Positions 1 to 38,696 of a DNA stretch of 38,696 bases are shown here, piece by piece. The DNA is from an uncultured Faecalibacterium sp. (GTDB lineage: Bacteria; Bacillota; Clostridia; Oscillospirales; Ruminococcaceae): NCBI GenBank assembly GCA_934525735.1, contig CAKSZM010000010.1, forward strand, positions 1 to 38,696, read 5' to 3'. Every line of letters starts with the position of its first letter. Position 1 is the stretch's first letter. The position numbers and the translations under genes were made by a program. Below the pieces are notes generated by a model. The model did not search any database and was not told the DNA's origin. It saw only the letters and a list, made by a program, of their open reading frames with translations.

Positions 1-34
1 TAGGCCGGGGGTTCGAGTCCCTTCCATCGCACCA
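1..34 (+). tRNA. 3' end of a tRNA gene (partial)
   Basis: The window opens inside a tRNA. A T-arm is visible: stem 7-11, TTCGAGT loop 12-18, stem 19-23 with two G-U pairs. It is followed by the acceptor 3' strand CCATCGC (24-30), discriminator A31 and encoded CCA (32-34). The anticodon lies upstream of the window, so the amino acid cannot be told. tRNA 3' ends are common integration sites, and integrase remnants start 300 bp downstream. Confidence 0.85.
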
Positions 35-36
35 AG

Positions 37-72
37 AAAAACCAGTACACGTTGTGTACTGGTTTTTCTTTT
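37..72 (+). terminator. Rho-independent terminator of the tRNA
   Basis: A 14-bp stem (arms around 38-51 and 55-67, loop GTT) starts three bases after CCA and runs into a T-rich tract at 63-73. This is the expected terminator of the tRNA transcript. Confidence 0.85.
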
Positions 73-80
73 TGTCTACA

Positions 81-99
81 CGATGGAAGGGGCTCGAAC
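81..99 (-). repeat. Inverted near-copy of the tRNA 3' end
   Basis: Read on the minus strand, these 19 bases match the tRNA at 11-29 with one mismatch (C for T at tRNA position 18). They cover the T-loop, T-stem 3' strand and most of the acceptor strand. No full second tRNA surrounds them. This could be an attachment-site remnant or the scar of an inversion; the sequence alone does not say which. Confidence 0.6.
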
Positions 100-236
100 A
101 AGGCGGCGGCGCACAGCGCCGCAAGCAAAGCCACAGTGCGGCTTTGCTTAGCCCGCGGGTCCCAACGCGTAGGAATGTCTACCGTGGAAGCTGTGAATCG
201 AAAGATTTCATGGCTTTTTTGTTTTGTAAGCCATGG
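100..236. other. Non-coding stretch with small hairpins
   Basis: No credible gene is visible. The stretch holds three short inverted repeats: GCGGCGC/GCGCCGC near 105-121, a perfect 10-bp stem (123-132 with 140-149) and ATGGCTT/AAGCCAT near 219-235. It separates the tRNA from the integrase-end repeat and is probably the end of an integrated element. Confidence 0.45.
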
Positions 237-492
237 GTGCACGGTTTCTGCACGGTTTTTGCACGGTCGGTGTTTTCCATGTCCGATGATGTAGGGCGCT
301 GTATTGCATTGCAATCAGTGCCCTTTTTTGCATCAGGTGAGCAGTGCTAGGCGGAGCTTTGCCTTCATTTCCGGGTCGGCATCCTTGAGCAATTCCAAAA
401 GAGCCGTCATGGAGATGGTGGGTTCGCCTGCGGCGGGTACAGCCTGCGGGCTGGGGGTGTCGGGCTTGGCATAGAAGCCGCTTTCAAACTTC
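237..492. repeat. Direct repeat copy 1 (integrase 3' end and flank)
   Basis: These 256 bases recur in the same orientation at 4743-4987 with a handful of mismatches. The repeat holds the last codons of a tyrosine recombinase and its downstream flank with GCACGG motifs: three here, two in copy 2, which accounts for the 11-bp length difference. Such short direct repeats beside an integrase gene resemble arm-type binding sites (inference). The two copies bracket about 4.25 kb. Confidence 0.85.
333..492 (-). pseudogene. Tyrosine recombinase, C-terminal fragment (copy 1)
   Basis: The minus strand encodes only the last 52 residues of the same integrase found at 4828-5349, from KFESGFYAKP to KLRLALLT. 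No catalytic motif is included. Homology to copy 2 stops abruptly at 492, where unrelated DNA with an oriT-like site begins. It is a dead fragment left by recombination or by integration of one element next to another. Confidence 0.8.
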
Positions 493-504
493 ATCAGCCG
501 GAAC

Positions 505-540
505 CAAGGTGTAACACACTAGACTTTGCAGGCAAAGTCG
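505..540 (-). other. MOBV-type oriT-like site, no relaxase
   Basis: On the minus strand a perfect 8-bp hairpin (532-539 with 522-529, 2-nt loop) is followed at once by TAGTGTG/TTACACC. This is the layout of the pMV158/MOBV family origin of transfer: an inverted repeat ending in ACTTT/AAAGT, then TAGTGTG with the nick before TTA. The predicted nick is between 515 and 514. MOBV relaxase genes usually lie just downstream of the nick, but here the DNA runs into the integrase fragment, so the site is an orphan. The match was recognised by eye. Confidence 0.6.
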
Positions 541-880
541 TGTGCCAAAGGGGTGCTGCCTCTCGCCTGTCGGCTCGGTCAGGTGCTTCAAAATGTGCTG
601 CATTTTGAGGTCGCCACTGGCGACCCGCACCCCTTTGGAAACCCAAGAGAAACGCCCATCAACTGCGCTGCTCGTCCTCGGCCAGTGCGCTGATCCGCTT
701 GCCCATGGCCTTGACCAGCGGAACGACAAGCGCATTCACCATGGTGAAATAGCGCAGTCGTTTGTGCATTTGAGATGCGCTTGGCATATCCGAGGAACGG
801 ATGGAGAGAATCGGGATAGAAACAATCACTCAATCGACCAAGTTTCTTGCAAAATCAAAAAGACGACTACAAAGGGGTTG
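541..880. other. Mobile-element debris without a clear gene
   Basis: Only short hairpins are visible (near 593-611 and 611-627), plus a 36-codon minus-strand frame at 659-769 beginning MHKRLRYFTMVN that I do not recognise. The stretch lies upstream of the oriT-like site and is probably remnant mobilisation-region DNA. Confidence 0.35.
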
Positions 881-887
881 TATTCTG

Positions 888-896
888 TGTTATAAT
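888..896 (+). promoter_or_regulatory. Extended -10 promoter
   Basis: TGTTATAAT at 888-896 is a perfect extended -10 (TG-n-TATAAT), 35 bp before the start codon of the next gene. No good -35 is visible. Confidence 0.5.
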
Positions 897-930
897 TGCT
901 TTACAGCGTTGAAAAGGAGGAATCTATAAA

Positions 931-1840
931 ATGAAAATTCTAGGAGTGCTTCTTGCGTTTGTCGGTTTTGCGCTTGGAATATATGAAATAATCAATACGC
1001 TTAGAGGAAAAGAAAATAAAAGGATATTGTGTGGCGTAGCGATAGCATATCTTGGCTACGGTGTGTGCTATTCAGTGTCTCAAAAAGATTTGGGGTATCT
1101 TGGTGTTGCATTTTTATTTGGGTTGATTTTTTATGCAATAAGAGTTATGTGCGTTCTCTTGAGGATGGCTGCTAAGCGTGAAAAACGCAGTCTTAAGAAT
1201 GATTTGATAGTGCTGGCTGTTCTGTTGGTAGGTTTTATTGCCGGAATGATGCTTCCATATGATAAGGAAGAAGAAGCTAAAAGAACTGCAGAATCAGTCG
1301 CTAGTGGGATGGAAAAAGCGGCACTTCCGCTTGCAGGCCTTGATTATACACTGGATGATGTGAATTGGCTAGAACAGACCGATGATTGGGCTGCTGGTAG
1401 CCGATACAATGCACAGATTAACGGAAAGATATATATTCAGATAGCCACGATTGATGATGAAATCTATTCTATTAAGGATACAAAAAAATGGAGCAACGGA
1501 TGATTTTCTTTACAAGAACGAAGACTTGAAGCCTGACGCTGGAAATGTACCTGATGGCTCTATTCTGTTGACTGATGGTGAACTGGGTGATTACGGAAAA
1601 GAAGCGACCACTAAGAGTGGCTATAAATATGTTCGGTACACAGTTCCCGCTGGAAATTATACAGTCGAAAACAAAGCAAAGCAGTCTGCCGTTTTTGTTG
1701 TGTCCGATTCCAACTCCGATGATGTAAGTGCATCACTTCAATTATCAAGCAATGGTGAAAAGGCAAGACTGACGGTCAAGGATGGTTACCACATTGAATT
1801 GTCCATGTATGCACAGATTCTTTTGACACCTGAACAATGA
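931..1840 (+). pseudogene. Membrane-anchored protein split by a +1 shift
   Basis: A strong AAGGAGG precedes ATG 931. The first frame gives 190 residues: two or three N-terminal membrane helices (about 1-25, 35-80, 90-110), a short charged linker, then a soluble domain. It stops at 1501-1503. A second frame, one base ahead, continues in the same style from about 1480 to 1840 (NGATDDFLYKNEDLKPDAG onward) as a beta-rich domain. The switch falls at a run of seven A (1482-1488); six A would give one protein of about 303 residues. The cause could be a real mutation, transcriptional slippage or a sequencing error. The AT-rich composition suggests acquired DNA. Function unknown. Confidence 0.65.
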
Positions 1841-1884
1841 GGAAGATACGAGTGATTTATTGAGGGCACGATCAGAGTGATGGA

Positions 1885-2565
1885 GTGATTGTTTTGGGCA
1901 AAAAACATAGTGAATGTTATGGAAGTATGAACTATGATGAAAAAGAAAGATTGATGATAACCCATTACTTCGGTTTGCTTGCGGAGAATAATTTTACAGA
2001 ATACGATATATTGGGATTCCTGATGGTACTTCGACGAGAATTGGATAAAGAAAAATATAAATATATCCATGATTTCTCAAACTTGATTGCACATAGAAAC
2101 AGGAACAAAGGCGTTGCAATGGATGCAATCAAAGGAGCTATCGACAACAACTATGAGTTTATAGCTGGAACAAGAAAAATCAAAGGCTATCATGGTATTC
2201 CGTATGACAAATGGGTGTCTGAGTGGAAAAATCTCGCTACCGACTTTTCTAAACAGCTTTCTGATGAAACTATTCACGATATTACAATCTGTGTGTTTTC
2301 GCTTGCCCAAAACACCATATACAGTAAAACATGGACAAAAGAGGGCATAACCAAGCGCTATAGCGGAAAAATGGATCTTTTTGGCTCAAAAGACCGCGAA
2401 CTTATGCTTGGCACTGCAGAAAATGAACACAGTCTTTCTATATGGTTTGCGTCAACTTCTAATAAAAAGTTGGAGAACTTAAAGCCGATAAACGCAACGG
2501 TAGAAACCTTTAGAAAAGATGGTGTTTTGCATTTGGGAACGATAGAGGGAGCTATAATTTTTTAA
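1885..2565 (+). CDS. Hypothetical protein, AT-rich, accessory
   Basis: This is an open frame of 226 residues from GTG 1885; ATG 1927 (MNYDEKERLM) is an equally plausible start, since neither has a clean ribosome site. The protein is soluble and mixed alpha/beta with no signal peptide. Its N-terminal half is helical and charged, and contains HDFSNLIAHRNRNKG near residue 62. I do not recognise the family. It ends 17 bp before the AlbA/ATPase gene, whose ribosome site overlaps its end, so the two may form a unit. Its AT content is well above the flanking chromosome, which suggests transfer. Confidence 0.6.
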   Translation: MIVLGKKHSECYGSMNYDEKERLMITHYFGLLAENNFTEYDILGFLMVLRRELDKEKYKYIHDFSNLIAHRNRNKGVAMDAIKGAIDNNYEFIAGTRKIKGYHGIPYDKWVSEWKNLATDFSKQLSDETIHDITICVFSLAQNTIYSKTWTKEGITKRYSGKMDLFGSKDRELMLGTAENEHSLSIWFASTSNKKLENLKPINATVETFRKDGVLHLGTIEGAIIF

Positions 2566-2582
2566 GAAAGGAGGCTCCAACC

Positions 2583-4238
2583 ATGACCGAACAAGCACTC
2601 CGCAAAATGATTGCTGCAGGGGAAAGCACCCGGCAGGAGTTTAAGTCGTGGGTGAAGTGCAAGGACTACCGGCAGCGGAAAGAGCTTGCGGTGAAAAGTG
2701 CGGTTGCGCTGGCAAATACAAAGGGCGGCGTTCTGCTGTTTGGCGTAGAAGATGACGGCACCATTACGGGCTGCCCCAAGAGCGACCCGCAGGCACTGAT
2801 GGAAGCCATCTACGATATGACCCGGCCCAGCCTGTTTACCGAAATCGAGCCGGTGGAAATCTCTGACGGTGTGGTACTGGTGGTATCGGTGGAGAAATCC
2901 AGTTCTCATGTTGCCACCACCGGCGGCATCTATTACAGACGGCTGGGGAACGTGACAAAGCCTGACTACCCGGCAAACGATGTGTACTCCCCTGCCGATA
3001 ACCCGGACTTTTCGGCAAAGATCGTGGAGGGCGCATCCGAAAGCGACATTGACCTGCTGGAAGTGTACCGCCTGAAAGAGAAGCTGCGGATTCGGGATGC
3101 AGGCTCTGCCCTGCCGGACTTGGCAGATACCACCTTTCTGGACAACCTGAACCTGATCCGCATGGACAAGGACGAAGTGCGTGTGACGGTGGCAGGGCTG
3201 CTGTTTGTGGGCAAGGCAGCGTCTATTGCCCGGCTGCTGCCGCAGGCAGAGGTGATCTACCTGCATTACAGCGATGAAGCGCAGACGGAATACGACAACC
3301 GCATGGATATGCAGGAGCCGGTGATCTCGATTCTGGATAAGCTGACCGAGCGCATCCGCACCTATAACCGCCTGACCAATGTGCAGGTGGGGCTGTTCCG
3401 GCTGGAGGTGTACGATTTCTCCGAAGCGGTTTTTCAGGAGGCTTTGCTGAATGCGCTGGCGCACCGCTCCTATGAGGATATGGCGCCGGTCTACGTCAAG
3501 CACTACCCTACAAAGATCGTGATTGAGAACCCAGGCGGCTTTCCGGGGGACATCAACGAAAGCAACATCATCACCCACCAGTCCATCCCCCGGAATAAGC
3601 TGATTGCCATGACCCTTCAGCACCTGAAGTATGTGCAGCGTTCCGGGCAGGGCGTGGACATTATGTTCCAGAGTATGCTCACCGAGGGCAAACCCTACCC
3701 GGAGTACGCCAGTACGCCAAACTCCGTGCGGCTGACCCTTCGCAGCACGATGGAAAACCAGAACTTCGTGCAGTTTATCGCAGAGACGCAGGATAAGCGG
3801 TCCAAGATGTTCACGCTGTCGGAGCTAATGATTCTGCACTATCTGCGGGAGCACCAGAAAATCACCCTGAAGCAGGCGGCAAAGACGATTCAGGAAACCG
3901 ACGACAATGCCCACAAGGTTCTGAACGCTCTCCGGGACGAGGGGCTTCTGGAACTCAACGGCAAGACCTATATGCTGTCCCTCAAGGTCTACGAAACGGT
4001 GAAAACCGATGTGGCCTATGTGCAGGATAAGACGGTCAGCCAGATTCAGGCAAAGGATCGGATTCTTGAATATCTGAAGCATAAGCCGTCGATTACGAAT
4101 CAGAAAGCTCAAGAGCTGTGTGGATACACAAAAGATCAGGCATACCGTATTCTCCGAAAGCTTGTAGAAGAAGGGAAGATTGAAGTAAAAGGAGCAGGGC
4201 GCGGAAGAAGATACTGCTTAAAAGAAAATCAGCGATAA
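2583..4238 (+). CDS. AlbA_2/Schlafen-like protein with ATPase-type domain
   Basis: 551 residues, start set by AAAGGAGG seven to ten bases upstream. The N-terminus (about 10-130) has the Schlafen-like AlbA_2 pattern: GESTRQEFKSW, then ANTKGGVLLFGVEDDG. The middle (about 180-400) contains ALLNALAHRSYED and ENPGGFPGDI, the N-box and G-box style of a GHKL/HATPase_c_4 module, followed by RSGQGVDIM. The C-terminal part (about 400-551) looks like two winged-helix segments (LKQAAKTIQETDDNAHKVLNAL; QAYRILRKLVEEGKIEVKG). This family is annotated as putative transcriptional regulators and is frequent on mobile elements and near defence genes. It is intact and GC-rich, unlike its AT-rich upstream neighbour. 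Confidence 0.8.
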   Translation: MTEQALRKMIAAGESTRQEFKSWVKCKDYRQRKELAVKSAVALANTKGGVLLFGVEDDGTITGCPKSDPQALMEAIYDMTRPSLFTEIEPVEISDGVVLVVSVEKSSSHVATTGGIYYRRLGNVTKPDYPANDVYSPADNPDFSAKIVEGASESDIDLLEVYRLKEKLRIRDAGSALPDLADTTFLDNLNLIRMDKDEVRVTVAGLLFVGKAASIARLLPQAEVIYLHYSDEAQTEYDNRMDMQEPVISILDKLTERIRTYNRLTNVQVGLFRLEVYDFSEAVFQEALLNALAHRSYEDMAPVYVKHYPTKIVIENPGGFPGDINESNIITHQSIPRNKLIAMTLQHLKYVQRSGQGVDIMFQSMLTEGKPYPEYASTPNSVRLTLRSTMENQNFVQFIAETQDKRSKMFTLSELMILHYLREHQKITLKQAAKTIQETDDNAHKVLNALRDEGLLELNGKTYMLSLKVYETVKTDVAYVQDKTVSQIQAKDRILEYLKHKPSITNQKAQELCGYTKDQAYRILRKLVEEGKIEVKGAGRGRRYCLKENQR

Positions 4239-4380
4239 AAACGCGCGCCGCGCGATTATTACGAGCAAAGGAACGCGCGATTTCATCAAGAATGAACGAA
4301 AAATGACTGCAATTCGATAAAAACGGAAATCGTTAATCGCGCGCCGAAACGCGCGCCGCGCGATTAGCATTTTTGCCGCG
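4239..4380. repeat. CGCG-rich repeats and hairpin after the AlbA gene
   Basis: Two identical 20-base direct repeats lie at 4239-4258 and 4347-4366 (core ACGCGCGCCGCGCGATTA). A further GCGCGATT occurs near 4272. The second copy pairs with TAATCGCGCG at 4334-4343 to make a long GC hairpin followed by a short T run (4370-4374), so it may end transcription of the AlbA gene. The density of CGCG is striking. An iteron-like or protein-binding role is possible but unproven. Confidence 0.6.
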
Positions 4381-4393
4381 CGTTTTCTGTGGC

Positions 4394-4642
4394 TCAATCC
4401 TCCAGCCTGCCGTGGTCACACCCCAGCGACAGGTAGTGCTCCATCTCCCCTCTCAGCACCATCTGGGCATACTCCAAGGGCTTATTATACAGCAGCCAGT
4501 CCAGTTCTGCCCGCTGTGCCGGGGTGTTGCCGTACTCGTCCTCCACAGCGATGCAGTCGATGGCAACAGCAGAGCCATCTGCGAACCGGGCTTCTACCCG
4601 GTTGGTATCCATGTTGTAGCGGCAGGAAAGCAATTTCATCAT
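4394..4642 (-). CDS. Small DUF6061-like protein
   Basis: 82 residues. The start is the double ATG at 4642/4639 because GGAGGA lies about eight bases upstream; the frame could begin earlier only with TTG. The acidic small protein contains RFADGSAVAIDCIAVEDEY and AQRAELDWLLYNKPLEYA, which I recall from DUF6061-type proteins of Clostridia. Their function is unknown. It lies on the minus strand just downstream of the truncated integrase, in the same direction, as is common for accessory genes of small integrative elements. Confidence 0.6.
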   Translation of the reverse strand: MMKLLSCRYNMDTNRVEARFADGSAVAIDCIAVEDEYGNTPAQRAELDWLLYNKPLEYAQMVLRGEMEHYLSLGCDHGRLED

Positions 4643-4742
4643 AATAGTATCCTCCAAGACTTGATTTTTGGTGTGTGGTCACTCGAACCAATGCCGTCAA
4701 GTCGTTGTCGGATAAGTCGATTTTTCATTTATCTGAGAGTAA

Positions 4743-4987
4743 GTGCACGGTTTCTGCACGGTCGGTGTTATCCATGTCCGATTATGTAGGGCGCTGTATT
4801 GCATTGCAATCAGTGCCCTTTTTTGCATCAGGTGAGCAGTGCTAAGCGCAGCTTTGCCTTCATTTCCGGGTCGGCATCCTTGAGCAATTCCAGCAGAGCC
4901 GTCATGGAGATGGTGGGTTCGCCTGCGGCGGGTACAGCCTGCGGGCTGGAGGTGTCGGGCTTGGCATAGAAGCCGCTTTCAAACTTC
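4743..4987. repeat. Direct repeat copy 2 (integrase 3' end and flank)
   Basis: This is the second copy of the 237-492 repeat, with two instead of three GCACGG motifs (4746 and 4756 region). Recombination between the copies would delete the oriT-like site, the AlbA gene and DUF6061 in one step. Confidence 0.85.
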
Positions 4988-5430
4988 TTGCCCAGCTCCA
5001 CACGAGAGGACTGCTGGATATGGGCGTAGGTGTTCACCAGCATATCCGCACTGGCGTGACCGGTAGTCCCCTGCACCGCCTTGATGTCACCGCCGGAGAT
5101 CATCAGCTGGTAGGTGGCACTGGAATGCCGCAGACCGTGAAAGACGATGCGTGGAAACTCCGGGTGTGCATCCTGCCACTTGAGGAACTTCTTGCGGATG
5201 AGCACCGGCTCCACCGCCAGACCGTTGGGCAGCCGCAGCAGCATTCCGCTGTTGCGGTATCGTTCCGGGTCAAGTGCTTCTTCCCGGCGTAGCCGTTCCA
5301 GCCACTGCTTCAGCTCCTTCCGCAGGGCAGCGGTCATACGCCTATTCGTACAAAAATAGAGGCCGTCGCATGCGCAACAGCCCCTTTTGTGCTGTGCGGG
5401 TTCAATAGCCTTTAGGAATATCCAGTTCAT
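4828..5430 (-). pseudogene. Tyrosine recombinase, 5'-truncated (copy 2)
   Basis: The minus-strand frame of 200 residues carries the C-terminal catalytic domain of a phage/transposon-type integrase: HGLRHSSAT (the H-x-x-R box), GTTGHAS, and NTYAHI with the tyrosine nucleophile. The N-terminal arm-binding and core-binding domains and the first catalytic arginine are missing. Recognisable integrase sequence starts near residue 28 (TNRRMTAALRKELKQ, about 5349); the first 27 residues read through junction DNA. It cannot be active alone. It matches the copy-1 fragment in its last 52 residues. Confidence 0.85.
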
Positions 5431-5698
5431 CCAGCGTCTTTGCAGTCGTCAAGAGTTCATCAGATGCCTTGTCAAGTCCTTCGATGACTTGCCACAACAG
5501 CGTATGGTACATGGGCAACTCACGCCAGAGGGCTTCCAAGTCGTACTTGCTGCACTCATCTTGCCGCTTGAGTTCATCCACCTTCCCGCTTGAGTTCATC
5601 CAGCTGTCCATGATGAACAGCAGATTCTTGATGTCTATAATCCGTCCCATCGTGATGCCTACGTCCAGAGCTTCCACCTGTTCTGCGGTCAGTTTCAT
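5402..5698 (-). CDS. Hypothetical 98-residue accessory protein
   Basis: The start ATG at 5698 is set by GGAGGATAG about seven bases upstream. The protein is acidic and helical (MKLTAEQVEALDVGITMGR..., ending LDELDIPKGY), with no signal peptide, membrane segment or known motif. A 17-base sequence (CCGCTTGAGTTCATCCA) is duplicated inside it near 5563-5602. It abuts the integrase remnant on one side and the truncated dinD on the other, so it appears to be cargo of the broken element. Function not recognised. Confidence 0.55.
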   Translation of the reverse strand: MKLTAEQVEALDVGITMGRIIDIKNLLFIMDSWMNSSGKVDELKRQDECSKYDLEALWRELPMYHTLLWQVIEGLDKASDELLTTAKTLDELDIPKGY

Positions 5699-5714
5699 TT
5701 TTGCTATCCTCCTG

Positions 5715-6440
5715 TATACCGAATGGCGAAACTTCAAGAAAATCATAGACAAGGCGAAAGATGCCTGTGCTACGAGTGGAAATCCTGTGGAGGACCATTT
5801 TGTTGACGTCAACAAAATGGTCTCAATCGGTTCAGGTGCAGAACGTGAAGTCGATGATATTGAGCTGTCTCGCTATGCCTACTATCTTACCGTGATGAAT
5901 GGTGACCCCCGCAAAGAGGTTATTGCTGTTGGACAGACCTACTTTGCCGTCAAAACACGCCAGCAGGAACTTGTAGAGAACTACGATGAGCTGACGGAAA
6001 ACCAAAAGCGGCTTACAATCCGGCATGAGATGGCAGAGCATAACAAGTCCCTTGCAGAAGCCGCACAGATGGCCGGTGTCGCAACAAGTCTGGGCTATGC
6101 CACGTTCCAGAACTATGGGTACATGGGCCTGTATGGCGGTCTGAGGGCTGCGGACATCAAGGCCCGGAAAGGCTTGAAAAAGAGCCAGAGCATTCTTGAC
6201 CACATGGGCAGCACAGAGCTTGCAGCGAACCTTTTCCGTGCCACACAGACGGATGAAAAGCTCCGCCGGGACAACGTGCAGGGCAAGGCAGCGGCCAATA
6301 AAGTTCATTATCAGGTAGGCGCAAAGGTTCGCCAGACCATCAAGGATCTGGGCGGCACGATGCCTGAAGACCTTCCCACGCCTGAAAAGAGTATCAAGCA
6401 GTTGGAACGTGAGCAGGAAAAGAAGAAGCTGAAGGAGTAG
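5715..6440 (+). pseudogene. dinD: DNA damage-inducible protein D, 5'-truncated
   Basis: From codon TAT 5715 the + strand reads YTEWRNFKKIIDKAKDAC, KMVSIGSGAEREVDDIELSRYA, NGDPRKE and QTYFAVKTRQQEL. This is the typical DinD order, ending in a Lys/Glu-rich tail (QEKKKLKE). The N-terminal 30-40 residues, including the usual WSARDL start, are replaced by the start region of the minus-strand 98-residue gene. No promoter or ribosome site is available, so it is probably dead. DinD is an SOS-induced protein that opposes RecA filaments in E. coli. A 30-bp perfect palindrome lies inside it. Confidence 0.8.
5793..5822. repeat. Perfect 30-bp palindrome inside dinD
   Basis: Positions 5793-5807 (GACCATTTTGTTGAC) are the exact reverse complement of 5808-5822, with no spacer. 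The segment codes for EDHFVDVNKMV of DinD. Its role is unknown. Confidence 0.8.
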
Positions 6441-6447
6441 GGCATAC

Positions 6448-6534
6448 ATGACTTGTCTGCTTTGCAAGGGCGAAATGAAGCCCAGCACGACCATTCACAC
6501 GGTTCAGCTGAAGAACTGTGTTGTGGTCATACCG
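6448..6534 (+). pseudogene. YgiT-type zinc finger protein, N-terminal fragment
   Basis: GAAGGAG at the end of dinD precedes ATG 6448. The frame reads MTCLLCKGEMKPST with the first CxxC of a YgiT/MqsA-type zinc finger and the usual VQLKNCVVVI strand. It then breaks near 6534 and runs into unrelated membrane-protein sequence. The second CxxC and the rest are absent. In intact elements such proteins often pair with a toxin; no partner is visible here. Confidence 0.55.
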
Positions 6535-6724
6535 TTTTGTCAAAAATCAGGCCGTTGCCAAGTTCTTCGGCGGCTGGTGCTTTGCCGTCACCGCAGTCTG
6601 CTGCGTGATGGGCATGTATGATAAGGATCCCTTCACCTTTGCACTGAACGTGATCACCCCGGTGGTACTGACGGTCCTGGGCTTTATTCTTCCGGCTATT
6701 GCAAAGCGCGAACAGCAGAAGTAA
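6535..6724 (+). pseudogene. Membrane transporter, C-terminal fragment
   Basis: From about 6540 the frame reads KNQAVAKFFGGWCF, then two hydrophobic helices, then a basic tail AIAKREQQK and a stop. It looks like the last two membrane segments of a multi-pass carrier, perhaps an APC-type amino-acid permease, though that is uncertain. It is joined directly to the YgiT fragment and has no own start. The chromosome's normal gene order seems to resume here. Confidence 0.5.
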
Positions 6725-6753
6725 AATAGAATCGATCAAAAGCACTTGAACAG

Positions 6754-6788
6754 GCCGGTCAAATCTTCTGATTTCGACCGGCTTTTTC
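6754..6788 (+). terminator. Rho-independent terminator
   Basis: GCCGGTC (6754-6760) pairs with GACCGGC (6776-6782), extended by AAAT/ATTT with one bulge and followed by five T. It closes the truncated transporter transcription unit upstream of the aminopeptidase. Confidence 0.8.
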
Positions 6789-6814
6789 TGAAAGCAATAA
6801 AAAGGAGCACCCAC

Positions 6815-8142
6815 ATGAAAAACGAAGTCCGCGAGTTGCTGTCCTTTATCGACGGCAATCCCACAGCATACCACACCACACCACAGCATCCGTCCGGGAT
6901 ATCCTGCTGAAAGAAGGATTTTCGGAGCTGCTGGAAAGCCGGAAGTGGGCTCTTGAACCCGGAAAAGGCTATTTCGTCTGCCGCAGCGGGTCCAGCATCA
7001 TTGCGTTCCGCATGGGAGAGTATCTGGAACACTACAGCTTCAACGTTGCAGCTGCCCACACGGATTCTCCTGCATTCCGTGTCAAGGAAAACGCCGAGAT
7101 CCACATGGGCCAGAAATACACCAAGCTGAATACCGAAGGCTACGGCGGCATGATCTGCTCTACATGGCTGGACCGCCCGCTCTCGGTCGCGGGCCGTGTG
7201 CTGGTGAAGGAAGGCGACGCCATCGTTTCCCGTCTGGTCGCACTGGACCGCGACCTGCTGCTGATCCCCAGCGTGGCGATCCATATGAACCGCGAAGTCA
7301 ATGACAAGGCTTCGTTCAACAAACAGGTCGATATGCTGCCCCTTCTGGGCGGGGCTGCCGAGGAAGGCATCCTCAAAAAGATGATCGCCGAAGAGCTGAG
7401 CGTTTCGGAAGAGCAGATCTTCGGCAGCGACCTGTTCCTGTACATCCGGGAAAAAGCTTCGGTCTGGGGCTGCAAGGAGGAATTCATTTCCTCCGGCCGT
7501 CTGGACGATCAGCAGTGTGTCTTCGGCATCCTGAAGGGCTTTCTGAGCGGACGCAATGCTGATTCTGTGGATGTCGCCGCCTTCTTCGACAATGAAGAGG
7601 TCGGTTCCGGCACCAAGCAGGGTGCGGCTTCCACCTTCCTGTACGATGTGATGCACCGGATCGCACGGAATATCTGCAGGGATGATGAGGACTTCCACAG
7701 AGCGGTGGCCGCCAGCTTCATGTTCAGCGCAGACAATGCGCATGCAGTGCATCCGAACCACCCGGAGCACACCGATGTCAACAACTGCACCTACATGAAC
7801 GAGGGTGTTGTCGTCAAGGTCCATGCCGGGCAGAAATACACCAGCGATGGCATGAGCATGGCCGTTGCAAAGGAGCTTGCCGCCCGTGCCGGTGTTCCCC
7901 TGCAGTATTTCGCCAACCGCTCCGACAAGGCCGGCGGCAGCACGCTGGGCAATCTGGCCATGGCGCAGGTCTCCATGAACTGCGTGGATATCGGTCTGCC
8001 GCAGCTGGCCATGCACTCCTGCTACGAGACTGCCGGTGCGGAGGATATCGTTTCGCTGATCCGCCTGATGCGGGAATTCTACAGCAGCCATTTTGAAGAG
8101 ACCGGGTTCGGGACCCTTGCTGTGCACGGCGGGAGCAACTGA
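6815..8142 (+). pseudogene. M18 family aminopeptidase, frameshifted by a 5-bp repeat
   Basis: AAAAGGAG precedes ATG 6815. The first frame reads MKNEVRELLSFIDGNPTAYHTT and stops at 6907. The rest (ASVRDILLKEG onward) is in another frame and runs to 8142. The break falls in CCACA x3 (6871-6885); two copies would restore one frame of about 440 residues. The body has all M18 metal-site motifs: AAHTDSPAFRVK, FFDNEEVGSGTKQGA, MFSADNAHAVHPNH, QKYTSDG and LAMHSCYETAG. M18 enzymes are cytosolic dodecameric zinc peptidases that remove N-terminal residues. A shortened product from ATG 7012 would lack the start of the protease domain. Reversible slippage is possible. Confidence 0.85.
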
Positions 8143-8173
8143 GCCGTTCCTGCCCGGAAAAGGAGAGATATCC

Positions 8174-9403
8174 ATGGATCATGCTCTGCGTCAGAATGCC
8201 GACAGGATCATTTCGGCCAGCATTCAGGCGGTTCTGCCGGATGAGGCTGTCCGGCGTGCGTTGAAAGACTTCCGCCCGGCGGGGCGCGTGGTGCTGGTCG
8301 CCGCCGGAAAAGCAGCATGGCAGATGGCGAATGCCGCTGTTTCTGAGCTGGACTGCGTGACAGACGGCGCGGTCATTACAAAATACGGCCATGTGAAAGG
8401 CGGGATCCCCGGCGTGCGCTGCTATGAAGCCGGGCACCCTGTGCCGGATGCAAACGGTTTTGCAGCGACCGAACAGGCGCTGGAGCTTGTGCGCGGCCTG
8501 CACCCGGAAGATACCGTGTTGTTCCTGCTGTCCGGCGGCGGAAGCGCTCTGTTTGAAAAGCCGCTTCTCCCCGGCGAAGAGCTGCAGAACATCACCGGGC
8601 AGCTCCTTGCCAGCGGGGCGGATATCGTGGAGATGAACACCATCCGCAAGCGGCTTTCCGGCGTAAAAGGCGGGCGCTTTGCGCAGGCCTGCGCCCCGGC
8701 CCGGGTGTTCAGCATCGTGCTCAGCGATATTCTGGGCGATCCGCTGGACATGATCGCCAGCGGCCCGGCAGTGGCGGACACTTCCACCTGCGCACAGGCC
8801 GTTGCCATTGCGGAAAAATACCGCCTGGACCTCTCCCCTGCCGCGGCCGCTCTGCTGCGGCAGGAGACACCCAAAAGTCTTGACAATGTGACCACGCAGA
8901 TCACCGGCAGCGTGCGGGAACTCTGCGCCGCCGCCGCAAAGGCGAGCCGCGCACTGGGCTATGAACCGATCCTCCTGACTGACCGGCTCTGCTGCGAAGC
9001 GCGGGAAGCCGGAAGCTTCCTTGGCTCTGTTGTCCGCACCCACGCGGGGCAGGGCAGAAAACTGGCCTTCATCGCGGGCGGCGAGACGGTGGTGCATCTG
9101 ACCGGAAAGGGTCTGGGCGGGCGGAACCAGGAGCTGGCGCTGGCTGCTGCGCCGGCCCTTGCAGGGCTGCAGAACTGCTGTGTGTTCTCGGTAGGCAGTG
9201 ACGGCACCGACGGGCCAACCGATGCCGCAGGCGGCTATGCGGACGGTGAGACCGAAGCGGCCCTTCGTGCGGCGGGGCGGGATGTGTTCCGCACCCTTGC
9301 CGATAACGATGCCTACCACGCTCTGCAGGCGGCGGACGGCCTGATCATCACCGGCGCGACCGGCACGAACGTCAACGACGTGGCCGTGGCGCTGGTGGAG
9401 TGA
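8174..9403 (+). CDS. Glycerate 2-kinase-like (DUF4147/MOFRL)
   Basis: 409 residues from ATG 8174, chosen because AAAAGGAGAG lies just upstream. The N-terminal DUF4147 part has VLVAAGKAAWQMA, HPVPDANG, LLSGGGSALFEKP and NTIRKRLSGVKGGRFA. The C-terminal MOFRL domain (about 300-405) has IAGGETVVHLTGKGLGGRNQELAL and SVGSDGTDGPTDAAGG. The family (TtuD/GckA) phosphorylates D-glycerate to 2-phosphoglycerate with ATP in the cytosol. It follows the aminopeptidase by 31 bp and may be cotranscribed with it. Confidence 0.9.
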   Translation: MDHALRQNADRIISASIQAVLPDEAVRRALKDFRPAGRVVLVAAGKAAWQMANAAVSELDCVTDGAVITKYGHVKGGIPGVRCYEAGHPVPDANGFAATEQALELVRGLHPEDTVLFLLSGGGSALFEKPLLPGEELQNITGQLLASGADIVEMNTIRKRLSGVKGGRFAQACAPARVFSIVLSDILGDPLDMIASGPAVADTSTCAQAVAIAEKYRLDLSPAAAALLRQETPKSLDNVTTQITGSVRELCAAAAKASRALGYEPILLTDRLCCEAREAGSFLGSVVRTHAGQGRKLAFIAGGETVVHLTGKGLGGRNQELALAAAPALAGLQNCCVFSVGSDGTDGPTDAAGGYADGETEAALRAAGRDVFRTLADNDAYHALQAADGLIITGATGTNVNDVAVALVE

Positions 9404-9490
9404 AAACGGTTCCGGACAGGGTGAATAAAACATCTTTCTGTTATAACTGAGAAAACGGCGCAACAATACAGATGCAGAAGGGAGATCTCT

Positions 9491-9892
9491 ATGATCCACA
9501 CATATGATGAGTATCAGCAGATGCCGCAAAGCCTGACACTGGAACAGATGGTGCAGCTGCACCGGGAGCTGGCCGAAGAGATCGGCACGGATGAGGACGC
9601 CCGGGAAGTATACGGGCTTTTGCTGGAAAATGCCGTGCAGTACGCGCAGATCCGGGCGGCGTGGGTGCTGATGCAGCCTTCGGAGCGGGCCGAAAAGGAC
9701 AAGGGCCGCACCCTGCAGCACAATACATTGATCAGCAGTTTTGACATGATGGCGCGTGTGCTGCGGGCGCAGGGCAAGCCGGCGGCATGGCGCAAAGTGC
9801 TGGGCGACCCGGAAAAAGACCGTCTGGCCCGCAAGGCCATCGGCGATTTCGGCTGCTATCTGGCCTTTGTCAACGGCCTTGCCGCACGGTAA
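9491..9892 (+). CDS. Hypothetical protein, possibly DUF3232-like
   Basis: 133 residues from ATG 9491 with GAAGGGAG seven bases upstream. The protein is helical, charged and soluble: LTLEQMVQLHRELAEEIG, then NAVQYAQIRAAWVLM, KGRTLQHNTLISSFD and AIGDFGCYLAFVNGLAAR. The last two blocks resemble what I remember of DUF3232 proteins; function unknown. It is 87 bp downstream of the glycerate kinase and convergent with the truncated 4Fe-4S gene. Confidence 0.7.
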   Translation: MIHTYDEYQQMPQSLTLEQMVQLHRELAEEIGTDEDAREVYGLLLENAVQYAQIRAAWVLMQPSERAEKDKGRTLQHNTLISSFDMMARVLRAQGKPAAWRKVLGDPEKDRLARKAIGDFGCYLAFVNGLAAR

Positions 9893-9911
9893 CGGCTGAC
9901 GGAAAAGCGTT

Positions 9912-10166
9912 TCAGAAGAACCGGCCGAACAGGATCGTGAATCCGCACAGGCCGATGAGAGAAAGTGCAAAGCTGTCCAGCTGCAGTACCTGCCCGGCAC
10001 CGATGCGCAGGAACAGCTGCTTCACGCCGGAAAAGCCGGCCACGAAGGCGCCGGGCATGGCGAAAAAGAAGAACAGCTGGATGCCGGCCCGCAGCAGAAC
10101 CCTGTGTTTCAGGGTATGCTGCTTTTTTTGCGCCGCAGTCAGCGGCTTTTTTTCTGTCTGTGTCAT
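9912..10166 (-). pseudogene. 4Fe-4S membrane protein, truncated after 84 residues
   Basis: The minus-strand frame starts with ATGA overlapping the stop of the FMN-binding lipoprotein gene. It has a basic N-terminus, two hydrophobic helices (about 27-48 and 65-82) and ends IGLCGFTILFGRFF then TGA. In NosR-like 4Fe-4S proteins the motif GRFFCG-C begins the first cluster-binding loop exactly here, so the whole iron-sulfur part is lost. DNA after the stop shows no continuation in any frame, which points to a deletion rather than a point mutation. Confidence 0.65.
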
Positions 10167-10537
10167 TTTTCCGCCGCCTTTCCCAGTGCATCCGCCACGG
10201 CATCGCGCAGACCCTCGCAGGTCAGGGTGGCGGTGGCCACAGCGTCCACAGCCACGGAGCTGTTCTCCACCATCTTGGGGATCATCTGGTCGAAGGCGAT
10301 ATCGCCCACGCCCTCGGTCTCCTGCTGTTCCTTGACCTCAATGTTGGTGATGACGGCATCGTCATCCAGAGTCACGGCGGCAACGATATCGCCGTTGCGG
10401 CCCTTGCCGGTGCCTTCGTAGGTGCCGGCCACAGAGCCGGACGCCGCAGTACTGCTGCTTGCGGAAGAACCGCAGCCGGCCAGCAGCGTCAGGATCATCG
10501 CGACGCACAGCAGCGCTGCAACAAGCTTCTTGCGCAT
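10163..10537 (-). CDS. FMN-binding lipoprotein
   Basis: 124 residues. The signal peptide ends in lipobox LLAGC (Cys about 22), so the protein is predicted to be tethered outside the membrane. After a Ser/Ala linker comes one FMN_bind domain (about 38-115): GTYEGTGKGRNGDIVAAVTL, then VDAVATATLT, where the family's covalently flavinylated Thr normally sits in an S-G-A-T context. Such domains act in extracytosolic electron transfer with 4Fe-4S or Rnf/NosR-type membrane partners. The partner gene is translationally coupled here but truncated, so the module is probably non-functional unless a second copy exists. Confidence 0.85.
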   Translation of the reverse strand: MRKKLVAALLCVAMILTLLAGCGSSASSSTAASGSVAGTYEGTGKGRNGDIVAAVTLDDDAVITNIEVKEQQETEGVGDIAFDQMIPKMVENSSVAVDAVATATLTCEGLRDAVADALGKAAEK

Positions 10538-10594
10538 GATTTCTCTTCTCCTTATTTTTATGAGTGATGATGTTGTTGTCCCATTGAGGACACT

Positions 10595-10608
10595 GTTAAT
10601 ATATTAAC
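10595..10608. promoter_or_regulatory. Palindromic operator candidate between divergent genes
   Basis: GTTAATATATTAAC is a perfect 14-bp palindrome in the AT-rich gap between the FMN-lipoprotein gene and the divergent LysR gene. LysR regulators usually bind such a site in the divergent intergenic region (inference). Confidence 0.5.
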
Positions 10609-10672
10609 GTAAAAAATAAACGAAAAACAAGAAGAAAAGCTCAATATATCAATAGCTTTTTGCTATAGATCG

Positions 10673-10681
10673 TGTTATAAT
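10673..10681 (+). promoter_or_regulatory. Extended -10 promoter of the LysR gene
   Basis: TGTTATAAT at 10673-10681 is a perfect extended -10, 32 bp before ATG 10714. Confidence 0.5.
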
Positions 10682-10713
10682 TGTGAAAATCACCCGAGAG
10701 GGGCCGACCTGTC

Positions 10714-11091
10714 ATGACCCTGAACCAGCTGCGGTATTTCCGCGTTCTGGCCAAGACCGAGCACTACACCAAAGCTGCCGATGCCCTTGCCATCTCCCAG
10801 CCCTCCCTGAGCAGAGCCATCGCCCTGCTGGAAGAGGAGCTGGGAGTGCTGCTCAGCATGGTGCAGGCGGGGCTGGGGCTGTTCATCAGCACCGACCACC
10901 CGCAGATGTACAGCCCGGACACGGTGCTGGTGCCCCTGAAGCAGGAGCGCTACCGCCGGTATGTCTACATGGTCACCCGGCCCGGCCTTGCAGCCAGCAC
11001 TGCCGCCGCCCAGCTCATCCGGTACAACCAGCGCCGCGCCATCCCGGAGCGGGGCCGCCAGCCCCGTGCCGACGGCGGAAGCGACGAGTGA
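10714..11091 (+). pseudogene. LysR-family regulator with in-frame internal deletion
   Basis: 125 residues where about 300 are usual. Residues 1-45 are a normal LysR winged helix-turn-helix (LRYFRVLAKTEHYTKAADAL, ISQPSLSRAI, LEEELGV). From about residue 46 the sequence jumps to the end of an effector domain (LLSMVQAGLGLFISTD ... YRRYVYMVTRPGLAASTAA). The linker helix and most of the ligand-binding domain are gone, yet the frame is kept. It may be a decayed gene or a DNA-binding mini-protein. It diverges from the FMN-lipoprotein/4Fe-4S pair, which is also damaged. Confidence 0.7.
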
Positions 11092-11106
11092 TGGGGGGAA
11101 GGGCAA

Positions 11107-11254
11107 CATCCTCGCCCTCTCAGGCCGCTTCGCGTCCAGCTCTCCCAAAGGGAGAGCCTCTGGCGAAATCGGAAACTTTGCATGGACTGCCAAAGGCTCC
11201 CACTTTGGGGGAGCTGGCAAAGCCTGCAAGGCTTTGACTGAGAGGGCGAGGATG
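11107..11254. repeat. Palindromic interspersed element A (148 bp)
   Basis: Perfect 17-bp terminal inverted repeats (CATCCTCGCCCTCTCAG at 11107-11123 and its complement at 11238-11254) enclose smaller hairpins (GCTCTCCC/GGGAGAGC). The ends match elements at 15230 and 27197. It carries no gene and looks like a MITE- or BIME-type repeat. Confidence 0.8.
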
Positions 11255-11261
11255 CTAAAAG

Positions 11262-11323
11262 AAAATGTCTGCAGTGATTCACTGATTTTCTCAAAATCAG
11301 AAATGAAAGACTGCAGACATTTT
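11262..11323. terminator. Bidirectional hairpin terminator
   Basis: AAAATGTCTGCAGT (11262-11275) is exactly complementary to 11310-11323, with an inner stem TGATTTT/AAAATCA. The A/T-rich flanks suit termination in both directions, between the LysR remnant and the convergent HAD gene. Confidence 0.75.
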
Positions 11324-11339
11324 AATTTATATAAGAAAC

Positions 11340-11993
11340 TTACAGCTTCCCTGCTTCCAGCAGCTTCTGCACCTCGTGCAGATCTTTGCATTCGGCGGTG
11401 TACAGGCGGCGCATCTCGTCGTCGGCGGGGGCAAGATCGGGCACCATCACAGTGACAAAGCCCCCGGCGGCACCGGCGCGCACGCCGTTATAGCTGTCCT
11501 CCAGCACCAGCGTTTCAGCCGGGTCGGTGCCCAGCGCCTTTGCTGCGGCAAAAAAGATCTCCGGGTCCGGCTTGGAGGCGGTGAACTGCTCGCCTGAGAT
11601 GATGGCTTTAAAATGCCCGGTCATGTCCCAGCCGTTCAGGTGATGCAGGATGGACGCCATCCGGCTGGAAGATGCCACTGCCATGGGGATGTGCTGTGCT
11701 TCAAGATACGCGATCAGCTCGTCCAGACCCGGCTTTTTGGGCGGCGGGGCCTGAAACGCAATCTCTGCCTGCGCGTGCAGCGCGTCGATGATGGCCTGCG
11801 TGTCGCACCCGTCGCCGTAGAACCGGCGCAGCACCGCCCGCATGGAATCCCCTGCCGTGCCGCGGGCAGCGGCATCCAGCCCTTCCTTATAAGGAAGCCC
11901 CAGCGTTGCAAGCGCCGGCTCCCACAGGGTGGCCCAGATGCGCTCGGTGTCGAACATCAGGCCGTCCATATCAAAAATAACTGCTTTTATCAT
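11340..11993 (-). CDS. HAD-superfamily phosphatase, beta-phosphoglucomutase-like
   Basis: 217 residues; GGAAGGAGC lies nine bases before ATG 11993. Motif I is FDMDGLMFDTE (nucleophile Asp9, acid/base Asp11), motif II is MAVASSSR, motif III Lys is in ASKPDPEIFF, and motif IV is LVLEDSYNG. A helical cap lies between motifs I and II (about 18-95), as in the beta-PGM/phosphatase subclass. It probably dephosphorylates a small sugar phosphate or similar cytosolic metabolite; the substrate cannot be read from sequence. Monocistronic, convergent with the LysR remnant. Confidence 0.9.
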   Translation of the reverse strand: MIKAVIFDMDGLMFDTERIWATLWEPALATLGLPYKEGLDAAARGTAGDSMRAVLRRFYGDGCDTQAIIDALHAQAEIAFQAPPPKKPGLDELIAYLEAQHIPMAVASSSRMASILHHLNGWDMTGHFKAIISGEQFTASKPDPEIFFAAAKALGTDPAETLVLEDSYNGVRAGAAGGFVTVMVPDLAPADDEMRRLYTAECKDLHEVQKLLEAGKL

Positions 11994-12127
11994 GGCAAAA
12001 GCTCCTTCCAGCCCGGCAAACTCACAGATACGGCCTTATTGTACCATACTTTGTGCAGTTTGCACAGCAGAAAGCAGGCAATTCCGCGCAACTTAACAGG
12101 GGGAAAGATGAAAGATTTTTCGTTTCC

Positions 12128-12155
12128 TTGTAAAACGATTTCATAATACTATAAT
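12128..12155 (+). promoter_or_regulatory. Promoter of ilvE
   Basis: TTGTAA (12128-12133), 16-bp spacer, TATAAT (12150-12155). About 75 bp of leader follows, with a small hairpin near 12180-12207 and a purine-rich ribosome site before ATG 12231. No T-box-like structure was recognised. Confidence 0.65.
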
Positions 12156-12230
12156 AGAAAACAACATTCGGTGTTTGCAGGCGCATTTTCACTCGCTGCG
12201 CCCGAGATCAGGAAAGAGGGAAAATAAATC

Positions 12231-13307
12231 ATGTTGGATATCAAGATCACCCGGACCACGCATCCGAAGCAGAAGCCCGACGAGAACAATCTGGGTTTTG
12301 GTAAGAAGTTCACCGACCATATGTTCGTGATGGACTACACCGAGGGCGAAGGCTGGCACGATGCCCGCATCGTCCCCTACGGCCCCTTTGAGCTGGATCC
12401 GGCTACCGTCGTGTTCCACTACGCTCAGGAGATCTTTGAGGGCATGAAGGCTTACCGCACCGCTGACGATACCGTCCAGCTGTTCCGCCCGGACTGCAAC
12501 GCAAAGCGTTTCCAGGATTCTGCCGACCGTCTGTGCATCCCCAAGATCCCGGTGGAGGATTACATTCAGGCCGTTGAGACTCTGGTGGATGTGGACCGCG
12601 ACTGGGTGCCGCATACCGACGGCGCTTCCCTGTACATCCGTCCCTTCGTGTTCGCAAATGACGTGGGTCTGGGCGTGCACGCTTCCAAGCACTACATCTT
12701 CTGCATCATCTGCGCTCCCTCGGGTGCTTACTATGCCGAGGGCATCAACCCCGTGCGCATCTACGTGGAAGACGAGTACATCCGTGCCGCTCCCGGCCTG
12801 ACCGGCTTCACCAAGTGCGGCGGCAACTACGCTGCTTCCATCAAGGCCGGTGAGCTGGCCGAGGAGCAGGGCTACGCACAGGTGCTGTGGCTGGACGGCG
12901 TCGAGAAGAAGTACGTCGAGGAAGTCGGCAGCATGAACATCATGTTCAAGATCGACGGCAAGGTCTACACCGCTGCAACCGTCGGCACCGTTCTGCCCGG
13001 CGTCACCCGCCGCAGCTGCATCGAGCTGCTGAAGGACTGGGGCTATGAGGTCGTCGAGGGCAAGCTGGCCATTGCCGACATCATGCAGGCTGCTCGCGAA
13101 GGCAAGCTGGAAGAGGTGTTCGGCACCGGTACCGCCGCTGTCGTCTCCCCTGTCAAGGAGCTGGTCTGGAAGGGCGAGCACGCTTACATCGGCGACGGCA
13201 AGATCGGCCCTGTCACCCAGAAGCTGTACGATACCATGACCGGTATGCAGTGGGGCAAGATCCCCGATACCAAGGGTTGGATCGTCCCCGTCGAGAAAAA
13301 GAACTGA
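12231..13307 (+). CDS. ilvE: Branched-chain amino acid aminotransferase
   Basis: 358 residues, the usual length of the long (BCAT type II) form. Fold-IV PLP enzyme with FHYAQEIFEGMKAYR, LYIRPFVFAND, the PLP lysine in GFTKCGGNYAAS (Lys195), EEVGSMNIMF and the phosphate-binding loop FGTGTAAVVSPV. It interconverts Leu, Ile and Val with their 2-oxo acids using glutamate/2-oxoglutarate, in the cytosol. It stands alone between its own promoter and a hairpin. The strongly biased codon use (GAC, GGC, AAG, CTG) suggests high expression. Confidence 0.95.
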   Translation: MLDIKITRTTHPKQKPDENNLGFGKKFTDHMFVMDYTEGEGWHDARIVPYGPFELDPATVVFHYAQEIFEGMKAYRTADDTVQLFRPDCNAKRFQDSADRLCIPKIPVEDYIQAVETLVDVDRDWVPHTDGASLYIRPFVFANDVGLGVHASKHYIFCIICAPSGAYYAEGINPVRIYVEDEYIRAAPGLTGFTKCGGNYAASIKAGELAEEQGYAQVLWLDGVEKKYVEEVGSMNIMFKIDGKVYTAATVGTVLPGVTRRSCIELLKDWGYEVVEGKLAIADIMQAAREGKLEEVFGTGTAAVVSPVKELVWKGEHAYIGDGKIGPVTQKLYDTMTGMQWGKIPDTKGWIVPVEKKN

Positions 13308-13349
13308 TCCAGATTCTCCGGAGAGAACCTTTTTATTCAGAATGAGGAT

Positions 13350-13383
13350 AAACGCCGCCAGGCCCAACCGCTCGGCGGCGTTT
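13350..13383 (+). terminator. Hairpin terminator after ilvE
   Basis: AAACGCCGCC (13350-13359) pairs exactly with GGCGGCGTTT (13374-13383). No long T run follows, so termination may be partial. Confidence 0.6.
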
Positions 13384-13433
13384 GCCGTATAAAAAAGAAA
13401 CTCCCGTCAAATCTCCGAAATTTTCCGGCAGAA

Positions 13434-13462
13434 TTGCATTCTTTTCCCTGCAGTGCTACACT
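13434..13462 (+). promoter_or_regulatory. Promoter of the esterase/ATP-grasp cluster
   Basis: TTGCAT (13434-13439), 17-bp spacer, TACACT (13457-13462), 62 bp before ATG 13524. Confidence 0.55.
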
Positions 13463-13523
13463 ACCGGTAAAGGGACCCTGCATTGCGGCAGGGCCTGCAG
13501 GAAAGATCGAGAGGGAAACTGTC

Positions 13524-14297
13524 ATGGTAAAAAAATGGAGCGTGAACTACCCGGCGGTCAACGGCACCGAGCAGCGCAGAGTGTATGTTTATCTGCCCAC
13601 GATGTATGAGTCCGAGCCGGACCGCCGGTATCCGGTGCTGTATATGTTCGACGGCCAGAACGTCTTTTTTGACGAGGATGCCACCTACGGCAAGAGCTGG
13701 GGCGTGGCCGATTATCTGGACTACACCGACACCCCGCTGATCGTGGCGGCGGTGGAGTGCAACGCCGGGCCGAACAACGAGCGGTTGGTGGAGTATTCGC
13801 CCTATCGGTTCGACGACCCGCAGTTCGGCCACTTCGACGGCAAGGGTCAGGCCACCATGAGCTGGTATATCCACCGGTTCAAGCCCTTCATCGACTGCAA
13901 TTTCCGCACCCTGCCCGACCGGGAGCACACCTTTATCGGCGGCAGCAGCATGGGCGGCCTGATGAGCCTGTATGCTCTGCTGCAGTATAACGACACCTTC
14001 AGCCGGGCGGCGGCGCTGTCGCCGTCCATCTGGGTCTCGCCGGAAAAGCTCTCCGGCCTTGTGGGCCGCGCAAAGCTGGACACCGGCACCGTTCTGTACA
14101 TGGACTACGGCTCCCGCGAGATGGGCAACCACGACGGGATGCGCCGGGACTTTGCCGAGATGTGCAGCAAGGTGATGACCCGGGGCATCCACCTGACAAG
14201 CCGCATCGTGCCCGGCGGCACCCACAGCGAAGCCAGCTGGGAAAAGCAGCTGCCTTTCGTGTTCCATACGCTCATGTATGAGCTGGAGAAAGAGTAA
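13524..14297 (+). CDS. Alpha/beta hydrolase, esterase D-like
   Basis: 257 residues from ATG 13524, preceded by GAGAGGGAA; an upstream ATG in the same frame lies before the predicted -10 and was rejected. The fold of putative esterases (COG2819/Fes type) is visible: RRVYVYLPTMYES, RYPVLYMFDGQNVF, nucleophile elbow GGSSMGGLMSLYAL (Ser about 142), and the catalytic His in GGTHSEASWEKQLP near the end. No signal peptide, so cytosolic. It is the first gene of a cluster with a second esterase and an ATP-grasp ligase, all on the + strand; the substrate is unknown. Confidence 0.85.
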   Translation: MVKKWSVNYPAVNGTEQRRVYVYLPTMYESEPDRRYPVLYMFDGQNVFFDEDATYGKSWGVADYLDYTDTPLIVAAVECNAGPNNERLVEYSPYRFDDPQFGHFDGKGQATMSWYIHRFKPFIDCNFRTLPDREHTFIGGSSMGGLMSLYALLQYNDTFSRAAALSPSIWVSPEKLSGLVGRAKLDTGTVLYMDYGSREMGNHDGMRRDFAEMCSKVMTRGIHLTSRIVPGGTHSEASWEKQLPFVFHTLMYELEKE

Positions 14298-14298
14298 A

Positions 14299-14447
14299 GG
14301 CCTTCCCCCTTGGGGGAAGGTGGCGCGTAGCGCCGGATGAGGGGAGTAGTGGGTTGATGCTGCTTTCCGGGAGCATCTTTTGGAGGTTGTTCCCCTCATC
14401 AGTCTTGCCGCTTCGCGTCAATCCAGCTTCCCCCAAGGGGGGAAGCC
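14299..14447. repeat. Palindromic interspersed element D (149 bp)
   Basis: The ends are near-perfect inverted repeats (14299-14323 against 14423-14447; core CTTCCCCC/GGGGGAAG), each itself a hairpin. A second inner pair is GATGAGGGGA (14336-14345) with TCCCCTCATC (14390-14399). It fills the gap between the two esterase genes and ends just before the ribosome site of the second. Confidence 0.75.
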
Positions 14448-14470
14448 TGAATCAAGAAGGAGGAATCACC

Positions 14471-15226
14471 ATGGAAATGCAGTACTTCAAAGATTACAGC
14501 CCCGCGCTGGGCCGCGACATGGAGTGCAAGATCTACGGCCACGCCGGCCGCCCGATGCTGTACATTCCCTGTCAGGACGGACGGTTCTTCGACTTCGAGA
14601 ACTTCCACATGAACGACACTCTTGCTCCGTGGATCGAAAGCGGAAAGATCATGGTCCTCTCCATCGACACCATCGATGCCGAGACATGGTCCGACACCGC
14701 CGCCGACCCCTACTGGCGCATCCGCCGCTATGAGCAGTGGCTGCACTACATCGTGGAGGAGGCCGTGCCCAAGATCCAGTACATGGCCAAGGAGCGCAAC
14801 GGCTGGGACGACCTGCCCGGCGTCATCACCTTCGGCTGCAGTCTGGGCGCCACCCACGCGGTCAACCTGTACCTGCGCCGCCCGGATGTATTCTGCGGCT
14901 GCCTTGCCCTCAGCGGCATCTACACCGCGCACTACGGCTTCGGCGACTACATGGACGAGCTGGTCTATATGAACTCCCCCGTGGACTACATGAAGAACTT
15001 CCCGGAAGATCACCCCTATATGCAGCTGTACCGCAGCCAGAAGGCGGTCATCTGCTGCGGTCAGGGCGACTGGGAGCGGCCGGACACCACATGGTTCCTC
15101 AAGCGCATCTTTGAGGCCAAGCACATCCCCGTCTGGGTGGACTTGTGGGGCCACGATGTCAACCACGACTGGAACTGGTGGTATAAGCAGGTCGCATATT
15201 ACATGCCGTATATTCTTGGCGAGTAA
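14471..15226 (+). CDS. Esterase family protein (COG4947-like)
   Basis: 251 residues from ATG 14471 with AAGGAGGAATC upstream. Alpha/beta hydrolase: YGHAGRPMLYIPCQDGRFFDFENF, nucleophile elbow TFGCSLGATHAVNLYLRRPDVF (Ser about 122), and a C-terminal WGHDVNHDWNWWYKQ that supplies the likely catalytic His. It differs clearly from the first esterase, so it is not a recent duplicate. Cytosolic. It sits 173 bp after the first esterase, across repeat element D, and precedes the ATP-grasp gene. Confidence 0.85.
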   Translation: MEMQYFKDYSPALGRDMECKIYGHAGRPMLYIPCQDGRFFDFENFHMNDTLAPWIESGKIMVLSIDTIDAETWSDTAADPYWRIRRYEQWLHYIVEEAVPKIQYMAKERNGWDDLPGVITFGCSLGATHAVNLYLRRPDVFCGCLALSGIYTAHYGFGDYMDELVYMNSPVDYMKNFPEDHPYMQLYRSQKAVICCGQGDWERPDTTWFLKRIFEAKHIPVWVDLWGHDVNHDWNWWYKQVAYYMPYILGE

Positions 15227-15229
15227 AAT

Positions 15230-15424
15230 GGCTCGCCCTCTCAGTCACCTTCGGTGACAGCTCCCCCAAAGGGGGAGCCTTTGGCAAAACCAAAAGGCAT
15301 TGCCGTACTGCCAAGGCCTCTCCCTTTGACAGATTTCCCCCGGTCGGGGGAAGATGTCGCGCAAGCGACAGAAAGGGGAACGAGGTGGACGCGAGCTTTG
15401 CGAGCGGACGGAGAGGGCGAGGCC
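15230..15424. repeat. Palindromic interspersed element B (195 bp)
   Basis: The left end GGCTCGCCCTCTCAG and right end GAGAGGGCGAGGCC are imperfect inverted repeats. Inside are hairpins GCTCCCCC/GGGGGAGC and CTGTCGCTTGCG-type stems. The right half (about 15331-15424) is nearly identical to element C at 27280-27378. It lies between the second esterase and the ATP-grasp gene. Confidence 0.8.
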
Positions 15425-15468
15425 GCCTTGATAGAGGTTCATAGAGGAAAGAAGAATCAACAAAAACC

Positions 15469-16776
15469 ATGCAGAATTTTATTTTTATCTCCCCCAACTT
15501 CCCCACCAACTACTGGCAGTTCTGCCGTGAGCTGAAGAACAACGGCATGAACGTGCTGGGCATCGGCGACCAGCCCTACGACGAGCTGAAGCCCGAGCTG
15601 AAGGACAGCCTGAACGAATACTACAAGGTGGGCAGCCTGGAAAACTACGACGAGGTCTACCGCGCCGTGGCGTTCTTCACCTTCAAGTACGGCCGCATCG
15701 ACTGGCTGGAGTCCAACAACGAATACTGGCTGGAGCGGGACGCAGCCCTGCGCACCGATTTCCACATCACCTCCGGTTTCCAGACCTCCGATATGCCCCG
15801 CATCAAGTACAAGAGCAAGATGAAGGAGTACTACCAGAAGGCCGGCATCGCCACCGCCCGCTACCATATGGTGGACGATCTCGAGGGCTGCAAAAAGTTC
15901 ATCGACGAGGTGGGCTATCCGGTCGTGGTAAAGCCCGATAACGGCGTGGGCGCATCCGACACCCACAAGCTGTCCAGCGACGACGAGCTGAAGAAGTTCC
16001 TCATCTACAAGACCGCCAACCACCCGGATGTGGAGTATATCATGGAGGAGTTCGTCCGCGCCGAGGTGAACAGCTACGACGCCATCATCGACGCCAACGG
16101 CAACCCCATCTTTGAGGCCGGCAATGTCAGCCCCATGTCCATCATGGATATCGTCAACGACAACGACAACTCCATCTACTACATCATCAAGGACCTGCCC
16201 GAGGACACCCGCGCCGCAGGCCGCGCCGTCGTCAAGAGCTTCGGCGTGAAGAGCCGGTTCATCCACTTCGAGTTCTTCCGCATGACCGAGGATCAGGCCA
16301 GCATGGGCGAAAAGGGCCAGATCGTGGCGCTGGAAGTCAACATGCGCCCCTGCGGCGGCTTTACCCCGGATATGATCAACTTTGCCCGCTCCACCAACGT
16401 CTACAAGATCTGGGCGGATATGATCGCCTTCGGCGGCACCGATATGCCGGTGGGCGAGCACTTCTACTGCCCGTTTGCCGGCCGCCGCGACGGCAAGCAC
16501 TTCGTGTACAGCCACGAGCAGATCATGCAGAAGTATCAGGATAACATGCGCATGGTGGACCGCATCCCGGACGCCCTGTCCGGCGCCATGGGCAATCAGA
16601 TGTACGTTGCCACCTTCTCCACCCGCGAGGGCATGGAGCAGTTCTACGCCGACGTGTTGGCCACCACCGATGACACCAACGCCGCCACACAGGCGCAGCT
16701 GACCCAGATCCTTGCACTGGGCGAGCCGGAAGAGACCGCCCCGGCAGCCAAGAAGACCCCTGCAAAGAAAAAGTAA
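15469..16776 (+). CDS. ATP-grasp ligase (carboxylate-amine ligase type)
   Basis: 435 residues from ATG 15469; GAGGAAAGAAG lies upstream. The N-terminal pre-ATP-grasp domain (1-110) starts NFIFISPNFPTNYWQFC. The ATP-grasp core (about 115-320) has YPVVVKPDNGVGASDT as nucleotide loop, EYIMEEFVRAEVNSYDAII, HFEFFR and metal-binding ALEVNMRPCGGFTPDM. The last 20 residues are an Ala/Pro/Lys tail (AAKKTPAKKK). Such enzymes join a carboxylate, via acyl phosphate, to an amine or thiol. With two esterases next to it, it may belong to a small conserved pathway that makes or edits an amide or ester metabolite; this is inference from context. Confidence 0.88.
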   Translation: MQNFIFISPNFPTNYWQFCRELKNNGMNVLGIGDQPYDELKPELKDSLNEYYKVGSLENYDEVYRAVAFFTFKYGRIDWLESNNEYWLERDAALRTDFHITSGFQTSDMPRIKYKSKMKEYYQKAGIATARYHMVDDLEGCKKFIDEVGYPVVVKPDNGVGASDTHKLSSDDELKKFLIYKTANHPDVEYIMEEFVRAEVNSYDAIIDANGNPIFEAGNVSPMSIMDIVNDNDNSIYYIIKDLPEDTRAAGRAVVKSFGVKSRFIHFEFFRMTEDQASMGEKGQIVALEVNMRPCGGFTPDMINFARSTNVYKIWADMIAFGGTDMPVGEHFYCPFAGRRDGKHFVYSHEQIMQKYQDNMRMVDRIPDALSGAMGNQMYVATFSTREGMEQFYADVLATTDDTNAATQAQLTQILALGEPEETAPAAKKTPAKKK

Positions 16777-16823
16777 ACACTATAAAATCAACGCGGTTCA
16801 GCCCGGAAACGGAGGTACAGGCG

Positions 16824-17537
16824 ATGAAATGGATGAAACACGCAGCAAGAAACCTTGCGGCAATGGCAGCGGCACTGTGTCTGCTGCTGCCCTGCGCCGT
16901 TCCGGCGTCGGCAGAAAGCCTGCAGACGCCGGTGTGGATGCAGGCGTGGGGCGGCACCCGCACAGCCGGGGTGATCGGCCAGCTGGAAGAGGACTGCTTC
17001 ACGGCCACCATCCGGGTAGGCGAGATGAACGGCACCGTGGAGCTGGTGCGCGACAACGGCAAAATGTACTGGAAGGCCGAAAAGCTGGACGGCACCGAGG
17101 TGCTGTGCCTGCTGGTGCGGGATGGCTCGGCCTACCAGCTGGATCACAGCCGCAAGCTGGCCATCCGTCTGGGCGATGAATCTGCGGCCTACAGCATGAT
17201 CGGCCTCAGCGAGGAAGCAATGGAAAAGTCCCTTGCTACCGGCAAGGCCACCGGCTTTGCCAACGCGAAAAAGACCGTGAACGGCAAGACCTACGACGCC
17301 GAAGTGTTTGATATGACGCTGGACGGCAAAGCCGTGGAGATGACCTACTGCTACGACACGAACGGCGCTCTGCGCTACCTCATCACCCGCATCGGCGGCA
17401 AACAGGCCTCCATGGAATACCGCTCGGTGTCCGACAAGGTGGACGAAAGCCTGTTGGAAATCCCGGCGGGCTACACCGTCTGCACAAGGGACGAGGACGG
17501 CAGTCTCCGTGATGCCGCCGGCCGGGTCGTGGCCTGA
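16824..17537 (+). CDS. Secreted protein, LolA-like fold suspected
   Basis: 237 residues from ATG 16824 (GGAGG upstream). A Sec signal peptide ends near ALCLLLPCAVPASAE (cleavage about residue 31). The mature part is about 205 residues of alternating strands: CFTATIRVGEMNGTVELVRDNGKMYWKAE, NGKTYDAEVFDMTLDGKAVEM, and SDKVDESLLEIPAGYTV near the end. This resembles LolA/LppX-like or DUF4412-type exported proteins, a weak assignment. No lipobox or anchor, so it is released or held by a partner. It follows the ATP-grasp gene by 47 bp. Confidence 0.75.
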   Translation: MKWMKHAARNLAAMAAALCLLLPCAVPASAESLQTPVWMQAWGGTRTAGVIGQLEEDCFTATIRVGEMNGTVELVRDNGKMYWKAEKLDGTEVLCLLVRDGSAYQLDHSRKLAIRLGDESAAYSMIGLSEEAMEKSLATGKATGFANAKKTVNGKTYDAEVFDMTLDGKAVEMTYCYDTNGALRYLITRIGGKQASMEYRSVSDKVDESLLEIPAGYTVCTRDEDGSLRDAAGRVVA

Positions 17538-17542
17538 ACAGA

Positions 17543-17613
17543 AAAAAGCAAGCACCTGCGATGGTTTTCTCCGAGCTCACAAAATCGGGAGGGATCTGCC
17601 GCAGGTGCTTTTT
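17543..17613 (+). terminator. Rho-independent terminator
   Basis: AGCACCTGCG (17551-17560) pairs with CGCAGGTGCT (17600-17609), flanked by an A run before and five T after. It ends the esterase/ATP-grasp/secreted-protein run. Confidence 0.8.
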
Positions 17614-17617
17614 GTCT

Positions 17618-17670
17618 GGCGCCCCTGCCCGCTCAGGCCGCTTTCAGCCCCGCCGCACGGCAAAAGCCCC
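17618..17670. repeat. 53-bp direct repeat, copy 1
   Basis: Identical to 18445-18497 except one base (C17632 against A18459). The two copies flank the 172-residue lipoprotein gene. The rest of this intergenic gap, to 17847, holds only the possible promoter at 17751-17776. Confidence 0.85.
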
Positions 17671-17750
17671 TCCCTGTCACGATGCGCCCCGGAGCGGGGA
17701 TGTTCGGAATAATTGACAAAAGGTGGTTGCAAATTTAGGCGATGTGTCGA

Positions 17751-17776
17751 TTGACTGCGGGGGGGTGCAGTAAAAT
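17751..17776 (+). promoter_or_regulatory. Possible promoter with G7 tract in the spacer
   Basis: TTGACT (17751-17756) and TAAAAT (17771-17776) are separated by only 14 bp that include seven G (17759-17765). Three more G would give the optimal 17-bp spacing. A second TTGACA lies at 17713 but lacks a good -10. Confidence 0.4.
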
Positions 17777-17847
17777 GAATTCAGGCAGGTAAAGCGATTT
17801 GGGGTCGCCCAAACTGCCCGAAAACAAAAAGTAGGAGGAACATTACA

Positions 17848-18366
17848 ATGAAAATGTTCAAACGTTTCGCAGCCGCCCTGCTGGTCGGCGTGATGGCTCT
17901 GGCAATGCTGACCGCTTGTGGCGAAAGAACTTCCAAGATTGGCAAGGAGTTTGAGGACGCAGCTCTTGCAGCGATCAACACCGCCCGCGGTGCAGATGCT
18001 GAAGCACTGAAAAATGATGAAGAGCTGCGCGATAAGGCACTGGATCAGCTGTGCTACATCAAGGGCGACGGCACGATTGCAGAAGAGAATGCAGGCGTTA
18101 TGACCGTTCTGGCAAAGGATGAGACGAAAAACACTGTAAAGCTTCTGGTCATCAGTGTGTTAACGGAAAAAGACAAAGACAAAGACGGCGTGCTCAAAGC
18201 AAAGGAAATTAACGCCGATGTTCTGAAGCAGGTCAGCGGCGGGCTGAATAACCAGGCTGCAGCGAATTTCCAGAAGGTCGGCATTGCCACGAAGGTGGTC
18301 AATGGCAAGACCTATACCGCAGCGGCGTTTGAAATGGAAGTTCCCGCTTCGGCACTTGATCACTGA
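17848..18366 (+). CDS. Small lipoprotein with shortened CAP-like region
   Basis: 172 residues from ATG 17848, TAGGAGG upstream. The signal peptide ends in lipobox MLTAC (Cys about 26). Residues 35-75 (ALAAINTARGADAEALKNDEELRDKALDQL) follow the pattern of the start of a CAP/SCP domain, but the following core is far shorter than the usual 120 residues and lacks the metal-site histidines. A Lys/Asp-rich helix (KDKDKDGVLKAKEINAD) and a C-terminal strand pair follow. Predicted to be anchored outside the membrane; function unknown. The gene is flanked by 53-bp direct repeats and has its own terminator. Confidence 0.75.
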   Translation: MKMFKRFAAALLVGVMALAMLTACGERTSKIGKEFEDAALAAINTARGADAEALKNDEELRDKALDQLCYIKGDGTIAEENAGVMTVLAKDETKNTVKLLVISVLTEKDKDKDGVLKAKEINADVLKQVSGGLNNQAAANFQKVGIATKVVNGKTYTAAAFEMEVPASALDH

Positions 18367-18388
18367 TCGCATAAATTGAGATCGAACC

Positions 18389-18422
18389 GCCCCGAGGAGC
18401 ACCCCGCTCCCCGGGGCTTTTT
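18389..18422 (+). terminator. Rho-independent terminator of the lipoprotein gene
   Basis: GCCCC..GGAGC pairs with GCTCC..GGGGC and is followed by a run of T at 18418-18422. Confidence 0.8.
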
Positions 18423-18430
18423 GCGCCCGT

Positions 18431-18472
18431 AAAGCGGCCTGAGGGGCGCCCCTGCCCGATCAGGCCGCTTTC
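18431..18472. repeat. 12-bp inverted repeat at the edge of the 53-bp repeat
   Basis: AAAGCGGCCTGA and TCAGGCCGCTTT are perfectly complementary and separated by about 18 bases. The right arm lies inside repeat copy 2; copy 1 lacks the left arm. Confidence 0.7.
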
Positions 18473-18497
18473 AGCCCCGCCGCACGGCAAAAGCCCC
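18445..18497. repeat. 53-bp direct repeat, copy 2
   Basis: Second copy of 17618-17670, 52 of 53 bases identical, just after the lipoprotein gene terminator. Confidence 0.85.
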
Positions 18498-18516
18498 CGC
18501 CGTAAGACCGTTTTAT

Positions 18517-18545
18517 TTGTCCCCTTCCCCAAAGTGTGGTATACT
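18517..18545 (+). promoter_or_regulatory. Promoter of the MYG1-family gene
   Basis: TTGTCC (18517-18522), 17-bp spacer, TATACT (18540-18545), 41 bp before ATG 18586. Confidence 0.65.
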
Positions 18546-18585
18546 GTCAGCAGAGAGAAAAATCACAGCATAATGAGGTGCATCT

Positions 18586-19413
18586 ATGAAAATTCCCGCA
18601 AACGGCTTTACCCACGCCGGCAAGTTCCATGCCGACGACGTGTTTGCTACGGCTCTGCTGCAGATCCTGCGCCCCGATATCAAGATCACCCGGGGCTTCA
18701 CCGTGCCGGAGGACTTCGACGGCATCGTTTACGACATCGGTTTCGGCATGTTCGACCACCATCAGGAGCCGCGCGAGTACCGCGCCAACGGCGTGCCCTA
18801 CGCGGCCTTCGGCCTGCTGTGGCGGGTGCTCGGCCCAGGCCTTGTGGGCGAGCGTCAAGCCCGGCTCATCGACGAAAACTTCATCCAGCCGCTGGATCTG
18901 AACGACAACACCGGCGAGCAGAACAGCCTGTGCGACGCCATCGGTTTCTTCAACCCCGTGTGGGACTCGAAGGAGGATCAGGACGCATGCTTCTTCAAGG
19001 CGGTGGCCGTGGCAAAGCAGATTTTGGAAAACCAGATCGCCAGCGCCAACGCCGTCAACCGCGCCGACGAAAAAGTGCGTCAGGCCTACCAGAACTCCCG
19101 CGACGGCATCGTGGTGCTGCCCTGCTATCTGCCGTGGAAAAACGGCCTGTACAAGACCGACGCCCTGTTCGTGGTCTACCCCAGTCAGCGCGGCGGGTGG
19201 AGCGCCCAGTGCGTCACCGACCACAAGACCAAAAAGTCCAAGCTGCCCTTCCCCCAGAGCTGGGCCGGCCAGCCGCAGGAGGTCATCGAGCAGAAGAGCG
19301 GCATCCCAGGCATCAGCTTCTGCCATGCAAGCCGCTTCCTCATCACCGCAAAGGATAAGGAAACTGCCCTTGCGGCCTGCCGTCTGGTGCTGAAAAACAA
19401 TGGCCGCATCTGA
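18586..19413 (+). CDS. MYG1 family protein (UPF0160)
   Basis: 275 residues. The MYG1/DHH-like metal motifs are present: THAGKFHADDVFATALL near the start, VYDIGFGMFDHHQ (DHH) at about 55, and LNDNTGEQNSLCDAIGFFNP. The C-terminal half ends GISFCHASRFLITAKDKETALAACR. Eukaryotic MYG1 is a 3'-5' RNA exonuclease; the bacterial proteins are uncharacterised, but the metal-site residues predict a Mn-dependent phosphoesterase. Cytosolic. The start has AATGAGGTG as a weak ribosome site. It overlaps the next gene by 14 bp. Confidence 0.9.
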   Translation: MKIPANGFTHAGKFHADDVFATALLQILRPDIKITRGFTVPEDFDGIVYDIGFGMFDHHQEPREYRANGVPYAAFGLLWRVLGPGLVGERQARLIDENFIQPLDLNDNTGEQNSLCDAIGFFNPVWDSKEDQDACFFKAVAVAKQILENQIASANAVNRADEKVRQAYQNSRDGIVVLPCYLPWKNGLYKTDALFVVYPSQRGGWSAQCVTDHKTKKSKLPFPQSWAGQPQEVIEQKSGIPGISFCHASRFLITAKDKETALAACRLVLKNNGRI

Positions 19414-19693
19414 CGCCGCGCCCAAGGCGGCCTATGTGTACATGGTGCGCTGCACGGGCGGCACGCTGTACACCGGCTGGACCACCGACCCCGCCGCCCG
19501 CCTGCGTGCCCACCGGAGCGGCAAAGGCGCAAAGTACACCCGGGCGCACGGTGCGGCAGCGCTTGCCTATGTGGAAAAGTGTGCCGACCGCCGCGCGGCC
19601 ATGCGCCGGGAGTACGCCCTCAAACAGCTGCCCAAGGCGCAGAAAGAGCTGCTGTGCCGCGCATGGCAGGCGGCGGAAAAGCCGTTTGTCTGA
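19400..19693 (+). CDS. GIY-YIG nuclease-like protein (UPF0213 type)
   Basis: 97 residues, overlapping the MYG1-family gene by 14 bp, so probably translationally coupled. The single GIY-YIG domain is read as YVYMVRCTGGTLYTGWTTDPAARLRAHRSG, with GKGAKYTRAHG and the catalytic Glu in MRREYALKQLPKAQKELL. This small family (YhbQ-like) is widespread and poorly characterised; a DNA-processing role is presumed from the fold. Confidence 0.88.
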   Translation: MAASDAAPKAAYVYMVRCTGGTLYTGWTTDPAARLRAHRSGKGAKYTRAHGAAALAYVEKCADRRAAMRREYALKQLPKAQKELLCRAWQAAEKPFV

Positions 19694-19774
19694 ACCTTTG
19701 TTTCGAAAATGTTTGAAAAGATTGATTTTTGTGTGAAAATGTGGTATTGATAAAGTGATAATCTGTTCTTTTTT

Positions 19775-19802
19775 GCAAACGCTCCGGGGCAAACGCTCCG
19801 GC
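19775..19802. repeat. Tandem 14-bp repeat before the large secreted protein gene
   Basis: GCAAACGCTCCGGG is followed at once by GCAAACGCTCCGGC, 48 bp before the start codon. It may be a duplicated regulator site or the result of slippage. A possible TTGATT-17-TATTGA promoter lies upstream near 19721-19750. Confidence 0.6.
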
Positions 19803-19849
19803 GGTGAGAAATAACTGGAAGAGAGCAAAGGATAAAGGAGGAATGGAAC

Positions 19850-22800
19850 GTGAAGCGATTCCCGGAAATTGCCCGGCGCGCAGTATCGCTGGCTCTTGCG
19901 GTAAGCATGAGCCTGTCGGTGCTGGCACCCTGTGCATCTGCAGCGTCCGCCGCCCATGTGCACCTTGCGGCTGAGAACAGCGTGGATGAACTGGGCAATG
20001 TGGATCTGACGGACGAAGTGTTCAATGTTCCGGATGATACCGCTGCAAAGCCTGAGATCAGGGAGACGACGGAAGAGCCGGAGTTCCCTGCCGAGGAGGA
20101 CGACGATGCTGCCGACGACCTGACCGAAGAACAGCTGGCCGAACAGGCCGCTGTGGATGCGTCCGGCCACGCGGAGCACACCCCGGACACCGACGCGGAG
20201 CCGGTGTACGAACAGCCCGCCACCTGCGCCGAGCGCGGCTATGCCATCTACCCCTGCAGCTTTACGCTGGAGCAGGAGGACGGCACGGTGGCGCACTGCT
20301 ACCATCAGGTCGTGGTATGGCTGCCGCTGGCAGACCACGAGTGGGGCGAGTGGCAGGAGCCTGACGATGCAGACAGCCAGAAATACCGCGTGTGCACCGT
20401 CTGCAATGCTGTGGAATATGAGGACGGCACGGTTGTAACGCCCGGCGGCATCCCCATCGTGGACCCTGACCAGCCCGAATGGCTGCCGGTGGACGGCAGC
20501 GAGATTGCAGTAGCTAAGGTTAATAAAAATGACCTGATTAAAGCGGCTGTTGAGGCCATGGCTGTGGCTGAGATGGCCAAGGATGACCATAAGCATGAGT
20601 ACAATGAAAAAATAACAAAGATTCAGGATCAAACTTGTACACAGCCGGAGAAATATGCGGCACGCTGTACGGTCAAGAAGACATTCAAGTATGAAAAAAT
20701 AGAAATCAATCTGCCTTTTGTGGGAAAGAAAACGGTCGATGTTCCGAGCAATCTGCAGAATGTGACGACGCAGTGCGTGGCAACATCTACCATTGAAACG
20801 AAACCGGCAAAAGGCCACACTCCCACATGGGAAGTGGAAACGAAACCGACTTGTACAACGCCGGGAAAAAAGGTTTTAAAATGTGCTGATTGTGGAACGG
20901 TGCTTCAGGAAGAAGAAATGTCGGCTCTTGGTCACGACTTTGAAGAAGCGGAATGGGTCGTGACGAAACCGGTAATCTGTGAGGAAGACGGTGTAGAGAC
21001 CCAGACCTGCACCAGATGTAATGGCAAGGAAGACGGCGGCATAAAGACCCGCGCCATCCCGCATGGGAATGTTACACACCAGTGGGTCAAGATAGACTCA
21101 GTTGCTGCAACCTGCGAAGAGGAAGGTTATGACCTCTACGAATGCAGCGTGTGCAAGAAGACCAAAAAGGAAAAGACCGCAGAAAAGCTGGGCCATCTTT
21201 TTACAAATTATGTAGACGACGGAAAGCCCGCCTGCCAGCAGCAGACGGCGACCCGCAAGTGCAAGCGGGAGGGCTGCACCGGCGCAGAGCAGAAGAACCT
21301 GCCCAACTTTGGCGCTGATGACAAGCCGCTGGCGCACAGATACACCCGCTGGGATACCAAAATCGACGGGTGGAGCTATGTCAAGTACGCAAAGTGCGAC
21401 TACTGCGGTTTAGAATATACAGAGAAGATCGACGGCTGGGGCGACATCACGAGCGGCGGCACAGAGCAGGTTGCTAAACTGGCTGCGGATGCGGTGAAAG
21501 CTGACATAAAAAATGCCATTACGCAGACTCTGCAGACGACGGCCGCGAATGTGAATGCTGCTCAGACGAAGGAAGAGGCCATTACGGCTCTGCTGAACTT
21601 TAAAGACGCTGCGGCAGATGCACTGGTAGAGAATTTCAAAATCAAGATCAAGGGTGACGTCGTTGCGCAACTTACCAAAGAAGACGCCCTGAAGATCATC
21701 AACGATGCCATTCCGGATCTGGATAGTATTGGCAAAAGTCTGAATGACAGCTTCCTTTCCAAGGATACCATTCAGGCAATCGTCGATAAGATGGCAAATG
21801 TTGTGTCCAGCGCCGAGATCCAGCAAGCAATGGAGGATGCAGCATACGATCTGGTTTATCAGGCCGCTTACAGCTATATAGACGGCGGCCTCGACACGAA
21901 GAAGATCAAAGTCGATGACATGCTGCAGGTCAAGAATCTGGTGGCGAAACTGGTGTCCGCTACGGTCGCTTCGGATTACGGCTGGGACAAACTGACCAAA
22001 GCAATTGTGAAAGATGCCGTCGAGCTGGGCGTGGGCAAGCTCAAGGAAAAGGAAAAGTATGCAAAGCTCCTTAAGACCAATCTGGGCGTCGAGACGCTCA
22101 AGGAGGTCGAGGACGCGATCAATCAGCAGCTGGTCAATGACCCCACCTTTATGAAGCAGGTTCGCGACCTGCTCAAGAATGCGGCAAACAACGCAAGCAA
22201 CAGCATCAGCCGCGGCTGGTCGGACGAAAGGGTGCTGACCAACCTGCGCACCGATGTGATGCCTGTGACCGAACTTGTCGCCAATAAGATCAGCGAACTG
22301 GGCGGCGTGGCTTCGGACATTGCGGACAAGAAGGTGAACGACACCGTCAAAAAGTACCTGCCCGGCAAGCTGGGTGACTGGGTGAGCGATAAGCTTGGCG
22401 GCTATATCAAGGGCCAGGTGCAGAACGAGGTCGACGGCGTCGGCGAGGACGTCAACGACCTGATCACAAGCTACATCAAATATCTCACCTGCCCGAGACA
22501 CCACGAGGCGACCCGCACCGTGCAGGCACAGACCTGCACCACCCCGAAAAAGACCGAGACCTACTGCACCGAGTGCGACTGGGTGTTCAAGAAGGAAGAG
22601 ACTGCTCCCGCACTGGGTCATGACCCGGTCACCGTGCCCGGAGTGGAACCGACCGAGACTGCCGACGGCCTGACCGACGGCATCCAGTGCGCCCGCTGCG
22701 GTGCATGGCTCGAGCCGCAGAAAGTGCGCCCGGCCCTGAACCCCGAGTACGACAAGTGGTATGTCAAGGCTGATATCACCGCTGAGACAGTCAAGGCCGC

Positions 22801-23197
22801 CGGCTACCAGAGCAAGCAGAAGCTGGACGAGGCCATTGACAACGCCCTGAAGAAGGCCGGCTTCGAGCCTGCCGACAGCGAGCGGTTCCTCGCTCAGGTG
22901 CAGACCAACCTCGATGTGCTCAAGGACGAGTACGACCGCGAACCGGGCGAGGGCGCAAGCCGCATCCTGACCAACGACCGTTACCCCGAAGAGGGCGTGA
23001 CCGGCATGGTCAAGTTCCCGGCCAAGGCTCCCGGCAAGGACGGCACTTACTATGCTGTGCAGGTGATCACAGCCGATAACCACGGCTACAGCGCCGGCGA
23101 CGTGATCGTCACCCCGCTCACCGTCACCAAGGAAGGCATCTCCTTCCAGACCGGTGTGCAGGCTGTGGTTGCCATCGCATGGAAACCCAATAACTAA
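19850..23197 (+). CDS. Large secreted Cys-rich surface-type protein
   Basis: 1115 residues from GTG 19850, fixed by AAAGGAGG ten bases upstream. The Sec signal peptide ends near LAPCASAASA (about 33-36). An acidic stretch (60-105) follows. Several zinc-ribbon-like modules then appear with the pattern PTC..G...-CxxCG-..ALGH (about 120-190, 285-385, 390-510, 890-970), a style common in clostridial surface proteins. Residues about 535-880 are long amphipathic helices, probably coiled coil. The C-terminus (970-1115) is a small domain ending IAWKPNN. There is no LPxTG or membrane anchor. DNA between about 20510 and 21000 is more AT-rich than both ends, which suggests a mosaic gene. Adhesion or scaffold role is guesswork. 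Confidence 0.8.
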   Translation: MKRFPEIARRAVSLALAVSMSLSVLAPCASAASAAHVHLAAENSVDELGNVDLTDEVFNVPDDTAAKPEIRETTEEPEFPAEEDDDAADDLTEEQLAEQAAVDASGHAEHTPDTDAEPVYEQPATCAERGYAIYPCSFTLEQEDGTVAHCYHQVVVWLPLADHEWGEWQEPDDADSQKYRVCTVCNAVEYEDGTVVTPGGIPIVDPDQPEWLPVDGSEIAVAKVNKNDLIKAAVEAMAVAEMAKDDHKHEYNEKITKIQDQTCTQPEKYAARCTVKKTFKYEKIEINLPFVGKKTVDVPSNLQNVTTQCVATSTIETKPAKGHTPTWEVETKPTCTTPGKKVLKCADCGTVLQEEEMSALGHDFEEAEWVVTKPVICEEDGVETQTCTRCNGKEDGGIKTRAIPHGNVTHQWVKIDSVAATCEEEGYDLYECSVCKKTKKEKTAEKLGHLFTNYVDDGKPACQQQTATRKCKREGCTGAEQKNLPNFGADDKPLAHRYTRWDTKIDGWSYVKYAKCDYCGLEYTEKIDGWGDITSGGTEQVAKLAADAVKADIKNAITQTLQTTAANVNAAQTKEEAITALLNFKDAAADALVENFKIKIKGDVVAQLTKEDALKIINDAIPDLDSIGKSLNDSFLSKDTIQAIVDKMANVVSSAEIQQAMEDAAYDLVYQAAYSYIDGGLDTKKIKVDDMLQVKNLVAKLVSATVASDYGWDKLTKAIVKDAVELGVGKLKEKEKYAKLLKTNLGVETLKEVEDAINQQLVNDPTFMKQVRDLLKNAANNASNSISRGWSDERVLTNLRTDVMPVTELVANKISELGGVASDIADKKVNDTVKKYLPGKLGDWVSDKLGGYIKGQVQNEVDGVGEDVNDLITSYIKYLTCPRHHEATRTVQAQTCTTPKKTETYCTECDWVFKKEETAPALGHDPVTVPGVEPTETADGLTDGIQCARCGAWLEPQKVRPALNPEYDKWYVKADITAETVKAAGYQSKQKLDEAIDNALKKAGFEPADSERFLAQVQTNLDVLKDEYDREPGEGASRILTNDRYPEEGVTGMVKFPAKAPGKDGTYYAVQVITADNHGYSAGDVIVTPLTVTKEGISFQTGVQAVVAIAWKPNN

Positions 23198-23211
23198 ACC
23201 TATACGCGCTG

Positions 23212-23242
23212 AAGGCACCCGCAGAAATGCGGGTGCCTTTTT
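23212..23242 (+). terminator. Rho-independent terminator
   Basis: AGGCACCCGCA (23213-23223) pairs with TGCGGGTGCCT (23228-23238), loop GAAA, followed by a T run. Confidence 0.9.
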
Positions 23243-23265
23243 GTATACCCCGTATAGATACCCTT

Positions 23266-23320
23266 GAAATGCATAATAATGGAATATTTGCATTTAAAAT
23301 TGTATAAAGATGCAAATTGA
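23266..23320. promoter_or_regulatory. Operator-like region upstream of argG (ArgR candidate)
   Basis: ATTTGCAT (23286-23293) and ATGCAAAT (23310-23317) form a perfect inverted repeat with 16-bp spacing. TGCATAATAATGGA (23270-23283) resembles half of an ARG box (TGAAT-A4-ATTCA type). It lies 50-100 bp upstream of the argG promoter, where ArgR sites are expected. The motif match is by eye only. Confidence 0.4.
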
Positions 23321-23366
23321 CCCAAAAGCCGTGTCAAATCCCTGTAAGGTTTGGCAGTTTTCTGCA

Positions 23367-23394
23367 TTGACGAAAAATCCGCACGGCGTATAAT
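23367..23394 (+). promoter_or_regulatory. Promoter of the arginine operon
   Basis: TTGACG (23367-23372), 16-bp spacer, perfect TATAAT (23389-23394). About 90 bp of leader follows to ATG 23489. Confidence 0.8.
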
Positions 23395-23488
23395 AAAAGC
23401 ATCAACCGCGAACCAAAGACAGAGGATGCGAAGGGAAATGCGCATCAGAGAACAAAAGTGTATTTTTATTAAAAGGAGCGCGTTTATC

Positions 23489-24721
23489 ATGAAAAAGGAA
23501 AACATTAAAAAAGTCGTGCTGGCTTACTCCGGCGGTCTGGACACCTCCATCATCATTCCCTGGCTGAAGGAAAACTACAATAACTGCGAAGTCATCGCCG
23601 TTTCCGGTGATGTAGGCCAGGGCACCGAACTGGACGGTCTGGAAGAGAAGGCCAAGGCTACCGGCGCTTCCAAGCTGTATGTGCTGGACCTGAAGAAGGA
23701 CTTTGTGGAGAACTACATCTTCCCCACCCTGAAGTTCGGCGCTAAGTACGAGGACTACCTGCTGGGCACCAGCTTCGCACGTCCCTGCATCGCAAAGGCT
23801 CTGGCCGACATCGCCATCAAGGAAGGCGCTGACGCCATCTGCCACGGCTGCACCGGCAAGGGCAACGATCAGGTGCGTTTCGAGCTGACCCTCAAGGCCC
23901 TGTGCCCCGATATGGCCATCATTGCTCCTTGGCGTGAGTGGGACATCAAGAGCCGTGACGAAGAGATCGACTACGCCGAGGCTCACCACATCCCCCTGAA
24001 GATCAACCGCGAGACCAACTACTCCAAGGACAAGAACCTGTGGCACCTGAGCCACGAGGGTCTGGATCTGGAGTGCCCGGCCAACGAGCCGCAGTACAAC
24101 AAGGACGGCTTCCTGGAGCTGGGCGTCAGCCCCGAGCAGGCTCCCGACAAGCCCACCTATGTGACCATCCACTTCGAAAAGGGCATCCCCACTGCCGTTG
24201 ACGGCAAGGAGATGGGCGCTGTCGAGCTGGTGGAGTACCTGAACAAGCTGGGCGGCGAGAACGGCATCGGCCTGCTGGATATCGTCGAGAACCGTCTGGT
24301 CGGCATGAAGAGCCGCGGCGTGTACGAGACTCCCGGCGGTGCCATCCTGTACAAGGCCATCAATGTGCTGGAAACCATCACTCTGGACAAGGAAAGCTCT
24401 CACTTCAAGGCTCAGCTGGCTCAGAAGTATGCGGATATCGTCTACAACGGCCAGTGGTTCACCCCGCTGCGTGAGGCTCTGGACGCCTTCGCCGACAGCC
24501 TGGAGAAGACCGTCACCGGCGATGTGAAGCTCAAGCTCTACAAGGGCAACATGATCAACGCCGGCGTCACCTCTCCGTACACCCTGTACGATGAGCAGAC
24601 CGCTTCCTTCGGCGAGGATGATGATTACAACCAGGCAGATTCCGCCGGCTTCATCAACCTGTTCGGCCTGTCCATCAAGGAGCGCGCAAAGCTGAGCAAG
24701 AACTGGCCGGAGGTCAAGTAA
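23489..24721 (+). CDS. argG: Argininosuccinate synthase
   Basis: 410 residues, typical length; ATG 23489 follows AAAAGGAGCG. The N-terminal PP-loop ATPase domain has [17 protein letters not shown] and GDVGQG. The synthetase domain has the signature blocks [27 protein letters not shown] and [13 protein letters not shown]. It condenses citrulline and aspartate with ATP to argininosuccinate in the cytosol. First gene of the arginine run; two hairpins separate it from argH. Very biased codons suggest strong expression. Confidence 0.97.
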
Positions 24722-24738
24722 GTTTTAACATCTTCCCT

Positions 24739-24837
24739 TTCGTGTGTTTTCACACTTTCACACGAAAGTTAACCGGCATCGTTGCCGGCGGCACCGCCGC
24801 AGGAGCGTTTTCCCCTGCGGCGGCTTTGCCGTTTTTA
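24739..24837 (+). promoter_or_regulatory. Two hairpins between argG and argH
   Basis: The first stem is CTTTCGTGTG/CACACGAAAG (about 24739-24768). The second is CCGCCGCAGG (24794-24803) with CCTGCGGCGG (24814-24823), followed by CTTTGCCG and five T. The second may be a partial terminator that lowers argH and downstream expression relative to argG, or an mRNA processing or stability element. Confidence 0.5.
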
Positions 24838-24853
24838 TAAGGAGTTTATTTTT

Positions 24854-26250
<1,397 letters not shown>

Positions 26251-26254
<4 letters not shown>

Positions 26255-27192
26255 GCGTGAAAGTTTTTATTGACGGTTCTTCCGGCACCACCGGCCTGCG
26301 CATCGCCGACCGTCTGGCACAGCGCCCGGAGATCGAACTGCTGAGCATCTCGGCCGAGGGACGCAAGGACGTGAACGAGCGGGCAAAGGTCATCAACTCC
26401 GCCGACCTTGCCTTCCTCTGCCTGCCGGATGCGGCTTCCAAGGAGGTCATGCCCCTGCTGCGCCCGGACGTGAAGGTGCTGGACACCTCTACCGCCTTCC
26501 GCACCGATGCGGCATGGGACTACGGTTTCCCGGAGCTGAAGGGTCAGAAGGAAAAAATCAAAAATTCCTATCGTGTGGCGGTGCCCGGCTGCTATGCCAG
26601 CGGATTTATCAGCATCGCCCGCCCGCTGGTGGAGCTGGGTCTTGCCCCGAAGGATTACCCCTTCAGCTGCACCGGCATCTCCGGCTACTCCGGCGGCGGC
26701 AAGAAAATGATCGCCGAGTATGAGAGCGCTGACCGCCCGGCCCACAGCAAGCTGGATGCACCCAAGAGCTACGGCCTGAGCCTTGCCCACAAGCATCTGC
26801 CCGAGATGAAGGAGATCAGCGGCCTTGCCCATACGCCCATGTTCGTGCCGGTGGTGTGCGACTACTACTGCGGTATGCAGGTGCTGGTGCCGCTGGATCT
26901 GACCGCGGCCGGCACCACCGCCGAAGCGGTGGCCGCCGGTCTGGCAGACTACTACAAGGATGCCGCTACCGTCAAGGTGCACGCCCTGAACGAAGCTCTG
27001 CCGGAGAACGGCCTGTACTCCAACGCCATGGCCGGTACCGACCGCATGGAGCTGTACCTGACCGTGAACGCCGCAGGCGACCAGATGATGCTGGTCTCCC
27101 TGTTCGACAATCTGGGCAAGGGCTCCTCCGGCGCGGCCGTCCAGTGTATGAACCTGATGCTGGGCCTGGAAGAGACCAAAGGGTTGGAATAA
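26251..27192 (+). CDS. argC: N-acetyl-gamma-glutamyl-phosphate reductase, short type
   Basis: 313 residues, the length of the type 2 (short) ArgC family. The Rossmann N-terminus has VFIDGSSGTTGLRIADRL; the catalytic Cys is Cys114 in AVPGCYASGF. GISGYSGGGKKM and LAHTPMFVPVV follow. It reduces N-acetylglutamyl phosphate to the semialdehyde with NADPH. It starts inside the argH stop. A 182-bp palindromic element separates it from argJ. The internal ATG start choice fits the overlap and the family N-terminus. Confidence 0.95.
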
Positions 27193-27196
27193 AGAT

Positions 27197-27378
27197 GGCT
27201 CGCCCTCTCAGGCGCTGACGCGCCAGCTCTCCCAAAGGGAGAGCCTCTGGCGAAACCGGAAACTTTGCGGGGATTGCCAAAGCCTCAGACTTCCCCCCGG
27301 TCGGGGGAAGATGTCGCGTAAGCGACAGAAAGGGGAACGAGGTGGCAATGCGAAGCATTGACGGAGAGGGCGAGGATG
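27197..27378. repeat. Palindromic interspersed element C inside the arg operon (182 bp)
   Basis: The left end GGCTCGCCCTCTCAG matches element B exactly; the right end is GAGAGGGCGAGGATGCT, as in element A. Inner hairpins include GGCGCTGACGCGCC, GCTCTCCC/GGGAGAGC and TGTCGCGTAAGCGACA. It fills the whole argC-argJ gap and ends 19 bp before ATG of argJ, so it will be present in the operon mRNA. Confidence 0.8.
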
Positions 27379-27397
27379 CTATAGGGAGGGTATCTTT

Positions 27398-28627
27398 ATG
27401 CAGTACAAAGAAGTTTCGGGCGGCATCTGCGCGCCCAATGGATTTGCAGCCGCCGGCGTGAACTGCGGCATCCGCGCAAACCATACCGAAAAATACGATC
27501 TGGCACTCATCAAGGCAGAGGTGCGCTGCGCCGCCGCCGGTGTCTACACCACCAACAAGGTCTGCGGCGCGCCCATCAAGGTGGACCGCGCCCACCTGAA
27601 GGACGGCTATGCACAGGCGATCCTTGTGAACAGCGGCAACGCCAACACCTGCGCCGCCAACGGCGTCGCTCTGGCCGAAGAGTGCTGCGACATCGTGGGC
27701 AAGACCCTCGGCATCGACCCGCAGGACGTTCTGCCCGCTTCCACCGGCGTCATCGGCCAGCCCATGGTCATCGACCCGTTTGCCCGGGGCATCCCTGCCG
27801 CCGCCGCAAAGCTGGCCGCTTCCGGGCAGGGCAGCAACGATGCCGCCACCGCCATCATGACCACCGATACTCACAAGAAGGAATACGCCATTCAGTTCGA
27901 GCTGGGCGGCAAGATGTGCACCGTGGGTGCCATCGGCAAGGGCAGCGGCATGATCGCCCCCAACATGGCCACCATGCTGGCCTTCTACACCACCGATGCG
28001 GCGGTGTCCCCTGTTCTGCTGGAAAAGGCGCTCAAGACCGTGGTGCCCGGCACCTACAACCAGATGAGCGTAGATCTGGACACCTCCACCAATGATACCC
28101 TCATCATCATGGCGTCCGGCCTTGCCGGCAACCCTGAGATCTGCGAGGAAAACGAGGACTATCACGCATTTGTCGCCGCCCTGACCGCCATTGCCGAGCA
28201 TATGTGCGCCGAGCACGCCGGCGACGGCGAGGGCGCTACCCACCTCATCACCTGCGAAGTGACCCACGCCCCCGACCTGAAGACCGCCCGCGCCGTGAGC
28301 CGCAGTGTGGTGTGCTCCAACCTGTTCAAGGCCGCTGTGTTCGGCCGCGACGCCAACTGGGGACGCATCCTGTGCGCCATCGGCTATACCCCCGGCGATT
28401 TCTCCATCGACAAGGTGTGCGTCTGGCTGTCCAGCAAGGCTGGTGAGGTGTATGTGTGCGAGAATGCCGCCTACCACCCCTACAGCGAGGACGAAGCCGC
28501 CAAAGTTCTGGCCGAGCACGATGTGCTGGTCAAGGTTGATATGGGCACGGGCGACGCCAGCGCCAAGGCATGGGGCTGCGACCTGACCTACGATTACGTC
28601 AAGATCAACGGCGATTACCGCACCTGA
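27398..28627 (+). CDS. argJ: Bifunctional ornithine acetyltransferase/N-acetylglutamate synthase
   Basis: 409 residues from ATG 27398 (GGAGGG upstream). The self-cleavage site is clear in KGSGMIAPNMATML, with Thr192 as the new N-terminal nucleophile; the upstream TTDT and the downstream NQMSVDLDTSTNDT and GRDANWGRI blocks are present. It moves the acetyl group from acetylornithine to glutamate, and in bifunctional members also from acetyl-CoA. Since argB, argC and argD are here and no argA or argE is seen, a cyclic pathway is implied. Confidence 0.96.
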   Translation: MQYKEVSGGICAPNGFAAAGVNCGIRANHTEKYDLALIKAEVRCAAAGVYTTNKVCGAPIKVDRAHLKDGYAQAILVNSGNANTCAANGVALAEECCDIVGKTLGIDPQDVLPASTGVIGQPMVIDPFARGIPAAAAKLAASGQGSNDAATAIMTTDTHKKEYAIQFELGGKMCTVGAIGKGSGMIAPNMATMLAFYTTDAAVSPVLLEKALKTVVPGTYNQMSVDLDTSTNDTLIIMASGLAGNPEICEENEDYHAFVAALTAIAEHMCAEHAGDGEGATHLITCEVTHAPDLKTARAVSRSVVCSNLFKAAVFGRDANWGRILCAIGYTPGDFSIDKVCVWLSSKAGEVYVCENAAYHPYSEDEAAKVLAEHDVLVKVDMGTGDASAKAWGCDLTYDYVKINGDYRT

Positions 28628-28642
28628 TAGGAGCAATCAAAC

Positions 28643-29497
28643 ATGAAAAACGAAGAAATGGCGCGCCTTTTTTCCGAGGCGACACCCTACATCCAGAAGT
28701 ATCACGGAAAGACCATGGTCGTGAAGTACGGCGGCAACGCCATGATCAACGAAGAACTCAAGAACGCCGTTATGAATGATCTGGTCACCCTGACGCTGCT
28801 GGGCGTGCGCGTTGTGCTGGTGCACGGCGGCGGCCCGGCCATCAACGAGATGCTCAAGAAAGTGGGCGTGGAGAGCCATTTCGCCAACGGTCTGCGGGTG
28901 ACCGATGATGCCACCATGGAGATCGTGCAGCAGGTGCTGGCCGGTAAGGTGAATAAGGATCTGGTGGCAAAGCTGCGGGGCCGCGGTGTCGGCCTGTGCG
29001 GCATGGACGGCCAGATGCTGCGCTGCACCGAGCTGGATCCTCAGCTGGGTCATGTGGGCGAGATCGTCCATGTGGATGCGACCCTGATCGCCAGCCTGCT
29101 GGACGGCGGGTTCATCCCGGTCATCGCCACGGTGGGCATGGATGATCTGGGTCAGGCCTACAACGTCAACGCGGACACGGCCGCAGCCCAGATCGCCATT
29201 GCCCTCAAGGCCGAAAAGCTGGTGTCCATGACCGATATCGCAGGCCTGCTGCGGGACAAGGACGACGAAAGCACCCTCATCCCCGAGGTGGAGGTGTCCG
29301 AGATCGAGGGCTACAAGTCCGCCGGCATCATTGCGGGCGGCATGATCCCCAAGATCGGCGGCATGGCCGACGCCATCTATCAGGGCGTGCACGAGGCTGT
29401 CATCATCGACGGCCGTGTGCCCCACTCCATTCTGCTGGAGCTGTTCTCCAACCGCGGTTCCGGCACCCGTTTCTACCGCCGCAGCCACCGCGAATAA
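28643..29497 (+). CDS. argB: Acetylglutamate kinase
   Basis: 284 residues, 15 bp after argJ, with a modest TAGGAGC ribosome site. Amino-acid kinase fold: VVKYGGNAM, VLVHGGGPAINEML, AGKVNKDLVAKL, YNVNADTAAAQIA, and IAGGMIPKIGGMADAI. It phosphorylates N-acetylglutamate. The N-terminal helix of about 20 residues before the kinase core is typical of the arginine-inhibited hexameric enzymes, so feedback inhibition by arginine is likely (inference). Confidence 0.96.
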   Translation: MKNEEMARLFSEATPYIQKYHGKTMVVKYGGNAMINEELKNAVMNDLVTLTLLGVRVVLVHGGGPAINEMLKKVGVESHFANGLRVTDDATMEIVQQVLAGKVNKDLVAKLRGRGVGLCGMDGQMLRCTELDPQLGHVGEIVHVDATLIASLLDGGFIPVIATVGMDDLGQAYNVNADTAAAQIAIALKAEKLVSMTDIAGLLRDKDDESTLIPEVEVSEIEGYKSAGIIAGGMIPKIGGMADAIYQGVHEAVIIDGRVPHSILLELFSNRGSGTRFYRRSHRE

Positions 29498-29500
29498 GCA

Positions 29501-29529
29501 TTGCGGAAACAGACAGATGCGCTTATAAT
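29501..29529 (+). promoter_or_regulatory. Internal promoter before argD
   Basis: TTGCGG (29501-29506), 17-bp spacer, perfect TATAAT (29524-29529), in the gap after argB. A small hairpin CTTCCCC/GGGGAAG (about 29545-29566), similar to the core of element D, follows before the AGGAGG of argD. Confidence 0.65.
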
Positions 29530-29590
29530 AGAAGCGTAAAAAGCCTTCCCCCGATGGGGAAGCCTTCTCCACCCGACAGGAGGTATATCT

Positions 29591-30793
29591 ATGGATTCCG
29601 AAAAGGTCATCAAGCGGGACAACGAATATGTCCTGCACACCTATAACCGCAACCCCATCGCGCTGGAAAAAGGCCACGGCCTGCACGCCGTCGGCCCTGA
29701 GGGACAGCAGTATCTGGACTTTACCAGCGGCATCGGCGTCAACAGTCTGGGTTACTGCGACCTGACCTGGGCCGAGGCTGTGTCCGAACAGGCTCACAAG
29801 CTGCAGCACACCTCCAACCTGTACTATACCGCCCCCTGCGGCAAGCTGGCTAAAAAGCTGTGCAAACGCACCGGTATGAGCAAAGTGTTCTTCGGCAACT
29901 CCGGTGCCGAGGCCAACGAGGGCGCTATCAAGGCCGCCCGTAAGTACAGTGTGGATCACTACGGCAAGGATCGCACCACCGTCATCACGCTGGTCAACAG
30001 CTTCCACGGCCGCACCATCGCCACCCTGACCGCCACCGGTCAGGAGGTGTTCCATAACTACTTCGGCCCCTTCAACGAGGGCTTTGTGTACGCCCCGGCG
30101 GGCGATATCGAAGCGCTGGAAGAGCTGGTGGATCGCCACACCTGCGCCGTCATGCTGGAGCTGATCCAGGGCGAGGGCGGCGTCATGGCGCTGGAACCGG
30201 ATTATGTGCAGGCCGTGCGCAAGCTCTGCGACGAGAAAGACCTTGTCCTCATCGTGGACGAGGTGCAGACCGGTGTGGGCCGCACCGGCACCTTCCTGTG
30301 CTGCGAGCACTACAACCTCAAGCCGGATGTGGTCACGCTGGCCAAGGGTCTGGGCGGCGGCCTGCCTATCGGCGCGGTGCTGCTGAGCGAAAAGGTCGCC
30401 GAGGGCATGGGCCCCGGCACCCACGGTTCCACCTTCGGCGGCAACCCGGTGGTCTGCGCCGGTGCCAATGTGGTGGTGGACCGCTTGGATCAGAGCTTCC
30501 TTGCCAACGTCAACGAGCGCGCCGTACAGCTGCGCGCCGGTCTGGCAAAGCTGCCCCACGTCAAGAGCATCTCCGGCATCGGCCTGATGGTGGGCATCGA
30601 GTTCTACGACGTCAAGGCCGCCGATGTGCTGGATGCCTGCCGCGAGGCCGGTCTGCTGGTGCTGACCGCCAAGACCCGCCTGCGCCTGCTGCCTCCGCTG
30701 ACCCTCAGCGCCCATGAGGTGGAGATGGCACTGGACATTCTGGGCGATGTGCTGCGCAAGATGGAGCCGACGGCTCCGAAGGAGCAGGCATGA
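29591..30793 (+). CDS. argD: Acetylornithine aminotransferase
   Basis: 400 residues; ACAGGAGG lies upstream of ATG 29591. Class-III PLP aminotransferase: DFTSGIGVNSLGY, FFGNSGAEANEGAIKAAR, SFHGRT, VDEVQTGVGRTG, and the PLP lysine in TLAKGLGGGLPIGA (Lys252), then THGSTFGGNPV. It converts N-acetylglutamate semialdehyde to N-acetylornithine with glutamate. It has its own candidate promoter and overlaps argF by four bases (ATGA). Confidence 0.96.
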   Translation: MDSEKVIKRDNEYVLHTYNRNPIALEKGHGLHAVGPEGQQYLDFTSGIGVNSLGYCDLTWAEAVSEQAHKLQHTSNLYYTAPCGKLAKKLCKRTGMSKVFFGNSGAEANEGAIKAARKYSVDHYGKDRTTVITLVNSFHGRTIATLTATGQEVFHNYFGPFNEGFVYAPAGDIEALEELVDRHTCAVMLELIQGEGGVMALEPDYVQAVRKLCDEKDLVLIVDEVQTGVGRTGTFLCCEHYNLKPDVVTLAKGLGGGLPIGAVLLSEKVAEGMGPGTHGSTFGGNPVVCAGANVVVDRLDQSFLANVNERAVQLRAGLAKLPHVKSISGIGLMVGIEFYDVKAADVLDACREAGLLVLTAKTRLRLLPPLTLSAHEVEMALDILGDVLRKMEPTAPKEQA

Positions 30794-31704
30794 AAAATCT
30801 GCTGAAAATGAGCGACCTCTCCCCTGCCGAGCTGATCCACATCCTCGATGTGGCCGACCAGCTCAAGGCACAGCAGAAGCTGGGCGGCACGGCCCCGCTG
30901 CTGGCGGGCAAGAGCGTGGCGCTGATGTTCTCCAAGGCGTCCACCCGCACCCGCACCAGCTTTGAGGTGGGTGTGTACCAGATGGGCGGCCTTGGCAACT
31001 ACATGAACACTTCCGAGCTGCAGGCCGGCCGGGGCGAACCCCTCAAGGACACCGCCCGGGTGCTGGGCCGCTACTACGACTGCGTGGTCTGGCGCACCTA
31101 CCGCCAGCGCGACCTCGAAGAGTTCGCCGAGCTGGCCGGGGTGCCGGTCATCAACGGCCTGACCGATTATGCCCATCCCTGTCAGGTGCTGGCCGACCTG
31201 ATGACCATCCGGGAGCACCGGGGCACGCTGGCAGGCCAGAAGCTCTGCTTTGTGGGCGACGGCAGCAGCATGGCCAACAGCCTTATTGTGGGCGGCCTGC
31301 TGGCCGGGATGCAGGTGACCTGCGTCTGCCCGGAGAGCTACCGCCCGGCGGCGGATGTGCTGATGTTCGCCCGCAAGTACGGCAGCCAGTTCCACCTGAC
31401 CGCTGACCCCGCCGAGGGTGTGCGGGATGCCGATGTGGTGGCCACCGCCGTGTGGAACACCGCTGCCCCCGGTACGCCGGAAAGTGAACAGCGCCTGCGG
31501 GATTTCGTGGGCTATCAGCTCACCGGCAAGCTGCTGGAAGCAGCAAAGCCGGATGCCATGGTGCTGCACTGCCTGCCCGCTCACCGGGGCGAGGAAATCT
31601 CCACTGCCGTGTTCGAGCAGCACGCACCGGAGATCTTCGACGAAGCCGAGAACCGCCTGCACGTGCAGAAAGCTGTGCTGGCCATTCTGCTGGCGGGAAA
31701 GTAA
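30790..31704 (+). CDS. argF: Ornithine carbamoyltransferase
   Basis: 304 residues, translationally coupled to argD. The carbamoyl-phosphate loop is SKASTRTRTSFEVG, then WRTYRQRDL, HPCQVLADL, FVGDGSSMANS and the ornithine-side HCLPAHRGEEIS. It makes citrulline from ornithine and carbamoyl phosphate. Its place at the end of a complete biosynthetic run, with no arcA or arcC nearby, argues for the anabolic enzyme. Confidence 0.96.
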   Translation: MKNLLKMSDLSPAELIHILDVADQLKAQQKLGGTAPLLAGKSVALMFSKASTRTRTSFEVGVYQMGGLGNYMNTSELQAGRGEPLKDTARVLGRYYDCVVWRTYRQRDLEEFAELAGVPVINGLTDYAHPCQVLADLMTIREHRGTLAGQKLCFVGDGSSMANSLIVGGLLAGMQVTCVCPESYRPAADVLMFARKYGSQFHLTADPAEGVRDADVVATAVWNTAAPGTPESEQRLRDFVGYQLTGKLLEAAKPDAMVLHCLPAHRGEEISTAVFEQHAPEIFDEAENRLHVQKAVLAILLAGK

Positions 31705-31714
31705 GAACAGAAAC

Positions 31715-31754
31715 AAAAAATGGACGTCTGCAGGCCGGCAGACGTCCATTTTTT
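31715..31754 (+). terminator. Terminator of the arginine operon
   Basis: A perfect 17-bp stem (31715-31731 with 31738-31754, 6-nt loop) bounded by six A and six T can stop transcription in both directions, between argF and the convergent PTS gene. Confidence 0.95.
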
Positions 31755-31787
31755 ATGGGAATGTGTGATGGAGAAAGGCTTGTTTTA

Positions 31788-33668
31788 TCAGCTGCGCTTC
31801 AGCACAGTGATCAGGGTGTCGCCGGCGGAAACATTGCCGCTCTTGGCGGAAACCACATCCAGGAAGTCGTCGGGATTGGTCACGACGATGGGGGTCACGG
31901 TCTCGTAACCTGCCTTCTTGATGGCGTCCAGATCAAAGCAAATCAGCTCCTGACCCTTCTTCACGGCGTCGCCGGTCTTGACCTTTACGTCAAAGCCCTT
32001 GCCGCCCAGCTCCACGGTGTCCATGCCGATGTGGATCAGCAGGTCGGCACCGTCGGCGGTGTGCAGGCCGATGGCGTGGCCGGCATCCGCAACGGACTCC
32101 ACAACAGCGTCCACAGGGGCGCAGATGCGGCCTTCAGCGGGGATCACGGCTGCGCCCTGACCCAGGACATGGCTGGAAAAAGCCTCGTCCTTGACGCTCT
32201 CCAGAGCCACGACCTCGCCCTTGACGGGAGAAGCGATGACGATCTTGCCGCCCTGTTCGGTGGAAGCGGGAACAGCCTCCTGTGCGGGAGCGGCAGGCTC
32301 GGCGTTCTCTTCGGCGGGGTCATCGAAGCCGATGACGATGGTGGCCGCAGCGGTGACGACCATGGAGATGATGATGGTGATGACGGCGTTGATCACGTTG
32401 CCGAAGCCGTCGCCGCCGATGTACACGGGCAGAGCCAGCAGGCCGGCGGTGGTGGAAGAATAGGTGTGCAGGTGGGTCAGGCCGGCAAACAGACCGGCCG
32501 CGCCGCCGCCGATGACAGCAGCGTACAGGGGCTTCTTCAGCTTCAGGTTGACGCCGTACAGAGCCGGCTCGGTGATGCCCATCAGAGCGGTGAAGCCGGA
32601 GGACAGGGACAGCTCCTTCAGGTTCTTATTCTTGGTGCGCAGGCCGACCATCAGAGAAGCGGTGCCCTGTGCAATGTTGGAAGCCAGCATACCAGGTCCC
32701 AGAATGGTGCCGTAGCCCAGCGTTGCGTACTGGATGGTCTGGATGGGGGCAAAGCAGTAGTGCATACCGGTCATGACGAAGAAGGGGCACAGCGCACCCA
32801 TCAGCATGGGGATGACCCAGCCGGCGTAGTCGTTCAGCCAGTTGAAGCCGATGGCCAGCACCTGACCCACGAGGTTGCCCAGAGGGCCGGCGATGACCAC
32901 ACCGATGATGCCGGTAGCGATGATGGTGATCATGGGAGCGAGGAAGATCTTGACGGCCTTGGGCGAGATCTTGTTGGCCCAGGGCTCGATCTTGCTCTGC
33001 ACCCAGACGATCAGCAGGATGGGCACGACGGAACCGCCGTAGGACACCATGGTGACCGGGATGAAGCCGAACAGCAGCACCGGATCGCCGGTGTTCAGCG
33101 CGGTAAAGCTGGCGTGCAGCAGCACACCGGCCAGCGTGGCGCTGATGTAGGGGTTGCAGGCGAAGTGCTTGGCAGCGGAGTATGCCAGAATGAAGGGCAT
33201 GAAGCTGAACAGCGCATCGCCGAAGGCGTAGAAGATGGCGTAGGTCTGGGAGCCGTTGCTGATGACATGGGTAGCCACCAGCAGTGCCAGCAGAGCCTTG
33301 ATCATACCGGAACCGGCCAGCGCGGGGATGACCGGCTGGAAGATGGCGGTCAGGGTGCCGAAGAAGCGCATGATGAGGTTATCGCTCTTTTCGCCCTGCT
33401 GCTCGGCAGCGGCATCGTCCTTGAAGTTGCCCAGCTTCTGGATGGCGTCGCACAGGTTGCCCACGTCGGTGCCGATGACGATCTGGAACTGGCCGTTCTT
33501 GGTCACGACGCCCTGCACGCCGGAGAGCTTTTTCAGCTCCTCCACCTGAGCGAGCTTGCGGTCCTTGAGGGTGAAACGGAGCCGGGTCATGCAGTGGGTC
33601 ACGGTGGCAACGTTGTCCTTGCCGCCCACCAGCCGCAGGATCTCGGCGGCGGTCTTCTGGTAATCCAT
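31788..33668 (-). CDS. bglP: PTS beta-glucoside-type EIIBCA permease
   Basis: 626 residues from ATG 33668, chosen by AAGGAGG upstream; in-frame codons beyond it are leader. Order B-C-A: EIIB about 1-85 with phospho-Cys26 in VTHCMTRLRF; EIIC about 100-450 with many membrane helices and GITEPALYGV; an Ala/Pro/Glu linker (455-475); EIIA about 480-620 with phospho-His546 in LLIHIGMDTVEL. It imports and phosphorylates a beta-glucoside or related disaccharide. The sugar is not certain, as no phospho-glycosidase lies in the window. It follows licT on the same strand after 102 bp. Confidence 0.92.
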   Translation of the reverse strand: MDYQKTAAEILRLVGGKDNVATVTHCMTRLRFTLKDRKLAQVEELKKLSGVQGVVTKNGQFQIVIGTDVGNLCDAIQKLGNFKDDAAAEQQGEKSDNLIMRFFGTLTAIFQPVIPALAGSGMIKALLALLVATHVISNGSQTYAIFYAFGDALFSFMPFILAYSAAKHFACNPYISATLAGVLLHASFTALNTGDPVLLFGFIPVTMVSYGGSVVPILLIVWVQSKIEPWANKISPKAVKIFLAPMITIIATGIIGVVIAGPLGNLVGQVLAIGFNWLNDYAGWVIPMLMGALCPFFVMTGMHYCFAPIQTIQYATLGYGTILGPGMLASNIAQGTASLMVGLRTKNKNLKELSLSSGFTALMGITEPALYGVNLKLKKPLYAAVIGGGAAGLFAGLTHLHTYSSTTAGLLALPVYIGGDGFGNVINAVITIIISMVVTAAATIVIGFDDPAEENAEPAAPAQEAVPASTEQGGKIVIASPVKGEVVALESVKDEAFSSHVLGQGAAVIPAEGRICAPVDAVVESVADAGHAIGLHTADGADLLIHIGMDTVELGGKGFDVKVKTGDAVKKGQELICFDLDAIKKAGYETVTPIVVTNPDDFLDVVSAKSGNVSAGDTLITVLKRS

Positions 33669-33770
33669 AAAGTGTTTCCTCCTTAGAAACAGTGTGAAAA
33701 ACATAAGAGATCTATAAAACAGACGCACATCTCCTTCGGGGCGCTGCAGCCGCCCGGCGGGAGATGGGGG

Positions 33771-34625
33771 TCAGTCTTCGGGTTTGGTGATGCGGCGGAT
33801 ATACACCGTCAGATACATCATTTCCTCTTCCGGGATGGCGATGGTGTACTCCTGCCAGATCATGGAGGCGATGCGCTCGGCGCAGCGGTATTCCTCGGCG
33901 TACTGGCTTTTTACCATGTCGTGCAGGAAGCGGTCATTGCTGTCCAGCATCTCATCTTTGAACAGACGCTGCGCAAAAAACTTGAGGTGTGTGACGAAGC
34001 GGACATAGTGCATGTCCTCCTCGTTCAGTGCCGCGTCGGAGTAACTGCGCACGATGGCGGTGATTTTTTGAATCAGCTCCAGCGTTTTGGCCGCCTGATT
34101 CAGATCGCCGTACTGCAGCTCGCCGTTGACAAGGTGCATGGCAATGGCGCCTGCTTCCTCGGGCGGGAGCTGAAAGCCGGTCTTTTCCTTGATGAGCTGC
34201 AGGCCGTACTGCGCGGTCTCGTACTCCTGCGGGTAAAAGGCCTTGATCTCGCTGAGCAGGGTGTTCTGGAAGCCGATGCCCTTTTTCAGCCGCGCGACGG
34301 CAAAGCTGATGTGGTCCACCAGATTCAGGAACACGCCCTCGTCCAGCTCGCTGTGCACCAGCTCCTGATGCTTTTTCAGGATGCCTTCGGCAATTTCCAG
34401 ATAGACCTGCGGCATGTCGGCCAGCAGCGAGTAGCGCTGGGTGCCGATGGCCTTGTTCTTGGGTACGAACTCCTTGACGACGGCCGTCAGATCCACGCTC
34501 TGCCCGGGCTTTTGTTTGAAGCCGATGCCGCGCCCGAACAGGATGCGCTCCTGCCCGCGCTCGTTGACAGCGCAGACCGTATTGTTGTTGATGACATTTT
34601 TGATCCAAAGCTGTTCCCCGTTCAT
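33771..34625 (-). CDS. licT: BglG/LicT-family transcription antiterminator
   Basis: 284 residues from ATG 34625 (GAGGAAG upstream; the frame extends upstream but lies in the leader). The CAT RNA-binding domain (1-55) has NNNTVCAVNERGQERILFGRGIGF. PRD1 (about 65-170) keeps His105 (LVDHISFA) and His164 (AMHLVNGEL). PRD2 (about 171-284) keeps His213 (THLKFFAQRLF), but the position of the usual second PRD2 His is Tyr275 (YLTVYIRRI). The protein binds the RAT hairpin when sugar is present and stops termination. A RAT/terminator lies in its own leader, so it is autoregulated. Confidence 0.93.
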   Translation of the reverse strand: MNGEQLWIKNVINNNTVCAVNERGQERILFGRGIGFKQKPGQSVDLTAVVKEFVPKNKAIGTQRYSLLADMPQVYLEIAEGILKKHQELVHSELDEGVFLNLVDHISFAVARLKKGIGFQNTLLSEIKAFYPQEYETAQYGLQLIKEKTGFQLPPEEAGAIAMHLVNGELQYGDLNQAAKTLELIQKITAIVRSYSDAALNEEDMHYVRFVTHLKFFAQRLFKDEMLDSNDRFLHDMVKSQYAEEYRCAERIASMIWQEYTIAIPEEEMMYLTVYIRRITKPED

Positions 34626-34674
34626 GGGCGTTCTTCCTCTTTCCATCCAAGGCCGGGCTGGCGGCCGTCCGGGC

Positions 34675-34738
34675 AAAAAAATAAACCTGACATTATGCCT
34701 GATGCCGACACCTCAGCCCCAAGCATAATATCAGGTTT
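34675..34738 (-). terminator. Leader terminator controlled by LicT
   Basis: On the minus strand, the 16-base arm at 34738-34723 pairs with 34698-34683 (one G-U), followed by a run of U (34681-34675). Its first arm overlaps the end of the RAT site, so RAT and terminator are mutually exclusive. Confidence 0.9.
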
Positions 34739-34762
34739 TGCCTGCCGAACAGTAACAAGCCC
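34731..34762 (-). promoter_or_regulatory. RAT (ribonucleic antiterminator) site
   Basis: The minus strand reads GGGCTTGTTACTG then GGCAGGCAAAACCTGA, the hallmark of BglG/LicT/SacY RAT hairpins (G-TTGTTACTG and GCAGGCAAAACC halves). Confidence 0.9.
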
Positions 34763-34788
34763 GAAAAACGTACTCAATTTGTGCCGAT

Positions 34789-34818
34789 AGTATAACATTT
34801 TGTTCACAAAATTGTCAA
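34789..34818 (-). promoter_or_regulatory. Promoter of licT-bglP
   Basis: On the minus strand TTGACA (34818-34813), 18-bp spacer, TATACT (34794-34789). The spacer contains an inverted repeat ATTTTGT/ACAAAAT that could be an additional operator. Confidence 0.8.
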
Positions 34819-34902
34819 CAGCAATTTCGAAAGATTTCTGTTTTGCACGATTTTGCATCAAAAAATTGTGCACAGTGCGCAAAAAATGGAAGCTTCGGCG
34901 CG

Positions 34903-34939
34903 AAAAAGGCCGGGCGCACATTTGTGCGCCCGGCCTTTT
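34903..34939. terminator. Bidirectional terminator between surface protein and licT
   Basis: AAAAGGCCGGGCGCAC (34904-34919) pairs exactly with 34924-34939, loop of four, with A run and T run on the sides. It ends the minus-strand surface-protein gene. Confidence 0.92.
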
Positions 34940-34997
34940 CCGGGTTTTGGGGATATTTATGTCATGCGGACTTGCGGTATCCGCGCGGCATCCGAGT

Positions 34998-37307
34998 TCA
35001 GCGGTTTTCGCCGCGCTTGCGGTCGAGGAAGAAACCTGCCGCCATCATGGCAACACCGCTCAGGGCCGTGCCCAGCACAGCCAGCCAGTTGGAGCCGGTC
35101 TGGGGCAGGGCTTTAGCGTTCTGCACCGCCGGGTTCACAGCGTTGGCCGGGGTCACAGGTGCGTCCTCGGGTTTTGCGTCCAGAACATCAGGGTTCTGCA
35201 CGTTGCCCGGCAGCACAGTGCCGTCTGCCGGGGTGGTGTCAGCCGTGCCCGGGGTGACATCCTGCACCGGAGCATCCGGCGCTGCGGGGGTGTCGGGCTT
35301 CACGTCCGGGGTGGTGGGGGTGTTGCCCGGCTCTTCCGGTGCCTTGTAGTCATAGGGCACATCGTGGGTCGCACCGCAGCCGTCCACCACACAGGTGTAG
35401 CGGATGATGCCCGGCACGCCGGGAGCAGCTTCCTTGATGATCTTCGGGTTGCCCTACTCGTGGTCGTCGTTGGGGCTGTTGTAGGTCTCCTCAATGTACT
35501 TCTTGTTGTGGATGGCCTTGTACAGCGTGCCGGTGCCGGTCTCGGCGTTGTAGTTGTTCATAAACTGCACCAGTGCGCCGTGCTCTTCGCCCAGCGAGTC
35601 CACGGTAATGTCGTCAAAGTCTACGGCGTCGGTAAGATCACTGCCATACTCATACAGAGCACCCTCGCCAATAGCGCCTTCTCTGGACCCTGGCACAATG
35701 GCAGTGATCTTCAAAGCACGGTTGGAGCTGTCGATTTTGACAGTGGTTTTGGTGGTATCCTCGTCGGCATCTTCATGCACACCGCCGCCAATGGCTGCAG
35801 CGCCTTTTCCACCAATAGCGGTAATATTACCACCGGTGATATTGATACCAACCGAGCTTGCATCGCACCAGTATCCGGAGCCGATACCGGCCGAGCCCAG
35901 ATCCCCATAATAATATTCATGATAGGTTCCGCCGTTGGCTGTGATCGTACCGCCGGAGATATTGATTTTAACAGTGGCGTCATAATTCCATTGATCGTTG
36001 CCGATACCTGCGCCGCTTGAACCAGTTGCATTGATGATACCGCCGGAAATATTGATCTCAGAAGATTCGTCAGACCCATCACTGACACCGATGCCAACGG
36101 TACCGGATGCGGTGATAGTTCCATCCTCGATATCAATTTTGATAAGATCACCAGTAGTATAACCGCCATTTCCAATACCAGTAGCGCTGTCAGCATTGAT
36201 CACAGTATCCTTGCCGGAAATTTTGATCGTAGCGCCCTCTTCGGCGTTGTCACCAGTGCCGATGCCTGCACCGCGTCTTGATTCGGCCGTGATATTACCG
36301 CCGGAGATCGTAATATCAACATTGTCGCCCTGCTCACCGGTGCCAATACCGGCACCGGTGCCGGAAGTTGCTTGAATGGTGCCGCCGGTGATCTCAATAC
36401 TGGTGGGATGCCATCCGGTATCCTTACGATCATCATCAAAACCGGAACCAATGCCTGCACCAGAACCGGCAGATGCTGTAATATCGCCACCGCTGATTTT
36501 GATGTTTGCTGCAGAGCCACTCTTGGCACCGCCGATGCCTGCAGCATCATAGCCGCCGCTAGCAACCACTTTTCCGCCGCTGATTTCAATGTTGGAAGTA
36601 TGATCATAGTCACCGCTACCGATACCTGCAGCATCAAATCCACCATTAGCAGTCAGCGAACCGGTGGGAGAGTTCTTCTTTTCTTCTTCGCTCTTTTCAG
36701 TGCCGTCATCATTGTAGTCATCTTTGATGATCAGATTGCCGGTGCCTTTGGTATCATCCTTTTCCACACCTGCATGATATATACCGCCATTCAAAGTGTT
36801 ATCGCCGTTCAACTCAATATTAGCAGTGCCGTCGCCTTTTACTTCGAGACCGGCACCGCCATAATTATTGCCGCCGTCACCATCTTCACCTGGTTTGATG
36901 GTCACATTATCCAGAGTAATATTTGCCTTGGCGTTCTCGCTCTTAGTATCCACCGTGATACCGTTTTTTTCGGTATCATAGCGACCACAGCTGTTATCAA
37001 TATTGGCGTCCTTGATGGTCACATCACCGGTGGCGTTATCATCCACATTGATAGTGACGGTGTTGGAAACGGCAGAGGTGTCGTTCTTGTCCTCATGGTC
37101 GGTGATGATGGTCTTGCCCTCGTCCAGATGATCCTGATACAGATCACCCTGCGTGATATGATTGCCGTCCTCTTTGGCGTTAACGGTGATATCGCCTTTT
37201 TCCAGATAATAGGTGCCCGCAAAGGCCGGTACGGTGCAGGACGCCACCATGGCCAGGAACGTTGCGGTGGAAAGCACCCGCAGTGCCGTCTTGTTGTTCT
37301 TTCTCAT
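34998..37307 (-). pseudogene. LPxTG beta-helix surface protein with in-frame amber stop
   Basis: From ATG 37307 (GGGGGGA upstream) the minus strand encodes 617 residues up to TAG at 35456-35454. The same frame continues without another stop to 34998. The Sec signal peptide ends VPAFAG (about 31). Residues about 85-540 are some ten repeats of the type I-ISGG-ITA-GAGIGSG, predicted as a right-handed beta-helix. After the stop come a Cys pair (TCVVDGCGATHDVP), a Pro/Asp-rich wall linker and the anchor LPQTG + hydrophobic helix + RKRGENR. Without read-through the protein is secreted but not sortase-anchored. The residue at TAG is most likely Trp, since HEWG occurs at a similar place in the secreted protein at 19850. 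Expression may switch through the G14 tract upstream. Confidence 0.85.
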
Positions 37308-37410
37308 TGGAATCCCCCCAAAAGTTATTCTCTTACTTTATCCCGTTCTCGGATGCGCCTTTCCCGCTCTGCAAAAGCAGCCGCAGCGGAAAAAACACAT
37401 CTTTGACTGT

Positions 37411-37444
37411 ATTATAATTCGGGGGGGGGGGGGGTAAAGCTCAA
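37411..37444 (-). promoter_or_regulatory. Promoter containing a G14/C14 tract
   Basis: On the minus strand -10 TATAAT (37416-37411) lies about 100 bp before the surface-protein ATG. Fourteen C (37434-37421) fill the spacer. Candidate -35 boxes are TTGAGC (37444-37439, spacing 22) and TTTACC (37438-37433, spacing 16). Any change in tract length moves -35 against -10, the arrangement known for phase-variable promoters such as neisserial porA. Confidence 0.7.
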
Positions 37445-37559
37445 GCAGAAAAGTGCCGAAAATGAGGGGAAATTGTATTTTTCATCAAAACCGCACAAAT
37501 TTTACAAAGAAATTATGCGGAATGCCGAAGGATTTCAGGCAAAACCGGCGCGGAAAAGC

Positions 37560-38696
37560 TCAGACCTTTGCCGCGCCCGCGTCCAGAATTTTGTCGAACC
37601 GGGCAAAGAAGGTGATGGTGGTGATGGTAGCCGCCAGAATGTCGCTGACCGGCTCCGCCAGAAACACGCCGAACACCGGGTCGGAGACGACGTGCGGCAG
37701 GATGAAGATGAGCGGGATCAACAGGATAATCTTGCGCAGACAGGCCAGCAGCAGGCTGACCTTCGCCTGCCCCAGCGCCATAAAGCTCTGCTGGCAGGCG
37801 ATCTGGAAGCCCATGGCAAAAATGCCCGCCATATAAATGCGCATGGCCCATGTGGTGTAGGAGATGAGCGCGGAATCGGAGGTGAAGATGCCTGCCACGG
37901 CCCCGGGTGCCAGCATCATCAAAAGCCAGAACCCGCAGGTGTAACCGCCGCACAGGGTCAGCTGAAAGCGGAAGGCTTCCTTGACGCGGGGCTTTTTGCC
38001 CGCGCCGAAGTTGAAGCTCATCACGGGCTGACCGCCCTGACACACGCCCTGAATGGGCAGGGTGCACAGCTGGGATGCGCTGGTGATGACGGTCATGGCA
38101 CCTACGGCCACATCGCCGCCGTACCGCGCCAGACTGGAACTGAAACTGATGGACAGCAGGCTCTCGGTGGAAAGCATGACAAAAGACGAAATGCCCAGCG
38201 CCAGCACCGGCAGGATGACCGCTTTCTCCGGGCGGAGAAAGTCCCGGCGGAGGTGCAGGATGGTTTTGGAGCCGGTGAGGAATTTCAGGATCCACACCGC
38301 GCCCACGGCCTGACTGAGCACCGTGGCAATGGCCGCGCCCCGCACGCCCAGCCCGAACCCGAAGATGAGGATGGGATCCAGAATGATGTTGATCACCGCA
38401 CCGATGACGGTGGTGAGCATACTGGTTTTGGCAAAGCCCTGGGTCGTGATAAAGGGGTTCATGCCCAGCACCAGCAGCACGAACACCGCGCCGAGGATGT
38501 AAATGCGGCTGTAGCTCAGCGCATACGGCAAGGTGGCGTCGCTGGCGCCGAACAGCCGCAGCAGCCCCGGCGCCCCGGCGTAGAACCCGACCGTCAGCAC
38601 GGCCGCGAAGGCCAGCAGCACCGTAAAGCTGTTGGAGATGATCTTTTCGGCCTGCTGCCGGTCCCCCTGCCCCAGTGCGATGGCGGTGCGCGGTGC
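37560..38696 (-). CDS. MATE family efflux transporter (5' part outside window)
   Basis: 379 codons in the window, open to the right edge. The edge reads APRTAIALGQGDRQQAEKIISNSF, the conserved MATE loop between helices 2 and 3, so roughly 70 N-terminal residues are missing. About ten membrane helices follow, with NPFITTQGFAKTSM, NIILDPILIFGFGLGVRGAAIATVLSQ and PVMSFNFGAGKKPRVKEAF, the second-half repeat of the family. It exports drugs or metabolites with Na+ or H+ coupling; the substrate is not predictable. The stop TGA is at 37562-37560. No clear terminator follows before the surface-protein promoter. Confidence 0.9.
   Translation of the reverse strand, partial: APRTAIALGQGDRQQAEKIISNSFTVLLAFAAVLTVGFYAGAPGLLRLFGASDATLPYALSYSRIYILGAVFVLLVLGMNPFITTQGFAKTSMLTTVIGAVINIILDPILIFGFGLGVRGAAIATVLSQAVGAVWILKFLTGSKTILHLRRDFLRPEKAVILPVLALGISSFVMLSTESLLSISFSSSLARYGGDVAVGAMTVITSASQLCTLPIQGVCQGGQPVMSFNFGAGKKPRVKEAFRFQLTLCGGYTCGFWLLMMLAPGAVAGIFTSDSALISYTTWAMRIYMAGIFAMGFQIACQQSFMALGQAKVSLLLACLRKIILLIPLIFILPHVVSDPVFGVFLAEPVSDILAATITTITFFARFDKILDAGAAKV

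Follow-up and report, generated by a model that had tools for sequence, protein, structure and literature searches.

Most known examples of slippage in promoter spacers come from pathogens. The porA gene of Neisseria meningitidis has a G/C homopolymer between the -35 and -10 boxes, and one-base changes in it alter transcription (PMC3899988, in excerpt, as for the other sources cited here). The initial annotation of the present DNA had named porA as the known example. In Treponema pallidum tp0126, a poly-G tract lies between -35 and -10, with an optimum at a 17-nt spacer (PMC7864442); an engineered promoter with a 17-bp spacer has also been described (PMC4577077). The window, i.e. the whole 38,696-base stretch of DNA analysed here, resembles porA in that the putative promoter of a surface-protein gene has a G/C homopolymer in its spacer, and tp0126 in having a homopolymer in the spacer. 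In contrast to the window locus, which has C on the coding strand and weak -35 boxes and is read from its layout, the effect of tract length was measured both for porA and for tp0126, a spirochaete OmpW-like gene.

Propionibacterium (Cutibacterium) acnes belongs to a different phylum from the host of the window. In this species, the G tract of PPA1880 measures 11, 13 and 15 nt in three strains, with spacers of 18, 20 and 23 nt, and the protein was secreted by the strain with the 18-nt spacer only; the authors offer a coding-frame (frameshift) alternative to the promoter reading (PMC3224659). PPA1880 and the window locus have in common a G tract in a putative promoter spacer, a putative adhesin and a Gram-positive commensal as host. 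However, the PPA1880 protein is unrelated and contains PT repeats, and its differences in tract length between strains are known. In P. acnes, 66.6% of homopolymer tracts lie upstream of a gene 5' end, and at HPT_37 the interval from -35 to -10 contains 5 or 7 C (PMC4746626); slippage in DsA1 occurs within the coding sequence (PMC5527093). In Bifidobacterium breve, slippage at G10/G11 tracts controls sortase-dependent pili, and the coding G11 tract was mixed within one culture (37% G11, 59% G12 and 3% G10); the authors mention G tracts in promoter spacers as well (PMC9187656). B. breve is a gut Gram-positive with G tracts, like the host of the window, but its characterised tracts are coding and act by frame, whereas the window tract is assigned to a promoter spacer. 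In Gardnerella, ~70% of G/C tracts are upstream of ORFs, and the associated proteins include LPXTG proteins (PMC11287997). The same or a similar arrangement has thus been published for other Gram-positive commensals (PMC9187656, PMC3224659, PMC4746626). A phase-variation review (PMC11868660) uses neither the word Firmicutes nor Gram-positive. The initial annotation was aware of no case in Faecalibacterium-like bacteria. Among the matches listed for the open-access literature (titles and abstract starts; genus, family and broader names), none concerned a homopolymer switch in Faecalibacterium, which is weak evidence of absence. The mechanism itself is already documented (Neisseria porA, Treponema tp0126) and has been proposed for P. 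acnes PPA1880.

The tract and the predicted promoter elements of the window locus are as follows:

37421-37434, minus strand: homopolymer C14 (G14 on the plus strand), within the predicted promoter spacer (run scan, shuffles)
37411-37416, minus strand: -10 box, a perfect TATAAT, starting 4 nt (GAAT) past the tract (promoter scan, direct reading)
37433-37438, minus strand: candidate -35 box TTTACC, 4/6, sharing its last two bases with the start of the C run (promoter scan)
37439-37444, minus strand: candidate -35 box TTGAGC, 4/6 (spacing calculation)

On the plus strand, C at 37420 precedes the 14 G and T at 37435 follows them; the words flanking the tract are GAATTATAATACAG and TTGAGCTTTA. The tract is the only homopolymer of at least 8 bases in the window, the runner-up being a run of 7. 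A first-order Markov model predicts 0.00095 G or C runs of at least 14 per window. The window contains five overlapping G10 matches, a number reached in 0 of 100 dinucleotide shuffles (mean 0.10, maximum 3).

Read on the minus strand, the elements follow in the series TTGAGC (37444-37439), TTTA, C14 (37434-37421), GAAT and TATAAT (37416-37411). This confirms a 14-base homopolymer between TATAAT and candidate -35 boxes, as first annotated, with G on the plus strand and C on the coding strand; the interval originally given, 37411-37444, runs exactly from TTGAGC to TATAAT. The chance of finding TATAAT at the three permitted positions on one strand is between ~0.0005 (window frequency) and 0.0015 (local composition). 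The locus has one of the features expected of the porA/tp0126 type, a homopolymer of at least 8 bases beside a good -10 box in the orientation of the gene that follows. When 37250-37650 (401 bp) was scanned for the promoter consensus, two promoter-like sites emerged, compared to 0.2 in shuffled sequence. One is the tract site (TTTACC-16-TATAAT, 10/12); the other lies upstream of it (TCGGCA-18-TAAAAT, 9/12, 37528-37499). Note that TATAAT also occurs on the plus strand at 37413-37418, but a promoter there was dropped, as its start would lie inside the tract and its best -35 box is only 3/6. The antisense frame across the tract, searched for stray ORFs with other tract lengths, gave no match at E 10, and no tRNA or known RNA family was found.

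With n as the number of bases in the tract, the spacer is n+2 for TTTACC (16 nt at the present n=14; 17 at n=15) and n+8 for TTGAGC (22 nt at present; 17 at n=9). Thus, at n=14 neither candidate, both being weak (4/6), has the ideal 17-nt spacer. A spacing score, built from unsourced -35 frequencies and penalties of our own choosing, exceeded 2 at n=8-11 and n=14-17 (n=7 also scored 2.16), with peaks of 4.16 at n=9 and 3.75 at n=15. It was lowest between the two ranges (1.16 at n=12, 1.75 at n=13) and reached 2.95 at n=14. Judging from this layout, the promoter would be on at n=14, below its best level. Because the -35-like boxes adjoin the tract or extend into it at its upstream end, activity is predicted in two ranges of length, about n=8-11 with TTGAGC and n=14-17 with TTTACC, with a predicted trough at n=12-13.

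The gene downstream of the tract is interrupted ahead of its putative cell wall anchor:

35454-37307, minus strand: beta-helix protein of 617 aa, ending at an in-frame TAG (ORF, Pfam)
34998-35453, minus strand: post-stop segment in the same frame, with a Pro-rich linker, LPQTG, a hydrophobic segment and a charged tail

The protein has an N-terminus that appears signal-like by eye and belongs to Pfam Beta_helix_3 (PF18889; 89.9 bits, cut-off 27). Its AlphaFold2 model (pLDDT 84.8), which contains numerous short strands, can be read as a beta-helix. No solved structure related by sequence to the protein was found, and Foldseek against the PDB gave no match at E <=0.001, the top match being pertactin (E 0.005). 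The post-stop sorting signal scored 21.7 bits with TIGR01167, above the cut-off of 15.9, and 18.1 with Pfam Gram_pos_anchor, under the cut-off of 20. Since the stop at 35454-35456 separates the beta-helix domain from LPQTG, the window copy lacks the single ORF with signal and complete C-terminal sorting signal by which an LPXTG-anchored protein is recognized, and its product would be secreted, not anchored. Of the initial designation as an LPxTG/beta-helix gene, the beta-helix part stands, while the LPxTG part does not apply to the ORF, as LPQTG follows the stop. Uninterrupted copies do exist: an LPxTG motif is present in the last 80 residues of 93 of 121 proteins (the best 120 of 7374 homologue matches plus the window's own) and missing from 28, among them the window's own. 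P0094, a close relative matching 41% of the query at 98%, departs from the frame and stops after 368 aa. Together with the stop in the window, this indicates that interrupted copies are not confined to the window. In view of the stop before the anchor, the window strain may be losing the locus by decay. Note that the frame break in P0094 could be a sequencing error.

Two further elements frame the gene:

37308-37410, minus strand: leader from the -10 box to the ATG (direct reading)
34903-34939, minus strand: inverted repeat followed by a T run, 16 pairs, -32.8 kcal/mol (by eye)

The leader spans 103 nt up to the ATG at 37307, which is preceded by a G6 run resembling a Shine-Dalgarno sequence by eye. 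With -37.3 kcal/mol (z -3.42), the interval 37300-37405 folds as a strong hairpin that none of 200 shuffles equalled, and this may be a 5' element with a regulatory or stabilising role. The inverted repeat at 34903-34939 is probably the terminator of the beta-helix gene; the terminator scanner omits it and reports a weaker hairpin, at 34881-34869. A separate promoter-like site (TTGACA-18-TATACT) belongs to the next gene, and the beta-helix gene looks like a single-gene unit. A second inverted repeat, at 34681-34740 ahead of the LicT gene, is by eye probably the RAT/terminator leader of that gene; Rfam gave no match at gathering score, for this repeat included.

We consider it reasonably likely that the tract is a phase-variable promoter-spacer switch of the beta-helix surface-protein gene; while the tract, the -10 box, the spacing, the gene and its homologues are observed, the rate of slippage, the use of this promoter, the response of expression and the surface role are what we infer. 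This reading is favoured by the tract being the sole homopolymer of at least 8 bases in the window, by the perfect -10 box four nt away on the strand of the gene, by the recovery of the tract site in the promoter scan, by the signal-like N-terminus of the beta-helix protein and the LPxTG-rich homologues, and by published systems of the same design. It is weakened by the single allele, the weak -35 boxes without an ideal spacer at n=14, the arbitrary terms of the spacing score, the second upstream site, the stop before the anchor, the coding-frame alternative for PPA1880 and a distant relative that is free of the tract (see below).

Some of these weaknesses bear on an alternative that is unlikely but deserves consideration, namely that the tract is a neutral or structural slippery run, whose length has no useful effect, and that the gene is driven by another promoter or hardly expressed. 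The weakness of both -35 boxes and the site at 37528-37499 are consistent with this view, and the stop codon and the frameshifted P0094 suggest relaxed constraint in some strains. Against it speak the perfect TATAAT that borders the tract in the orientation of the gene, given the low chance of such a match, and the lack of any other homopolymer of this length in 38.7 kb. As a further and improbable alternative, tract length might alter the binding of an activator or repressor instead of plain -10/-35 spacing. The coding-strand poly-C overlaps the candidate -35 box TTTACC, and poly-C likewise reaches the -35 region in Neisseria opc, where it is said to encompass the -35 and most likely acts via a regulator (PMC7864442). 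In contrast to opc, no regulator or operator is known for the window locus, and the 22- and 16-nt spacers would account for modulation without one.

The promoter is known here from one allele, that of the window, and related sequences were sought in several collections. In genome contigs, the query P0001 found no related locus and a 21-row alignment query just a Kiritimatiellae metagenome-assembled genome (MAG) at 32%; the 386 genomes around a Kiritimatiellae centre, an unsuitable group, contained none at E 1e-20, an uninformative result. Viral contigs yielded no relative, whether queried with the beta-helix gene, with the MATE and LicT proteins or with two promoter patterns. By tblastn, plasmids gave no match, and phages contained one distant relative without the tract. 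In a blastn search of phages and plasmids with 33700-38696, the MATE gene and short pieces matched but not the promoter, as in the near search in phages, and E. coli genomes showed no match to window 13700-38696. Plasmids likewise gave no match to window 1-25000, a query aimed at the origin of the DNA and not at the promoter.

Two database records inform on the genomic setting. In L010 (MT835942.1, human faeces), argD-argF adjoin the MATE gene. Window positions 29578-31716 align to L010 10-2153 at 86.0%, and 37560-38696 align to L010 2232-3368 at 79.6%. As both flanks align, window 31717-37559 (5.8 kb) is an extra segment relative to L010; it contains a beta-glucoside PTS, the LicT antiterminator, the beta-helix gene and the tract. 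The record with the distant relative, L011 (MT839177.1), has MATE, TetR-like and beta-helix genes in succession, with the TetR-like gene (so called from its sequence, without a family search) directly upstream of the beta-helix gene. The latter matches the query P0002 at 32% over 30% of its length and has no tract. Both are INPHARED records labelled Bacteriophage sp., but their gene content (argD-argF-MATE; MATE with beta-helix) looks bacterial and chromosomal, suggesting that they are mislabelled. The MATE gene beside the tract also matches 7 plasmid records at 66-81% (Subdoligranulum, Monoglobus and Vescimonas labels).

Viral contigs provided a background for poly-C tracts near promoter-like hexamers. 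Of at least 120 stretches with poly-C near T[AT]4T, 80 were examined, and these included 58 tracts of C12 or longer ending 3-5 nt before the hexamer. TATAAT was found at 2 of the 58, T6 being the commonest hexamer; there was no sign of enrichment of poly-C beside TATAAT. The exact word CTTGAGCTTTACCCCC had 16 viral matches, which we attribute to chance, as they have just 5-7 C and no TATAAT in the following 14 bases. An assembly or sequencing artefact, with a real tract that is shorter or a mixture called as 14, is very improbable: 31 of the 58 viral tracts lie within 200 nt of a locus end, as would be expected at the ends of assemblies (though a locus end is not always a contig end), but more than 1.2 kb separates the window tract from the nearest window edge, a coherent -10 box borders it, the genes to its left and right are continuous, and in L011, independently, MATE again lies upstream of a beta-helix gene, the two being separated by a third gene.

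Returning to the promoter-spacer switch, C14/G14 would sit in the spacer of a sigma-A-type promoter of a secreted or anchored beta-helix protein. Replication slippage would insert or delete bases of the tract, each change shifting the -10 box relative to the -35 box, and the altered spacing would turn transcription up or down, heritably and reversibly. More speculatively, and in our view doubtful, one homopolymer would serve two -35 boxes, one outside the tract and one partly built from it, making expression bimodal in tract length.

In conclusion, if confirmed, the locus would be a further case of a known mechanism, presumably in an Oscillospiraceae gut commensal, not a new mechanism, and would add an example from gut Clostridia. 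Variation of the tract would mean that a major group of gut Gram-positive bacteria has slippage-driven surface variation, as described in commensals of the skin and vagina and in bifidobacteria. Archived metagenome reads could then, in our judgement, reveal selection on the tract in people.
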